In this document: positions 1 to 46,731 of the stretch, one piece after another
Numbering within the stretch: position 1 is the first letter of the stretch
How the letters are laid out: each line of letters opens with the position of its first letter
From: Bacteroidia bacterium
GTDB taxonomy: Bacteria > Bacteroidota > Bacteroidia > SXHM01
NCBI GenBank assembly: GCA_020054035.1
Contig: JAGVLY010000086.1
Coordinates: 1-46,731, forward strand
DNA length: 46,731 bases
Direction: 5' to 3'
Translations under genes and position numbers: made by a program
Notes under the pieces: generated by a model
Told to the model about the DNA's origin: nothing
Seen by the model: the letters and a program-made list of their open reading frames with translations, nothing else
The model's database searches: none

Positions 1-881
1 ATTCCAACCATCACATTTTGCTTTCCTTTAAGCAAAGCTTCAACTGCTTCATAACCCAAACGCGTAGCAAGCAACCTGTCATTTGCTGTTGGATTTCCTC
101 CCCGCTGTAAATGGCCAAGCACCGAAATGCGTGTATCTAATTTATCAAACTTTGCTTTTACCTTCTCTGCAACTGCATAGGCTCCTCCTGCATCATCACC
201 TTCTGCAACTATTATTATATAGCTTGATTTTTTGCGCTTCCAGCCATTTTGTAAAAGTCTAATTAAGTCATCAATATAGGTCTTGGTTTCGGGGATAAGA
301 ATAGCTTCTGCTCCCACACCAATTCCGCTGTTAAGTGCTATTAGTCCCGCATCGCGGCCCATTACCTCAACAAAAAACAAACGGTCGTGCGACTCGGCTG
401 TATCGCGGATTTTATCTACTGCCTGAATAACGGTATTTACCGCAGTATCGTAACCAATGGTAAAATCAGAGCCTGCAAGGTCGTTATCAATTGTTCCGGG
501 CAAACCGACAAAAGGAATTTTACAAACGGAGTAAAATTCCAACGCTCCTTTAAATGTTCCGTCACCACCTATGGCAACTACCGCATCAATCTTATGTTTT
601 TTAAGTTGCGCAGCAGCTTCTTTCATTCCTTCTTTGGTCATAAAACGTTTGCTGCGGGCTGTTTTAAGAATGGTTCCTCCGCGCTGAATAATTCCGCTTA
701 CCGATGTTGCGTCCAGCGGAATAAACTCTCCTTTTATCATGCCGTCATAGCCATGCATGATGCCGAAAACTTTAACACCGTGATGCAAAGCAGTTCTGAC
801 AACTGCGCGGATAGCGGCATTCATGCCGGGAGAATCACCGCCCGAGGTGAAGAGGGCGATTATTTTAATGTTCGTTTTCAT
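1..881 (-). CDS. pfkA: 6-phosphofructokinase, 3' end cut by window edge
   Basis: ATP-dependent phosphofructokinase, which converts fructose 6-phosphate to fructose 1,6-bisphosphate, the committed step of glycolysis. I translated it from the minus strand. It starts MKTNIKIIALFTSGGDSPGM, and that GGDSPGMN motif is the nucleotide-binding loop of the PFK family. Further on are GGDGTFKGA, the catalytic PGTIDND motif with its proton-abstracting Asp, and MGRDAG, which contacts the sugar phosphate. About 293 codons are visible of a usual 320-330, so only the C-terminus is missing. The ATG at 879-881 is the natural start because it gives the family N-terminus at once. The gene lies 5 bp downstream of the small Cys-rich ORF on the same strand, so they may be co-transcribed. 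Identification is firm; regulation cannot be judged. Confidence 0.96.
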   Translation of the reverse strand, partial: MKTNIKIIALFTSGGDSPGMNAAIRAVVRTALHHGVKVFGIMHGYDGMIKGEFIPLDATSVSGIIQRGGTILKTARSKRFMTKEGMKEAAAQLKKHKIDAVVAIGGDGTFKGALEFYSVCKIPFVGLPGTIDNDLAGSDFTIGYDTAVNTVIQAVDKIRDTAESHDRLFFVEVMGRDAGLIALNSGIGVGAEAILIPETKTYIDDLIRLLQNGWKRKKSSYIIIVAEGDDAGGAYAVAEKVKAKFDKLDTRISVLGHLQRGGNPTANDRLLATRLGYEAVEALLKGKQNVMVG

Positions 882-886
882 AAAGT

Positions 887-1018
887 TTATTTTTTCTCCG
901 CTTCGCATTTATCGCAGCCGGGCTTGGCTTTGTGTGCAAATGTTTCTTTATAGATTTTTCGGCCGACAAAATAAACCGCGACTATAAAGAGTATTCCGAC
1001 TACAATTTCCTGTGCCAT
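887..1018 (-). CDS. FeoB-associated Cys-rich membrane protein (43 aa)
   Basis: A very small gene read directly from the minus strand. The product is one N-terminal membrane helix (about residues 3-20, rich in I, V, L, F), then a basic stretch, then a tail with a CDKC motif (PGCDKCEAEKK). This layout fits the FeoB-associated Cys-rich membrane protein family, usually found beside the ferrous iron transporter FeoB. No feoB is in view; the genes to the right run the other way. The two cysteines could bind a metal, but that is inference. The start is the ATG at 1016-1018 and the stop lies 5 bp before pfkA. It is easily missed by gene callers because of its length. Confidence 0.72.
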   Translation of the reverse strand: MAQEIVVGILFIVAVYFVGRKIYKETFAHKAKPGCDKCEAEKK

Positions 1019-1042
1019 TTGATTACAAAATTAAACTTTTTA

Positions 1043-1127
1043 ACCGCAAAGGGCGCAGAGAAAGCGCAAAGGGCACAAAGTGAATTCCCTTTGCGTTCTT
1101 TGCGAAAAACTTTGCGTTCTTTGCGGT
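1043..1127. repeat. Intergenic imperfect inverted repeat (CGCAAAG type)
   Basis: The left part carries ACCGCAAAG and further CGCAAAG/CACAAAG words; the right part carries the complementary CTTTGCG words and ends in TTTGCGGT. The arms are themselves built from a short word repeated about every 11-20 bases. It sits between two divergent genes (minus-strand Cys-rich ORF and plus-strand E1). It could form a long hairpin in RNA, and its plan is shared with copies near 3.1, 8.9, 29.0 and 42.4 kb. Confidence 0.8.
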
Positions 1128-1150
1128 AAATTTGATGTTAGTTTTATTCA

Positions 1151-3127
1151 ATGAAATTCAACCGCAAAAAATATTCTGACGAAACGCTGCTGCAACTCTA
1201 CTATCAACTTCTTAAACCAAGGATGATAGAAGAAAAGATGCTGTTGTTGTTGCGCCAAGGCAAAATTTCAAAATGGTTTTCAGGCATGGGACAGGAAGCC
1301 ATTTCGGTAGGCACTGCTTTGGCAATGGACAAAGAAGAATTCATTCTGCCCATGCACCGCAACCTTGGAATTTTTACAGGAAGAGACATTCCGCTTTCGC
1401 GCTTGTTTGCACAGTTTCAGGGAAAAATGTCGGGTTTTACCAAAGGGCGCGACCGCTCGTTTCATTTTGGTGCAAAGGATTATAACATCGTGGGAATGAT
1501 CTCGCACCTTGGTCCGCAAATGGGCGTGGCAGACGGAATTGCGCTGGGAAATTTATTAAAGAAAAACAAAAAAGTAACCGCTGTTTTTACAGGTGATGGC
1601 GGTGCAAGCGAAGGCGATTTCCATGAATCAATTAATGTGGCCGCTGTTTGGGATTTGCCCGTGATCTTTATTATTGAAAATAATTACTGGGGACTTTCAA
1701 CTCCTTCTGCAGAGCAGTTTCGCTGCAAGCAGTTTATTGACAAAGCTATTGGCTACGGCATTGAAGGTGTGCAAGTGGACGGCAATAATATTCTTGAAGT
1801 TTACGATGCTGTTTTAACACTGCGCGAAAAAATTCAAAAGAAAAATCGCCCGTTTATTCTGGAGTGCATGACCTTCCGCATGCGCGGACACGAAGAGGCT
1901 TCGGGTACAAAATATTATCCGGAGGGAATACAAGAGGAATGGTCAAAACAAGATCCTTTGACTAATTATGAAAGCTATTTGCAGGAACAGAAAATTCTGG
2001 ATGAACAGCAAATTGCTGATTTCAGAAAACAACTAAAAGCAGAGATTGAAGAAGGTTTGAAAATTGCTTTTGACGAGCCTTTGATTAAGCCCGACACCGA
2101 AACAGAATATGCTGATCTGTTCAAAAAATCAGAAATAATAGTTGAACCTGCTTTAGGCAAAACAAGCACAATACGGTTGATTGATGCAATTTCATCAGGC
2201 TTAAAACAAGCCATGCAAAAGCATCCCAACCTTGTTTTGATGGGACAGGATATTGCCGAATACGGTGGTGTTTTTAAAGTTACAGATGGCTTTGTTACAG
2301 AATTTGGAAAAGAGCGCGTTCGCAATACTCCTCTTTGCGAATCGGCAATTATAGGTGCGGGGTTAGGCTTATCCATCAACGGTTACAAAGCAATGGTGGA
2401 AATGCAATTTGCAGATTTTGTTACTTGTGGTTTCAACCAGATTGTAAACAACCTTGCCAAATCGCATTGGCGCTGGGGACAAAACGCAGATGTGGTGGTG
2501 CGTATGCCCACCGGTGCGGGCGTTGCTGCCGGACCTTTTCACTCGCAAAGTAATGAGGCATGGTTCTTCCATGTTCCGGGTTTAAAAATTGTTTACCCCG
2601 CTTTTCCTGCGGATGCGAAAGGCCTGCTGACAGCGGCAATAGAAGACCCCAATCCTGTTTTATTTTTTGAGCACAAGGCTTTATACCGCAGCATTTCGGG
2701 TGAGGTGCCTGATGATTATTACACCACCGAAATAGGAAAAGCAAACCTTGTAAGGACAGGAACTGATGTAAGCATTATCACGTATGGCTATGGTGTGCAC
2801 TGGGCTTTGGAAACTCTGGATAAAAACCCAACGATAAAAGCAGACTTGCTTGACCTGAGAACGCTGTTGCCTTTTGACAAAGAAGCCATTCTTGAAACGG
2901 TGAAGAAAACAGGCAAAGTAATAATACTGCATGAAGACACACTGATGGGCGGAATTGGCGCAGAACTCAGCGCATTCATCAACGAGAACTGCTTTGAATA
3001 TTTAGATGCGCCTGTGGTGCGTTCAGCAAGTTTGGATACGCCTGTTCCCTTTGTATCAGAACTGGAACAGAACTTTTTACCGAAGACAAGGTTTGAAAAA
3101 CAGTTAATGGATTTGACTAATTATTAG
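1151..3127 (+). CDS. 2-oxoacid dehydrogenase E1, fused alpha and beta subunits
   Basis: Thiamine diphosphate-dependent E1 of a 2-oxoacid dehydrogenase complex (branched-chain 2-oxoacid or pyruvate type), which decarboxylates the 2-oxoacid and passes the acyl group to lipoyl-E2. Residues 1-320 are the alpha-type domain with the ThDP motif starting GDGGASEGDF (148-157) and closing at N177-N178. Residues 345-658 are the beta-type transketolase pyrimidine and C-terminal domains (LVLMGQDIAEYGG, then MPTGAGVAAGPFHSQSNEAW). The 658 aa length equals both subunits in one chain, a common arrangement in Bacteroidota. E2 and E3 are not in the window, so substrate choice cannot be settled from context; the alpha half resembles branched-chain enzymes. 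It starts at the only good ATG, 23 bp after the inverted repeat. Confidence 0.9.
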   Translation: MKFNRKKYSDETLLQLYYQLLKPRMIEEKMLLLLRQGKISKWFSGMGQEAISVGTALAMDKEEFILPMHRNLGIFTGRDIPLSRLFAQFQGKMSGFTKGRDRSFHFGAKDYNIVGMISHLGPQMGVADGIALGNLLKKNKKVTAVFTGDGGASEGDFHESINVAAVWDLPVIFIIENNYWGLSTPSAEQFRCKQFIDKAIGYGIEGVQVDGNNILEVYDAVLTLREKIQKKNRPFILECMTFRMRGHEEASGTKYYPEGIQEEWSKQDPLTNYESYLQEQKILDEQQIADFRKQLKAEIEEGLKIAFDEPLIKPDTETEYADLFKKSEIIVEPALGKTSTIRLIDAISSGLKQAMQKHPNLVLMGQDIAEYGGVFKVTDGFVTEFGKERVRNTPLCESAIIGAGLGLSINGYKAMVEMQFADFVTCGFNQIVNNLAKSHWRWGQNADVVVRMPTGAGVAAGPFHSQSNEAWFFHVPGLKIVYPAFPADAKGLLTAAIEDPNPVLFFEHKALYRSISGEVPDDYYTTEIGKANLVRTGTDVSIITYGYGVHWALETLDKNPTIKADLLDLRTLLPFDKEAILETVKKTGKVIILHEDTLMGGIGAELSAFINENCFEYLDAPVVRSASLDTPVPFVSELEQNFLPKTRFEKQLMDLTNY

Positions 3128-3134
3128 AAAATAA

Positions 3135-3203
3135 GCCACAGATTACACAGATTTACACAGATTTACACAGAAAAAATCAGTGAAAATCTGTGCAATCTGT
3201 GGC
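3135..3203. repeat. Intergenic imperfect inverted repeat (CACAGATT type)
   Basis: Left arm GCCACAGATTACACAGATTT, with ACACAGATTT repeated in tandem; right arm AAATCTGTGCAATCTGTGGC. The outer 10 bases of the arms are exact complements and the inner parts nearly so. It lies between the E1 stop and the ABC ATPase start and could act as a terminator-like or RNA-processing hairpin. The upstream GTG that could extend the ABC gene lies inside this element. Confidence 0.85.
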
Positions 3204-3210
3204 AAATAAA

Positions 3211-3834
3211 ATGAACATCACCCTCGAAAACACCGGCAAACGCTACAACCAGGAATGGATATTCCGCGGGGTGAATGATGAATTCAGATCCGGTGAGCAC
3301 GTTGTTTTATTAGGGGCAAACGGCTCGGGAAAATCAACCTTGCTGCAAACTATTCTGGGAAGCATTATGCCATCAGAAGGCAAGGTGATTTACAAACACG
3401 AAGGCAAAGAAATAGACATAGATAATGTCTTCCGCTATTTCTCTTTTGCCTCGCCTTACCTTGAATTGCCCGAAGAATTTACCCTCACCGAAACCCTGCA
3501 GTTTAACACCAACTTTAAACCGTTTTTAAAAAACCTTACAGCCAGTGAAGTGCTGGAAGCAACAGGCCTTACCAAATCTGCTAACAAGCAACTGAAATAT
3601 TTTTCTTCAGGCATGAAGCAGCGCGTAAAGCTGGCGCTGTGCATTTTCAGTGATACGCCTGTGGCTTTATTAGACGAGCCACTCAGCAACCTTGACAGCA
3701 GCGGAGTGGCATGGTACAAAAACTTAGTGAACGAGTACTCCGCCAACCGCCTCTTTATTGTTTGCTCCAACAAACAGGCTGATGAATATTTCTTTTGTAA
3801 AAAGGAATTGGTGATAGAGGATTATAAGAAGTAA
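3211..3834 (+). CDS. ABC transporter ATP-binding protein
   Basis: Stand-alone ABC ATPase of 207 aa. Walker A is GANGSGKST (residues 35-43), the signature is FSSGMKQRVKLAL, and Walker B is ALLDEPLSNLD. These show an ATP-hydrolysing subunit that would power a membrane partner. No permease gene is adjacent, so the substrate is unknown; it resembles short CcmA-like ATPases of Bacteroidota. The usual switch histidine after Walker B is not seen: the equivalent strand reads LFIVCSNKQADEY. An in-frame GTG at 3190 would add seven residues but lies within the inverted repeat, so the ATG at 3211 is preferred. It ends immediately before the convergent toxin gene with no intergenic base. Confidence 0.88.
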   Translation: MNITLENTGKRYNQEWIFRGVNDEFRSGEHVVLLGANGSGKSTLLQTILGSIMPSEGKVIYKHEGKEIDIDNVFRYFSFASPYLELPEEFTLTETLQFNTNFKPFLKNLTASEVLEATGLTKSANKQLKYFSSGMKQRVKLALCIFSDTPVALLDEPLSNLDSSGVAWYKNLVNEYSANRLFIVCSNKQADEYFFCKKELVIEDYKK

Positions 3835-4149
3835 TCACTTCTCTTTCTTTAATAACTCCAGTATTTTTTCAGGGTCTTGTCGGTTATCCCAAAATGCTGT
3901 AATGATAATTTGAGTGGATGTTATTTTATAAAAAATGCTGAAATGCCCCATTGCAGCAACCCTTGTTTCGGGGTATTCACTTTGTCGTGATGATTCAGGA
4001 TTTGTAAGAATTACTTTTATCCTGTCTTTTGTATTCTTTACAAGGCTCTCAGCATAAGTTGTTGAACCATTTCTTTTGGTCCAGTATTTAAGAATACTGC
4101 GCCTTTGACTAACTGCGGTTTCAGTCCAGACTACAGTTCTTTTAACCAT
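3835..4149 (-). CDS. Type II toxin of the RelE/ParE superfamily
   Basis: A 104 aa basic protein with the compact ParE/RelE pattern: N-terminal VVWTETAVSQRRSILKYW helix region, central NPESSRQSEYPETRVAAMGH, and the C-terminal strand ITAFWDNRQDPEKI, a signature often seen in ParE-like toxins of Bacteroidota. RelE members cut mRNA on the ribosome and ParE members poison gyrase; the sequence alone does not decide which. The partner lies upstream and overlaps by 19 bp, as is normal for antitoxin-toxin operons. Toxin translation is therefore probably coupled to that of the antitoxin. Confidence 0.85.
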   Translation of the reverse strand: MVKRTVVWTETAVSQRRSILKYWTKRNGSTTYAESLVKNTKDRIKVILTNPESSRQSEYPETRVAAMGHFSIFYKITSTQIIITAFWDNRQDPEKILELLKKEK

Positions 4150-4373
4150 TTCAAATCGCTTTTATCCACTTCTTCCTGCGAAATAAGTTTGCCACTTTTT
4201 ATATCAGCATCGCTTAATTGCAGCATCAGCATTTGCGCTTTGGTTAATTTAACTTTTCCATTAACGTCTGCACTTTTTTCTACTAATTTATAAAGTGCGG
4301 TCAGGTAATCTTTATTGGTAATGGTAAGTAACTTATCTATAATATTGTTTCTGAGATGGTCTGTTGCTGCCAT
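4131..4373 (-). CDS. Putative antitoxin partner of the RelE/ParE toxin
   Basis: An 80 aa protein starting MAATDHLRNNIIDKLLTITN, mostly helical with many acidic and lysine residues, and ending KSDLKWLKEL. I recognise no precise antitoxin family, but position and size argue for the role: it is the first gene of a two-gene operon, overlaps the toxin start by 19 bp, and has its own promoter. A longer reading from 4424 would add 17 residues, but that start lies upstream of the TATCTTTG promoter box, so the ATG at 4371-4373 is preferred. Such antitoxins usually repress their own operon; no operator repeat is obvious. Confidence 0.72.
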   Translation of the reverse strand: MAATDHLRNNIIDKLLTITNKDYLTALYKLVEKSADVNGKVKLTKAQMLMLQLSDADIKSGKLISQEEVDKSDLKWLKEL

Positions 4374-4392
4374 GTTTTTATATTTTGTGTTA

Positions 4393-4424
4393 CAAAGATA
4401 AGCCATTCTGAAAAATAATTCCAA
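4393..4424 (-). promoter_or_regulatory. Bacteroidota-type promoter of the toxin-antitoxin operon
   Basis: On the minus strand the -7 box TATCTTTG (complement of 4393-4400) matches TAnnTTTG. A TTGG (4421-4424) lies 20 bp upstream as the -33 element. The predicted transcript begins about 15 bases before the antitoxin ATG at 4373. Confidence 0.65.
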
Positions 4425-4459
4425 TTCAATTAGCGGAATTACAAATTCCTTTATGTTCC

Positions 4460-4482
4460 GAGCGGCATTGCAAATGCCGCTC
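4460..4482. repeat. Perfect 10-bp hairpin
   Basis: GAGCGGCATT, a 3-base loop, then AATGCCGCTC. A related half site ATTCCGCTCAGCGGGG follows at about 4521-4536, so the whole may be a larger degenerate element. It has no run of T directly after it, so it is not a classic terminator. Confidence 0.8.
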
Positions 4483-4569
4483 AGCTTTGATGCCGTTCAC
4501 ACAAGATGGAAGAAAGGAACATTCCGCTCAGCGGGGGTTTTAGTTAATTGTTAGTTGTTAATCATTATT

Positions 4570-4670
4570 CGTCATTGCGAACCCCGTTTCCTGCGGGGTG
4601 AAGCAATCTTAAAATAAGGTGCAGTAATTAAATTGTGAGATTGCTTCGGGTGAAAACCCTCGCAATGACG
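4570..4670. repeat. REP-like inverted repeat (CGTCATTGCGA type)
   Basis: Starts CGTCATTGCGAACC and continues GAAGCAATCT; the complementary AGATTGCTTCGGG then CGCAATGACG closes it. The two words CGTCATTGCG and GAAGCAATCT are those of a widespread bacterial intergenic repeat. About 100 bp. It overlaps the 3' end of the doubtful minus-strand ORF. Confidence 0.85.
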
Positions 4671-5080
4671 GTTGTATACAGAGTTCCTTGTTCAGCTATC
4701 GGGCTTGCCTGTGCAGCAGAATACATTCTCTTTATAGTTTGTTCCGTTTCCTTATCAGCTATGCTGCGGCCTGCTATCGCAAATAGTTTACCTGCTACCG
4801 TCAGGTTTATTGTTTCCTTATTTATAGTCCTGCCTTTTTCAGTTAAGCGTTTTCCTCTTTTCGCTGCCGGCATACCTCTTTCCGCTATTCTGTTACCCTG
4901 TTCCGCTAATGCGCTACCCTGTCCCGCAATGCTCCTACCCTCTCCCGCTAAGCTCTTACCTTTTCCGCAAAGCATTGCGACACGGGGTTTTGCTGCATTT
5001 GGTTGAGGTACTACGTTTGCGGACTTAGGTAACATGTTGTTGTGGTTTGCGGGGGCAAAATTGAACCCCGGGGCGGGCAT
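4628..5080 (-). CDS. Doubtful ORF with ten 7-residue repeats
   Basis: Not a family I recognise. From the ATG at 5078-5080 it reads MPAPGFNFAPANHNNMLPKS, then ten consecutive 7-codon units of the form G-x-G-(R/K/N)-x-(I/L)-A, for example GEGRSIA, GQGSALA, EQGNRIA. The Gly is coded by GGT, GGA and GGC in different units while the amino acid stays, and I/L alternate at one position, which hints that the minus frame has been translated. Against this: no clear ribosome site or promoter, the last residues run into a REP-like repeat, and the opposite strand is also open (4635-5006). A TTG two codons upstream (5086) is an alternative start. Treat it as a candidate only. Confidence 0.3.
   Translation of the reverse strand: MPAPGFNFAPANHNNMLPKSANVVPQPNAAKPRVAMLCGKGKSLAGEGRSIAGQGSALAEQGNRIAERGMPAAKRGKRLTEKGRTINKETINLTVAGKLFAIAGRSIADKETEQTIKRMYSAAQASPIAEQGTLYTTVIARVFTRSNLTI
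4757..4966. repeat. Tandem repeat, ten units of 21 bp
   Basis: Ten imperfect 21-bp units without length changes. On the minus strand a typical unit is GGACAGGGTAGCGCATTAGC plus one base. The four units at the high-coordinate end (about 4883-4966) are most alike and those at the low end have drifted. All keep the 7-codon register. Confidence 0.85.
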
Positions 5081-5138
5081 AGCCAAACCGGGTTTTGCGT
5101 ATTATTTAGGTTCAGGCGGGTATGTCGGTAACGGGTAT

Positions 5139-5214
5139 TGTCACGGTGAGCGTAGTCGAACCGCAATTATTAACAGCCGGTTTAATATGCCCTTCGACTA
5201 CGCTCAGGGTGACA
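5139..5214. repeat. Inverted repeat (GAGCGTAGTCGAA type)
   Basis: Left arm GTCACGGTGAGCGTAGTCGA, right arm TTCGACTACGCTCAGGGTGA, about 30 bases apart. It resembles a repeat seen in many bacterial genomes. A copy of the right arm altered by a different palindrome occurs at 26032-26071. Confidence 0.85.
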
Positions 5215-5338
5215 GGCGCACAAAATCCAACTCCAATAAAAACACAATTGAAAACTTTACTGTTTTTTTCTTATACTTGTAGTAAGCCGCTGCAAAACAG
5301 GGCTTATTATTTAAGTTCAGAGAGATAATTCATTCGTG

Positions 5339-5388
5339 AAATCGTACTTCGCAAATCATAAATCGTACTTCGTAAATCGTAAATCGCA
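5339..5388. repeat. AAATCGTA short tandem repeats abutting a start codon
   Basis: Variants of AAATCGTACTTCG and AAATCGTA repeat five times or so and end exactly at the ATG at 5389. They replace any ordinary leader or ribosome site of that gene. Slippage here could alter spacing but not the reading frame. Confidence 0.75.
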
Positions 5389-6981
5389 ATGACCTCCTCC
5401 GACCTCTTACATAAACTCATTCATTCGCTTAGCGCGGTTGAAAAACGGTATGTAAAGATTTTTCTGAAAGGCGATGATGATTTAAGCGGCAACACCTATT
5501 TGAACACCTTGTTTGCAGCATTGCTGAAACAGGAAAACTACAACGAGGCGGAGTTAAAAAACACAATCAGCGACCCGAAGCTGCGCAGAAATTTTGCGTT
5601 GTATAAAAACCTGTTACAGGAAAAAGTGCTGGATGCCCTTACCGCTTTTGACCGCCAAAGCACACCCGAACATAAAATTTACCGCAGGCTCGAAAATCAG
5701 CAAGCCCTGTGGCAGCGCGGACACCTGAACTTAGCCGAAAAAGAACTGGAAAAAGCGCAGAAAGATGCACAACTGCACGAACATTATTCGTTGCTGCTCG
5801 AAATTTTTAAACGCAAACGATTGACTATTCTTTCAGCATTTGATTCGCACACCGTTCAACGCCTGCAAAATAATATTGCCGCTGCACAAGAGGCACTGAA
5901 AAAGTTAGAGAACGAATCGGAATTCAATAACCTGTATGATTTGGCTTTTTCGGTAGGTAAAATAAAAGGACCGAATAAAATTGAGAACGATACCGATTTA
6001 GCACAAATTATTGCAAACCCGCTGTTGGGCGATGAAAAAAATACCATCACCTTTGATGCGAAACTGAAATTCTACGGAATATGGAGCAACTATTATTCTG
6101 CCAGCGGAAATGAAATCGGCAACCTGTATCACCGCAAAAAAATAATTGAAATCTGGAAACAGCATCCCGAAAAAATACAACAACTGAAATGGCGCTACCG
6201 TGTTTCGCTCGGCAACCTGGGGCTCGCATACCACCGCAACAGCTATTACCATGAGTTTGAAACCCTCCTCAGCGAGATGGAAGCCGTGGCAGGAAAAGGA
6301 AAAAACTATGACCCGCTTGCCTTTCGCACGCTCGAAAGCCTGCGCCAGATTTATTACGTGAGTACCGCACAGTTCAGCCGCCTGAGCGAATTGAAAAAAA
6401 GACTTGAAAACGGCATGGAGAACTACCGCGAAACGCTCGACATCGGTTTTTATATTACCACTTATTATAATCTATCTGTTGCAGAATTAATACAAGACAA
6501 TTATAGCGAAGCATTGAAATGGCTGAAAAAAATTACCGACCTGCCCCGCCACAACCTGCGTTTGGATATACAGCGATTTATACCCGCTTACCGCCTGATG
6601 ATTTTATACAGCCACAACAGCAGCCTGCTTGAATACGACCTGCGCAACGCACAGCGGTATTATGCCAAACATCCCGATAGCTATCGGGAGGGCTCGCTTG
6701 AAAGCCTTGTGCTGAAAAACATAAAGACCTTATACCTTTGCAACAGCCGCAACGAAAAGCAAACGCTACTCAATACCTTTAACCGTGATATGGAACAACT
6801 GCTTGCCCAACCCGGTAACAGCAACATGACGGGCATTGACGAAGTGTATTGCTGGGTAAAAGCACTGCTGCTGAATAAGCCCCTGCTGGAAGTGGCTACG
6901 CCTTATCTGCTGGCAAAAAATAAAAGTAAACAGGAGGTGGAAGGGATGTTGAGTGGGGTTGAAAAGGGAGGTAAGAAATAA
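5389..6981 (+). CDS. Helical-repeat protein of unknown function (530 aa)
   Basis: A cytoplasmic protein without signal peptide. The N-terminus MTSSDLLHKLIHSLSAVEKR, with the SLSxxEKRYxK motif, marks a family common in Bacteroidota with no assigned function. The rest is almost all amphipathic helix with TPR-like character, for example QALWQRGHLNLAEKELEKAQ near residues 105-124, suggesting a scaffold for protein contacts. An 18-bp palindrome (6672-6689) lies in frame and codes for PDSYRE within the C-terminal part, probably a tolerated insertion in a loop. The start follows the AAATCGTA repeats directly. The next gene begins 2 bp after the stop. Confidence 0.85.
   Translation: MTSSDLLHKLIHSLSAVEKRYVKIFLKGDDDLSGNTYLNTLFAALLKQENYNEAELKNTISDPKLRRNFALYKNLLQEKVLDALTAFDRQSTPEHKIYRRLENQQALWQRGHLNLAEKELEKAQKDAQLHEHYSLLLEIFKRKRLTILSAFDSHTVQRLQNNIAAAQEALKKLENESEFNNLYDLAFSVGKIKGPNKIENDTDLAQIIANPLLGDEKNTITFDAKLKFYGIWSNYYSASGNEIGNLYHRKKIIEIWKQHPEKIQQLKWRYRVSLGNLGLAYHRNSYYHEFETLLSEMEAVAGKGKNYDPLAFRTLESLRQIYYVSTAQFSRLSELKKRLENGMENYRETLDIGFYITTYYNLSVAELIQDNYSEALKWLKKITDLPRHNLRLDIQRFIPAYRLMILYSHNSSLLEYDLRNAQRYYAKHPDSYREGSLESLVLKNIKTLYLCNSRNEKQTLLNTFNRDMEQLLAQPGNSNMTGIDEVYCWVKALLLNKPLLEVATPYLLAKNKSKQEVEGMLSGVEKGGKK
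6672..6689. repeat. 18-bp palindrome inside a coding gene
   Basis: TCCCGATAGCTATCGGGA, a perfect palindrome, read in frame by the host gene. The same 18 bp occur at 26039-26056, and relaxed versions (CCCTGATAGGTATCGGGG) at about 7520 and 8000. Confidence 0.9.
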
Positions 6982-6983
6982 AA

Positions 6984-7475
6984 ATGAAAAAGATTGTAAC
7001 TGCTTTTATGTTATTGCTGGCTAATTATTCTTTTGCTCAAAAGAGTATTGATACAACTTCTGTTTTGAAAGCAATTAATGAGATTTCAAAAGAAATAGAG
7101 GATACTTTATTTGACGAAAATTCATATTATTATAGAGGTATGTATTATTATGGAATAGGTATGTATCATGAAGCGAAAAAAGATTTTGAAGAATTTATAC
7201 AAATCGGAAATATACGTGGGGGTATATTTATTAGCGGAGAAAAGCTTTATAATGTTTTATTATATATTGGTTGGATAGAGGGGTATTTTAAAGAGTCTGA
7301 AAAGGCAATCAAATATTATCAGGCAGCCTCAGAGATAGATAGTTTACAAAGCAAGCCATATTTTCAGCTAGGCCATGTTTATATGAATCGGGGCGATACT
7401 TTAAAAGCTTGTAGCTTTTTTAATAAAGCAAAGAAATTAGATAAGGATATAGAAATCCCAATAGATTGCAAATAA
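6984..7475 (+). CDS. Secreted TPR-like protein (163 aa)
   Basis: Starts with a signal peptide, MKKIVTAFMLLLANYSFAQK, cut after FAQ. Two or three TPR-like helix pairs follow: YYRGMYYYGIGMYHEAKKDF near residue 48 and KPYFQLGHVYMNRGDTLKAC near the end, matching the TPR spacing of small and large residues. It is likely periplasmic and binds other proteins. It lies 2 bp after the 530 aa gene, so is probably co-transcribed, yet its DNA is clearly richer in A and T than that neighbour, which hints at separate origin. No enzyme motif is visible. Confidence 0.75.
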   Translation: MKKIVTAFMLLLANYSFAQKSIDTTSVLKAINEISKEIEDTLFDENSYYYRGMYYYGIGMYHEAKKDFEEFIQIGNIRGGIFISGEKLYNVLLYIGWIEGYFKESEKAIKYYQAASEIDSLQSKPYFQLGHVYMNRGDTLKACSFFNKAKKLDKDIEIPIDCK

Positions 7476-7497
7476 TATAGCGTTCACTTGCCAACGC

Positions 7498-7555
7498 CAC
7501 CAACCCGCAACAACAAAAACCCTGATAGGTATCGGGGGAAATGAGGAAAGAAGAT
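7498..7555. repeat. 58-bp direct repeat, copy 1
   Basis: Nearly identical to 7979-8035; differences are one base near the start and one A in a short A run. Contains CCCTGATAGGTATCGGGG, a degenerate form of the 18-bp palindrome, and ends GAGGAAAGAAGATT just before the ATG at 7560, where GAGG could serve as a weak ribosome site. Confidence 0.88.
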
Positions 7556-7559
7556 TGAA

Positions 7560-7931
7560 ATGAAAAAACTCACATTTATAATATTATTAGCGATTTCACA
7601 TCCATCGTTTTCGCAATCACCATCAATTAACTTTAGTATTAGTGGAGATGTCGGCCTGTTCCGTTTTGACCCGGGCAGTTATGATAAAAAATATCCAAGC
7701 GAAGCATTAGAAAATGATGCTGATGGCATTGTGAGGATAGAACTCGCAATTGATTCGCTCTGTAATCTAATAGGATATAAAAATCTAAATCATATTGGCT
7801 ACGGATTAGATGAAGCAGGGCTTGAATTTATTTTAGCCCAGTATGAAAAGGCCAGAAAAGCTAAGCCCGATATAAAATGTGGGAATGGTGTATTGCATCA
7901 TGTTGTGACAGTTAATTTTAAACTTGAGTAA
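7560..7931 (+). CDS. Small secreted protein with a TonB C-terminal-like domain
   Basis: Signal peptide MKKLTFIILLAISHPSFSQ, then about 100 residues that resemble the C-terminal domain of TonB: YPSEALENDADGIVRIELAI, then IGYGLDEAGLEFILAQYEKA, ending in a strand VVTVNFKL. TonB proteins use this fold to contact TonB boxes of outer-membrane receptors, but this protein has a cleavable signal instead of a membrane anchor and no linker, so it cannot itself transmit force. It may be a periplasmic domain with another role. It sits between two copies of a 58-bp direct repeat. The match to the domain is by pattern only. Confidence 0.65.
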   Translation: MKKLTFIILLAISHPSFSQSPSINFSISGDVGLFRFDPGSYDKKYPSEALENDADGIVRIELAIDSLCNLIGYKNLNHIGYGLDEAGLEFILAQYEKARKAKPDIKCGNGVLHHVVTVNFKLE

Positions 7932-7978
7932 TTTATCTAAACCCTAACAAGCGGAAAGAAGGAAGGGATGAAAAACAT

Positions 7979-8035
7979 CACCAAACCGCAACAACAAAAC
8001 CCTGATAGGTATCGGGGGAAATGAGGAAAGAAGAT
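7979..8035. repeat. 58-bp direct repeat, copy 2
   Basis: Second copy of the 7498-7555 sequence, 480 bp away. It ends on the first base of the stop codon of the convergent HMG-CoA lyase gene. Together the copies bracket the gene at 7560-7931. Confidence 0.88.
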
Positions 8036-8883
8036 TAAGCCGGAAACGTTTGCAAAGCCAGCAGCGAAGCTGCATCAAAAGCCTTTTTATTTATGCCTGT
8101 CTCCATCTTTTTCTCTTCAAAAAAACTCAGCAGATTTTCGGTAGGCATGTTGCCGGTTAATTTATCAGAGGCCATGGGGCAACCGCCAAAACCTTTGATG
8201 GCGCTGTCAAAACTGCGGCAGCCGCTGTTGTAGGCAGCCTCCACTTTTTCTTTCCATTTATCAGGAGTGGTGTGCAGGTGCGCACCAATTTCTAAATCCG
8301 GCAAGGCAGGAATAAGATTAGAAAACATGTAACTGATATTCTCCGGATTAGAGACACCGATGGTATCAGCCAATGAGAAATACTTAATACCTAATTGCGA
8401 AAGCTTTTGTGTCCAGCTGATAGCAATATCGCTGCTCCACTCATCACCGTAAGGGTTTCCGAAGGCCATGGAGATATACACCAACATTTTTTTATTGCGG
8501 TTGATGCAAATAGTTTGCACCTCCTCTACCCTTTTCAGGTTTTCTTCAATAGTAGAATTTCCGTTGCGCTGCTGAAATGTTTCGGAAATAGAAAACGGAA
8601 AACCGAGGTACGTGATTTCATCAAAAGCGGCAGCATCTTCCGCACCGCGCTTGTTAAGAATAATGGAAAGCAGCTTTGATTTTGTGCCTGTCATCTCCAG
8701 TTTACCAACCAATTCAGCCGTATCGCGCATTTGCGGAATGGCTTTGGGCGAAACAAAACTTCCGAAGTCAATGGTATCAAAACCCACTTTCAGCAGGGAG
8801 TTGATGTAAGCCGCTTTTTTTTCGGTGGGTATAAACTCGTGTATGCCTTGCATGGCATCACGCGGGCATTCGGTGATTTTCAT
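8035..8883 (-). CDS. Hydroxymethylglutaryl-CoA lyase
   Basis: Enzyme of leucine and ketone-body metabolism that splits HMG-CoA to acetyl-CoA and acetoacetate, a member of the HMGL-like TIM-barrel family. Seen in the sequence: N-terminal ITECPRDAMQGIHEFIPTEK with the Arg-Asp pair of the active site, LADTIGVSNP, the metal-binding HLH in GAHLHTTPD, and the C-terminal GGCPMASDKLTGNMPTE loop carrying the catalytic Cys. Its 282 aa match the family's usual length. The N-terminus reaches the conserved region at once, so the ATG at 8881-8883 fits. With the branched-chain-like E1 at 1151 it suggests leucine breakdown, though the two are not linked. Confidence 0.9.
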   Translation of the reverse strand: MKITECPRDAMQGIHEFIPTEKKAAYINSLLKVGFDTIDFGSFVSPKAIPQMRDTAELVGKLEMTGTKSKLLSIILNKRGAEDAAAFDEITYLGFPFSISETFQQRNGNSTIEENLKRVEEVQTICINRNKKMLVYISMAFGNPYGDEWSSDIAISWTQKLSQLGIKYFSLADTIGVSNPENISYMFSNLIPALPDLEIGAHLHTTPDKWKEKVEAAYNSGCRSFDSAIKGFGGCPMASDKLTGNMPTENLLSFFEEKKMETGINKKAFDAASLLALQTFPA

Positions 8884-8888
8884 AATTG

Positions 8889-8896
8889 CAAAAATA
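8889..8896 (-). promoter_or_regulatory. Possible -7 box of the HMG-CoA lyase gene
   Basis: Minus-strand TATTTTTG matches TAnnTTTG, 5 bp upstream of the ATG. No -33 element at normal distance is seen. If used, the message would be almost leaderless. Confidence 0.35.
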
Positions 8897-8902
8897 CATT
8901 TT

Positions 8903-8979
8903 ATGCCACAAAGACACTAAGGCACAAAGCGTCACTAAATTTCTTTGTGTTTCTTAGTGGCTTTGTGCCTTAGTGGCAT
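8903..8979. repeat. Intergenic imperfect inverted repeat (CACTAAGG type)
   Basis: The right arm CTTTGTGCCTTAGTGGCAT pairs over 19 bp with the left arm, which carries an 8-base insertion that duplicates part of the word. Placed between the sigma-factor stop and the HMG-CoA lyase start on the same strand, so it may end the sigma transcript. Confidence 0.88.
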
Positions 8980-8982
8980 TTA

Positions 8983-9582
8983 TTAAGCAGCAATCCTTTT
9001 TTCTTTAGCCTCGTTCATCATCTCCCTCAGATTAATAATTGCATAACGCATTCGTCCCAGTGCAGTGTTAATATTCACATTGGTCATTTCAGCAATTTCC
9101 TTGAAACTCATTTTGCCGTAGTGACGCATCAACACCACCTCTTTCTGTTCATCCTCAAGCCTGTCTATCATCGTACGGATTTCGTGTTCCATCTCACCAT
9201 CCATAATTTTTTCTTCCGCATTTTTTTCATCGTTTATCAGCAATCTGAAAACATCTACACTCTCCTCATCTTCATCAGCAGCATTATCCACAAACTGCAT
9301 TTTTTTGCCGTTACGAAAAAAATCCATGACCATGTTATGCGCAATACGCATAACCCAAGGAAGAAATTTACCTTCCTCTTTGTAGCTGCCTTTGTTCATG
9401 GTGTTAATCACTTTCAGAAAAACATCCTGGAAAATATCTTCAGCCACATTGCGCTGCTTAACTGTAAGCACTATGTAGGTGAAAATTTTGTTTTTGTGGC
9501 GTTTGAGCAGTTGCTCAAAGCAATTGTCGTTACCGTTAAGGTATCCGTTAATCAATTGCTCATCGGTTTGGTTGGATTGCAT
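8983..9582 (-). CDS. ECF-type RNA polymerase sigma factor
   Basis: A 199 aa sigma-70 family factor of the extracytoplasmic function group, which directs RNA polymerase to a special set of promoters. Region 2 is RHKNKIFTYIVLTVKQRNVA through EDIFQDVFLKVINTMNKGSY and the WVMRIAHNMVMDFFR core; region 4 is RLEDEQKEVVLMRHYGKMSF then KEIAEMTNVNINTALGRMRY, a helix-turn-helix. An acidic linker (NAADEDEESVDVFRLL) separates them. No anti-sigma factor gene is adjacent, so control is probably by another route. It has an AGGAGG ribosome site, rare in this phylum, and a promoter with a leader of about 140 bases. Confidence 0.93.
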   Translation of the reverse strand: MQSNQTDEQLINGYLNGNDNCFEQLLKRHKNKIFTYIVLTVKQRNVAEDIFQDVFLKVINTMNKGSYKEEGKFLPWVMRIAHNMVMDFFRNGKKMQFVDNAADEDEESVDVFRLLINDEKNAEEKIMDGEMEHEIRTMIDRLEDEQKEVVLMRHYGKMSFKEIAEMTNVNINTALGRMRYAIINLREMMNEAKEKRIAA

Positions 9583-9586
9583 AGTT

Positions 9587-9592
9587 CCTCCT
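9587..9592 (-). promoter_or_regulatory. Strong Shine-Dalgarno site of the ECF sigma gene
   Basis: Minus strand reads AAAAAAGGAGGAACTATG: AGGAGG four bases before the ATG. Most other genes here have no such site, so it supports this start and suggests strong translation. Confidence 0.75.
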
Positions 9593-9729
9593 TTTTTAGA
9601 ATTGTGTTAGAATTAAAAAGAGTAGAGGTTTGAACTATGGCAACAACGTATTTGGGTGAAGTAGAATTCGCTTATTTAAAAAGTAAACGTATAACCCAAA
9701 TTGTTTTCAGTTGTTTGATATGATGGGGA

Positions 9730-9762
9730 CAAATGTAAAACAAAATTTTATTCAAAATCAAC
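9730..9762 (-). promoter_or_regulatory. Putative promoter of the ECF sigma gene
   Basis: Minus-strand -7 box TACATTTG (complement of 9730-9737) with GTTG (9759-9762) 21 bp upstream as -33. It lies in the 249-bp gap between the metallopeptidase stop and the sigma gene; the rest of that gap shows nothing else clear. Confidence 0.5.
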
Positions 9763-9831
9763 AGACAGAATAAAATTCTTTAAAAATAGATTATTCACAC
9801 AGAAAACAGATGATTATTCTGTCGACACAAT

Positions 9832-11703
9832 CTACCATTTCATCAGCTTGTAGCTGCTGCTGAAGTTTTGGGTTGTTACATTCGTCAAATAAATTCCTGA
9901 AGAAAGGTTTTTAGGCGAGATCTTATACTCCAGAGAACCTGAAAATGATTCAGAAAAGATAATTCTTCCGGTTACATCAATCAATTCTGCTATTCCTGTT
10001 TGCGGAGAATTAAATCTCAATTCGGCACTACTGGAACCCTCTGCAAATCCAATACTGTTTATAAGCCTTACATCAGTATTGCCGGTATTATTTTCATGTA
10101 TTCCAATGCCGCAACCGCTAAAACCACGCTGATCAAGAAAATAAGATACTGTATAAACGTGCTGGGCGCTATTAAATGACTGGGCGCTTTGCAGAAGCAA
10201 ACAGGCTGCATCGTTCATAGTGATATTAGTTGCCAGATTATACATCGCTTCAATTAATATTTCATCGGCTGCCTCTCTTCCTATAGCATCCATAATTTGC
10301 ATCATGGTTGATGACCAAATCTCGGCATCTTTGTATAAATTGCTTTGTAAATCTTCGGGATAATGCTTGCTGCTTTCAACTACGCGACCATTCCAGAATT
10401 CATTGTGTCCGTCCCACGAAAAAATTTTCTCCCAGTTAAATGAGTTAATGGATTTAGAATACGAAGCTGCAAAATAATCTCCTATGGCTTCATCCAGTGC
10501 AGTTCGCTCTATGCCTTGATTAGTGCTCGGTGCAGCGGAATAAGAAATTGCATGGCCATATTCATGAATGATCACATCTGCATCTTCGGCATCATCTACT
10601 CCACCTTCACCAAAAGTTAAACGGGGACTGGGAGTTGATGAAAAGTTTGAATTATCAGCCCCGCCCATTCCATGTGCATCAACCAATATAGGGTAATCTA
10701 CAATATTATTAAACCCTAATGATTGAATATAATCATGATAAACATTAATATGGTAAAAAGCATTTACATCTTCAAAACCATCTTGTGAGCGCGTAAATTG
10801 AAAATCAGGGGTAAGACTTGTAACGGGAACAATATCAGGAATTGAATGATTATTAATCAAACAATACAGGCTTTCCAATTTAAACGTATCGTTTTCAAAC
10901 GCAACATCAATAGTAACCTGCTGGCGCTGCATATTCAACTGTGAAATATCTGCATCCGAAGCATCTTCATAAGGCGTTCCGTAAGTAACACCTGCTGTGG
11001 TAAGCGGATCGGGGTTAAACACTCTTGCAAGTGCAGGAGTATCTACATCATGAACTCTATTATTATTGAAATAATTATTCATGTCGCGTTCGTAAACAAT
11101 CATCTGTTCATCATTAATAACCAACTCAAAGAAATTACCTTTTTTATCCCACAGTTCAATACGTGAAGCTGGTATAAGTCTTGGTCCAAGATCAAAATAT
11201 AAATCCTCTATAAAGATCTTAACAATGTCGTTTTCTTCCTGATAAATTGATTTAATAATATCATAACAATCATCTGTATCCGGAAATTTTCCTGCCGGTG
11301 TTTCCACAATATGATAGGTATTATCAAACAGCGAAATAATGTTTCCGCTTTTATCTAAATTAATTTTTACTGTGCCGCGGTATATAGGTTTTCCTTGATA
11401 ATTCTGGCGATACAAATAATGAAAACCTGTTTTACTTTGTTTCCCTTCAAGGTATTCAACAGAAAAATCAGCGCCTCTTAAATTAGGAATAGCTGAAAGC
11501 AAATATTCTTTGACAAAAGCAGTATCAGTATTTTCAATTTTGCCGGAATTAAAAGAGGAAACAGCTTTACGCACATCAACCGGATGCGGTAATCGGCTTC
11601 CCATTCCGTCATTTATTTTTTGCCCGAAACTGAGAATCGGAAAAATTAGAACAATAAAAGCTATTAAGGCTGATACGAATTTACGATCGTTACTTTTTTG
11701 CAC
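9832..11703 (-). CDS. Secreted M36/M4-like metallopeptidase with T9SS sorting domain
   Basis: A zinc protease exported through the outer membrane. Order: signal peptide (1-28, ending LSFGQ), an FTP-type propeptide (about 50-200) that would keep it inactive, the catalytic domain with VFNPDPLTTAGVTYGTPYED near 228-247, the HEYGH zinc motif (His380, Glu381, His384) and the third ligand Glu405 in LDEAIGDYF, and a C-terminal sorting domain (about 545-623: ELIDVTGRIIFSESF, SSGIYLTNVT, YKLMKW). The start is GTG at 11701-11703; no in-frame ATG precedes the mature protein. It is the last gene of a probable operon, 12 bp after the M28 peptidase, so the three secreted products may act together on protein or peptide substrates. 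Confidence 0.9.
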   Translation of the reverse strand: MQKSNDRKFVSALIAFIVLIFPILSFGQKINDGMGSRLPHPVDVRKAVSSFNSGKIENTDTAFVKEYLLSAIPNLRGADFSVEYLEGKQSKTGFHYLYRQNYQGKPIYRGTVKINLDKSGNIISLFDNTYHIVETPAGKFPDTDDCYDIIKSIYQEENDIVKIFIEDLYFDLGPRLIPASRIELWDKKGNFFELVINDEQMIVYERDMNNYFNNNRVHDVDTPALARVFNPDPLTTAGVTYGTPYEDASDADISQLNMQRQQVTIDVAFENDTFKLESLYCLINNHSIPDIVPVTSLTPDFQFTRSQDGFEDVNAFYHINVYHDYIQSLGFNNIVDYPILVDAHGMGGADNSNFSSTPSPRLTFGEGGVDDAEDADVIIHEYGHAISYSAAPSTNQGIERTALDEAIGDYFAASYSKSINSFNWEKIFSWDGHNEFWNGRVVESSKHYPEDLQSNLYKDAEIWSSTMMQIMDAIGREAADEILIEAMYNLATNITMNDAACLLLQSAQSFNSAQHVYTVSYFLDQRGFSGCGIGIHENNTGNTDVRLINSIGFAEGSSSAELRFNSPQTGIAELIDVTGRIIFSESFSGSLEYKISPKNLSSGIYLTNVTTQNFSSSYKLMKW

Positions 11704-11715
11704 AAAAATGTTTTA

Positions 11716-13185
11716 TTATGGTTTTATTCCGCGAGTTCCATCTAACCAACCCTGCCAGTATTCAAATGCTTTCATAGGAACATCTAACTTGTTATCGTCA
11801 ATCATCTTTTGCACCTCATTACGGTTTTGCCTTTTCAATGTTACCTTATCAAGATTAGCAAAATGCAACATGGTAGCTGCTGCAATGGCAGAATTTATCT
11901 TCAGATTTTGCAGATTTACTTTGTCGTAGGTATCACTTTCGCAATGGTAATCTGAACAATAATTTGCGCCTTCCTGCATACCCACAAGATTGGGAACACC
12001 CTGCATCATAAAATCATAATTATCTGTGCCGACAATCGGAACATCTGCATTTTCAAAAGGACCAAGTGATGCAACACTTACCAATGCTTTTTTTGTTTCT
12101 GCATCCAACTCGGGACGGTTTCCTGTAAAGAAACCCGTAATTTTTCCGCTACCGATATCAATAGAAGCAATTACAATGTGTTTATTTAATTCCTTTTCAT
12201 GTTGCTGTGTATAAGCATAGGAACCACAAATACACTGCTCTTCGCCATTCCATAGTGCAAAGCGAATAGTACGCTTAGGTTTTATTCCAAGTAGGGTCAT
12301 TTGGCGGGCAATATCTATTACTAAAGAAACATTACAGCCATTGTCATTTGCTCCGGTTCCCATTCCCCAGGAGTCAAGGTGGGCACCAATCAACACAACT
12401 TCATCAGGCTTTTCACTGCCTTTTATTTCACCGATAACATTGTAAGAAGTGTATGAACCTCCTGTGGTCAATTCAATATTCAGATTGATATTCAACTTCC
12501 CACCTTTTTCAAGAATTCTTATACAGCGCGAGGCATCATCACGTGCCATTACAACAAGCGGAAGTGTATTATTATATCCGCGCGAAGCAAGATGACGAAA
12601 CAATAATTTTTTAGGGCGCGATGACATATAAACAACGCCTTTAACCTGTGCAGCCATTGCCCGTCCTTCTATTTCATGTGCATCATTATATTCTTTAAAT
12701 AGCCCACCCAGTTCGGTAAGTTCATCTGTTGTAACCAACACAAATTTGTCATTTACGTTATCTCCTGCTTTTTTAAAATCATCTTCTGTGCCGTAACCAA
12801 CTGAAACTAATTCAGCTTCCAAACCACTTGCATCTGTACCAATGGAAAAAGCCCGCGAAACTACACGCGGAGAAAAATTTGAAGCACCGGTAATTTTAGC
12901 GGTGCAACTTTTCTCATCCCAAAGCGAAGGCATTTGAAAGGCTTCTTTCTTTACCTCTACTCCTGCTTCTTTAAATTTCTTAATGCCCCACTCTATTGCT
13001 TTGGTGTTAGCTTCCGTTCCGGTTACGCGACCTCCAATTTTATCACAGAGCTCATGTAAATCATCCTGAATTTGAGTATGCCCCAACATTGCAGCAACAA
13101 GCCTTTCTGTTTCGCTGTTCTGAGCGTTTAAAATAATTGCGGGGAATAAAATAAGCGATAAAAAAAATGAAACGTGCTTTAGCAT
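11716..13185 (-). CDS. M28-family zinc peptidase (carboxypeptidase Q-like)
   Basis: Secreted or periplasmic aminopeptidase-type enzyme with two catalytic zinc ions. After the signal peptide (1-21, ending ILNAQ) come a protease-associated-like insert (about 110-240) and the M28 core: GAHLDSW with its His and Asp, GTGANDNGCNVS, the NGEEQ pair of glutamates, and VGTDNYDFMMQGVPNL. A late SDYHCESDTYDKVN supplies another His ligand. The 489 aa length is typical of this family. Its start overlaps the stop of the upstream gene by one base (TAATG), indicating translational coupling. It probably trims peptides made by the metallopeptidase encoded next. Confidence 0.9.
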   Translation of the reverse strand: MLKHVSFFLSLILFPAIILNAQNSETERLVAAMLGHTQIQDDLHELCDKIGGRVTGTEANTKAIEWGIKKFKEAGVEVKKEAFQMPSLWDEKSCTAKITGASNFSPRVVSRAFSIGTDASGLEAELVSVGYGTEDDFKKAGDNVNDKFVLVTTDELTELGGLFKEYNDAHEIEGRAMAAQVKGVVYMSSRPKKLLFRHLASRGYNNTLPLVVMARDDASRCIRILEKGGKLNINLNIELTTGGSYTSYNVIGEIKGSEKPDEVVLIGAHLDSWGMGTGANDNGCNVSLVIDIARQMTLLGIKPKRTIRFALWNGEEQCICGSYAYTQQHEKELNKHIVIASIDIGSGKITGFFTGNRPELDAETKKALVSVASLGPFENADVPIVGTDNYDFMMQGVPNLVGMQEGANYCSDYHCESDTYDKVNLQNLKINSAIAAATMLHFANLDKVTLKRQNRNEVQKMIDDNKLDVPMKAFEYWQGWLDGTRGIKP

Positions 13186-14423
13186 TAGCGTTTTACAAGC
13201 ACTAAAATTTTATCATCCAACTGCACGATAGAATAATTGATTTTTTTTCTGCCGGCACTGGTTTCCATGTATACTTCAGCAGTTTTCTTACCATCATTCC
13301 ATTTACCTGAATGACAAATTTTATAGACCGATGAGTTTTTAGCTACAAGATCTTCGTCATATCCGTTATACATTTTAACAACGTAATTATAGCATAGCGA
13401 AAAATCGCCTTCTTCACCAAATTGTAGACTTGGAAAATCCTTGTATGCTGACAGGAATGTTGCTACGAATTTCAATGTATCAGTAGAACTAATGTTTGAT
13501 GAAGTTACATCACGATTCTCGAGATAATATTTTTTATTTACGTAACGCACATTCTTTTCTTCAGTTACTTTCTTTTGTTCAACCTCAACTACACCCGCAG
13601 CTTCTTTCTTCTCTGCTTTAACTGGCTGAACTAATTTCGCCTCAGCAACATTCTTTTTTTCAACTTCCACCACTGCAGCTTTAACTACTGCTTTTTCAGT
13701 TTTCACCGGCTGATTTACCTTTTCAGCTACTACATTCTTTTTTTCAGGCTCTTCTACAGTGTTCTGAGTTTTAGTTTCGGGTACTGTTTTAGCTACTGTT
13801 TCATTAGTAGTGCCTTTTATTTTTTTGCGAGCTTCCTCTTTCAAACGTTCAATCTCTGATTGGTCAGCTACATTCTGCTTAGGTGCTTCTTTTACAGGTT
13901 CTGTTTTAGTTACCACTGGTGGATTAACCTGAACCTGTTTTTGCTGAACTTCGGTTGCAATTACTTTTTCCTGCTTAGGTATTTCAGTCGGCTTTTGTTC
14001 TGTAACTAATTTAACCGGCTCTTTTTTCTCTGCAACAACCGGAGCCTTTTCGATCACCTTCTGTTCTGCTTTTTGCTCAACGGGCTTTACCACAACTACA
14101 TTTTCAGTTGCTTTTACAACCGTTTTTTCCTGAACAGATGTTGCCACCGCTTTCTCCTGCATCTTCTCACTTTCCGGTTGTTTATAATTGGTGGCAGTTG
14201 CTCCTGTGTTGCTAACCTTAGGCTGATCTTTCACCATTTCTTTGATAATGTCATCAACCTTATAAACAATGGTATCGCCCTTAGATGTTATGAAAATATT
14301 TTTCTTGCCCATGGCAATTTTTTCAAGATTTCCATTAACGAAAATTTCAAACTCCTGATTGGTTTGGGCGGAAACAGAATAACAGAATAACAGAACAAAT
14401 ATGGTAGTGGCGAATCTTAACAT
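13185..14423 (-). CDS. Secreted Lys/Glu/Val/Pro-rich protein (412 aa)
   Basis: Signal peptide MLRFATTIFVLLFCYSVSAQ. Residues about 80-295 are low-complexity and rich in K, E, V, P and Q with many VVAEKK/EKKNVAE-like words, no aromatic residues, and so probably extended and disordered. The last 120 residues look folded (KFVATFLSAYKDFPSLQFGE, CYNYVVKMYNGYDEDLVAKN), and a short N-terminal segment (20-75) is also ordered. I recognise no family. It could span the periplasm or bridge to the cell wall, as TonB linkers do, but no membrane anchor is present. It is the first gene of the peptidase operon. Confidence 0.7.
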   Translation of the reverse strand: MLRFATTIFVLLFCYSVSAQTNQEFEIFVNGNLEKIAMGKKNIFITSKGDTIVYKVDDIIKEMVKDQPKVSNTGATATNYKQPESEKMQEKAVATSVQEKTVVKATENVVVVKPVEQKAEQKVIEKAPVVAEKKEPVKLVTEQKPTEIPKQEKVIATEVQQKQVQVNPPVVTKTEPVKEAPKQNVADQSEIERLKEEARKKIKGTTNETVAKTVPETKTQNTVEEPEKKNVVAEKVNQPVKTEKAVVKAAVVEVEKKNVAEAKLVQPVKAEKKEAAGVVEVEQKKVTEEKNVRYVNKKYYLENRDVTSSNISSTDTLKFVATFLSAYKDFPSLQFGEEGDFSLCYNYVVKMYNGYDEDLVAKNSSVYKICHSGKWNDGKKTAEVYMETSAGRKKINYSIVQLDDKILVLVKR

Positions 14424-14502
14424 TGCGATAGCTTTTACTTCAAAAAATACACAGCAAGTTTAGGAAAATATCTTTTAATCTGTTTTGTTTAAGTCAAATT
14501 AA

Positions 14503-14510
14503 TACTTTTG
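14503..14510 (+). promoter_or_regulatory. -7 box of the cobalamin-riboswitch operon
   Basis: TACTTTTG fits TAnnTTTG, with a weak TCTG 20 bp upstream. Transcription would begin a few bases later, right at the 5' end of the riboswitch. Confidence 0.6.
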
Positions 14511-14519
14511 CCCCCAAGC

Positions 14520-14717
14520 GATGGTTCTATGTGAAGATGTCAAATTCACAGGATTAAAATGGGAATCAGGTGTAAATCCTGAACAGTTCCCGCTGCTGTA
14601 AGTAGCTTCACCCTTTTCGGGTGAAGAAAATTTTTCGGAAATCTTTGCCACTGTTTTGCCTTAGGCGAGACGGGAAGGCTCCGAAAAAGAACGAGTCAGA
14701 AGACCTGCCATAGCCCG
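14520..14717 (+). ncRNA. Cobalamin (adenosylcobalamin) riboswitch
   Basis: Class hallmarks in order: closing-stem start GATGGTTCTATG, then GGGAATCAGGTGTAAATCC, the CAGTTCCCGCTGCTGTAAGT core, GCCACTG, GGCGAGACGGGAAGG, and the B12 box GAGTCAGAAGACCTGCC at 14693-14709. CATAG after the box pairs with CTATG near the start to close the P1 stem. Such RNAs bind a corrinoid and lower expression of the downstream gene. The gene that follows is a BtuB-type receptor, exactly as expected. Confidence 0.96.
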
Positions 14718-14725
14718 ACAAAGGT

Positions 14726-14752
14726 TCACTACTTTCGGGTAAAGAGTAGTGA
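14726..14752 (+). promoter_or_regulatory. Hairpin between riboswitch and btuB start
   Basis: TCACTACT and AGTAGTGA form a perfect 8-bp stem just after the aptamer; a smaller ACTGA/TCAGT stem (14757-14772) follows and ends 7 bases before the start codon. There is no T run, so control is more likely on translation than by termination. Which fold is ligand-bound is inference. Confidence 0.55.
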
Positions 14753-14779
14753 GCGGACTGAGTAAAATCAGTTTATCGT

Positions 14780-16735
14780 TTGTTTCAATTATTGATTCGC
14801 TTCTGCGTGTTTTATAGCAGAATTATTTTTTCAGTTGTATTGTGCATATTCTGCATCTGTCAGGCTTTTGCCCAAAAACTAAATCCCGACTCGGTTTATA
14901 AATTGCCTGAAGCAAAAGTGAATGAAAGCAGATTGAGTGATTTTAGCACCGGCTTAAGTGTTATTAAAATTGACCGCAAGAAAATTGAAGCCAGTCATTT
15001 GCTGAATTTGGCAGAAATCATCTCAGAAAACAGCGCGGTATTTTTAAAAACATACGGACAAGGAAGTCTTGCCACTATTAGTATTCGCGGTACAGGACCT
15101 GCTCATACAGGTTTGTTTTGGAATGGAATTAATATCAATCCGCCCAACTTAGGGCTTTCGGATTTTGCGCTTATTCCTTCTGCACTTATCAATAATGCTG
15201 AAATACAATCGGGCAGTTCTGCATCACTTTACGGAAGTGGTGTAATTGGCGGTGCTATTCATCTTAATTCACAACCTGATTTCAAGAAATCCATGAATGT
15301 TTCTGTTTCAGGATTAGCGGGAAGTTTTGGATTATATGAAGGTTCAGGCTCTGGCGTTTTCGCCAATAAAAAGTGGTATTCGCGGGTGGCCGGTTATTAC
15401 CGCGAATGCGAAAATAATTTCCCGTACAACAACACTGCAAAATTCGGAAACCCAAAAGAAAAGCTGGCCAGTGCTGACTATTTCAGCTATGGCGGAACAG
15501 CAGAAGTTCATCGTCTTTTAAAACGTAATTACATTGTTTCACTTCATGCATGGCACACTTATACACACCGCAACCTGCCGCCTTCCATGACCAGTAGCGA
15601 TAATGGCGAACAACAAAGCGACAGTTCGTTCCGCTTTTTGATGGAAGCCAAAAAACTCTTTACAAAATCAACACTAAAAACAAAAGTTGCTTGGCTAAAT
15701 GAATACCTGCGTTATGATAATGATACAGCTAAAGTTCACGAAAAAGTAAACACACAAGGCATTATCAACGAAGCAGAATTTGCAACGCAGGTATTCAAAA
15801 AAGCAAAACTGAACATCGGAATTAACTACACCTATTACTATGCCGACATTCTTCAATACAGCACCGCTAAAACGCGAAATCAGGCGGCAGCTTTCCTCTC
15901 GTTCCTCTACCCTTTTACCAAACTAAACTGGAAGGCAACCATTAATCTGAGGCAAGAAATAGTGGAAGGCTATACTGTTCCTTTTACACCTTCATTAGGA
16001 ATGGAAGGCAAAATATGGAAATCAATTTCGGCAAAGGCTAATTTTTCACGCAGCTATCGGGTTCCAACCATGAACGACCGCTTTTGGGTTCCGGGCGGAA
16101 ACCCTGACCTGAAGCCGGAAAGCGGCTGGAATGCAGAAGCAGGCATTTTTACTTCATTCAACGATTCCTCAAAATCAGTTACTCCAATTTTTTCAGCAAC
16201 GGTTTTCAGTTCATTAATTGACAACTGGATTTTATGGCAACCCTTACCAACTAATACCAACATCTGGACACCCGTAAACCTGCAAAAAGTATGGGCACGC
16301 GGATTTGAAAGCAACGCAGGTTTAAGGTTTAAGCAACGCACTATTGAAACAGGTATTAATGCATTTTATTCATACACAGTTTCAACTATTGTTGAAACTG
16401 TGTATGCATTGCAAGCCAGCATTGACAAACAATTAATTTATGTGCCGCAACACAACCTTAATGCTTCGGTTAATTTTAAATGGAAAAGCATTTTCTTTTC
16501 CTATACACAAACCTATACGGGCAAACGTTTTACTACATCAGACAATGCGGCCTTTCTGCCCGGCTTCACTATAGGAAATGCAGTGCTGAACTATGATTTA
16601 AAACTGAATAAAATTGGAATTGGTGTTGGATTTCGGGTAAATAATATCTGGAATACTACCTACCAAACACTTGCCTACCGAGCCATGCCGGGAAGGAATT
16701 TTACGATCTCACTGAATTTTAAATTTTCTAAATAA
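14780..16735 (+). CDS. btuB: BtuB-type TonB-dependent cobalamin receptor
   Basis: Outer-membrane receptor that takes up vitamin B12 using TonB energy. It has no carboxypeptidase-like N-terminal extension, as in BtuB. After the signal sequence (ending QAFAQ) comes the plug domain (about 30-165), with ISIRGTGPAHTGLFWNGINI and SSASLYGSGVIGGAI, then a beta-barrel to the C-terminal FTISLNFKFSK. The riboswitch directly upstream supports the substrate. No in-frame ATG lies between the stop at 14759 and the mature protein: the start must be TTG at 14780 or GTG at 14807 (the latter gives a compact signal peptide MFYSRIIF). A perfect 16-bp hairpin lies inside the gene at 16371-16406. The BtuG-like gene follows after 79 bp. 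Confidence 0.9.
   Translation: MFQLLIRFCVFYSRIIFSVVLCIFCICQAFAQKLNPDSVYKLPEAKVNESRLSDFSTGLSVIKIDRKKIEASHLLNLAEIISENSAVFLKTYGQGSLATISIRGTGPAHTGLFWNGININPPNLGLSDFALIPSALINNAEIQSGSSASLYGSGVIGGAIHLNSQPDFKKSMNVSVSGLAGSFGLYEGSGSGVFANKKWYSRVAGYYRECENNFPYNNTAKFGNPKEKLASADYFSYGGTAEVHRLLKRNYIVSLHAWHTYTHRNLPPSMTSSDNGEQQSDSSFRFLMEAKKLFTKSTLKTKVAWLNEYLRYDNDTAKVHEKVNTQGIINEAEFATQVFKKAKLNIGINYTYYYADILQYSTAKTRNQAAAFLSFLYPFTKLNWKATINLRQEIVEGYTVPFTPSLGMEGKIWKSISAKANFSRSYRVPTMNDRFWVPGGNPDLKPESGWNAEAGIFTSFNDSSKSVTPIFSATVFSSLIDNWILWQPLPTNTNIWTPVNLQKVWARGFESNAGLRFKQRTIETGINAFYSYTVSTIVETVYALQASIDKQLIYVPQHNLNASVNFKWKSIFFSYTQTYTGKRFTTSDNAAFLPGFTIGNAVLNYDLKLNKIGIGVGFRVNNIWNTTYQTLAYRAMPGRNFTISLNFKFSK
16371..16406. repeat. 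Perfect 16-bp inverted repeat inside btuB
   Basis: CATACACAGTTTCAAC, a 4-base loop TATT, then GTTGAAACTGTGTATG. It encodes YTVSTIVETVYA within the barrel. No T run follows. Arms this long with no mismatch are not expected by chance in a gene. Confidence 0.92.
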
Positions 16736-16814
16736 CAACTAATACTAACAATCAACTAGCGAAGCGATTTCTTTAATACCAATAAAAAACAAATAATAAC
16801 CATAAAAAAAAACC

Positions 16815-17858
16815 ATGAACAAAAAACTAATCTTACCATTTTTATTAATCGCTGCACTAAGTAGCTGCAAACCCGATGACGACAACAACACCCAAGGTGC
16901 TTACGAAACAGGCGTATTTATTACCAACGAAGGCCCTTTTGGAAGCGGAACAGGAACCGTTAGTTTCTACAACCGCACATCGGGCGAACTGAGTAACAAC
17001 ATTTTTGAAGTAGCAAACAACCGTCCGCTTGGTAATATTGTACACTCTATTGAGGTGCATAATGACAAGGCATACATTGTAGTAAACAACGCTGCAAAAG
17101 TAGAAGTAGTAAATGTTGCTGATTTTGTTTCTACAGGTGTAATTGAAAGCCTTGGAACTCCACGCTATTTTCTGGGTATTGACGAAAACACCGGCTACAT
17201 CAGCGATTGGTCTTCGGGAATAAAAGTAATTGACCTTGACAATAACACCATATCCACTACCATTGCCACAGGCGGACAAGGACCGGAACAAATGAAACTG
17301 ATAGGAAGCGAAGTATTTGTTGCCAACTCGGGTGGTTATGACAAAGACAGTACTGTTGCGGTTATCAACACTACAACGAATGCTGTTTCCGCAACGTTTA
17401 CACCCGGACATAACCCGAAAGCACTGGCACTGGATGCCAACGGTAAGCTGTGGATATTGTGTAACGGAATTTTAGACTGGGTAAATTCGGCAAACGATAC
17501 GCCCGGTAAATTAGTGCGTGTAAACCCTGCCACTAAAGCCATTGAACTTACCTTAACATTTGGCTCTGCCTCTGACCATCCGGCAGGATTGGTTACCAAC
17601 GAAGCAAAAACAAAATTGTATTACACCCTTAACGGAGGTGTGTATGAAGTGGGTATCAACGCAACAGCATTGCCGTCTTCGGCTTTAATTAACCGTAGCT
17701 TTTACAACATTGGTATTGACCCCGAAACAGATCACCTCTTCGGAACAGATGCAAAGGACTTTGTACAGAACGGTTATGTTTTCCGCTACTCGTTAAGCGG
17801 CAGCCTGGTTGATTCATTTCAGGTGGGAATTATACCCGGGAATTTTTCTTTCAATTAA
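16815..17858 (+). CDS. BtuG-like surface lipoprotein (beta-propeller)
   Basis: A 347 aa lipoprotein: MNKKLILPFLLIAALSSC with the lipobox LSSC, followed at once by KPDDDNN, an acidic stretch resembling the lipoprotein export signal that sends Bacteroidota lipoproteins to the cell surface. The rest is a YncE/DUF5074-like beta-propeller with repeated blades, for example SIEVHNDKAYIVVNNAAKVE, then QMKLIGSEVFVANSGGYDKD and KALALDANGKLWIL. In Bacteroides the surface propeller BtuG binds B12 tightly and hands it to BtuB; the pairing with btuB behind a cobalamin riboswitch makes the same job likely here. Corrinoid binding itself is inference. A strong terminator follows. Confidence 0.82.
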   Translation: MNKKLILPFLLIAALSSCKPDDDNNTQGAYETGVFITNEGPFGSGTGTVSFYNRTSGELSNNIFEVANNRPLGNIVHSIEVHNDKAYIVVNNAAKVEVVNVADFVSTGVIESLGTPRYFLGIDENTGYISDWSSGIKVIDLDNNTISTTIATGGQGPEQMKLIGSEVFVANSGGYDKDSTVAVINTTTNAVSATFTPGHNPKALALDANGKLWILCNGILDWVNSANDTPGKLVRVNPATKAIELTLTFGSASDHPAGLVTNEAKTKLYYTLNGGVYEVGINATALPSSALINRSFYNIGIDPETDHLFGTDAKDFVQNGYVFRYSLSGSLVDSFQVGIIPGNFSFN

Positions 17859-17877
17859 AAATATCTGAAACAAAGTA

Positions 17878-17920
17878 AGAAGCGGAAATACTTTGCAGTA
17901 TTTCCGCTTCTCTTTATATA
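17878..17920 (+). terminator. Rho-independent terminator of the B12 uptake operon
   Basis: Perfect 14-bp stem AGAAGCGGAAATAC / GTATTTCCGCTTCT around a 6-base loop, followed by CTTTATATA. It lies 20 bp after the BtuG-like stop and ends the riboswitch-controlled unit. Confidence 0.85.
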
Positions 17921-17942
17921 TTCGCCAATAAACTATTTTAAC

Positions 17943-18386
17943 ATGAAATACTTTGCCACAATTTTAACGCTTACTATCCTCATTACTTCCTGCACAAAGG
18001 AGAAAATAAAATCAGAATTAATACTTGGCGACTGGCAGATAAATGCACTAACCGTTGACCCTCCACAAGTAGTGAATAACATTATAATAACTAACCTGTA
18101 TGCACAAATGGAAGATTGCGACAAGGATAATACACTCAGCTTTTTTGACAACAAAACCTACAAAGCAGATGAGGGTGCCACCAATTGCGATTCGCTTGAC
18201 CCGCAAAACATTTCGGGCAATTGGATGTTTTTAAACAACGAAACTGAACTGCGTTTAATATACCAGAGCGATACTATTGTATATAACGTGATTGACCTTG
18301 ATGAAGAATTATTGAAAATGAATTATTCCCAGCGCGACAGCAATAACATCATGCATACACTTTCTGTAACATTTGAGCATTTATAA
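17943..18386 (+). CDS. Lipocalin-like lipoprotein (147 aa)
   Basis: Lipoprotein signal MKYFATILTLTILITSC with the cleavage Cys at residue 17. The mature part fits small lipocalin-like proteins of Bacteroidota: LILGDWQINALTVDP near the start, a conserved-looking CDKDNTLSFFDNKTY, then GATNCDS, NISGNWMFLNNETELRLIY and a last strand HTLSVTFEHL. Two Cys in the mature part may form a disulfide. These beta-barrels are thought to bind small hydrophobic molecules, but no ligand is known. The terminator before it separates it from the B12 operon; the K+ channel gene starts 3 bp after its stop, so those two are probably one unit. Confidence 0.72.
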   Translation: MKYFATILTLTILITSCTKEKIKSELILGDWQINALTVDPPQVVNNIIITNLYAQMEDCDKDNTLSFFDNKTYKADEGATNCDSLDPQNISGNWMFLNNETELRLIYQSDTIVYNVIDLDEELLKMNYSQRDSNNIMHTLSVTFEHL

Positions 18387-18389
18387 ATC

Positions 18390-19361
18390 ATGAGTGTTAT
18401 CCAAAGAGTGATTGACCGAATGAAACCGGGCGAAGATATCGGTCTTGACCATGTTGGCCAGAAAGGGAGACAGCGTTCCATCAATCCCGATGGCTCTTAT
18501 AATCTGGAACGCAAAACAGGAAGGCTGTTCGGAAACTTCTTTCTGTTCAACTGGCTTATCACTACTTCATGGACAAACTACTGGATTGCACTGGTGTGTT
18601 TTTATCTTTTCGACAATGTTGTTTTCGGAAGCCTGTATTATTGGTTAGGCTCTGAAAATCTTTACGGAATTGTAGGCACAACTGAGTTCGACAAATTCAT
18701 GAGTTGCTTCTTTTTCAGTTGCCAGACCTTTACCACTGTTGGCTATGGCGGGCTTCATCCTATTGGAAAAATAGCCAGCTCTATGGCTGCCATTGAAGCA
18801 TTTCTTGGCCTTATGGCCTTTGCAGTAGCAACAGGAACATTGTATGGTCGCTTCTCAAGACCAAAAGCACGGATAAAATACAGCCCCAACATTATTATTG
18901 CACCCTTCAAAGGAAAAACTGCCATGCAGTTTATAGTAGCCAACGAAATGAATACCGTTTACATGGGAATGGAAGCCAAAGTAAACATCAGTTGGCAGGA
19001 AGATGAAGGTAGCGGCAAAACAGTAAGACGCTTTCAGCAAGTAAAATTAGAGATTGATAAAATAACCATGTTCCCCACCAGCTGGACCATCAATCACCCC
19101 ATTGATGAGGAGAGTGCCTTATACGGGAAAACACAAAGTGATATACAAAAAATGGATCTGGAGATTTTTGTTTTGCTCAAAGGCTTTGACGATACCTTTT
19201 CACAAACTATTTACAGCCGCCAATCTTATACATCTGAGCAATTTGTGTGGGGCGCAAAATTCCGCAGACCTTTTGGTGTAAACGCTGCCGGAAAATTAGA
19301 AATGGATTTAACCAAAGTTGGCGAATACGACAAAGCAGATATTGTTCATCTGGTGAGTTAA
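18390..19361 (+). CDS. Inward-rectifier K+ channel (KirBac type)
   Basis: A prokaryotic Kir channel of 323 aa. It has a short cytoplasmic N-terminus, outer helix (about 54-80, FNWLITTSWTNYWIALVCFY), pore helix, the K+ selectivity filter TTVGYG (115-120), and inner helix (about 127-149, SSMAAIEAFLGLMAFAVATG). The remainder is the immunoglobulin-like cytoplasmic domain with RFSRPKARIKYSPN at its entry. The length matches KirBac channels. It would let K+ pass through the inner membrane with rectification. It follows the lipocalin-like gene by 3 bp and its stop overlaps that of the convergent methyltransferase gene by four bases. Confidence 0.95.
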   Translation: MSVIQRVIDRMKPGEDIGLDHVGQKGRQRSINPDGSYNLERKTGRLFGNFFLFNWLITTSWTNYWIALVCFYLFDNVVFGSLYYWLGSENLYGIVGTTEFDKFMSCFFFSCQTFTTVGYGGLHPIGKIASSMAAIEAFLGLMAFAVATGTLYGRFSRPKARIKYSPNIIIAPFKGKTAMQFIVANEMNTVYMGMEAKVNISWQEDEGSGKTVRRFQQVKLEIDKITMFPTSWTINHPIDEESALYGKTQSDIQKMDLEIFVLLKGFDDTFSQTIYSRQSYTSEQFVWGAKFRRPFGVNAAGKLEMDLTKVGEYDKADIVHLVS

Positions 19362-20038
19362 GCCTGCTTCTTCAAAAACTCCCGCTCCAATACATCCGAA
19401 CGGCTGATAATAGCCCGAAGCCAGTCAATTTTTATTTCTAATATTTCTTCATCTGACAGTTTCCAGTTCAGCTCTGACTGACGAAGTTTTAAATTGAGAT
19501 GGTGCATACAAATAGCTGCCGAAACCGAAATATTCAGACTTTCAGTAAAGCCAACCATTGGTATTTTCACAAACTCATCGGCATTTTGCAATGCAATATC
19601 CGATAAGCCGTCTATCTCGGTGCCGAACATTAAAGCAAACTTGGTATCAATTTTCAACTCTTCCAGCGGAACACTTTGATAATGGGGCGTTGTGGCAACA
19701 ATACGATAGCCTTTCTTCTTCAGGGTGTCTACACATTCCAGCGTGTTGTTAGCGTTCCAGTTGTATTTGTGCATGTTCAGCCATTTGGATGAACCCAACT
19801 CCACATCAGGATTTAGTTTGTACTTGTTTTTGTTCTCAATAATATGAACGTCCTGCACACCAAAACAATCGCAGGTTCTCAACACAGCACTGGCATTCTG
19901 CGACTGATAAATATCTTCCAATACAACCGTAAAATGGCGGGTGCGATTCACAATCACATCATTCAGGCGCTTATGCCTTTCATCGGTAATAAATTGGGCA
20001 AAATATTTATATAAATTCTCTTTTTCAGGAACAGTCAT
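19358..20038 (-). CDS. trmH: tRNA 2'-O-methyltransferase, TrmH/SpoU family
   Basis: A SPOUT-fold enzyme that methylates the ribose of a tRNA base, probably G18. Motif 1 is FTVVLEDIYQSQNASAVLRT, with the family's Asn and Arg; motif 2 is FALMFGTEIDGLSDIALQNA; motif 3 is FVKIPMVGFTESLNISVSAA, whose knot binds S-adenosylmethionine. I start at the ATG at 20036-20038 (MTVPEKENLYKYF); the ATG two codons earlier is also possible. Longer reading to 20107 would add a run of leucines and lies upstream of a promoter box, so it is rejected. About 226 aa, normal for TrmH. Confidence 0.88.
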   Translation of the reverse strand: MTVPEKENLYKYFAQFITDERHKRLNDVIVNRTRHFTVVLEDIYQSQNASAVLRTCDCFGVQDVHIIENKNKYKLNPDVELGSSKWLNMHKYNWNANNTLECVDTLKKKGYRIVATTPHYQSVPLEELKIDTKFALMFGTEIDGLSDIALQNADEFVKIPMVGFTESLNISVSAAICMHHLNLKLRQSELNWKLSDEEILEIKIDWLRAIISRSDVLEREFLKKQA

Positions 20039-20053
20039 AATCATTATTTGCAG

Positions 20054-20061
20054 CAAAAGTA
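20054..20061 (-). promoter_or_regulatory. Likely -7 box of trmH
   Basis: Minus-strand TACTTTTG fits TAnnTTTG, 15 bp before the chosen ATG. No clear -33. It helps decide against the longer start. Confidence 0.45.
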
Positions 20062-20143
20062 AAAGAAGATAAATGTTCTTCGGTAAATATTTCTTAACTT
20101 TAACCAACTAATGCCGTAAAACATTCACCAAAACAGAAGTATT

Positions 20144-20776
20144 ATGGACAAAAAATTAATTTTCCGTACAGGATTTTCAGTATTGCTCTCTATCCTTTTT
20201 TTTACTGCAAGCGCTGCTATTCATGAAGTAATGGTTTCAAGCAACCAATTCAATCCAAACTCCTTAAATGTAAATGTTGGAGACACTGTACGTTTTATGT
20301 GGATGAATGGAAGTCATACCACTACATCAGTAAGTATCCCAGTAGGGGCAGCAACTTGGGACTCCCCTATGACCAGCAGCGTTTCGCAATTTGATTATAA
20401 AGTAACCGTTGCTGGAAGCTATGGCTATAAATGCACACCACATGCCTTAGGTGGTATGGTTGGGTCTTTTACCGCAAGCGGCACTACAGGCATTGACCTT
20501 GGTGATGTAATCAACTTAACTTCACTTTATCCTAATCCGTTCAGCAACGAACTCTTTATTGAGCAAGGAAACGAACAACCTGAATACACTCAGATTTCTA
20601 TTTCAGATATTTTAGGCAAACAAATAAAAAGCATCACGATTGAGAGTCTTTCTGTTGTATCAATTGGCAAAAGAAGAATTGATGTTGGTGAACTTCCGAA
20701 GGGAATTTACTTCGTAACGCTGAAAGGCAACGGAGCAAAAGCAAAGACTATCCGCTTAGTTAAGGAAGGTGTCTAA
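20144..20776 (+). CDS. Secreted cupredoxin with T9SS sorting domain
   Basis: A blue-copper-like protein of 210 aa. The signal peptide (1-25) ends FTASAA. Residues 26-112 are a plastocyanin/azurin-type cupredoxin: VMVSSNQFNPNSLNVNVGDT, then the copper ligands His58 (GSHTT), Cys97 (YKCTPH), His100 and Met105 (GGMVG). Residues 130-210 are a type A T9SS sorting domain (LYPNPFSNELFIE, SISDILGKQIKS, LPKGIYFVTLKG, KTIRLVKEG). It should be exported to the cell surface or medium, where it may carry electrons or hold copper. It is a single gene, divergent from trmH and convergent with the transglutaminase-like gene. Confidence 0.9.
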   Translation: MDKKLIFRTGFSVLLSILFFTASAAIHEVMVSSNQFNPNSLNVNVGDTVRFMWMNGSHTTTSVSIPVGAATWDSPMTSSVSQFDYKVTVAGSYGYKCTPHALGGMVGSFTASGTTGIDLGDVINLTSLYPNPFSNELFIEQGNEQPEYTQISISDILGKQIKSITIESLSVVSIGKRRIDVGELPKGIYFVTLKGNGAKAKTIRLVKEGV

Positions 20777-20791
20777 AAGCAGCCCCGTCTA

Positions 20792-21460
20792 TTATTTCTT
20801 CCAGCCCATCTTTTGGTGCTCTGCATCATTTGTATCAAACAAATGCGGGTAATATTCCTGTAATGAATTGATAAAAAGTTCGCGGGGAACATCAGCGAAC
20901 GTACCGAAATCATGAAGATATTCCATGAATTTTTTGCCACCCGCAAATTCGTGGAAAATAGAATCATTAATACCATCAAACTCCAGAGATGCCACTCCGA
21001 ATTTATCGCAGAGTGATCTATTGAATGCAGGCGTTGCTTTCACCCATTTTCCATTCAGAAATAATTCAGTGAAACCGTGGAAAACAAAAACATCGCTACG
21101 TAATAAATCAAGCAATTTCTGAGTAGATAAATGATTTTTAACATTTGCAAAACCAAGCCGTGCAGGAATACCAACTGCGCGTGCTGCTGCTGCAAGCAAT
21201 GTTGCTTTTTCACCGCAATATCCTGAACCTCTTTTCAAGGTTGCACTGCCCTTCATGGCCTCTGCGTTTAAGTCAACATGGTATGGATCATAGAGAAAAT
21301 TATCACGAACGGCATAATAAAGTTTTACTGCTTTTCCAATATCGGTAGTTGCGCCTTCCGTATGCTTTTTTGCAAAAGCAATTACATCGGGCGAATCACT
21401 GTCTATATAATAAGCCGGAGCTAAATAAATTGCTAAATCTTGTTTTTCTTTGGTTTCCAT
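20792..21460 (-). CDS. Transglutaminase-like protein
   Basis: A 222 aa cytoplasmic protein of the transglutaminase-like superfamily. The catalytic Cys is in RGSGYCGEKATLLAAAARAV, a hallmark of this fold, and the His in FVFHGFTELFLNGKWVKATP. The usual acidic third residue is not obvious: the motif reads KATPAFN in place of a DP pair. N-terminus: KQDLAIYLAPAYYIDSDSPD. Enzymes of this type may be cysteine proteases, and the substrate is unknown. I place the start at the ATG at 21458-21460; the longer reading to 21625 runs back over the start region of the divergent CoA pyrophosphatase gene. Confidence 0.85.
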   Translation of the reverse strand: METKEKQDLAIYLAPAYYIDSDSPDVIAFAKKHTEGATTDIGKAVKLYYAVRDNFLYDPYHVDLNAEAMKGSATLKRGSGYCGEKATLLAAAARAVGIPARLGFANVKNHLSTQKLLDLLRSDVFVFHGFTELFLNGKWVKATPAFNRSLCDKFGVASLEFDGINDSIFHEFAGGKKFMEYLHDFGTFADVPRELFINSLQEYYPHLFDTNDAEHQKMGWKK

Positions 21461-21468
21461 AATGGCTG

Positions 21469-21476
21469 CAAAAATA
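21469..21476 (-). promoter_or_regulatory. Possible -7 box of the transglutaminase-like gene
   Basis: Minus-strand TATTTTTG, 8 bp before the ATG at 21460. Without a clear -33; 37 bp separate the divergent starts. Confidence 0.35.
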
Positions 21477-21497
21477 CGGTATTTTAGCGCAGTAAAT

Positions 21498-22127
21498 ATG
21501 TTCACTCCATTCATCCATTCACTTGAACAGCGCCTGCAACAAACCCTGCCGGGAGCTGAAGCGCAGTTTAAAATGGCTTCACAGTTTAGGTTGCCGATTG
21601 ACATGGAACAGTTTGATTTGAGCAAAGCAAGAAAAGGTGCTGTTCTTATTCTGCTCTATCCTCATGGGGATAAAATCAACACAGTGCTGACACTTCGCCC
21701 ATCTTACGATGGCGTACACAGCGGACAGGTAAGTTTTCCGGGAGGCAAACTTGACCCCGAAGATGAAAGCCTTGCTGCTGCTGCCTTACGTGAAGCAGAA
21801 GAAGAAGTGGGATTAAACAGAAATGAAGTAACGCTTATCGGAAATCTGACCGATCTTTACATACCGCCCAGCAACTTTTTAGTCTCTCCGTTTGTGGGAA
21901 TAATGGATAAAAAACCTGTGCTGACAAAAAATGAACGCGAAGTGGAAAAGATAATTGAAGTGCCCATCACCTACTTCCTTGACGAAAGCATAAAAGGAAA
22001 AAAAATGATTACACCCCGCGAGTTTGTATCATTTGAAGCACCCTATTACGATGTGGAAGGCCACACCGTTTGGGGTGCAACAGCCATGATGCTGAGCGAA
22101 ATGATGGAGGTAATCAGACAATTATAA
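21498..22127 (+). CDS. CoA pyrophosphatase, Nudix family
   Basis: A Nudix hydrolase of about 209 aa that splits coenzyme A or its acyl esters into phosphopantetheine and 3',5'-ADP (NudL/NUDT7 type). The CoA-specific motif is VLTLRPSYDGVHSGQVSFPG, and the Nudix box follows as GGKLDPEDE, then LREAEEEVGL with the metal-binding glutamates. I start at the ATG at 21498 (MFTPFIHSLEQRL); the longer frame to 21450 overlaps the divergent neighbour. The stop TAA shares one base with the ATG of the next gene, so the two are translationally coupled. Confidence 0.9.
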   Translation: MFTPFIHSLEQRLQQTLPGAEAQFKMASQFRLPIDMEQFDLSKARKGAVLILLYPHGDKINTVLTLRPSYDGVHSGQVSFPGGKLDPEDESLAAAALREAEEEVGLNRNEVTLIGNLTDLYIPPSNFLVSPFVGIMDKKPVLTKNEREVEKIIEVPITYFLDESIKGKKMITPREFVSFEAPYYDVEGHTVWGATAMMLSEMMEVIRQL

Positions 22128-23602
22128 TGGCTCACGCACTTTCTAAATCGTCTTTTATCCGTGGGATGCAGTGCATCAAATCACTTTACCTCTACAAGCA
22201 CAATTACAAACTGCGCGATGCAATAAGTCCTTCGCAGCAGGCGCTTTTCTCAAGAGGAATAAATGTGGGAAAAATTGCGCAGGATATTTTTCCGGGCGGT
22301 GTGGATGTTACTCCCGAAAGCGTTTTCAAGTATTCTGTATCAGTTGAGAAAACACGTAAACTAATTGAAGAAGGAATAGAAATTATTTACGAAGCCGCAT
22401 TCATTTTCAATGATGTGCTGGCTGCCGTTGACATTCTTGTAAAACGTGATGGGAAATGGTTTGCATACGAGGTAAAAAGTTCAACGCGCGTGAGCGATGT
22501 GTACCGCTTAGATGCTTCGCTGCAGTATTACGTGATTACTAATGCGGGAATTAATCTTGCAGATTTTTCTATTCTGCATCTTAACAATCAATATATAAGA
22601 AAAGGAAAGATAGAACCGGAGAATTTATTTACTGCTGTTTCACTGCTCAGCGAGTGCGAAAAAAATCAAACGATGATTGCTGACAAAGTGCGCGAACTGA
22701 AAGATGTTTCCTCGCTTTCTTCGGTGCCTGCTATTAAAATAGGTAAGCATTGTTTTGAGCCTTATGCCTGCGATTTCATGGGGCAATGCTGGAAAAATGT
22801 ACCGCAGAATTCGGTATTTGAACTGGCGGGTATGAGCAAAGAAAAACAGTTTGAGCTATTTGATAGCGGCATTGTGAAAATAAGTGATGTGCCACCCGAT
22901 TATTCACTGGAGAAAAATCAACGGATACAGGTAGATGCCACCAATTCAGGAAAAGAACTGATTGACAAAACAGCGATTGACAAGTTTCTCTTCAGGATCA
23001 ATTACTCGGTTTACTTCTTCGACATTGAAACGTTTATGCCTGCTGTGCCAATGTTTGATGGCACCAGCCCCTTTCAGCATATTCCTTTTCAGTATTCGTT
23101 GCATTATAAAAAAGCAAAAGATGCGCCTTTACAGCACATTGAGTTTTTAGCAGAATCAGGGCTTGACCCGCGCAAAGAATTTATCACCCATTTTCTGGAA
23201 AGCACAAAAGATGCTGTCTGCATATTAGTTTATAACCGCATGTTTGAAAGTTCGGTTATTGCAAGGCTGGGAAATGATTTCCTGGAACTGAAACCCGAAA
23301 TAGAAAAGCGTCTCGCGATTATGATAGATCTGATGGAGCCTTTTCAAAAACGGCATTATTATCATCCTTTGATGAAAGGTTCGCACTCCATAAAGAATGT
23401 ATTACCTGCGCTATTCCCTGATTTCAATCACAAGAATTTAGCAATCAGTGATGGCACCATGGCTATGGGTGCTTTTGAACAACTGCAAACCGAAACCGAT
23501 ATTTTTAAAATTGCTGAACTGCGCGACAACCTGCTAGAGTATTGCAAACTGGATACGTTGGCGATGGTGAAAATCTTTGAATTTCTGGAAAAGATTAATT
23601 AA
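22127..23602 (+). CDS. Cas4/RecB-like nuclease fused to DUF2779 DEDD-exonuclease domain
   Basis: A 491 aa protein with two nuclease-like parts. Residues 1-225 resemble Cas4/RecB nucleases: Asp102 in LAAVDIL and Glu115-Lys117 in YEVKSS form the PD-(D/E)XK core, and Cys15, Cys209, Cys215 and Cys221 have the one-plus-three spacing of a 4Fe-4S site. Residues about 290-491 are the DUF2779 domain with FFDIETF (Asp299, Glu301) and a final EYCKLDTLAM, as in RNase H-like DEDD exonucleases. It probably trims DNA or RNA ends; no helicase, cas gene or defence gene is near. The ATG overlaps the stop of the Nudix gene by one base. The domain family is known but its function is not. Confidence 0.8.
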   Translation: MAHALSKSSFIRGMQCIKSLYLYKHNYKLRDAISPSQQALFSRGINVGKIAQDIFPGGVDVTPESVFKYSVSVEKTRKLIEEGIEIIYEAAFIFNDVLAAVDILVKRDGKWFAYEVKSSTRVSDVYRLDASLQYYVITNAGINLADFSILHLNNQYIRKGKIEPENLFTAVSLLSECEKNQTMIADKVRELKDVSSLSSVPAIKIGKHCFEPYACDFMGQCWKNVPQNSVFELAGMSKEKQFELFDSGIVKISDVPPDYSLEKNQRIQVDATNSGKELIDKTAIDKFLFRINYSVYFFDIETFMPAVPMFDGTSPFQHIPFQYSLHYKKAKDAPLQHIEFLAESGLDPRKEFITHFLESTKDAVCILVYNRMFESSVIARLGNDFLELKPEIEKRLAIMIDLMEPFQKRHYYHPLMKGSHSIKNVLPALFPDFNHKNLAISDGTMAMGAFEQLQTETDIFKIAELRDNLLEYCKLDTLAMVKIFEFLEKIN

Positions 23603-23628
23603 CCACAGAGGCACAGAGAACATAGAAG
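23602..23628. repeat. Half copy of a CACAGAGG-type repeat
   Basis: ACCACAGAGGCACAGAGAAC looks like the left arm of the intergenic inverted repeats seen elsewhere here, but no complementary right arm follows. It begins on the last base of the nuclease gene. Confidence 0.6.
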
Positions 23629-23638
23629 TTCATTGAGG

Positions 23639-24202
23639 CTAAACACCCAGTGTTTTCAGCAGATAGCCGAGGAAGGAGATAAACATAAACACCATTCCAA
23701 GAATAATCAATCTGTTTACTGCCACTTCTTTATTACCTGTTTTGGCGGGTTGAAAATTCACCATCATAACAGAAAACAATTCAGATGCCCTTGAAGAAAA
23801 CGTTTTCTCTTCGCCTGTTAGCCTGTTCAGTTTATTGTTCAATAGGTAGGTCATGTAAAGACTTAATGCCAATAATATCGCAAGAAAAAAAGAGAACAAG
23901 GCAATTGATTTATTAACGTATTTTTCGTAACCTGAAGTGACGCTCAATCTGTTTATCGTCTCTTTCTGGCTTTTAAAAATAGCTTCATCCATGATTTTAA
24001 TAATGTGCAAATTTTCGATGTAGCTGCTGTTCTCCGTTGTGTTCAAACTGTCAATGTTTCTGCCATTTAATATGCGTTCGTTTTCTTTAACAAGCTGCTC
24101 TCTTTTATTTAGCATGTCGTAGGTTTCACCAATATCGGCTTGCACTGTGGCGAAACAGCTGAACAGAAAAAGAAATATAAAAAATCTCAACATCATTTTC
24201 AA
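23639..24202 (-). CDS. Membrane protein of unknown function (187 aa)
   Basis: No family recognised. It has a signal sequence (1-22, MKMMLRFFIFLFLFSCFATV), a helical and polar outer segment (23-95, with KREQLVKENERILNGR that may form a coiled coil), a membrane helix (about 97-119, IALFSFFLAILLALSLYMTY), a cytoplasmic loop (NNKLNRLTGEEKTFSSR), and a second membrane helix near the C-terminus (about 163-185). It follows the PhoD-like gene by 18 bp and is probably co-transcribed with it. A role cannot be inferred from that pairing. Confidence 0.65.
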   Translation of the reverse strand: MKMMLRFFIFLFLFSCFATVQADIGETYDMLNKREQLVKENERILNGRNIDSLNTTENSSYIENLHIIKIMDEAIFKSQKETINRLSVTSGYEKYVNKSIALFSFFLAILLALSLYMTYLLNNKLNRLTGEEKTFSSRASELFSVMMVNFQPAKTGNKEVAVNRLIILGMVFMFISFLGYLLKTLGV

Positions 24203-24220
24203 TAGAAGCCGCGAAAATAA

Positions 24221-26014
24221 TTATTTAATCACAACCGTTGTGTTGCCTTTTTCCATGCCATCTTCAGTAAGTGTACATAAGTAATTACCCGCTCTCTGCT
24301 TTGAAACATCAACTGTAAAACCGCTTGTGGTGATGTCTGTCTTTGTAAGAATTACTTTTCCCGAAATATCATACAACGTGAACACATAGTTTGCTCCCTG
24401 TTTAATTTCTGTGAACTGAATAGTTATAAGATTGGATGCCGGATTAGGATACACTTCCAGGCGATTGTACTTTTTTGTGCCTGCCGTTTCTTTTACTCCC
24501 GCCACAAAACCATCTTCAAAAGTCCAACAGTTGAAAACGGTGCCCTCGTTGTCAACAATGCACATACGCACTGAATCATTTCCGAATATTTCCACTCTTC
24601 CGAAACTGGTGTGGAAATTATTATTTCCTAATCCGCTGCCACCTTTGTTCCAGAGTGAATCCAGCACGGGTGGCTGACCTATTAGTGAGCCCACCGAGTC
24701 CATAACATGGTACAGTTTTATTTTACTTTCATCCACCCCCATAGCCGAAGAATTGAATTCAGGTATTCCTGAATTGGTGCCGTCATCCATTGCTGAGGTG
24801 TGTGTATCTCCCGAGAGCAAGATCACATTACGGATATTATTATTTCTGATAAAATGAATGAGTGTATCCTGATCGGCCGGAAAACCTGGCCAGCCATCGG
24901 CAAAGCCTGTTGCCATGGTCATGCCACTGCCACCGCTGCCGCCTATGTCTAAAGTGTTGCGCTGAAATCCAAGCCCCACATTTATCACACGTTTCAATGC
25001 TTTGTTAAACGTTGTTCCCGAGAGCAGGAACTTCCATTTTGCAGTAGAATTTTGCAATCCGTTCAGCAGCCATTGCATTTGTGTTGTACCCAGTATGGTG
25101 TGTCCGGGCAGAGGCGAAAATTCCCAGGGGAAACTTACATCGGTGCTGTCGTAATAAAAGGCTTCGTTGTTGGGCGAACGTGAGCTGCGGTTGTCGAGGA
25201 AAAAGAAATCGGCATTGCCCACCGTAAACTTATGATACAAACCCTGCGAAGTGTCAACCGCACTGTAGCCCGGAAAATAATCCAGCCAGCCGTTGATGGA
25301 GTTGATGCGCTCGTGCGCACCAAGCGGTGCATCAATCAAAACGGTTTCCAATCCGTTGGGGCCGGTGTAGGTAGCCTCCAATGATTGCGTGTTCATAGAA
25401 CTGTTGTTATCGGTATAGTCATGGTCGTCATACACGTATGCAAGAGGTATAGAACGCAGGATAGGAGCTATTCCCGGATAGGAATATTTAGCATGGTAAG
25501 ACGCTGTTACATAATCAAAGTCTTCAGAGAATTCATCGGCTGCATCGGGGTAAGTAAAATCACCCAACTGAATAAACAGATCAGGCTGCTGAGAAGCCAT
25601 AGCAGAAAAAAGCGGTGTCATATCACTACCTTTCATGCAGGAGCCAAATGCAAAGGAAAAATCTGTGGCCGCGCCTGGTTGCGGAAAGGTGGTGAACGAA
25701 GATACAACCGTATCCTGCTGCTGATTTACAAAATAGCGGCAGTAGTAAAGCGTATTAGGTTGAAGTCCGTTTACGGTAATAATAGCGCTGGTATCTTTTA
25801 ATGTTCTTAAGCTATCATTAAAGGAAATTGGGTTGCTGAAGCCGGCATCGGTATCTAATTGAACCTGCACATCGCCTGCCTGATTGCTGCGGATAAAAAT
25901 GCGCGCAGAAACATTGGTTACTGCACCGGCAACAGGGCCGAACAAGATATTCTGGGCGGAAGCAGTGAGAAGGTAAGAGAGTGAGAAAGTGAGAAAGAGA
26001 ATTGTTTTGTTCAT
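24221..26014 (-). CDS. PhoD-like phosphatase with T9SS sorting domain
   Basis: A secreted metallophosphoesterase of the alkaline phosphatase D family, 597 aa. Signal peptide MNKTILFLTFSLSYLLTASA; an N-terminal fibronectin-like domain (about 25-115, VSARIFIRSNQAGDVQVQLD); then the catalytic part with FSFAFGSCMKGSD, LFIQLGDFTYPDA, YVYDDHDYTDNNS and ILLSGDTHTSAMDD, which supply the metal ligands. The last 75 residues are a T9SS sorting domain (LEVYPNPASNLITIQF, YDISGKVILTKTD, GNYLCTLTEDG). It would release phosphate from organic phosphate outside the cell. The signal-peptide DNA is 39/40 identical to that of the gene at 27751, in inverted orientation. Confidence 0.9.
   Translation of the reverse strand: MNKTILFLTFSLSYLLTASAQNILFGPVAGAVTNVSARIFIRSNQAGDVQVQLDTDAGFSNPISFNDSLRTLKDTSAIITVNGLQPNTLYYCRYFVNQQQDTVVSSFTTFPQPGAATDFSFAFGSCMKGSDMTPLFSAMASQQPDLFIQLGDFTYPDAADEFSEDFDYVTASYHAKYSYPGIAPILRSIPLAYVYDDHDYTDNNSSMNTQSLEATYTGPNGLETVLIDAPLGAHERINSINGWLDYFPGYSAVDTSQGLYHKFTVGNADFFFLDNRSSRSPNNEAFYYDSTDVSFPWEFSPLPGHTILGTTQMQWLLNGLQNSTAKWKFLLSGTTFNKALKRVINVGLGFQRNTLDIGGSGGSGMTMATGFADGWPGFPADQDTLIHFIRNNNIRNVILLSGDTHTSAMDDGTNSGIPEFNSSAMGVDESKIKLYHVMDSVGSLIGQPPVLDSLWNKGGSGLGNNNFHTSFGRVEIFGNDSVRMCIVDNEGTVFNCWTFEDGFVAGVKETAGTKKYNRLEVYPNPASNLITIQFTEIKQGANYVFTLYDISGKVILTKTDITTSGFTVDVSKQRAGNYLCTLTEDGMEKGNTTVVIK
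25965..26004. repeat. 40-bp inverted repeat, left copy
   Basis: Encodes part of the PhoD-like signal peptide. Its reverse complement matches 27761-27800 at 39 of 40 bases. Both are rich in the word CTTTCTCA. Confidence 0.9.
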
Positions 26015-26031
26015 AGTTATTTTTGTGTTAG

Positions 26032-26071
26032 CCCTTCGTCCCGATAGCTATCGGGAATGCTCAGGGTGACA
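26032..26071. repeat. Composite repeat: palindrome inside another repeat
   Basis: CCCTTCG, then the 18-bp palindrome TCCCGATAGCTATCGGGA, then ATGCTCAGGGTGACA. The outer words are those of the repeat arm at 5190-5214 (CCCTTCGACTACGCTCAGGG), in which ACTAC has been replaced by the palindrome plus AT. The partner arm is missing here. The gap to the adhesin-like gene (to 26209) otherwise shows nothing. Confidence 0.85.
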
Positions 26072-26209
26072 TTTGCTATTTGGCTACTTGACTGTTTAAA
26101 CAGCAACGAAGGTAAAATTTTCCGTTTACGAAATAATAACAGCATATTCCTTGTAATTCAGGATATTATTGGCAAATTTGCAGGCATTCAAAAAATACCG
26201 TTTCCTTCC

Positions 26210-27706
26210 ATGAAGTTTTTTACCCGCTTAGCAGCTTTAGTGCTTTTGCTTTCAGGATCGTTTGTTGCCACCTCCCAGAACAATATGGGTGTAGGAACAC
26301 TGACACCTGATGTTACCGCAATACTTGACCTCACTTCCACCACCAAAGGTTTTCTGCCGCCACGCATGTCGCAGGTTGACAGAGATGCCATTGTAAACCC
26401 CGCTGACGGACTTATTGTTTACAACACCACCGACAGCGTTCTGGATTATTTTAACGGCACCTGCTGGCTGCCTGTTTATCTGGAAGATTGTAATGGTTGC
26501 TACTTCACCCTTTCTGCTTCTAGCAACGCTGGAACCATTGACCGCTTAATCAGCAACTCGGCACAAACGGCTTTAACCATTACCCAAACCAACGGCCTTC
26601 CTCAAAACATTGCACTTGCTCTTATCGGCACGCTACCTGCCGGAATTACCTATACCATAACACCTAACCCACTATCATCAAGCGGTGTGGTCTCCATTGT
26701 GTTTTATGCTTCGCCCTTTGCACCTGCGGGCACCTTCCCTATCGTCATATCGGCTATGTGCGGAACTACCACACAGAATTTTATTTATGCCCTTACCGTT
26801 GACCCTTGCTACTATGTAGCCGTATCCAATAGCGAAAGCGAATACGATGTTAGTGCCAACGTTTTTATTCAAAACCCAACAGCTCCGCAAAACCAGCCTA
26901 TCTGTGTGGCAGTGGAAGTAATGAACGGTGTTAGCATTACCAGCGATACCAATATTGTTCCTGCTTTTACAACGGGCAATCTTTTTCCGGGCTCACTGGT
27001 TTCGGTGGTTAACAACGGAACCATTATAGGCCGTGGCGGTAATGGTGGTGTGTCGTATGACCCTACTACCAACCCGCCAACAACAGGCGTGGGTGATAAC
27101 GGGGGCGATGCTATTTCACTGACCATTGATGCACAGATACAAAATAACGGCCTCATCTTTGGCGGTGGCGGTGGCGGAAGCGCTATGGCTTTTGACCTGA
27201 GTTATACCCTACCTCCTCCTGCTGATTTCATCACCTTCGGTCTCTTCATCGGTGCAGGCGGTGGCGGTGGCGCAGGTGTCAGCTATGGCGGAAATTCGCC
27301 TAACGGTGTTATCGGTCTTTCGGTCTACAATCCCGGGCAGGGCGGCACAGGCGGACAGCTTGGCCTTGGCGGTGCGGGCGGATACCTCAACTACCCTATT
27401 CCTATTAACGCAGGGCCGGCTACCATTACCCTTACCCCTATTGCCGATGCAGGTGATGGAGGCAACTACGGTTACCCGGGCGGACAAGGTAGTTTTGACC
27501 TCTACATCTCGGCCTACATTAACGTAAACATTCCCTTTGTAGGCAATGTGCAGATACCCGTAGTAACCAATCTAGCACTGCCTATTCCTATTCCTTATGC
27601 TATTCCGGCAGCAGCAGGATACGCTGTAAAACGCAACGGGTTTAACACCAGCATAGCTGATAATATGTACCAAACTTCGTTTATAAAAGGACAGGTGGGA
27701 AACTAA
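26210..27706 (+). CDS. Secreted glycine-rich, tail-fibre-like protein (498 aa)
   Basis: After a signal peptide (MKFFTRLAALVLLLSGSFVA, ending ATSQ) comes a module frequent in Bacteroidota surface and phage tail-like proteins: NMGVGTLTPDVTAILDLTST, KGFLPPRMSQVDRDAI, DGLIVYNTTD, YFNGTCW. A beta-rich domain with several Cys follows (about 90-230). From about residue 265 to 430 there are glycine-rich patches (GRGGNGG, GDNGGDA, NNGLIFGGGGGGS, GAGGGGGAG, GQGGTGG, GLGGAGG, GDGGNYG) split by beta-like segments, recalling the polyglycine bundles of gp38-type phage adhesins. No T9SS domain closes it. The start at the ATG at 26210 gives the signal peptide; upstream in-frame sequence does not look coding. 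It may bind surfaces or other cells. Confidence 0.7.
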   Translation: MKFFTRLAALVLLLSGSFVATSQNNMGVGTLTPDVTAILDLTSTTKGFLPPRMSQVDRDAIVNPADGLIVYNTTDSVLDYFNGTCWLPVYLEDCNGCYFTLSASSNAGTIDRLISNSAQTALTITQTNGLPQNIALALIGTLPAGITYTITPNPLSSSGVVSIVFYASPFAPAGTFPIVISAMCGTTTQNFIYALTVDPCYYVAVSNSESEYDVSANVFIQNPTAPQNQPICVAVEVMNGVSITSDTNIVPAFTTGNLFPGSLVSVVNNGTIIGRGGNGGVSYDPTTNPPTTGVGDNGGDAISLTIDAQIQNNGLIFGGGGGGSAMAFDLSYTLPPPADFITFGLFIGAGGGGGAGVSYGGNSPNGVIGLSVYNPGQGGTGGQLGLGGAGGYLNYPIPINAGPATITLTPIADAGDGGNYGYPGGQGSFDLYISAYINVNIPFVGNVQIPVVTNLALPIPIPYAIPAAAGYAVKRNGFNTSIADNMYQTSFIKGQVGN

Positions 27707-27750
27707 GTTGGCAGTGGCAGTTGGCAGTTTAAACAGATAAAAATATAATC

Positions 27751-28347
27751 ATGAAAAAAGCAATTCTCTTTCTCACTTTCTCACTCTCTTACTTTCTCAC
27801 TTCTTTCGCGCAAAGCACCTTTGAAGGAAAAATTGTTCTTCGCGCAGAGAACGGTGTTACAAAAGAAACATCCGACATTACTTGGTACATGAAAAACGGG
27901 CAGCACCTGCTGAACTATGTAAACACGGGCAGCGGTGTAAACAGCACCTACAGCCTGCTGAGCAAAGAAGGTAAACTGGAAATGATAAATGAGCGCGGAA
28001 GAGTAAACATTCCCGGCAACTCACTAAAAAAACAGGACTTTGATTTTACCACCTACAAGTTGCTGAACAAAGAAGGCAACAAAATGGTGAACGAATTTAT
28101 GTGTGTGAAATATACCATTGAAAGCGGCAATACTGTTGCCGAAGTATGGATGGCCGATGACGCGGATATTCACATCAAAGATTTCCCGGAAGTGATGCAA
28201 TCATCCTTGCTTACTGTTTGTGATAACCTGCACCAGGGCGGTATTCCAGTTCAACTTTTTGTTAAAGAAAAAACAGGCAAGCTGATGATGAGCCAAACTA
28301 TTACGTACATCATGCCCTGCAAGGTTGATGACGGGAAATTTAAATAA
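27751..28347 (+). CDS. DUF4412-like secreted protein (198 aa)
   Basis: Signal peptide MKKAILFLTFSLSYFLTSFA, then a beta-rich domain: FEGKIVLRAENGVTKETSDI, TWYMKNGQHLLNYVNTGSG, VNEFMCVKYTIESGNTVAEV and VCDNLHQGGIPVQLFVK, a pattern that fits the DUF4412 group of periplasmic proteins, whose role is unknown. Two Cys in the mature part may form a disulfide. The DNA of its signal peptide is an inverted near-copy of that of the PhoD-like gene at 24221. The Smr-domain gene converges with it, leaving 7 bp between the stops. The short gap before it holds GGCAGTTGGCAGT-like repeats (27709-27730). Confidence 0.7.
   Translation: MKKAILFLTFSLSYFLTSFAQSTFEGKIVLRAENGVTKETSDITWYMKNGQHLLNYVNTGSGVNSTYSLLSKEGKLEMINERGRVNIPGNSLKKQDFDFTTYKLLNKEGNKMVNEFMCVKYTIESGNTVAEVWMADDADIHIKDFPEVMQSSLLTVCDNLHQGGIPVQLFVKEKTGKLMMSQTITYIMPCKVDDGKFK
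27761..27800. repeat. 40-bp inverted repeat, right copy
   Basis: Matches the reverse complement of 25965-26004 at 39 of 40 bases and encodes part of the DUF4412-like signal peptide. The pair brackets the glycine-rich gene. Confidence 0.9.
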
Positions 28348-28354
28348 GTAAAAA

Positions 28355-28942
28355 TTATCTTATCAGCACCTCTGTAGCACCCCATCCGTAGCGCTCATAC
28401 GATGCAGCGCGGTAGGTAATACCGCTATAAGTTTCAAGCAGGGTATGTATCTCCTCGCGCAGGCGGCCCTTGCCAACACCGTGTATAAACACAATCTTGT
28501 AATAATTATTGCGGATAGCATTGTCCAGTGCCTTGGTAAAATGGCGCAGCTGCACATCAATGATTTCGCCATTACTCATGCCACGGTGACTGGGCAACAG
28601 GTTTTCAATATGCAGGTCCACCTCGTCTTCAATGGGTGTCCGCGCCTTTGATACTTTCTTGGGTAGCGGCTTTTCTTTTTCACGGATTATTTTTTCAACA
28701 GGTATTTTTTTCACCTCGTTCAGAAAAACATCAGGGTCAATCTGAGGAATTTCAATCTTCTTAGGTTCTTCTTTCGGTTTTTCGTGCTGATTACTTTTGT
28801 GTACCAATTTGTCAACGGCATAAGGTATCTCAAGGCCATCGTCCATCCGCACAATGGCAATGGATTTACCCTTGAAAGCGCTGATACTGCCGCCTCCGGG
28901 TTCATTGAGAAAATTTACCTGGTCACCTATGTTGAATTTCAT
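28355..28942 (-). CDS. Smr-domain protein
   Basis: A 195 aa protein with three parts. Residues 1-45 form a small beta domain (KFNIGDQVNFLNEPGGGSIS), as in the DUF2027/MutS2-associated N-terminus. A charged linker rich in K, E and P runs to about 105. Residues 108-195 are the Smr domain: DEVDLHIENLLPSHRG (the DLH motif), HFTKALDNAIRNNYYKIVFI, then HGVGKGRLREEIHTLL, the conserved GxGxGxLR-like loop. Smr domains are nicking endonucleases or RNA-binding units. This is the usual short Bacteroidota form, with no MutS part. The start is the ATG at 28940-28942, followed upstream by an inverted repeat. Confidence 0.85.
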   Translation of the reverse strand: MKFNIGDQVNFLNEPGGGSISAFKGKSIAIVRMDDGLEIPYAVDKLVHKSNQHEKPKEEPKKIEIPQIDPDVFLNEVKKIPVEKIIREKEKPLPKKVSKARTPIEDEVDLHIENLLPSHRGMSNGEIIDVQLRHFTKALDNAIRNNYYKIVFIHGVGKGRLREEIHTLLETYSGITYRAASYERYGWGATEVLIR

Positions 28943-28953
28943 TTTGTGTTTTT

Positions 28954-29056
28954 AATGGCACACGGATAACACGGATGTAACGGATAAAAACAGATTTGAA
29001 ACAAATTTAAAAAGATCCGTGAAAACCAGTCCAATCTGTGTCATCCGTGTGCCATT
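28954..29056. repeat. Intergenic imperfect inverted repeat (CACACGGAT type)
   Basis: Left arm AATGGCACACGGATAACACG, with CACGGAT words repeated; right arm ends GTCATCCGTGTGCCATT. It lies between two minus-strand genes. The outer 12 bases are exact complements and also occur at 42382. Confidence 0.88.
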
Positions 29057-29059
29057 GCT

Positions 29060-29986
29060 TCAATGTTTATTAAACGGATACACCCCAAACCCATGCACTC
29101 TGTTATATTCCAGTGCCGGAAAAGGAAACTTCACCACATCCAGTGCCGAGAAAATAGTCTTCAGCACTTTTGACTTCGTTCTGATTTTACTCAGTTGAAT
29201 GTCTAACGAAAAATAATACTGGCGGTAGCGTTCATACTGCGGAAGTGCCACACCATTGTGTTCCGTTGGATTGTAAGTGCCGCCCAGCATACCGTTGGCA
29301 CCGTAACCGAACGCCACATTCAGCCAGCGCGGAAAACGCGAGGTCTCGGGCAGGAACGAATGAATGTTGAACGACAACCATGCCGTATAGCTGTTGTAAT
29401 CTTTTATCAGCCGCTCAGGAACGTTACTGCCGAGTAAGTCCTTGCGGTACTGCCATCCGGGCGAATTCATAAAACCATAACGCAGAATAATGCGCTGCTC
29501 GTCCCATGCCAGCTCCTGCCCTATTGCCAGCATAGAGCCTCCGGTGTTTACCAATAAGTCGCCCCACGAAGCACCGTACTCAGCCGAAAAGCCATCAAAG
29601 ATTTCAATGGTAGTCATAAAAATAGTACCCATGCTTCCTCCAAGCCATATTGCCTTTTTACGTTCCAGTCCACTCCATCGAAACAAGTCAATACCGTATT
29701 TGCCTACATAATAAGAAGTGGTAAGGTGGCCCATTTTATCCATCTGCATCCACTCATCGTTATCATTAAAAAAGTGAAAGCCTGTAAGCGGGTAATCCTT
29801 ATACCACGCCACATACAGCCCTGCCATAGAAACGGCATAGAGCGAAGCACCGCCAATAAGCAAGCCGTTCAGGCGCTTTTTGTTCAGCGTTTTGGCAGGC
29901 ACAAAAAAGCCGGTACTGTCGTTTTGCGCATGAGCAAACACCAACGAGAAAGAGAGAACTAAAACAAGGCTCCATTTTTTTACCAC
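29060..29986 (-). CDS. DUF2279 protein
   Basis: A 308 aa protein with signal peptide (ending VFAHAQ) from the DUF2279 family of Bacteroidota. Its body carries YKDYPLTGFHFFNDNDEWMQ, then MDKMGHLTTSYYVGKYG, ASWGDLLVNTGGSMLAIGQE and GFMNSPGWQYRKD, with several hydrophobic segments that could lie in the outer membrane. Function is unknown. The start is GTG at 29984-29986 (GTG GTA AAA AAA TGG); there is no in-frame ATG before the signal peptide. It lies 16 bp after the TonB-dependent receptor, so the two form a likely operon and may handle the same substrate. Confidence 0.78.
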   Translation of the reverse strand: MVKKWSLVLVLSFSLVFAHAQNDSTGFFVPAKTLNKKRLNGLLIGGASLYAVSMAGLYVAWYKDYPLTGFHFFNDNDEWMQMDKMGHLTTSYYVGKYGIDLFRWSGLERKKAIWLGGSMGTIFMTTIEIFDGFSAEYGASWGDLLVNTGGSMLAIGQELAWDEQRIILRYGFMNSPGWQYRKDLLGSNVPERLIKDYNSYTAWLSFNIHSFLPETSRFPRWLNVAFGYGANGMLGGTYNPTEHNGVALPQYERYRQYYFSLDIQLSKIRTKSKVLKTIFSALDVVKFPFPALEYNRVHGFGVYPFNKH

Positions 29987-30002
29987 GAGCCAAAACTAAA
30001 AA

Positions 30003-32387
30003 TTATAGTTCAATGATTATTCCTATGGAAGGAATGAGTGTACCTGTGGTATTCGGGATTTGTTTGGTTTGATAACGTGTAGGGTCGTTCGGGTCAGTAG
30101 CAATACTACCGTCAGTATTGCGCACCACATCAATGCGCGGTTGTAATTTTGCCTTAAAGTTGTAGGCATTCTGAATGTCTAAGTAAATGTTGAGTGCCCA
30201 TTTTTTAAAGAAATACTTTTTATCAACGCGCATATCTAATTGATGAACCGAAGTCTGGCGCTGCGAATTCAGTTGCGTGTAATCAAATACACCTTGCTTG
30301 TTAATGTCCCACACATTTTTCAAAGCGGTGGTCTGCACATCGTAAGGCGTATAAGGCGTACCACCCAGAAAACGCCACTTCACTCCTATCTCCCAGTTGC
30401 GTTTAAACTTTTTGCCGCCTGTTAATGCAACAATGTGTTGGTTGTCCCATGCCGAAGGAATTAAATCACCGTTGCGGTTTTCAAACTCACTGCGCACAAA
30501 GGTGTAGGCAACAATTCCATAGAAACCTTTGAACAGCTTTTGCTGCGCAAGAAACTCAATACCGTAGCTTCTTCCGTTGGAAGTAGAAGTAACACCCTCA
30601 TTTCCTATCACTCCGAAATCTGCACCCAGATTGGCAAGTGAAATAGAATCTTTAAGCAGGAAAGGATAGTTTTTGTAGGTTTTGTAGAAGCCTTCAATAG
30701 TGATTTTGGCATTGCTTTTTGAGTTGTATTCAAAGCCTGCTACCACATGGTCAGACATAATGTAAGTAACATTGTTGGTCTTGTTCACCAGTTCATTGTT
30801 ATTGTTTCTGAAACCAAGAACAGTATAAGCCGGTAACTGATAATACCTGCCCGTATTAAAGTTAATGCTGAAGCGTTCACTTATGCTGTATGCTGCCGAA
30901 AAGCGTGGCGAAAGCTGTTTCAACGGATTGCTCATATCATCAGAATAACTGTTGCCGTCTGTTCTAATACCAAAGGAAAGCGACAAACGCTCGCTGAATA
31001 ATTTCTTGCTCAGTTGTGCAAACACTCCGTATTTATGGAAGTTGAGAGCCGAACTGAAATCCTTGATGGCAGTTGTTCCGTCAGGCAATGAAAATTTGCT
31101 ATAGGTGCTGTTGCTGTATTTTGCAAACTCGTAACCCGCGCCATAGTTAAGACGGAAACCGTTTTTGAAGTAATTGTTTTCAAAGCGCAGTTTATTTTCA
31201 ATCTCCTGCGAGTTGTATTTCAGCAGCAGGTTGCTGTCTGCACTTTCGTCATTGCCCTTATATTTGGTGGCAGTGTTGCTCAGCATATTGCGACTTACCA
31301 CCAACTGCGAATAACCATTCTCACGAAAGTTTTTCCAGTTGGCACCAATGGTATAGTTCCATTGTTCGCTTACCGGAATAATTTCCAGTATATAGCGCTG
31401 CTCCTCGGTTTCGCTGGCCTCTTTGTTCAGCACAAAATCATCAATAGCACCGAGACCAATAATGTTGATTTCGTTCTTATCGTTTACCTTTATTTTATAC
31501 TTCAGCTGAAAATCGTTGTACGTAGGCAGAAAGGGCAGCGCTAATGCTTTGAATAAAAACTGCAGATACGAACGCCTTGCCGAAAACATAAACGACTGCT
31601 TTTTAGAAATCGGACCTTCTACTGTCAATCCAAAATCAGAAGAGCCTAAGGTAAAGTTACCGCCAATTCTGTCGGTACGCGGGTCTTTCTGGCGAAACTC
31701 AAAAACCGAACTCATGGTGTTTCCGCGCGAAGCCGGAAAAGCACCGGAGTAAAAATCAACTTCACGGATAAAATTTACGTTGATCATTCCCACCGGCCCA
31801 CCCGATGAACCCTGCGTGGCAAAGTGATTGATGTTAGGCACTTCAATACCGTCTAAATAAAAACGGTTCTCGTTGGGGGCACCGCCACGAATAATAATAT
31901 CGTTACGGAACGATACGCCAGAAGCCACACCGGGCAGCGACTGTATAACCTTTGAAATATCGCGGTTACCACCGGGATTGCGCTCTATTTCCGAAACACC
32001 AATGGTGCGCAGCGAAAGCGGACTCTCATCCGTTTTCTTGAAGGGTGAAACGGTAATCTTCACTTCTTCCAGCGTTTTCACATCCTCTTCCAGAGCAAGG
32101 TCAATCACTGCGGGCTTGTTGTTAAAAACCTGAATTTCAAGAACAGACTTTTTCTTAAAACCAACAATGAAAACCTCTATATTGTATAAATCAGGTTTTA
32201 GGTTTTCAATGCTGTAGTTCCCTTCAATATCTGACAAAACAACAGTTCCAGTTCCTTGAATTACAACGTTAGCAAACGGAACGGGCTCGTTGTTTTTAGC
32301 GTTAAACACACGCCCTTTTATAATCCCTGTCTGGCTGAATACAGAGAATGTTGAAAACAGAAAAGCAATGAGGATAAGTTTCTTCAT
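30003..32387 (-). CDS. TonB-dependent receptor with carboxypeptidase-like domain
   Basis: A 794 aa outer-membrane receptor. After the signal peptide (1-18, FSVFSQ) comes a carboxypeptidase-regulatory-like domain (about 20-105: GIIKGRVFNAKNNEPVPFAN), then the plug (about 115-235: VSEIERNPGGNRDISKVIQS, IIRGGAPNENRFYLDGIEV), and a 22-strand-type barrel to the end IPSIGIIIEL. The substrate is not shown by the sequence; without a SusD partner it is unlikely to be a glycan importer of the SusCD type. The start is the ATG at 32385-32387; a longer frame to 32531 crosses the divergent gene's start and is rejected. DUF2279 follows in the same direction. Confidence 0.92.
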   Translation of the reverse strand: MKKLILIAFLFSTFSVFSQTGIIKGRVFNAKNNEPVPFANVVIQGTGTVVLSDIEGNYSIENLKPDLYNIEVFIVGFKKKSVLEIQVFNNKPAVIDLALEEDVKTLEEVKITVSPFKKTDESPLSLRTIGVSEIERNPGGNRDISKVIQSLPGVASGVSFRNDIIIRGGAPNENRFYLDGIEVPNINHFATQGSSGGPVGMINVNFIREVDFYSGAFPASRGNTMSSVFEFRQKDPRTDRIGGNFTLGSSDFGLTVEGPISKKQSFMFSARRSYLQFLFKALALPFLPTYNDFQLKYKIKVNDKNEINIIGLGAIDDFVLNKEASETEEQRYILEIIPVSEQWNYTIGANWKNFRENGYSQLVVSRNMLSNTATKYKGNDESADSNLLLKYNSQEIENKLRFENNYFKNGFRLNYGAGYEFAKYSNSTYSKFSLPDGTTAIKDFSSALNFHKYGVFAQLSKKLFSERLSLSFGIRTDGNSYSDDMSNPLKQLSPRFSAAYSISERFSINFNTGRYYQLPAYTVLGFRNNNNELVNKTNNVTYIMSDHVVAGFEYNSKSNAKITIEGFYKTYKNYPFLLKDSISLANLGADFGVIGNEGVTSTSNGRSYGIEFLAQQKLFKGFYGIVAYTFVRSEFENRNGDLIPSAWDNQHIVALTGGKKFKRNWEIGVKWRFLGGTPYTPYDVQTTALKNVWDINKQGVFDYTQLNSQRQTSVHQLDMRVDKKYFFKKWALNIYLDIQNAYNFKAKLQPRIDVVRNTDGSIATDPNDPTRYQTKQIPNTTGTLIPSIGIIIEL

Positions 32388-32485
32388 ACGGTTTTGGGTT
32401 TGCAACATAACAACAAAGAAAACAAAATGTTTTCGGCATAAAAACAAATCCATTTGTGTATAGCTTTGCCACAAAATAGTAACCC

Positions 32486-32773
32486 ATGGCAACACAGAAA
32501 AAATGCCCCGAATGTGGACAATGGACCACATGGCATCATAAGCTTACCGACACCTGCGAACATTGCGGCCACCTGTTGGACAAGCGCACCATCAGCGATT
32601 TAGAGTATTTTGAAAAACAGCAGAAGCAGAATGACGAAAACTCATTTTCTGTTCCCAAGCCGGGCGATAATTTTCTGATGCTGGCGGCACGCAGAACCGT
32701 ATGGATAGCCAATGTTATTTACATGGCAACGGTTTCTTTTTTTCTCTGGCTATTTACCACGCTTGCAGGATGA
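32486..32773 (+). CDS. Small zinc-ribbon membrane protein (95 aa)
   Basis: Two CxxC pairs, KCPECGQW and TCEHCGHL, 18 residues apart, form a zinc ribbon at the N-terminus. A polar linker follows (KRTISDLEYFEKQQKQNDEN), then one C-terminal membrane helix (about 73-93, IANVIYMATVSFFLWLF). I know no name or function for it. Just upstream, TAGCTTTG (32461-32468) could be a -7 box. Its stop overlaps the start of the next gene in an ATGA, so the two are translated in a coupled way and probably act together in the membrane. Confidence 0.72.
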   Translation: MATQKKCPECGQWTTWHHKLTDTCEHCGHLLDKRTISDLEYFEKQQKQNDENSFSVPKPGDNFLMLAARRTVWIANVIYMATVSFFLWLFTTLAG

Positions 32774-33183
32774 AAAAGTTATTACTAAACCCGTTGTTCC
32801 TATCCTGTGCGGCTTTGTCGGGCATCAATAAACTAATTGAGCTGGCAGGATATTACATTCCGTACATCCATGCCTACATGGATGATTTCTTTTGCATGAT
32901 CGTCATGCTTACTCCTGCATTATTTATACAACGGAAATATGTTTTCAATAACGGGGAATATGTTTTCAGCAAGTGGCATACGATTATAGCAGTTGCCTAT
33001 TGCTCCATTGTTTTTGAACTGATTCTCCCTCTGCAATCCAATCAGCACACAGCCGACTTATTTGATTTTGTGGCGTATTCAGCAGGCGGAATAGTGTTCC
33101 ACCTGTTCATCAATAAACCTCAGATGATACCAAGCGTTTCGCGTGCAGAACGCAATATCTCCAGCGCTTCATCTTTGGTGTGA
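32770..33183 (+). CDS. Small polytopic membrane protein (137 aa)
   Basis: Starts MKKLLLNPLFLSCAALSGIN at the ATG of an ATGA overlap. Four hydrophobic segments are visible (about 5-25, 37-55, 70-92, 98-115), with conserved-looking YIPYIHAYMDDFFCMIVMLT and DLFDFVAYSAGGIVFHLF. I recognise it as a small Bacteroidota membrane family without proven function. The last 20 or so residues (PQMIPSVSRAERNISSASSL) are read from DNA that also codes on the other strand for the end of the phosphohexomutase: the two genes overlap by 64 bp at their 3' ends. The natural end of the protein may have been nearer NKP. Confidence 0.72.
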   Translation: MKKLLLNPLFLSCAALSGINKLIELAGYYIPYIHAYMDDFFCMIVMLTPALFIQRKYVFNNGEYVFSKWHTIIAVAYCSIVFELILPLQSNQHTADLFDFVAYSAGGIVFHLFINKPQMIPSVSRAERNISSASSLV

Positions 33184-34529
33184 GACTCAGCATACGTGCG
33201 TAAAACCGGCTCCGTTCCCGAAGGACGAATCATCAACCACTCGCTGTCATTGAAATAATATTTAAAGCCGTCAAGCGTTTCCACTCGCTCTACTTTATAC
33301 TTACCGAATGCTGAATATTTATTGCTTTTGCAATCCGCAATAATTTGTTGCTTCAGTGCTTCAGGAATGGATAAGTCAACACGCTCAAAAGCAAATGATC
33401 CGGTGATGGAATAAATCTCGTCAATCAGTTCACGCAGTGTTTTGCCGGTTTTTACCATTGCTTCAAAAATCAACATGCCGTTCCAGATGCCATCGCGTTC
33501 GGGAATATGTCCTTTTACAGCAATACCACCACTTTCCTCACCGCCCACCAGCACATCTTCTTTCAGCATAATGCCGCAAATATGTTTAAAACCGATTTTC
33601 ACAATCTCCAGTTCCAGTCCGTAATGTCTGCACAATGCCCCAATCTTTACAGACGAAGAAAAACCGGTGCAAACCTTGCCCGTCATGCCTTTGTACTTAT
33701 GTAAATAATGAATGAGCAAGAGTAGAATGTGATGCGAATCCACAAAATTTCCTTCTCCATCATACAAACCAATTCTGTCAGCATCGCCATCCGTTACTAA
33801 TCCACAATGAATATTACCCGATTGTTTGAGCAACAATGAAAACTCCTGCAGATTGCGGTGTATCGGTTCAGGAGGAATACCACCAAACAACGGATCTTCT
33901 TCGCAATGCAATAAAGTAATATCAGGCAACAGGCGTTTTATAACATTCTGTCCCGATCCATACATGGCATCGTATGCCAGATTGAATTTGGAGTTCTGTA
34001 TTGCTTTAATGTTGAAGTTCCTTTCAAGTGTTTCGCAATACAGTGTTTCTAAAGCAACATATTCTACTAATCCTTTGTTCACAAGTGCATCAAGACTTAT
34101 ACTTTCCAAATCAATTGTATTTTTTTCAGGAATATACTTCTCCACTTCAGCAAAATCTTCTTCTAACAAGGGGCCACCATAACCACCTTTCAACTTAAAG
34201 CCATTGTAAGCAGGGGGATTATGGCTTGCAGTAATAATTACTCCTGCACCTGCATTGTATTTCAAAGCTCCCAACGAAACCATTGGCGTAGAAACAAAAC
34301 CTTTGGAGAGAAATACCTTGATGCCGTTTGAAGCCATCACCTTTGCAGTGGTTTCGGCAAACAACTCGCCTGCAAAGCGGCAATCATGTCCGATAACAAC
34401 AACTTTGTTTTTATCAGTTGCTATTATCCACGCTGCGGTTGCCTGCGCCACACGTGCCACATTTTCAACCGTAAATTCTTTGGCAATAATGGCACGCCAG
34501 CCATCGGTTCCGAATTTTATGTCTCTCAT
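33120..34529 (-). CDS. Phosphoglucomutase/phosphomannomutase family protein
   Basis: An alpha-D-phosphohexomutase of 469 aa that moves a phosphate between C1 and C6 of a hexose. Key parts: FGTDGWRAIIAKEFTVENVA (phosphate site), the catalytic serine loop VIITASHNPPAYNGFKLKG, the metal-binding DGDADRIGLYDGEG, the sugar loop GGEESGGIAVKGHIPERDG, and the phosphate-binding RPSGTEPVLRTYAES. Whether glucose or mannose is preferred is not clear. The product would feed sugar nucleotides to wall or polysaccharide synthesis, in line with the glycosyltransferase and flippase genes nearby. Its 3' end overlaps the small membrane protein gene on the other strand. Confidence 0.93.
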   Translation of the reverse strand: MRDIKFGTDGWRAIIAKEFTVENVARVAQATAAWIIATDKNKVVVIGHDCRFAGELFAETTAKVMASNGIKVFLSKGFVSTPMVSLGALKYNAGAGVIITASHNPPAYNGFKLKGGYGGPLLEEDFAEVEKYIPEKNTIDLESISLDALVNKGLVEYVALETLYCETLERNFNIKAIQNSKFNLAYDAMYGSGQNVIKRLLPDITLLHCEEDPLFGGIPPEPIHRNLQEFSLLLKQSGNIHCGLVTDGDADRIGLYDGEGNFVDSHHILLLLIHYLHKYKGMTGKVCTGFSSSVKIGALCRHYGLELEIVKIGFKHICGIMLKEDVLVGGEESGGIAVKGHIPERDGIWNGMLIFEAMVKTGKTLRELIDEIYSITGSFAFERVDLSIPEALKQQIIADCKSNKYSAFGKYKVERVETLDGFKYYFNDSEWLMIRPSGTEPVLRTYAESHTKDEALEILRSARETLGII

Positions 34530-34595
34530 ACTGTTTGCTATTTGACTGCAAAATAAAACATCTATGGCAGATTATTTAAATAATTTTGGCAGCGC

Positions 34596-35837
34596 ATGAA
34601 AACCCAAGTCCTTTACCTCTCTTATGATGGCATGACCGACCCGCTCGGGCAGTCGCAGGTATTGCCTTACCTGGCAGGACTTACAAAAGCAGGTTATTCC
34701 ATTACATTAGTCAGCTTTGAGAAAAAAGACAAGTTTGAGGCAACAGGTAAAGCCACAGGCGAACAAATAAAAGCATTGGGGATTGACTGGCAACCGCTTT
34801 CTTATACACCCAAACCACCTGTGCTGTCAACCCTTTGGGATGTTTACCAATTAAGGAAGAAAGCAGAGAAACTTCACAAGCAGAGAAACTTTAAAATAGT
34901 TCATTGCCGCAGCTACATTACTTCTTTAGTTGGAGAATTTCTAAAAAAGAAATACGGCATCAAATTCATTTTTGATATGCGTGCTTTCTTTGCCGATGAG
35001 CGAGTGAATGGAGGATTATGGAACAGGAGCAACCCTATTTTCAACCGTGTATATCTGTATTTCAAAAAGAAAGAGCAGGATTTTCTGGAACATGCCGACC
35101 ACACCATTAGCCTCACCGAAGCCGGAAAAGAAATCATCCACTCCTGGAAACACCTGAAAAATCAGCCAGTACCGGTGGAAGTCATTCCCTGCTGTGCCGA
35201 CTTGCAGCATTTTTCACGAGCCGGCATTCAGCAGAACGAATTATCAAAATACAGAACAGAACTAGGAATTGCAGAAAATGATTTTGTGGTTTCTTACCTC
35301 GGTTCTGTCGGCACTTGGTACCTGCCGGATGAAATGCTGAGTTTCTTTAAACGATTGTTACTGAAAAAGCCGGAAGCAAAATTCCTCTTCATCACAGGCG
35401 ACAATCCATCTGAAATACTTAACAGAGCCGAGAAACTGAATATGCCGAAGGATCGATTCATTATACGCAAAGCCTCACGCAAAGAAGTTCCTTACTTTAT
35501 TCTGCTGAACAAATTCTCTTTATTTTTCATTCAACCATTGTTTTCTAAAAAAGGCTCCTCCCCTACCAAACATGGTGAAATTCTGGGAATGGGAATTCCT
35601 GTTATCTGTAACTCAGGCGTTGGTGATGTTGATCGCATAGTGCGCGATACGCAATCAGGATTACTGGTTGAAAAGTTTGATGATGCAGAGTACGACAAGG
35701 TTATTTCACACCTTGATTCGCTCTTACAAACTCCACCCGAAAAACTCCGTGCTGCTGCTGAAAAGTATTACTCGCTGGAAGAAGGAGTAATGAAGTATTT
35801 GGCAGTTTACAATTCCCTCTCCCTTGGAGAGGGTTAG
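34596..35837 (+). CDS. Glycosyltransferase, family 4-like
   Basis: A 413 aa GT-B enzyme that moves a sugar from a nucleotide donor to a glycan or lipid. The N-terminal domain starts VLYLSYDGMTDPLGQSQVLP, a usual opening in this group; KIVHCRSYITSLVGEFLKKK follows, and the C-terminal donor domain has VSYLGSVGTWYLPDEMLSFF, KFLFITGDNP and KHGEILGMGIPVICNSGVGD with the conserved E in LGMG context. Likely part of surface polysaccharide synthesis. TAATTTTG at 34581-34588 could be its -7 box, which would make the message almost leaderless. It converges with rlmH, with 3 bp between stops. Confidence 0.9.
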   Translation: MKTQVLYLSYDGMTDPLGQSQVLPYLAGLTKAGYSITLVSFEKKDKFEATGKATGEQIKALGIDWQPLSYTPKPPVLSTLWDVYQLRKKAEKLHKQRNFKIVHCRSYITSLVGEFLKKKYGIKFIFDMRAFFADERVNGGLWNRSNPIFNRVYLYFKKKEQDFLEHADHTISLTEAGKEIIHSWKHLKNQPVPVEVIPCCADLQHFSRAGIQQNELSKYRTELGIAENDFVVSYLGSVGTWYLPDEMLSFFKRLLLKKPEAKFLFITGDNPSEILNRAEKLNMPKDRFIIRKASRKEVPYFILLNKFSLFFIQPLFSKKGSSPTKHGEILGMGIPVICNSGVGDVDRIVRDTQSGLLVEKFDDAEYDKVISHLDSLLQTPPEKLRAAAEKYYSLEEGVMKYLAVYNSLSLGEG

Positions 35838-35840
35838 GCT

Positions 35841-36314
35841 TTACTCATTATGATACTTCTCATTCCTGAGAATAGTAAACGCCCTGTAAAGCTGTTCTGC
35901 AAAAATCAATCGTATCAATTGATGAGAAAACGTCATTTTAGAAAGCGATAATTTTGAGTTAGCACGCTCATACATTTTCTCCGAAAAGCCAAAAGCTCCA
36001 CCAACTACAAATACAAGATTTTTAACTCCGCTATTCATGCGTTTTTGCAGAAATGCAGAAAACTCAACGGAAGAATATTCTGCTCCCTTTTCATCCAGCA
36101 AAACAATAAAATCTGAAGGTTGAGTTTTGGCGATAATATTTTCAGCCTCTTTATTCTTGAGCTCTGCAACCTCTAATTTTGCTGCGTTTTTAGGGGGAGC
36201 GATTACCAGCATTTCAAAATCGGTGTAATGCTTCAGTCGGGCAAAAAATTCAAGAGAACCTGCCTCTACAAATTTCATAGTTGTTTGCCCTACAACTAGC
36301 AGCTTTATCTTCAT
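35841..36314 (-). CDS. rlmH: 23S rRNA (pseudouridine1915-N3)-methyltransferase
   Basis: A 157 aa SPOUT methyltransferase that puts a methyl group on pseudouridine 1915 of helix 69 in 23S rRNA, on the assembled ribosome. Start KIKLLVVGQTTMKFVEAGSL, middle FIVLLDEKGAEYSSVEFSAF, SAM-binding knot FVVGGAFGFSEKMYERANSK, and the classic end SHQLIRLIFAEQLYRAFTIL then YHNE. Full length. The gene order rlmH, DUF4783, nadC, YihY matches what I know from other Bacteroidota, but rlmH is divergent from the other three. Confidence 0.96.
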   Translation of the reverse strand: MKIKLLVVGQTTMKFVEAGSLEFFARLKHYTDFEMLVIAPPKNAAKLEVAELKNKEAENIIAKTQPSDFIVLLDEKGAEYSSVEFSAFLQKRMNSGVKNLVFVVGGAFGFSEKMYERANSKLSLSKMTFSHQLIRLIFAEQLYRAFTILRNEKYHNE

Positions 36315-36331
36315 GTGTTCCGGATTTTGAG

Positions 36332-36339
36332 CAAAGATA
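36332..36339 (-). promoter_or_regulatory. Likely -7 box of rlmH
   Basis: Minus-strand TATCTTTG, 17 bp before the ATG at 36314. No clear -33. On the plus strand, TACATTTG at 36347-36354 could serve the divergent DUF4783 gene. Confidence 0.45.
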
Positions 36340-36417
36340 AATTAACTACATTTGCCTTTGCCTGAAAAAATTCATTTGGCTTGGTTTTTGAATTAACAGG
36401 AAACACAAATTATAAAA

Positions 36418-36813
36418 ATGAAAAAAGTTATTGTTTTAGTTGCATTATTGTTCACCGTTTCTGTTTATGCAGTAGTGTTTCCGGGCGTTGCCGAAAATAT
36501 TGCAGCGGCCATAAAACTGGGTAACTCAAAAGAGCTTGCCAAATATTTTGCTCCGAATGTTGAATTGGTAATTGGGGATAAATCAGGAACCTACAGCAAA
36601 GCACAGGCTGAGATGATGGTGAAAGATTTTTTTGCAAAAAATGCGGTGAAGGACTACAAAGTAATGCATCAGGGTACTTCGCAAGACAATTCACTTTATA
36701 CGATTGGAGACCTTACTACTGCTACCAAATCTTACAGAACCTATTACCTACTGCGCAAAAACGGTGACAGTTATTTAATTCATCAATTGCGTTTTGAAGA
36801 CCAGGACGAATAA
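36418..36813 (+). CDS. DUF4783 protein
   Basis: A 131 aa secreted protein of the DUF4783 family, likely an NTF2-like fold. Signal peptide MKKVIVLVALLFTVSVYA; then IAAAIKLGNSKELAKYFAPN, VELVIGDKSGTYSKAQAEMM, VKDFFAKNAVKDYKVMHQGT and the last strands SYRTYYLLRKNGDSYLIHQL. The family is mostly found in Bacteroidota and next to nadC. No enzyme residues are evident; NTF2-like cups often bind a small ligand. nadC begins 15 bp after its stop, so the two are probably in one transcript. Confidence 0.82.
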   Translation: MKKVIVLVALLFTVSVYAVVFPGVAENIAAAIKLGNSKELAKYFAPNVELVIGDKSGTYSKAQAEMMVKDFFAKNAVKDYKVMHQGTSQDNSLYTIGDLTTATKSYRTYYLLRKNGDSYLIHQLRFEDQDE

Positions 36814-36828
36814 ATTTCTCTTACGGAA

Positions 36829-37665
36829 ATGACTATTGACCAGATTATCGCCTCTGCTTTTGCTGAAGATATAGGAGATGGTGACCACACCTCTTTAGCC
36901 TGCATTGACAGTAATAAAACAGGAAAAGCAAAACTGTTAGTCAAAGAAAAAGGAATAATTGCCGGTGTTGATCTGGCAAAACAAATCTTTGAGTTCGCTG
37001 ATAAAAATCTTGATGTTCAGGTTTTCATAAATGACGGAACAGTAATAAATCCCGGAGACATTGTGCTGGAAGTTTCAGGCTCTGAACTTTCCATTCTCAG
37101 AAGCGAGCGCCTTGTTTTGAATTTTATGCAGCGTATGAGCGGAATTGCAACTGCAACACACAACTTAAATCAACTCATCAAACACACCAACGCAAAACTT
37201 TTAGACACACGCAAAACAACTCCGCTGTTACGCGAAATAGAAAAGATGGCGGTGAAAATCGGTGGTGGTGAAAATCATCGCTTCGGTTTGTACGACATGA
37301 TTTTGCTGAAAGACAACCACATTGATTTTTGCGGAGGAATAACAAAAGCCATTGAAAAAACACATCAGTATTTAAGAGAAAAAAATCTAAATCTGAATAT
37401 TGAAGTGGAAACCCGCACACTTGATGATGTAAGAGAAATACTTTCAGTTGGTGGCATTCAGCGTATCATGCTCGACAACTTCACAACCGAGAAACTTAAA
37501 GAAGCAGTTGAACTGATTAAAGACAAATTTGAAACAGAAGCATCGGGGGGTATCAACGAATTAAATATCCGCGCTTATGCCGAAACGGGAGTTAATTATA
37601 TTTCGGTTGGCGCATTAACGCATCATATCAAAAGTCTGGATTTAAGTTTAAAAGCAGTGAAATAA
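36829..37665 (+). CDS. nadC: Quinolinate phosphoribosyltransferase (carboxylating)
   Basis: Makes nicotinate mononucleotide from quinolinate and PRPP, the entry from de novo synthesis to NAD. Its 278 aa match the family: AEDIGDGDHTSLACID at the start, VLNFMQRMSGIATATHNLNQ, the active-site LLDTRKTTPLLREIEKMAVK, GGGENHRFGLYDMILLKDNH, IEVETRTLDD, RIMLDNFTTEKLKEA, and the phosphate-binding EASGGINELNIRAYAETGVN end. Nothing is missing. It is between DUF4783 and YihY on one strand with gaps of 15 bp each, a probable operon. Confidence 0.96.
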   Translation: MTIDQIIASAFAEDIGDGDHTSLACIDSNKTGKAKLLVKEKGIIAGVDLAKQIFEFADKNLDVQVFINDGTVINPGDIVLEVSGSELSILRSERLVLNFMQRMSGIATATHNLNQLIKHTNAKLLDTRKTTPLLREIEKMAVKIGGGENHRFGLYDMILLKDNHIDFCGGITKAIEKTHQYLREKNLNLNIEVETRTLDDVREILSVGGIQRIMLDNFTTEKLKEAVELIKDKFETEASGGINELNIRAYAETGVNYISVGALTHHIKSLDLSLKAVK

Positions 37666-37680
37666 ACAGTACAAAACAAG

Positions 37681-38628
37681 ATGTTAAAAAAGCTACAACA
37701 TAAGTTTCTTAATTGGCTGCCTGTTGTAACTTTTTTAAACCTTACAAAGAAAATTATTCTGCCGGGCTTTGACGGAATTCCGATTTACAATGCCGCAGAT
37801 TTTTTCATCCACGGATTACGAAAAGGCTCGCTTCAAACACGTGCTTCAGCTCTGTCTTTCGATTTCTTTCTTGCCATTTTTCCTGCTGTAATTTTCATTT
37901 TCACACTTATTGCTTATATACCTGTTGATGGTTTTCAGGATCAGCTAATGATTTTACTTAGCGATTTAATGCCTAAAGATGCTTATGAAGCCACGCGCAC
38001 AACGTTGGAAGACATTATTAAACAGCAGCGTTCAGGGCTTTTGTCCATCGGATTTATTGTTGCCCTTTACTTCTCAACCAACGGTGTGCATGCTATGATG
38101 GATGCCTTTAATAAAACCTACCACACGGTTGAAACCCGCCCACCTGTGGTTCAACGCCTTTATTCCATTATGATCACGATTATACTTTCGGTACTAACGT
38201 TCATAGCCATTCTGTTAATTATTTTTGGTGAAAAAACATTAAACTTCTTTGAAGCAAGGGGTTTTATAAAACAAGCATTCACTTATTACCTGCTAATTTC
38301 AAGTCAATGGATAGTGATTGTTGCCCTGATATTTTTTGCTATTTCTTTTCTCTATTATTTCGGTCCGTCACGCAAAACGCGTTACCGCTTTTTCTCGGTT
38401 GGTTCAACAGTAGCAACCTTTTTAATTATTATTACTTCGCTTGGCTTCTCCGTTTTTGTAAACAATTTCAGCCAGTATAATAAACTCTATGGCTCTATTG
38501 GCGCCTTAGTTGTTGTTCTGCTATGGATACGTTTCAACTCCATGATTTTGTTGATTGGCTTTGAACTGAATGCTAGTATTCATAATGCAAAGCATTCAAA
38601 TGAAGAAAATCTCCCTAAGTCAAGCTGA
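37681..38628 (+). CDS. YihY/BrkB-family membrane protein
   Basis: A 315 aa inner-membrane protein with about six helices. Seen: TRASALSFDFFLAIFPAVIF, the family's opening TM with a polar start; a periplasmic loop with LMPKDAYEATRTTLEDIIKQ; SIGFIVALYFSTNGVHAMMD and AFNKTYHTVETRPPVVQRLY, the conserved core; then helices near 165-185, 208-228 and 245-265, closing with KLYGSIGALVVVLLWIRFNS. Often labelled ribonuclease BN by mistake; it is a likely transporter or envelope factor of unknown substrate. Last gene of the probable nadC operon. Confidence 0.9.
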   Translation: MLKKLQHKFLNWLPVVTFLNLTKKIILPGFDGIPIYNAADFFIHGLRKGSLQTRASALSFDFFLAIFPAVIFIFTLIAYIPVDGFQDQLMILLSDLMPKDAYEATRTTLEDIIKQQRSGLLSIGFIVALYFSTNGVHAMMDAFNKTYHTVETRPPVVQRLYSIMITIILSVLTFIAILLIIFGEKTLNFFEARGFIKQAFTYYLLISSQWIVIVALIFFAISFLYYFGPSRKTRYRFFSVGSTVATFLIIITSLGFSVFVNNFSQYNKLYGSIGALVVVLLWIRFNSMILLIGFELNASIHNAKHSNEENLPKSS

Positions 38629-38665
38629 ATGTATTTTTTAACTTGCGCCCTCAAAGAATAAATTC

Positions 38666-41600
38666 ATGCAAAAACACATACTCTATATTCTGTTTTTTCT
38701 GTCTGCATTTTCAGGCTTTGCCCAAAAATACGACCCGCTCAATAAGCCCAACACATACCGCAATAAAGACAATCCAAACTACTGGAAAAACAAAATACCT
38801 TTTCCGGGCTATTGGCAGCAGGATGTGTATTACAACATCAAAGCTGAACTTGATGAGAAGTCGCATGTAATTGACGGATTTGAAGAACTGACCTATTGGA
38901 ACAATTCGCCCGACACGCTCTCGTATGTATTCTTTCACCTTTACCAAAATGCTTTTGTAAAAGGTTCGTACAACGAAAATGTAAACCTTAACAATGGGGC
39001 GAAACCCTACTTTGGAGTTTATGAAAGCATGGGGCTGGGAACTCTGGTTGAAATGATTGAAACCAATGGAAAGGAGCTGAAATCTGAATTAGACAACACT
39101 ATTTTAAAAGTATATCTGAATGAACCGCTTAAGCCCGGGCAAAACATCACCTTCAACATCAAATTCAAAACATTTTTCGATTCAGGAAGCCTGAGACGCA
39201 GAATGAAAACTTTCAACGCTTACGGCTACAAACATTTTGACGGAGTGCACTGGTATCCGCGCATTTCTGTGTATGACCGTAAGTTTGGATGGGACACCGA
39301 CCAACATCTAGGTAAAGAATTTTACGGTGATTTTGGAGGATTTGATGTGGAACTGACACTCGCAAATAACTATGTAGTTGAAGCCACAGGGAATTTACTC
39401 AACCGTGATGAAGTTCTTCCCCCAGAACTCCGCAAGAAATTAGACATCACAAATTTTAAGGACAAACCATGGGATGAAAAGCCTTCCGTAATCACGCCCT
39501 ACGACAGCACGCTGAAAAAAACATGGAAATACCATGCAGAAAATGTTCATGACTTTGCCTTTACAGCCGACCCAACTTACCGTATCGGTGAGTATGAGTG
39601 GAATGGTGTTACTTGCATTGCAGTAGTTCAGGAATCTCACGCATCGCGTTGGCAAACTGCGGCTGAATATGCAGCTAAATGTATTCAGATTTATTCTGAA
39701 GATATCGGCATGTATGTCTATCACAAAATGGTGGTAGCTGATGCCCGCGATGGCATGGAATATCCCATGCTTACACTGGATGGCGGACAGGAGCCAGACT
39801 TTCGCGGTTTATTTGCCCACGAGATAGGGCACAATTGGTTTTTCGGGCAAGTGGGAAGTAATGAAACCTATCGTGCAGCATTGGATGAAGGGTTTACACA
39901 ATTTCTTACAGCTTGGGCCTTGCGAAAAACAGATGGTGATTTTGAAATAAAGAATCAACCAAAATCAAAATACATCAGGCGGTTTAAAAAACCAGAAGAA
40001 GTGCTAAATAGCAATGTTTACAATGGTTATATGTTTGATGCGGTGAAAGGTGAGGACAAACCATTAAATACACATTCAGATTATTTTGAAGGCGCTCTTG
40101 GTCATGGTGGCGGCTACAGGCATGTATATTACAAAACTGCCACGATGTTATATAACTTGCAATACGTGTTGGGCGATGAACTTTTTCTGAAAGCGATGCA
40201 GCACTATTTCAGTCAGTGGAAAATTGCGCATCCATACATGGAAGATTTTCGCAACTCCATTATTCAATACACCAAAGTTGATTTAAACTGGTTCTTTGAC
40301 CAATGGCTTGAAACCACTAAAAATATTGACTACGCAATAAAATGTATAAAGAAGGGAGAGAAAGAGAATGAATACATCATCACCTTTGAACGCACAGGCA
40401 AAATGCAGATGCCCATTGACTTTCAGGTATTATCAAAAGACAGTGTTGTTCAGAATTTTCACATACCTAATAACTGGTTTATCAAAGAAACCGATGCTAC
40501 TGTTTTACCAAAATGGCTGGGGTGGGAAAAGTTAAATCCTACCTACGAAGCGCGTGTTATTGTTCCTGAAGGCATAAAAGATATTGTGATTGACCCGAGC
40601 AAACGACTTGCAGATGTGAACATGCTTGACAACAGCAAAAAATTACCTGTTGATTTTGCTTTCGACTCACAGGTTTACAATACACCCGACTGGAGAAGCT
40701 ATGAAGTAAAAGCCCGTCCCGACTTGTGGTATAATGCTTATGATGGTGTAAAAATCGGCATTCATGTGAATGGAAACCATATGAATTACCGCCACATTTT
40801 TGGAGCAACAGTCTGGTTTAACACCGGACTTGGTCAGGCAAAATTTGACTCCACTGTTGCGCTGAACGGATTTGATGTCTTGTCATTTATTTTAAACTAC
40901 AAAACCAGTTTAGACAAGATTGGAAAGAACGCGTGGTTTAACCTACAAGCAAAGGCATTAGATGGAATGTATGGGTTAAATTTCGGGATAGAAAAATGGG
41001 ATAAACTGATGAAGAACCTTTTTTATTTTCAATTTAAAACCATGCTTCGTCCTGACCAAAGCGACAAAGCATACCTGATGTATCCAAATGAATGGGGAAT
41101 TGGAAAACTCAACAACACCTTTGCTTTCGGCATAAAACGGAACTTCAGCTACAGCAATGGTGGTGGGAACATGAACCTTGAAATGAAAGCACCAGCTCCG
41201 GGAAGTGCATACAGCTTCACCAAAGTTTCGCTAAACGTGGTAAACAAATTTTCGGTGAGTAAATTTGGATTCAACACCCGCTTCTTTGCACAATACGGCA
41301 CAGGCAGAAGAGTTGCACCGGAATCTGCGTTATATCTGGCAGGTGCAAATCCTGAAGAAATGATTGACAATAAATACACCCGTTCGCGCGGCTTTATTCC
41401 ATATGAATGGGCGGGAAATTATGGAGAAACCACTAACCATTTTCAACAAGGCGGTGGGTTAAATCTTCGTGGCTATGCAGGTTATTTAGTTCCTTACCTC
41501 AAGAACAATGGTGAACTTGTTATGACTTACCGCAGAACCTCAGGCGCGGCTGTAAACCTTGAAATTGAGTTCGACCGCTTTCTAAAAATCCGCCCGAAAC

Positions 41601-41872
41601 TTATTATGAACACCATACAAATTAAAACCTATCTCTTTGCCGATGCAGGAATTATTAACTCCAACCAACAAGGCAACAAGCTGCATTTTGCCGATTTCAG
41701 GATGGATGCCGGTGTTGGCACGGCTCTTGTAATCAAAAAGTGGGGCGCTCTTCAAATGGCAAAACCACTTACTATACGATTTGATATGCCCTTCTTCTTA
41801 AATCATACACCTGCAGTTGAACCGGACTATTTTAAATTCCGATGGGTAGTGGGTATTAACAGAGCTTTTTAA
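38666..41872 (+). CDS. M1 metallopeptidase fused to Omp85-like outer-membrane barrel
   Basis: A 1068 aa protein, much longer than ordinary M1 enzymes of its phylum (about 600-650 aa). Signal peptide (1-20, ending FSGFAQ); M1 N-terminal beta domain (about 30-300); catalytic domain with DGMEYPML, corresponding to the GAMEN substrate motif, HEIGH (His385, Glu386, His389) and third zinc ligand Glu408 in ALDEGFTQF. After about residue 640 it becomes beta-strand-rich to the end, with GLNLRGYAGY (Arg935-Gly936-Tyr937), the motif found in loop 6 of Omp85 barrels, KTYLFADAG, and a C-terminal strand RWVVGINRAF ending in Phe. I read this as a peptidase tied to its own outer-membrane barrel. Whether the enzyme faces outside or the periplasm is open. 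Confidence 0.87.
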   Translation: MQKHILYILFFLSAFSGFAQKYDPLNKPNTYRNKDNPNYWKNKIPFPGYWQQDVYYNIKAELDEKSHVIDGFEELTYWNNSPDTLSYVFFHLYQNAFVKGSYNENVNLNNGAKPYFGVYESMGLGTLVEMIETNGKELKSELDNTILKVYLNEPLKPGQNITFNIKFKTFFDSGSLRRRMKTFNAYGYKHFDGVHWYPRISVYDRKFGWDTDQHLGKEFYGDFGGFDVELTLANNYVVEATGNLLNRDEVLPPELRKKLDITNFKDKPWDEKPSVITPYDSTLKKTWKYHAENVHDFAFTADPTYRIGEYEWNGVTCIAVVQESHASRWQTAAEYAAKCIQIYSEDIGMYVYHKMVVADARDGMEYPMLTLDGGQEPDFRGLFAHEIGHNWFFGQVGSNETYRAALDEGFTQFLTAWALRKTDGDFEIKNQPKSKYIRRFKKPEEVLNSNVYNGYMFDAVKGEDKPLNTHSDYFEGALGHGGGYRHVYYKTATMLYNLQYVLGDELFLKAMQHYFSQWKIAHPYMEDFRNSIIQYTKVDLNWFFDQWLETTKNIDYAIKCIKKGEKENEYIITFERTGKMQMPIDFQVLSKDSVVQNFHIPNNWFIKETDATVLPKWLGWEKLNPTYEARVIVPEGIKDIVIDPSKRLADVNMLDNSKKLPVDFAFDSQVYNTPDWRSYEVKARPDLWYNAYDGVKIGIHVNGNHMNYRHIFGATVWFNTGLGQAKFDSTVALNGFDVLSFILNYKTSLDKIGKNAWFNLQAKALDGMYGLNFGIEKWDKLMKNLFYFQFKTMLRPDQSDKAYLMYPNEWGIGKLNNTFAFGIKRNFSYSNGGGNMNLEMKAPAPGSAYSFTKVSLNVVNKFSVSKFGFNTRFFAQYGTGRRVAPESALYLAGANPEEMIDNKYTRSRGFIPYEWAGNYGETTNHFQQGGGLNLRGYAGYLVPYLKNNGELVMTYRRTSGAAVNLEIEFDRFLKIRPKLIMNTIQIKTYLFADAGIINSNQQGNKLHFADFRMDAGVGTALVIKKWGALQMAKPLTIRFDMPFFLNHTPAVEPDYFKFRWVVGINRAF

Positions 41873-41877
41873 ATTTG
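41870..41877 (+). promoter_or_regulatory. Possible -7 box of the DUF2147 gene
   Basis: TAAATTTG fits TAnnTTTG; its first three bases are the stop codon of the M1 gene. No clear -33. The leader to the ATG at 41952 would be about 70 bases. Confidence 0.35.
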
Positions 41878-41951
41878 CAAACCAGTAACTAATAACAAAC
41901 AAAAAACAAATGAACTTCTCTCACGAATTCCTTAATTTTAAAATTAACACT

Positions 41952-42380
41952 ATGAGTAAACAACTCAGCATCTTAATCATTCTTTTAATCAGTGCGGCAA
42001 CTGTGTCGGCACAATCCATTGTAGGTAAATGGAAAACCATTGACGATGAAACAGGCAAACCAAAATCGGTAGTAGAGATTTTTGAAAAGAACGGAAAGGT
42101 TTACGGAAAAATCATCAAGCTATTCCGTGATCCGGGTGAAGAACAGGATCCTGTTTGCGACAAATGCGAAGACGACCGCAAGGGAAAAAAAGTTATCGGT
42201 TTGGAAATAATCCGTGATATGGAGAAAGATGGCAGCGAGTGGGAAGACGGAACAATTATGGATCCTAAGAAAGGAACTATTTATGATTGTAAACTATGGT
42301 TGGAAGGCGGAAATCTGAAAGTACGTGGCTATGTTTTGTTTATTTACAGAACACAGACCTGGTTGCCATATAAAGAATAG
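41952..42380 (+). CDS. DUF2147 protein
   Basis: A 142 aa secreted protein. Signal peptide MSKQLSILIILLISAATVSA, then the DUF2147 pattern: IVGKWKTIDDETGKPKSVVE, IFEKNGKVYGKIIKLFRDPG, a CDKCEDDRKGKKVIGLEII segment with two Cys, GTIMDPKKGTIYDCKLWLEG and a last LKVRGYVLFIYRTQTWLPY. The family has a lipocalin-like barrel; ligand and role are unknown. The in-frame ATG at 41910 would put 14 polar residues before the signal peptide, so the ATG at 41952 is chosen. An inverted repeat begins just after its stop and may end the transcript. Confidence 0.85.
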   Translation: MSKQLSILIILLISAATVSAQSIVGKWKTIDDETGKPKSVVEIFEKNGKVYGKIIKLFRDPGEEQDPVCDKCEDDRKGKKVIGLEIIRDMEKDGSEWEDGTIMDPKKGTIYDCKLWLEGGNLKVRGYVLFIYRTQTWLPYKE

Positions 42381-42381
42381 T

Positions 42382-42464
42382 AATGGCACACGGATGACAC
42401 GGATTGGACAGATTTTCACTGATAAAAATCTGTGTTAACCCGTTAAATCCTTGTCATCAGTGGT
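42382..42464. repeat. Intergenic imperfect inverted repeat (CACACGGAT type), degenerate
   Basis: Starts AATGGCACACGGATGACACG, close to the element at 28954, then GGACAGATTTTCACTGAT with complementary AAAATCTGTG. The right arm (CATCAGTGGTC) has drifted. It lies between convergent genes. Confidence 0.75.
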
Positions 42465-42470
42465 CTATTT

Positions 42471-43961
42471 CTAAAAACCCAATTTCTTTTTTATGTCTGA
42501 AATGTGTTTCAAGTGAAACAACTCCGGTACAATTTTCAGGTAATACACACCTGTTAAATAAAGCAGCGAAACCAAAACTGACATTGCAACAATTTCCAGA
42601 GTAGCGCTACCTAAATCAATGTTTACAAACCATAGTAAACCACAGCCACAGATAAGTATAAACGTTTTCAATGAGCTGACATCAAACGGCTGAAGCCCTA
42701 TCTTTTTCCAGATAAAAAAGAACTTTAAAAAGTTATAGGAAATGCTTGACAAGGCAGTTGCAAAAGCTGCGCCTTCCAATCCCCATAGCGGAATAAAAAT
42801 GCTGTAATTAATATATGAAATTACGGTAAGAAACACCAACATTCCCAAACCATAGCGGTAATACTTAGAGTTATAAAGAATAGGATTATTTACGCTGGTT
42901 GCCATGTTAAACAAGGCACCGAAGGTTACAATGTAAACAACTGTTTCGCCCTGCCAGAAACCCTTTTCTTTGGGCAGCAGCCAAAGCAATTTGTGAATGT
43001 TAAGATTTACACCTAAAAACAATAAGCCACCTGCCAGAAACAAATATTTTGATGCACGATAATAGATGTGCTTCACTTCGTCAATACGGTTGTGTGTAAA
43101 GGCATCTGAAATTTTTGCGGCCGCGATTTTTTCCAATGCGTGCAAGGGCATTTCAATTACAGCGGGTATAATTGCCACCGTAGCGTAAACCCCTGCCAGT
43201 GCAAGCGGTACATACATTCCTATCAGTGCAATATCTAAATTCTTCAAGCCAAGCGAAGCCAATGCTGCAAACGAAAAACTTCCTGAATAAATCAGGATTT
43301 CTTTCACCTTGGCATTGTTGAATTTGTGACGATCAATAGCTGCAAACGGTTTATCAATAATGAAAATATAAACCAACATGATCAGAAAAATCAAGCCGAA
43401 GCAGAGCACATATAACAACACAAAAAAATTGATGTCAATCCAACCCATGTAATAGATGGAGATGGCTACAACGGGAAATAGCTTGGTTGTTATCTCGGTA
43501 AGAAAAGCCGGAAATGATGATTTAAAAAGCGAGGCGCTGTAAATACTGAACACCGAAATAAAAGCCAGAAAAAACGAAAACGGAAAAACATAATCAAAGA
43601 ATTCGCTGATAAGTGGTGATTTAACGGAATAGGCATCAACTATTGTACTGCGGAAAACAAAAACAAGCAGGGCTGCAACAATAAAACCTGCAACAACATA
43701 CAGACTCATGAAACTAAAAAATCCGTGGTGCCGTTTTTCGTTGTTACGAAACTGAGGGAAAAATTTATAAACCGCATTTCCCATGCCCATAGGCACAAGG
43801 GATGAAATAAGAATGGAAAGCGAGTAAAGTGTACGAATAAGTCCTATTTCCTCGGGTTTCAGAAGGTAGGGCTGAACCACAAGAACACTTGCAAAACCTA
43901 TAACTGTTGCAATGTTCAGAATGGCTGTATTTTGCAGTCCCTGCTTTTTTATTTCGCCCAA
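42471..43961 (-). CDS. Polysaccharide flippase, Wzx/MOP superfamily
   Basis: A 496 aa inner-membrane protein with about 14 helices that would flip lipid-linked sugar units for a surface polysaccharide. N-terminus GEIKKQGLQNTAILNIATVI, typical of this family, then VVQPYLLKPEEIGLIRTLYS and GMGNAVYKFFPQFRNNEKRH. Hydrophobic segments follow to the end. The start is TTG at 43959-43961; no ATG gives this conserved N-terminus. A TATCTTTG box lies 17 bp upstream, so a longer protein is ruled out. It stands alone here, without other transport or polymerase genes, but glycosyltransferase and phosphohexomutase genes are 8 kb away. Confidence 0.88.
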   Translation of the reverse strand: MGEIKKQGLQNTAILNIATVIGFASVLVVQPYLLKPEEIGLIRTLYSLSILISSLVPMGMGNAVYKFFPQFRNNEKRHHGFFSFMSLYVVAGFIVAALLVFVFRSTIVDAYSVKSPLISEFFDYVFPFSFFLAFISVFSIYSASLFKSSFPAFLTEITTKLFPVVAISIYYMGWIDINFFVLLYVLCFGLIFLIMLVYIFIIDKPFAAIDRHKFNNAKVKEILIYSGSFSFAALASLGLKNLDIALIGMYVPLALAGVYATVAIIPAVIEMPLHALEKIAAAKISDAFTHNRIDEVKHIYYRASKYLFLAGGLLFLGVNLNIHKLLWLLPKEKGFWQGETVVYIVTFGALFNMATSVNNPILYNSKYYRYGLGMLVFLTVISYINYSIFIPLWGLEGAAFATALSSISYNFLKFFFIWKKIGLQPFDVSSLKTFILICGCGLLWFVNIDLGSATLEIVAMSVLVSLLYLTGVYYLKIVPELFHLKHISDIKKKLGF

Positions 43962-43978
43962 TGTGCTTTTATTTTCGA

Positions 43979-43986
43979 CAAAGATA
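43979..43986 (-). promoter_or_regulatory. Likely -7 box of the flippase gene
   Basis: Minus-strand TATCTTTG, 17 bp before the TTG start. The -33 element is not clear. Confidence 0.45.
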
Positions 43987-44067
43987 GGATGTAGAAAACA
44001 TTTAATCTATCTTTAATTATGATTTGCGAAATTCGCACGGATTTTACAAACCACTATCAAACCAACA

Positions 44068-44754
44068 ATGAGAATTTTAGTTATTGAAGACGAGCCAAAA
44101 GCAGCAGCTTTTTTAAAGCAGGGATTGGAAGAACAGCACCATCAGGTTGATGTTGCTTATGACGGACAAATGGGCAAACGGCTTGCACTGAAAGGTGAAC
44201 ACGACATTATTATTCTTGACATCATTATTCCTTACATCAACGGTTTGGAGCTTGCAAAAGAAATACGCAAAACTTCTAATGTTCCTATTCTGATGCTTAC
44301 TGCATTGGGTAGCACTGCCGATAAAGTAACTGGCTTTGACATGGGTGCCGATGATTACCTTGTAAAACCATTTGAATTTGCTGAACTTGTGGCACGTGTA
44401 AATGCGCTGGGAAAACGCAAAAATAATATGATGCAGCCTACTAATAAATTAGTGGTTGGTGATTTGGAATTAAACCTTGATGACAAAACCGTTTCGCGCG
44501 GAGGAAAAAAAATAAGTCTTACTACCAAGGAATATCAGTTGCTGGAATACTTAATAAGAAACAAAGGACGCGTTGTTACCCGTCAGGATATTGCCAAAGC
44601 GGTTTGGGATGTACAGTTTGACACCGGCACCAATGTTATTGACGTTTATGTGAATTTTTTGCGCAAAAAAATTGACAAAGATTTCGCCACCAAATTTATT
44701 CACACGCAAATAGGCATGGGTTATATTTTCCGCGAACCTGATGCAAATACGTAA
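44068..44754 (+). CDS. Response regulator, OmpR/PhoB family
   Basis: A 228 aa two-component regulator. The receiver domain (1-115) has the acidic pocket IEDE (Asp8, Glu9), the phospho-acceptor Asp51 in DIIILDIIIPYINGLELA, the switch Thr in LMLTALG, and the Lys in YLVKPFEFAELVARV. The winged-helix DNA-binding domain (about 125-225) has KKISLTTKEYQLLEYLIRNK and DVYVNFLRKKIDKD. It overlaps the kinase gene by 14 bp and is in the same operon. It resembles CusR/CopR-type metal regulators in layout, but the stimulus is not shown. Confidence 0.95.
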   Translation: MRILVIEDEPKAAAFLKQGLEEQHHQVDVAYDGQMGKRLALKGEHDIIILDIIIPYINGLELAKEIRKTSNVPILMLTALGSTADKVTGFDMGADDYLVKPFEFAELVARVNALGKRKNNMMQPTNKLVVGDLELNLDDKTVSRGGKKISLTTKEYQLLEYLIRNKGRVVTRQDIAKAVWDVQFDTGTNVIDVYVNFLRKKIDKDFATKFIHTQIGMGYIFREPDANT

Positions 44755-46108
44755 TAAACTTACTTATCAGTTTGTAGGCATTGTTGCATCAGTTCTCTTA
44801 CTTGCAACGCTCACTATATTTGTACTGTTTGCAGAATTCCGCGAACGAGATTTTTATCTCAGGCTGAACGAGAAAGCAGTTGCTACCGCAAAATTATTGG
44901 TAGATGAAAACGATGTAGATGCTGCTTTGCTTAAACTGATCGATAAAAACCTGCGCGGGGTTTTGCCACAGGAGAAAGTTATCATTTTCGATTCGTCAGG
45001 TAAAGAGATTTACAACACTGATGATGAGAAAATAATAATAGTATCAAACGAGCTACTTACCGAAATCAGATTGCAAAACGAAGTACATCTAAAGCAAAAT
45101 GAATTTGAAATGCTGGGCTTAAATTATACGTACAACAACAATAAATACATTATTGTAGCAGCCGCAGTTGACATTTACGGATTGCGAAAACTCAAATTTC
45201 TGAGCATAGTATTGGTAATTGTTTTTGTTATAAGCATTGCGGCTGTTTATTTCAGCGGCTGGATTTATTCGGGACGTGCGCTGCAACCTATTTCAAAAGT
45301 TGTAAGTGAAGTGGACAGGATTTCGGTAAACAACCTAAATGCCCGTGTTGATGAAGGGAACGGGCAGGATGAAATTGCACAGCTTGCCAAAACATTTAAC
45401 AAAATGCTGGAACGTATAGAGGCTGCTTTTAATGCGCAACGCTCGTTTGTGGGTAATGCTTCGCATGAGTTGCGCAATCCACTTTCAGTACTGCGCGGAC
45501 AGTTGGAAGTAGCGCTGCTTAAAGACCGCAAAACAGAAGATTATAAAAAAACAATGGAGTCGCTGCTGGAAGATATTAATCACCTTACCATTATTTCAAA
45601 TAGGCTGCTCTCGTTGGCGCAGGTTAGCGGTGTGGGATTGATTGATCCTAAAAACGAAATTCGTATCGATGATTTATTGCTGGAGGTACGTAGCGAATTG
45701 ATTGAAAGCATTCCGGAATACACGGTTAACGTTTCATTTGAATCTGTGCTGGAAAATGAAGACAGCTTGCTGTTTTATGGCAATGAGCGTTTACTGAAAA
45801 TTGCATTTTTTAACCTTATGGAAAACGCCTGCAAATACTCACCCGACCATAGTTGCTTAGTAGATATAGGTGCCGAAGGAAAAAACATCGTTATCCATTT
45901 CAGCGACAAAGGTGTGGGTATTCCTGCCGAGGATCTGAAAAATATTTTTGAGCCTTTTTACCGCGCCAAAAATGTGCTGGATCGCAAGGGGCATGGCATA
46001 GGCTTATCGCTGGTTGATAAAATTGTGAAGCTGCACAGTGGCTCTATTGAAGTAGATTCAACAGAAAAACGCGGAAGTGTTTTTACGGTGAAACTGCCCG
46101 TGGGGTAG
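44741..46108 (+). CDS. Sensor histidine kinase
   Basis: A 455 aa membrane kinase, partner of the regulator just upstream. TM1 (about 9-31), a periplasmic sensor loop (32-150, of about 120 residues), TM2 (about 152-172), HAMP (about 173-228), then the dimerisation domain with phospho-acceptor His242 in NASHELRNPLSV, and the ATPase domain with the N box (NLMENACKYSPDH), G1 (DKGVGIPAED), F (FEPFYRAKN) and G2 (GHGIGLSLVDKI). All catalytic motifs are whole. The sensor loop carries no motif that I can tie to a signal. The ATG at 44741 lies within the 3' end of the regulator gene. Confidence 0.95.
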   Translation: MQIRNKLTYQFVGIVASVLLLATLTIFVLFAEFRERDFYLRLNEKAVATAKLLVDENDVDAALLKLIDKNLRGVLPQEKVIIFDSSGKEIYNTDDEKIIIVSNELLTEIRLQNEVHLKQNEFEMLGLNYTYNNNKYIIVAAAVDIYGLRKLKFLSIVLVIVFVISIAAVYFSGWIYSGRALQPISKVVSEVDRISVNNLNARVDEGNGQDEIAQLAKTFNKMLERIEAAFNAQRSFVGNASHELRNPLSVLRGQLEVALLKDRKTEDYKKTMESLLEDINHLTIISNRLLSLAQVSGVGLIDPKNEIRIDDLLLEVRSELIESIPEYTVNVSFESVLENEDSLLFYGNERLLKIAFFNLMENACKYSPDHSCLVDIGAEGKNIVIHFSDKGVGIPAEDLKNIFEPFYRAKNVLDRKGHGIGLSLVDKIVKLHSGSIEVDSTEKRGSVFTVKLPVG

Positions 46109-46141
46109 TTTTGAAATTTAGCCTACTTTTGGCGGCAGAAA

Positions 46142-46731
46142 ATGGAAAAGAAAGACATAGAAGGTTTTTACAACAACTTTTCTGAGGAATATACCAAGCT
46201 TGGTTTAAACCGCAGACACCGATTAATTCTTAAAAAATTAATTGCTGCAGGCTTGCAGAAAAACCATCGCGTGCTGGAAATTGGCTGCGGGGTTGGGCAG
46301 GTTACGGGTCTTATGGCCGATTACCTGAACAAAGGCATGATAGTGGCCTGCGATATAAGCCCCGAAGGAATTGAACTGGCGAAAAAGATACACAGCAACA
46401 GAGGCAACATTCAGTTTATGGTTTCGGACATGGTGAATTTCAAACACGATGTTACATTTGACTTTGTGGTGCTGCCCGATGTGATTGAACACATACCGGT
46501 TGAGCATCACAAAAATCTTTTCCGTGTCATCAAAGAAAACATCAGCATAGACGGCACTGTTGCCATCAACACTCCTACTCCATTTTACCAAGAATGGCTG
46601 CATAAAAAACATCCCGAAGGTTTGCAGATTATTGACCAGCCTATTTATACCAACGACTTGCTGAACAGCGTTTATCCCAACGGTTTTTACCTTGAACGCT
46701 TGGAGAATTATTGCATCCGCCACAAAGAGGC
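46142..46731 (+). CDS. Class I SAM-dependent methyltransferase, cut by window edge
   Basis: Translated by hand from the ATG at 46142: MEKKDIEGFYNNFSEEYTKL, then the SAM-binding glycine loop VLEIGCGVGQVTGLMADYL, an acidic end of strand 2 (VACDISPEGIEL), FMVSDMVNF, and DFVVLPDVIEHIPVEHHKNL, the motif 4 region of small-molecule methyltransferases. The visible 196 codons stay open to the edge, so the C-terminus is missing. Substrate unknown; similar enzymes act on quinones, lipids or sugars. It starts 33 bp after the kinase stop. The open frame on the other strand (46238-46723) is a shadow. Confidence 0.88.
   Translation, partial: MEKKDIEGFYNNFSEEYTKLGLNRRHRLILKKLIAAGLQKNHRVLEIGCGVGQVTGLMADYLNKGMIVACDISPEGIELAKKIHSNRGNIQFMVSDMVNFKHDVTFDFVVLPDVIEHIPVEHHKNLFRVIKENISIDGTVAINTPTPFYQEWLHKKHPEGLQIIDQPIYTNDLLNSVYPNGFYLERLENYCIRHKE

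Follow-up and report, generated by a model that had tools for sequence, protein, structure and literature searches.

A predicted gp38-type polyglycine-sandwich domain in a conserved, probably exported protein of Bacteroidota

A 498-residue protein encoded in a Bacteroidia genome carries a domain that belongs, by homology, to the lineage of gp38, the adhesin of T-even phages. On balance, we favour the view that it is a non-viral bacterial member of the gp38 polyglycine-sandwich group: an exported, probably disulphide-stabilised surface adhesin directed at an invariant target. Phage tips are known to contain polyglycine sandwiches (PMC6851490, PMC12892980), which have also been modelled for the mycobacterial PE_PGRS proteins (PMC7830552), and in phage gp38 receptor specificity is carried by five distal loops (PMC6851490, PMC12892980). 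The gene lies in a stretch of 46,731 nucleotides (the window), a contig of a 1.87-Mb genome that is 68% complete, and its features are as follows.

26210..27706, + strand: gene for the exported gp38-domain protein, 498 aa (open reading frame, Pfam, relatives, fold)
26210..26278, + strand: signal peptide, residues 1-23 (hydrophobic N terminus; cleavage after SQ is a guess)
26279..26488, + strand: N-terminal module NMGVGT...KGFLPPRM, residues 24-93 (common to other proteins of the genome and to phage proteins)
26498..26806, + strand: Ig-like domain, residues 97-199 (structural matches to Ig-like domains)
26807..27703, + strand: gp38-like domain, beta base and polyglycine sandwich, residues 200-498 (Pfam, profile-profile alignment, superposition, shuffles)
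27029..27112, + strand: glycine motif 1, loop A (27050-27097) and glycine motif 2 (alignment A1)
27161..27178, + strand: glycine motif 3, GGGGGG (motif reading)
27179..27250, + strand: loop B, 24 aa, a hydrophobic predicted beta hairpin at the position of gp38 receptor loop B (insertion in the profile alignment; model strands)
27251..27295, + strand: glycine motifs 4 and 5 (motif reading)
27296..27331, + strand: loop C (motif-by-motif alignment)
27332..27382, + strand: glycine motifs 6 and 7 (motif reading)
27383..27445, + strand: loop D, 21 aa, a predicted beta hairpin (insertion in the profile alignment; model strands)
27446..27490, + strand: glycine motifs 8 and 9 (motif reading)
27491..27607, + strand: loop E, 39 aa, a hydrophobic, proline-rich predicted beta hairpin (model strands; motif order)
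27608..27703, + strand: glycine motif 10 with the conserved C terminus (in relatives, KRNG..PD..Y.T..KG.VG)
27751..28347, + strand: partner gene, secreted DUF4412-like protein with a predicted LolA/RseB-like half-barrel (Pfam, synteny, model)

Results

The gene and its N-terminal half

The open reading frame of 498 codons begins with an ATG at 26210 on the + strand. We favour this start over 26057, where a longer in-frame reading would begin, because the signal peptide of the relatives sits at the 26210 start. Judged by a simple hydrophobicity rule, 22 of 23 family members start with a signal-like segment, in agreement with the signal peptide proposed when the sequence alone was read. Six cysteines are invariant in all 23 full-length proteins, a set that includes locus L015 and excludes L028, the same locus. 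No T9SS sorting tail was found in the gp38-domain protein, and a promoter and terminator scan gave 4 promoter-like sites against 4.0 expected and no terminator-like sites. Many Ig-like domains align with residues 74-177 of the mature-protein model, at Z values of roughly 9 to 12; the N-terminal module was modelled with low confidence.

The sequence-only reading had noticed that the NMGVGTLTP/KGFLPPRM module is shared with other proteins, and this sharing is real. A Leptolyngbya phage protein aligns with residues 25-92 (47.8%, 2e-10, tblastn against phages), as do, in the same search, two uncultured phage records (735 kb), and three more proteins encoded by this genome match the N-terminal region. 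On contigs C106, C34 and C62 of genome G000 (loci L002, L003 and L004), the module stands ahead of different bodies, among which are collagen repeats and PKD/Ig repeats by Pfam; one of the three bodies resembles a phage tail-collar region on reading only, without confirmation by Pfam. In the hypothetical protein of Leptolyngbya phage Lbo-JY46 (L053:5062-6204) the module is C-terminal, not N-terminal, and by reading it is doubled in L011, L012, L013, L018 and L024.

Likeness to gp38 in sequence and profile

Residues 215-328 match the Pfam family GP38 (PF05268) at 3.2e-10, with 40.6 bits against a curated cut-off of 25, and PHROGs families 11439 (7.9e-10) and 2056 (6.8e-8), both annotated as tail fibre, are also matched. 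When a profile of 17 cellular domains was aligned with one of seven T-even gp38 proteins, the probability was 96.9% (E 1.6e-10), with the alignment starting at gp38 residue 71. The cellular profile (alignment A1) holds 17 of the domain places found among 149 relatives; L006 and L015 were excluded for being near-duplicates and L020 for being partial, as were matches in genomes G121 and G119 and a weak second match in G121. The search of adhesin profiles that the earlier reading had proposed thus came out in favour of gp38.

Glycine alone does not explain this match, since shuffles that hold the glycines fixed lose it. The window domain scores 33.5 bits against the profile of the seven T-even proteins, compared with at most 2.2 bits for 60 such shuffles; for 15 of the 17 cellular proteins none of the 60 shuffles came up to the real score, for one protein 1 shuffle did, and for one 3 did. 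At the profile-profile level, 40 column shuffles with the glycine columns fixed gave a probability of at most 35.1%. Individual members are more distant: Pfam GP38 matches 5 of the 17 at E<=0.01, and scores of the other members against the phage gp38 profile run down to -5.4.

Searches of the PDB by sequence gave a best E of 0.69 with phmmer, none to E 1 with profile A1, and a best E of 0.73 with the profile of the N-terminal module. In tblastn against phages, the whole protein had matches confined to the N-terminal module, and the base, the piece comprising loop E and the C terminus, and a phage-tail-like protein from a different Bacteroidota genome had none; a plasmid search likewise returned nothing. 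These phage and plasmid negatives are weak, because BLAST masks low-complexity stretches.

Predicted fold

AlphaFold2 was run on the mature protein, template-free and with seven aligned sequences. The best model had a mean pLDDT of 75.4, and the other four of the five had 52.6-57.3. The gp38 of phage S16 (6f45_D) ranks first against the best model, with a VIA-align Z of 18.5, an rmsd of 3.0 and 31% identity, with 199 of 248 residues aligned, covering residues 199-496 and beginning at gp38 residue 45; the gp38 of phage PP01 (9v85_C) ranks second (Z 17.9). The next row after the two gp38 structures has a Z of 11.9 and concerns the Ig-like part only. The 6F45 structure is later than the AlphaFold2 training set. 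Among the best 50 Foldseek rows against the PDB there were Ig-like and sugar-enzyme domains and no gp38, which surfaced when the Foldseek candidates were re-aligned with VIA-align; the best matches in BFVD include gp38-domain phage proteins. The predicted model of the C-terminal half thus superposes on both solved gp38 polyglycine sandwiches. The sequence-only reading had proposed a gp38-type polyglycine II architecture and had named two results that would speak against it, a disordered linker and a want of similarity to adhesins; neither was found, the first as far as a predicted model can tell.

Long, hydrophobic and conserved loops

The alternation of glycine patches and beta segments noticed earlier follows the gp38 motif order, with strand-forming segments between the tracts. 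Three of the loops between the motifs are much enlarged. Loops B, D and E exceed their phage gp38 counterparts in length by a factor of 3-6 (medians of 24, 21 and 39 residues in cellular proteins, against 8, 7 and 6 in phages), and 61-68% of their residues are AVILMFWP. The insertions at B and D are seen in the profile alignment, and the position of loop E comes from motif order.

The sequence-only reading had expected loops that vary among relatives, and here it was mistaken: the loops are conserved and under purifying selection. Mean pairwise identity in loops B-E is 0.33-0.46 among the 17 cellular proteins, against 0.11-0.17 among the seven phage gp38 proteins, whereas in the base it is 0.44-0.49 in cells and 0.49-0.64 in phages; the loop figures are to be read as a contrast and not as a rate, since the two sets were sampled differently. 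Within the genus (three sequences), dN/dS is 0.039-0.044 for the gp38-like domain and 0 to 0.17 for single loops, values that are approximate because synonymous divergence is high.

Distribution

Of 149 relatives, its own genome counted among them, 22 have the domain; they belong to 12 of 99 genera. In a wider sample of the phylum the cellular form is patchy, for among 395 genomes the full form occurs only in its own genome, with partial matches in three. A scan of genome contigs for the domain found at least 7 loci. PF05268 has matches in 3 of 296 genomes of the phylum, namely its own and two with long proteins. Loci L025 and L026, from one other family of the same phylum, encode long GP38-domain proteins that resemble phage tail proteins and are possibly prophages.

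In one myxobacterial class, 7 of 147 genomes, an Archangium MAG among them, encode related proteins. The Archangium protein combines EGF-like domains (Pfam EGF) with the same base, to which the base of the window family aligns at 40% over 121 residues (BLASTP, 1e-15); Pfam GP38 was not called in this protein or its genome. By reading, several of the myxobacterial proteins have a lipoprotein-like signal start and an end of the type KRNG..PDG.YDT...RGPV, and the myxobacterial relatives are without long hydrophobic loops.

In viral contigs, none of 600 pattern matches from a whole-domain scan was confirmed, and a scan with the base found at least 35 loci. One IMG/VR protein (L079:4767-6335) reads as a tandem pair of gp38-like domains. 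A tree was built from 51 domains, leaving out 12 duplicates and 7 others of 35 viral loci, as well as the incomplete L052. The 20 Bacteroidota sequences form one clade (support 99), which joins four myxobacterial sequences with support 100; the attachment of the Archangium sequence to this combined group has a support of only 66, and another myxobacterial sequence is placed among the viral ones. The tree supports common descent of the Bacteroidota proteins with the four myxobacterial proteins.

Neighbourhood and partner gene

Among the neighbours in the window are a PhoD-like phosphatase and a cupredoxin, each with a T9SS tail. None of ten neighbouring proteins compared with PHROGs was identified as a virion or replication protein, in line with the earlier remark that no phage genes are near; a weak 'spanin' match (6e-4) at 23639-24202 is probably due to chance. 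Farther off in the window, 4628-5086 and 13185-14423 are low-complexity, repeat-rich open reading frames (GRSIAGQG..., VVEVEKKNV...).

The partner gene, which the sequence-only reading had passed over (27751-28347 in the window), follows directly on the same strand, 1-97 nt downstream, in 19 of 20 loci, and L024 is the single locus without it adjacent. The same gene order recurs in five named contigs with otherwise different flanking genes (among them L028, which is L015 and was already counted). The partner protein is secreted-looking and mostly about 190-216 aa long, with two shorter members: L006 runs off its locus, and L017:1115-1474 (- strand) reads 120 aa, a frame that may have been shifted by the assembly or in life.

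DUF4412 (PF14371) matches 15 of 19 partner proteins at E<=0.01, and the window partner falls just under the cut-off (19.8 bits against 21.6). The partner alignment (A4) excludes L006, L015 and L017 as cut, duplicate and short, respectively. The model of the partner (pLDDT 87.0) superposes on 2yzy (Z 12.1), on RseB (Z 11.7) and also on LolA-type proteins, and we therefore predict a LolA/RseB-like half-barrel closed by helices. Proteins of the LolA/RseB class are lipoprotein carriers or envelope-stress sensors. The partner shares the predicted fold of LolA, LolB and RseB and differs from them in having 12% (2yzy) and 8% (RseB) identity, no lipobox by reading, and DUF4412 as its nearest Pfam family. 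Within the scope of our literature search no paper mentions DUF4412, to which the gene pairing gives a consistent neighbour.

Discussion

Compared with gp38 of the T-even phages (S16, 6F45; PP01, 9V85), the cellular domain has the same beta base, the same ten glycine motifs in order, a predicted polyglycine II sandwich, and loops A-E at one end (PMC6851490, PMC12892980). In contrast, the cellular protein adds a signal peptide and six invariant cysteines, and the N-terminal helical bundle with which gp38 docks onto gp37 is absent, an Ig-like domain preceding the cellular domain instead. Its loops B, D and E are enlarged, hydrophobic and conserved, whereas the phage loops are hypervariable, and it is encoded by a cell together with a LolA-like partner. 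In phage records the gp38 gene sits between the fibre gene 37 and a holin gene; the window has neither.

We infer surface display and adhesion for the gp38-domain protein, and suggest that it could work as follows. The signal peptide would carry it through the inner membrane, and the N-terminal module and Ig-like domain would act as anchor and spacer, replacing the fibre-docking part of gp38. About ten glycine motifs would pack as a polyglycine II bundle on which loops A-E are shown side by side, and in Bacteroidota loops B, D and E would have turned into long hydrophobic hairpins under purifying selection. As purifying selection holds the loops, the target of the tip would be slow to vary; candidates are some conserved part of the envelope of neighbouring or prey cells, a surface made of polymer or lipid, or a component of the cell itself. 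For the LolA/RseB-like partner we infer a role alongside this tip: it would probably shield or load the oily loops in the periplasm, or share a hydrophobic ligand with them.

A broader proposal, which we put forward only tentatively and regard as rather doubtful, is that a phage-type receptor-binding head has been domesticated in two phyla and retained as a permanent organ of the cell surface; in Bacteroidota it would form one half of a two-gene device, the other half being a LolA-like carrier that protects its tip of hydrophobic hairpins or loads it. If true, this would be a new system for adhesion or lipid contact whose specificity does not vary.

The most serious competitor, in our judgement unlikely, is that the hydrophobic tip contacts membrane or lipid instead of a receptor, and that the protein is a component of envelope maintenance or secretion, either seated in the outer membrane by this domain or holding lipid received from the LolA-like partner. 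The composition of loops B, D and E, their conservation and the predicted LolA/RseB-like fold of the partner all fit this idea, as does the apparent co-occurrence of the two traits: the myxobacterial relatives, which lack the long hydrophobic loops, have no LolA-like neighbour that we could see by reading downstream in six loci. However, L024 keeps the loops with no partner adjacent, and phage gp38 too binds protein by hydrophobic complementarity (PMC12892980).

That the gene is a freshly captured phage gene or a prophage remnant, kept by chance or as a phage decoy, seems very improbable to us. The outside relatives are indeed phage and IMG/VR proteins, and the N-terminal module is found in phages. 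Against this stand the one architecture kept across many families, the signal peptides, a dN/dS of about 0.04, the supported Bacteroidota clade, and a neighbourhood with no virion or replication genes nearby and with flanking genes that differ among the six loci read, which together largely refute a prophage remnant.

It is hardly credible that the glycine-rich half is an ordinary low-complexity linker whose GP38 match reflects composition. Its motifs are glycine-rich and Pfam recognises few members, but the glycine-fixed shuffles lose the match, the glycine-poor base aligns with the myxobacterial protein, and gp38 is matched by the predicted fold; unless the model is wrong, superposition and shuffles rule out a disordered glycine-rich linker. 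Slightest of all is the chance of a structural or ice-binding protein akin to snow flea antifreeze protein (sfAFP), where polyglycine II bundles have that role (PMC7830552), because here base and motif order follow gp38 and the idea fits poorly with an exported, disulphide-bearing protein that has a fixed partner gene.

An adhesin of the gp38 lineage, the reading we prefer, has its nearest cellular parallels in the PE_PGRS proteins and the fibres of Bdellovibrio. PE_PGRS proteins are surface proteins for which homology modelling led to the proposal of polyglycine II sandwiches with receptor-contacting loops; they differ in being modelled on sfAFP and in having GGA-GGX repeats and a PE export domain (PMC7830552). 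No PE_PGRS-type family was among the Pfam matches of the gp38-domain protein, and the comparison is one of descriptions. The MAT fibres of Bdellovibrio resemble our protein in having a signal peptide, an N-terminal beta-rich domain, a body like a phage tail fibre, and varied adhesin tips at the cell surface, and differ in being trimeric, with S74 domains in 13 of 21; their homologous N-terminal domain measures ~130 aa. This comparison, too, is by description, and the word glycine is absent from the main text of that report (PMC10769870). A literature search covering titles and the starts of abstracts, with most subscription journals outside its scope, found no cellular gp38 protein of this kind described.

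Here, then, the gp38 architecture is that of a conserved, chromosomal, exported protein with a fixed partner, found in many Bacteroidota families and with cousins in a myxobacterial class. Phages and cells provide a natural contrast, one scaffold whose loops change fast in phages and are frozen in cells, and this contrast makes the drivers of loop variation and binding range testable.

Follow-up and report, generated by a model that had tools for sequence, protein, structure and literature searches.

An M1 zinc peptidase fused to an Omp85-superfamily barrel forms an old protein family in Bacteroidota

Introduction

In diderm bacteria, Omp85 proteins work at the outer membrane, where they insert other proteins or move them; both ends of their barrel lie in the periplasm. 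The BAM system of Bacteroidota differs from that of E. coli. PF00149, one of the domains joined to Omp85 barrels, is a metallophosphoesterase family, though it was called a metalloprotease in the 2014 survey of the superfamily. That survey (Heinz and Lithgow 2014; PMC4104836) distinguished ten Omp85 subfamilies, including patatin, WD40, lipoprotein, no-N-terminus, and "Metallo" (PF00149) types, and an M1 type is absent from its main text. The "Metallo" proteins, reported at the level of a genus, carry a metalloenzyme domain on an Omp85 barrel without POTRA domains, and the "noNterm" barrels lack both POTRA and enzyme domains. In PlpD and FplA (type Vd), a patatin domain lies N-terminal to an Omp85 barrel within one chain, and PlpD also has POTRA domains. 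BepA, an M48 zinc peptidase at the BAM complex, is a separate soluble protein.

The gene described here lies in a 46,731-nt stretch of DNA (the window; contig JAGVLY010000086.1 of the Bacteroidia bacterium assembly GCA_020054035.1) and encodes an M1 zinc peptidase and an Omp85-type barrel in a single chain. Its product shares with PlpD and FplA the position of the enzyme ahead of the barrel but differs from them in the enzyme itself, in the absence of POTRA domains, and in its phylum-wide occurrence in Bacteroidota. The "Metallo" subfamily also combines a metalloenzyme with a barrel lacking POTRA domains, but the domain in the present protein is M1 (PF01433). A likeness to BepA is proposed, in that each pairs a zinc peptidase with an Omp85 barrel beneath the outer membrane, although the two peptidases belong to different families. 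Enzyme-Omp85 fusions are thus known as a kind, and what is new is a fusion with a new enzyme and without POTRA domains. No description of an M1-Omp85 fusion was found in the literature searched, with subscription papers and annotation databases outside its scope; the barrel may already be visible in public AlphaFold models or annotation databases.

Results

The layout of the fusion protein, which ends in phenylalanine, is given in Table 1. Its full-length AlphaFold2 (AF2) model has a pLDDT of 88.8 and a pTM of 0.85. Only the linker separates the peptidase from the barrel, and there is no POTRA-like fold in the AF2 models.

Table 1. Features of the M1-Omp85 fusion gene, with nucleotide positions in the window.
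Feature	Position	Strand	Basis
M1 peptidase-Omp85 barrel fusion gene	38666..41872	+	ORF, 1068 aa
Predicted Sec signal peptide, residues 1-20 (MQKHILYILFFLSAFSGFAQ), without lipobox Cys	38666..38725	+	Sequence; helix 2-16 in model
M1 N-terminal saddle domain, approx. residues 53-240	38822..39385	+	AF2 secondary structure; IRAP/ERAP fold match
M1 catalytic (thermolysin-like) domain, approx. residues 243-550	39392..40315	+	Pfam PF01433; AF2
DGMEYPML, residues 362-369, variant of GxMEN substrate motif	39749..39772	+	Sequence, homologue alignment
HEIGH zinc motif, residues 385-389	39818..39832	+	Sequence, homologue alignment
Glu408, third zinc ligand (HEXXH-X18-E), within DEGF 407-410	39887..39889	+	Sequence, homologue alignment
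Tyr488, invariant; aligns with the transition-state residue Tyr381 in E. coli PepN	40127..40129	+	Alignment
Ig-like beta domain III of M1, residues 551-656, end DPSKRLADVNMLDN	40316..40633	+	AF2 strands 556-642; M1-only relatives stop just past end motif
Ordered 22-residue linker 657-678, short strand 662-666	40634..40699	+	AF2
16-strand Omp85-type barrel, residues 679-1068	40700..41869	+	AF2; Foldseek; hhalign
Barrel loop 6 (77 aa, residues 883-959), joining strands 11 and 12	41312..41542	+	AF2
LRGY, residues 934-937; Arg935 invariant	41465..41476	+	Sequence, homologue alignment
Glu966 on strand 12, invariant	41561..41563	+	Homologue alignment
FADAG (FxDxG), residues 991-995 on strand 13; Phe/Asp/Gly invariant	41636..41650	+	Homologue alignment, AF2

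The N-terminal half contains the complete M1 zinc peptidase that the original prediction had recognized, with HEIGH, Glu408, and DGMEYPML all in place. Peptidase_M1 (PF01433) matches residues 382 to 547 (E = 4.7e-14; 52.9 bits against a curated cut-off of 27.7) and is the sole Pfam domain in the 1068-aa protein, which has neither a patatin-like domain nor PF00149. Across 76 full-length homologues, the zinc ligands (His385, His389, and Glu408), the general base Glu386, and Tyr488 are invariant, as are Gly363, Glu365, and Tyr366 of the GMEYP motif, suggesting that the M1 enzyme is probably active. GMEYP is a variant of the GxMEN exopeptidase motif, with tyrosine replacing asparagine, and the variant is conserved. 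The full-length model matches IRAP and ERAP in Foldseek comparisons. The fusion has the catalytic motifs and the saddle, catalytic, and Ig-like domains of PepN, ERAP, and IRAP but carries GMEYP for GAMEN and lacks the helical domain IV, in whose place the barrel stands. Aminopeptidase activity is predicted with considerable confidence.

That the C-terminal half is an Omp85-superfamily barrel, with the topology of this superfamily, is well supported. The barrel-like tail had been noticed originally through its LRGY and C-terminal phenylalanine, and it holds up as a pattern far beyond chance; the in-out alternation of strand hydropathy is 3.25, compared with 1.47 +/- 0.26 in shuffles. AF2 prediction of residues 646 to 1068, from an alignment of 90 sequences, yielded a barrel of exactly 16 strands (pLDDT 91.5) and not soluble beta domains. 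The longest loop holds LRGY, a variant also carried by the BamA of F. johnsoniae (PMC12611786), and the FxDxG motif falls on strand 13. Arg935, Glu966, Phe991, Asp993, and Gly995 are invariant among the 76 homologues, and 72 of them keep the C-terminal phenylalanine. With Omp85/TpsB barrels defined as in PMC4104836, the protein displays the 16-strand barrel at its C terminus, the loop-6 RGY/F, the strand-13 FxDxG, and similarity in both profile and fold.

The best 50 PDB fold matches listed by Foldseek were all BamA or TamA (E values from 4e-10 to 3e-8), with moderate TM-scores (0.35 to 0.50) and 12 to 16% sequence identity. The fusion has the fold and both motifs in common with BamA and TamA, but its sequence identity to them is very low, and an M1 peptidase takes the place of their POTRA domains. 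The tail in the window had no Pfam or NCBIfam match even at an E value of 10. In profile-profile alignment (hhalign) it matched Bacteroidota Omp85 barrels with 96% probability (P = 4.3e-9), and both RGY and FxDAG lined up with those of the barrels. Controls consisting of FadL-type barrels and reversed profiles reached no more than 1%, and FadL barrels were rejected as kin of the tail. A profile built from close homologues only gave 57.6%, indicating that distant relatives matter for the match. PF01103 was matched by 1 of the 90 tails (3.8e-6), and a sequence search with the tail profile found no barrel among PDB chains. As neither the family libraries nor the PDB chains gave a hit for the tail in the window, its Omp85 kinship comes through profile-profile and fold comparison. 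The barrel goes unrecognized by profile libraries, which makes the family easy to overlook.

In a scan using one genome per species, at least 568 relatives were encoded, 80 of which were kept; nearly all of the 80 have the barrel, and the shortened ones stop at contig edges. An M1 relative occurs in 278 of the 396 genomes in a sample of the phylum, some in ORFs of about 1000 to 1200 aa and many in M1-only ORFs of about 600 to 730 aa. A query with the barrel alone had matches in 69 of 297 genomes. About 26 strong matches fell within long fused ORFs, and most of the remainder within ORFs of 400 to 440 aa that encode a stand-alone barrel. In the M1 tree, the M1-only proteins form essentially one nested cluster (midpoint rooting; one fused row lies among them, with weak support), so that a single loss of the barrel is more probable than repeated gains. 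The main groups of the M1 tree reappear in the barrel tree, where BamA-type proteins stand separately. The two halves are inherited together, and the fusion is old and spread across Bacteroidota.

Soluble M1-only relatives (L095, L097-L105, and L108-L112) have signal peptides, stop immediately past the RLADxxxxNN motif in the Ig-like domain, and seem to have lost the barrel. The loop-6 RGY is eroded (e.g., to LIGYG) in fused barrels from other classes of the phylum (L088, L091, L092, L106, and L107), and canonical VRGY is kept in L084, L085, L087, and L090. The fusion gene was present in all six other genomes of the genus that were searched, in one as a contig-edge fragment. The same six genomes encode a second M1 protein of about 1010 aa (L196-L201; also L168-L171, L177, and L178). 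In the class to which it belongs, the tail is distantly related and has lost RGY. When pooled, the tails of this class match distant fused tails at 97.7%; from the genus copies alone, the relation is not detectable.

The closest kin of the fusion barrel are stand-alone Omp85-like barrels of 400 to 440 aa with GGxNLRGY (L188-L193; e.g., L191:4673-5932), and in the barrel tree such stand-alone proteins belong to the same superclade. They lie next to a NUDIX gene and, in several cases, between it and an acetate kinase gene plus a gene for a large protein with caspase-like features recognized by eye; L193 has two tandem copies of the barrel. The possibility that stand-alone barrels are the other half of a gene split was rejected because they also occur in genomes that have the fusion and group in a clade of their own.

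Upstream of the fusion gene lie rlmH, nadC, and a gene for a BrkB/YihY membrane protein (yihY), a synteny kept in part of the relatives, and downstream lies a DUF2147 gene; these neighbors point to no function. The DUF2147 protein, which is secreted, is encoded directly downstream (41955-42380 of the window) and occurs near the M1 gene in only 6 of the 80 relatives.

The M1 domain precedes strand 1 of the barrel by way of the well-ordered linker, and strand 1 starts on the periplasmic side if the barrel is oriented like other Omp85 barrels, so the M1 domain would be periplasmic unless it were threaded through the lumen, which the 22-residue linker could in principle span. With the N terminus assigned to the periplasm, there are 156 loop residues on the outside and 45 turn residues on the inside, as expected. 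M1-only relatives are signal-peptide proteins without a type IX secretion system (T9SS) tail. A location of the M1 domain on the periplasmic side of the outer membrane is accordingly judged likely.

Discussion

The most economical view, which we favor with reasonable though not high confidence, is that the fusion is an outer-membrane-anchored periplasmic M1 peptidase. The protein would be exported by Sec and then folded into the outer membrane, where the 16-stranded barrel, locked by loop 6 (LRGY), would serve as its anchor. The M1 half would hang directly beneath the barrel on the periplasmic side, where BamA has its POTRA domains. The peptidase would most likely work along the inner face of the outer membrane, trimming peptides or polypeptides that have been damaged, and its role might be envelope quality control or peptide scavenging, substrates and role being suggested tentatively.

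A more far-reaching proposal, to which we assign a rather low probability, is that these proteins are an unrecognized phylum-wide Omp85 class of Bacteroidota in which a peptidase substitutes for POTRA domains and the barrel is itself active, either handling client outer-membrane proteins or carrying cargo across the outer membrane, the cargo being peptides or the attached peptidase domain. A role in outer-membrane protein assembly or quality control is a narrower version of the anchored-peptidase view and compatible with it, but is considered unlikely. Here the barrel would engage client barrels and the M1 domain degrade failed ones, as if BamA and BepA were joined in a single chain. The barrel keeps the loop-6 and FxDxG motifs of Omp85 proteins, and BepA, a periplasmic zinc peptidase, acts on LptD at BamA (PMC8423444), both of which agree with such a role. 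Against it, most known M1 enzymes are exopeptidases, the soluble M1-only clade functions with no barrel, RGY is lost in some fused relatives, and there is no POTRA domain for client capture.

Slightly less probable again is self-export, in which the barrel would carry the M1 domain outward and leave the peptidase exposed on the cell surface. The original prediction had proposed such display by analogy with type Vd secretion, for which this mode was initially put forward. Omp85 barrels such as FhaC do translocate proteins, and the linker ahead of strand 1 is short and partly strand. But the linker is ordered, the first barrel strand, which follows the M1 domain, starts in the periplasm, and type Vd does not supply the precedent for surface secretion: work from 2024 on protease sensitivity, disulfide crosslinks, and lipids placed the patatin domain of PlpD in the periplasm, and no FplA was detected on the cell surface (PMC11116518). 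The prediction that display would occur without T9SS is beside the point: the host genome has 87 matches to the T9SS C-terminal sorting domain (TIGR04183), none of them within 38666-41872, so another route to the surface exists for host proteins. Other genes in the window carry these sorting domains at 20525-20767, 24257-24454, and 9838-10011.

Finally, the reading of the tail as a barrel of another outer-membrane class (FadL-like or porin) with LRGY present by chance, which could draw on the moderate TM-scores and the lack of a Pfam Omp85 match in the fusion protein, is highly improbable given that profile comparison gave 96% for Omp85 against 0.3% for FadL, that the best 50 fold matches listed are all Omp85, and that strand number, loop-6 position, and FxDxG all fit this superfamily.

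The fusion represents a large family with a peptidase in the POTRA position and adds an enzyme class to the enzyme-Omp85 fusions. It provides a second case for asking whether the enzyme domains linked to Omp85 barrels reside in the periplasm or outside the cell, and it is a candidate outer-membrane quality-control protease in Bacteroidota.
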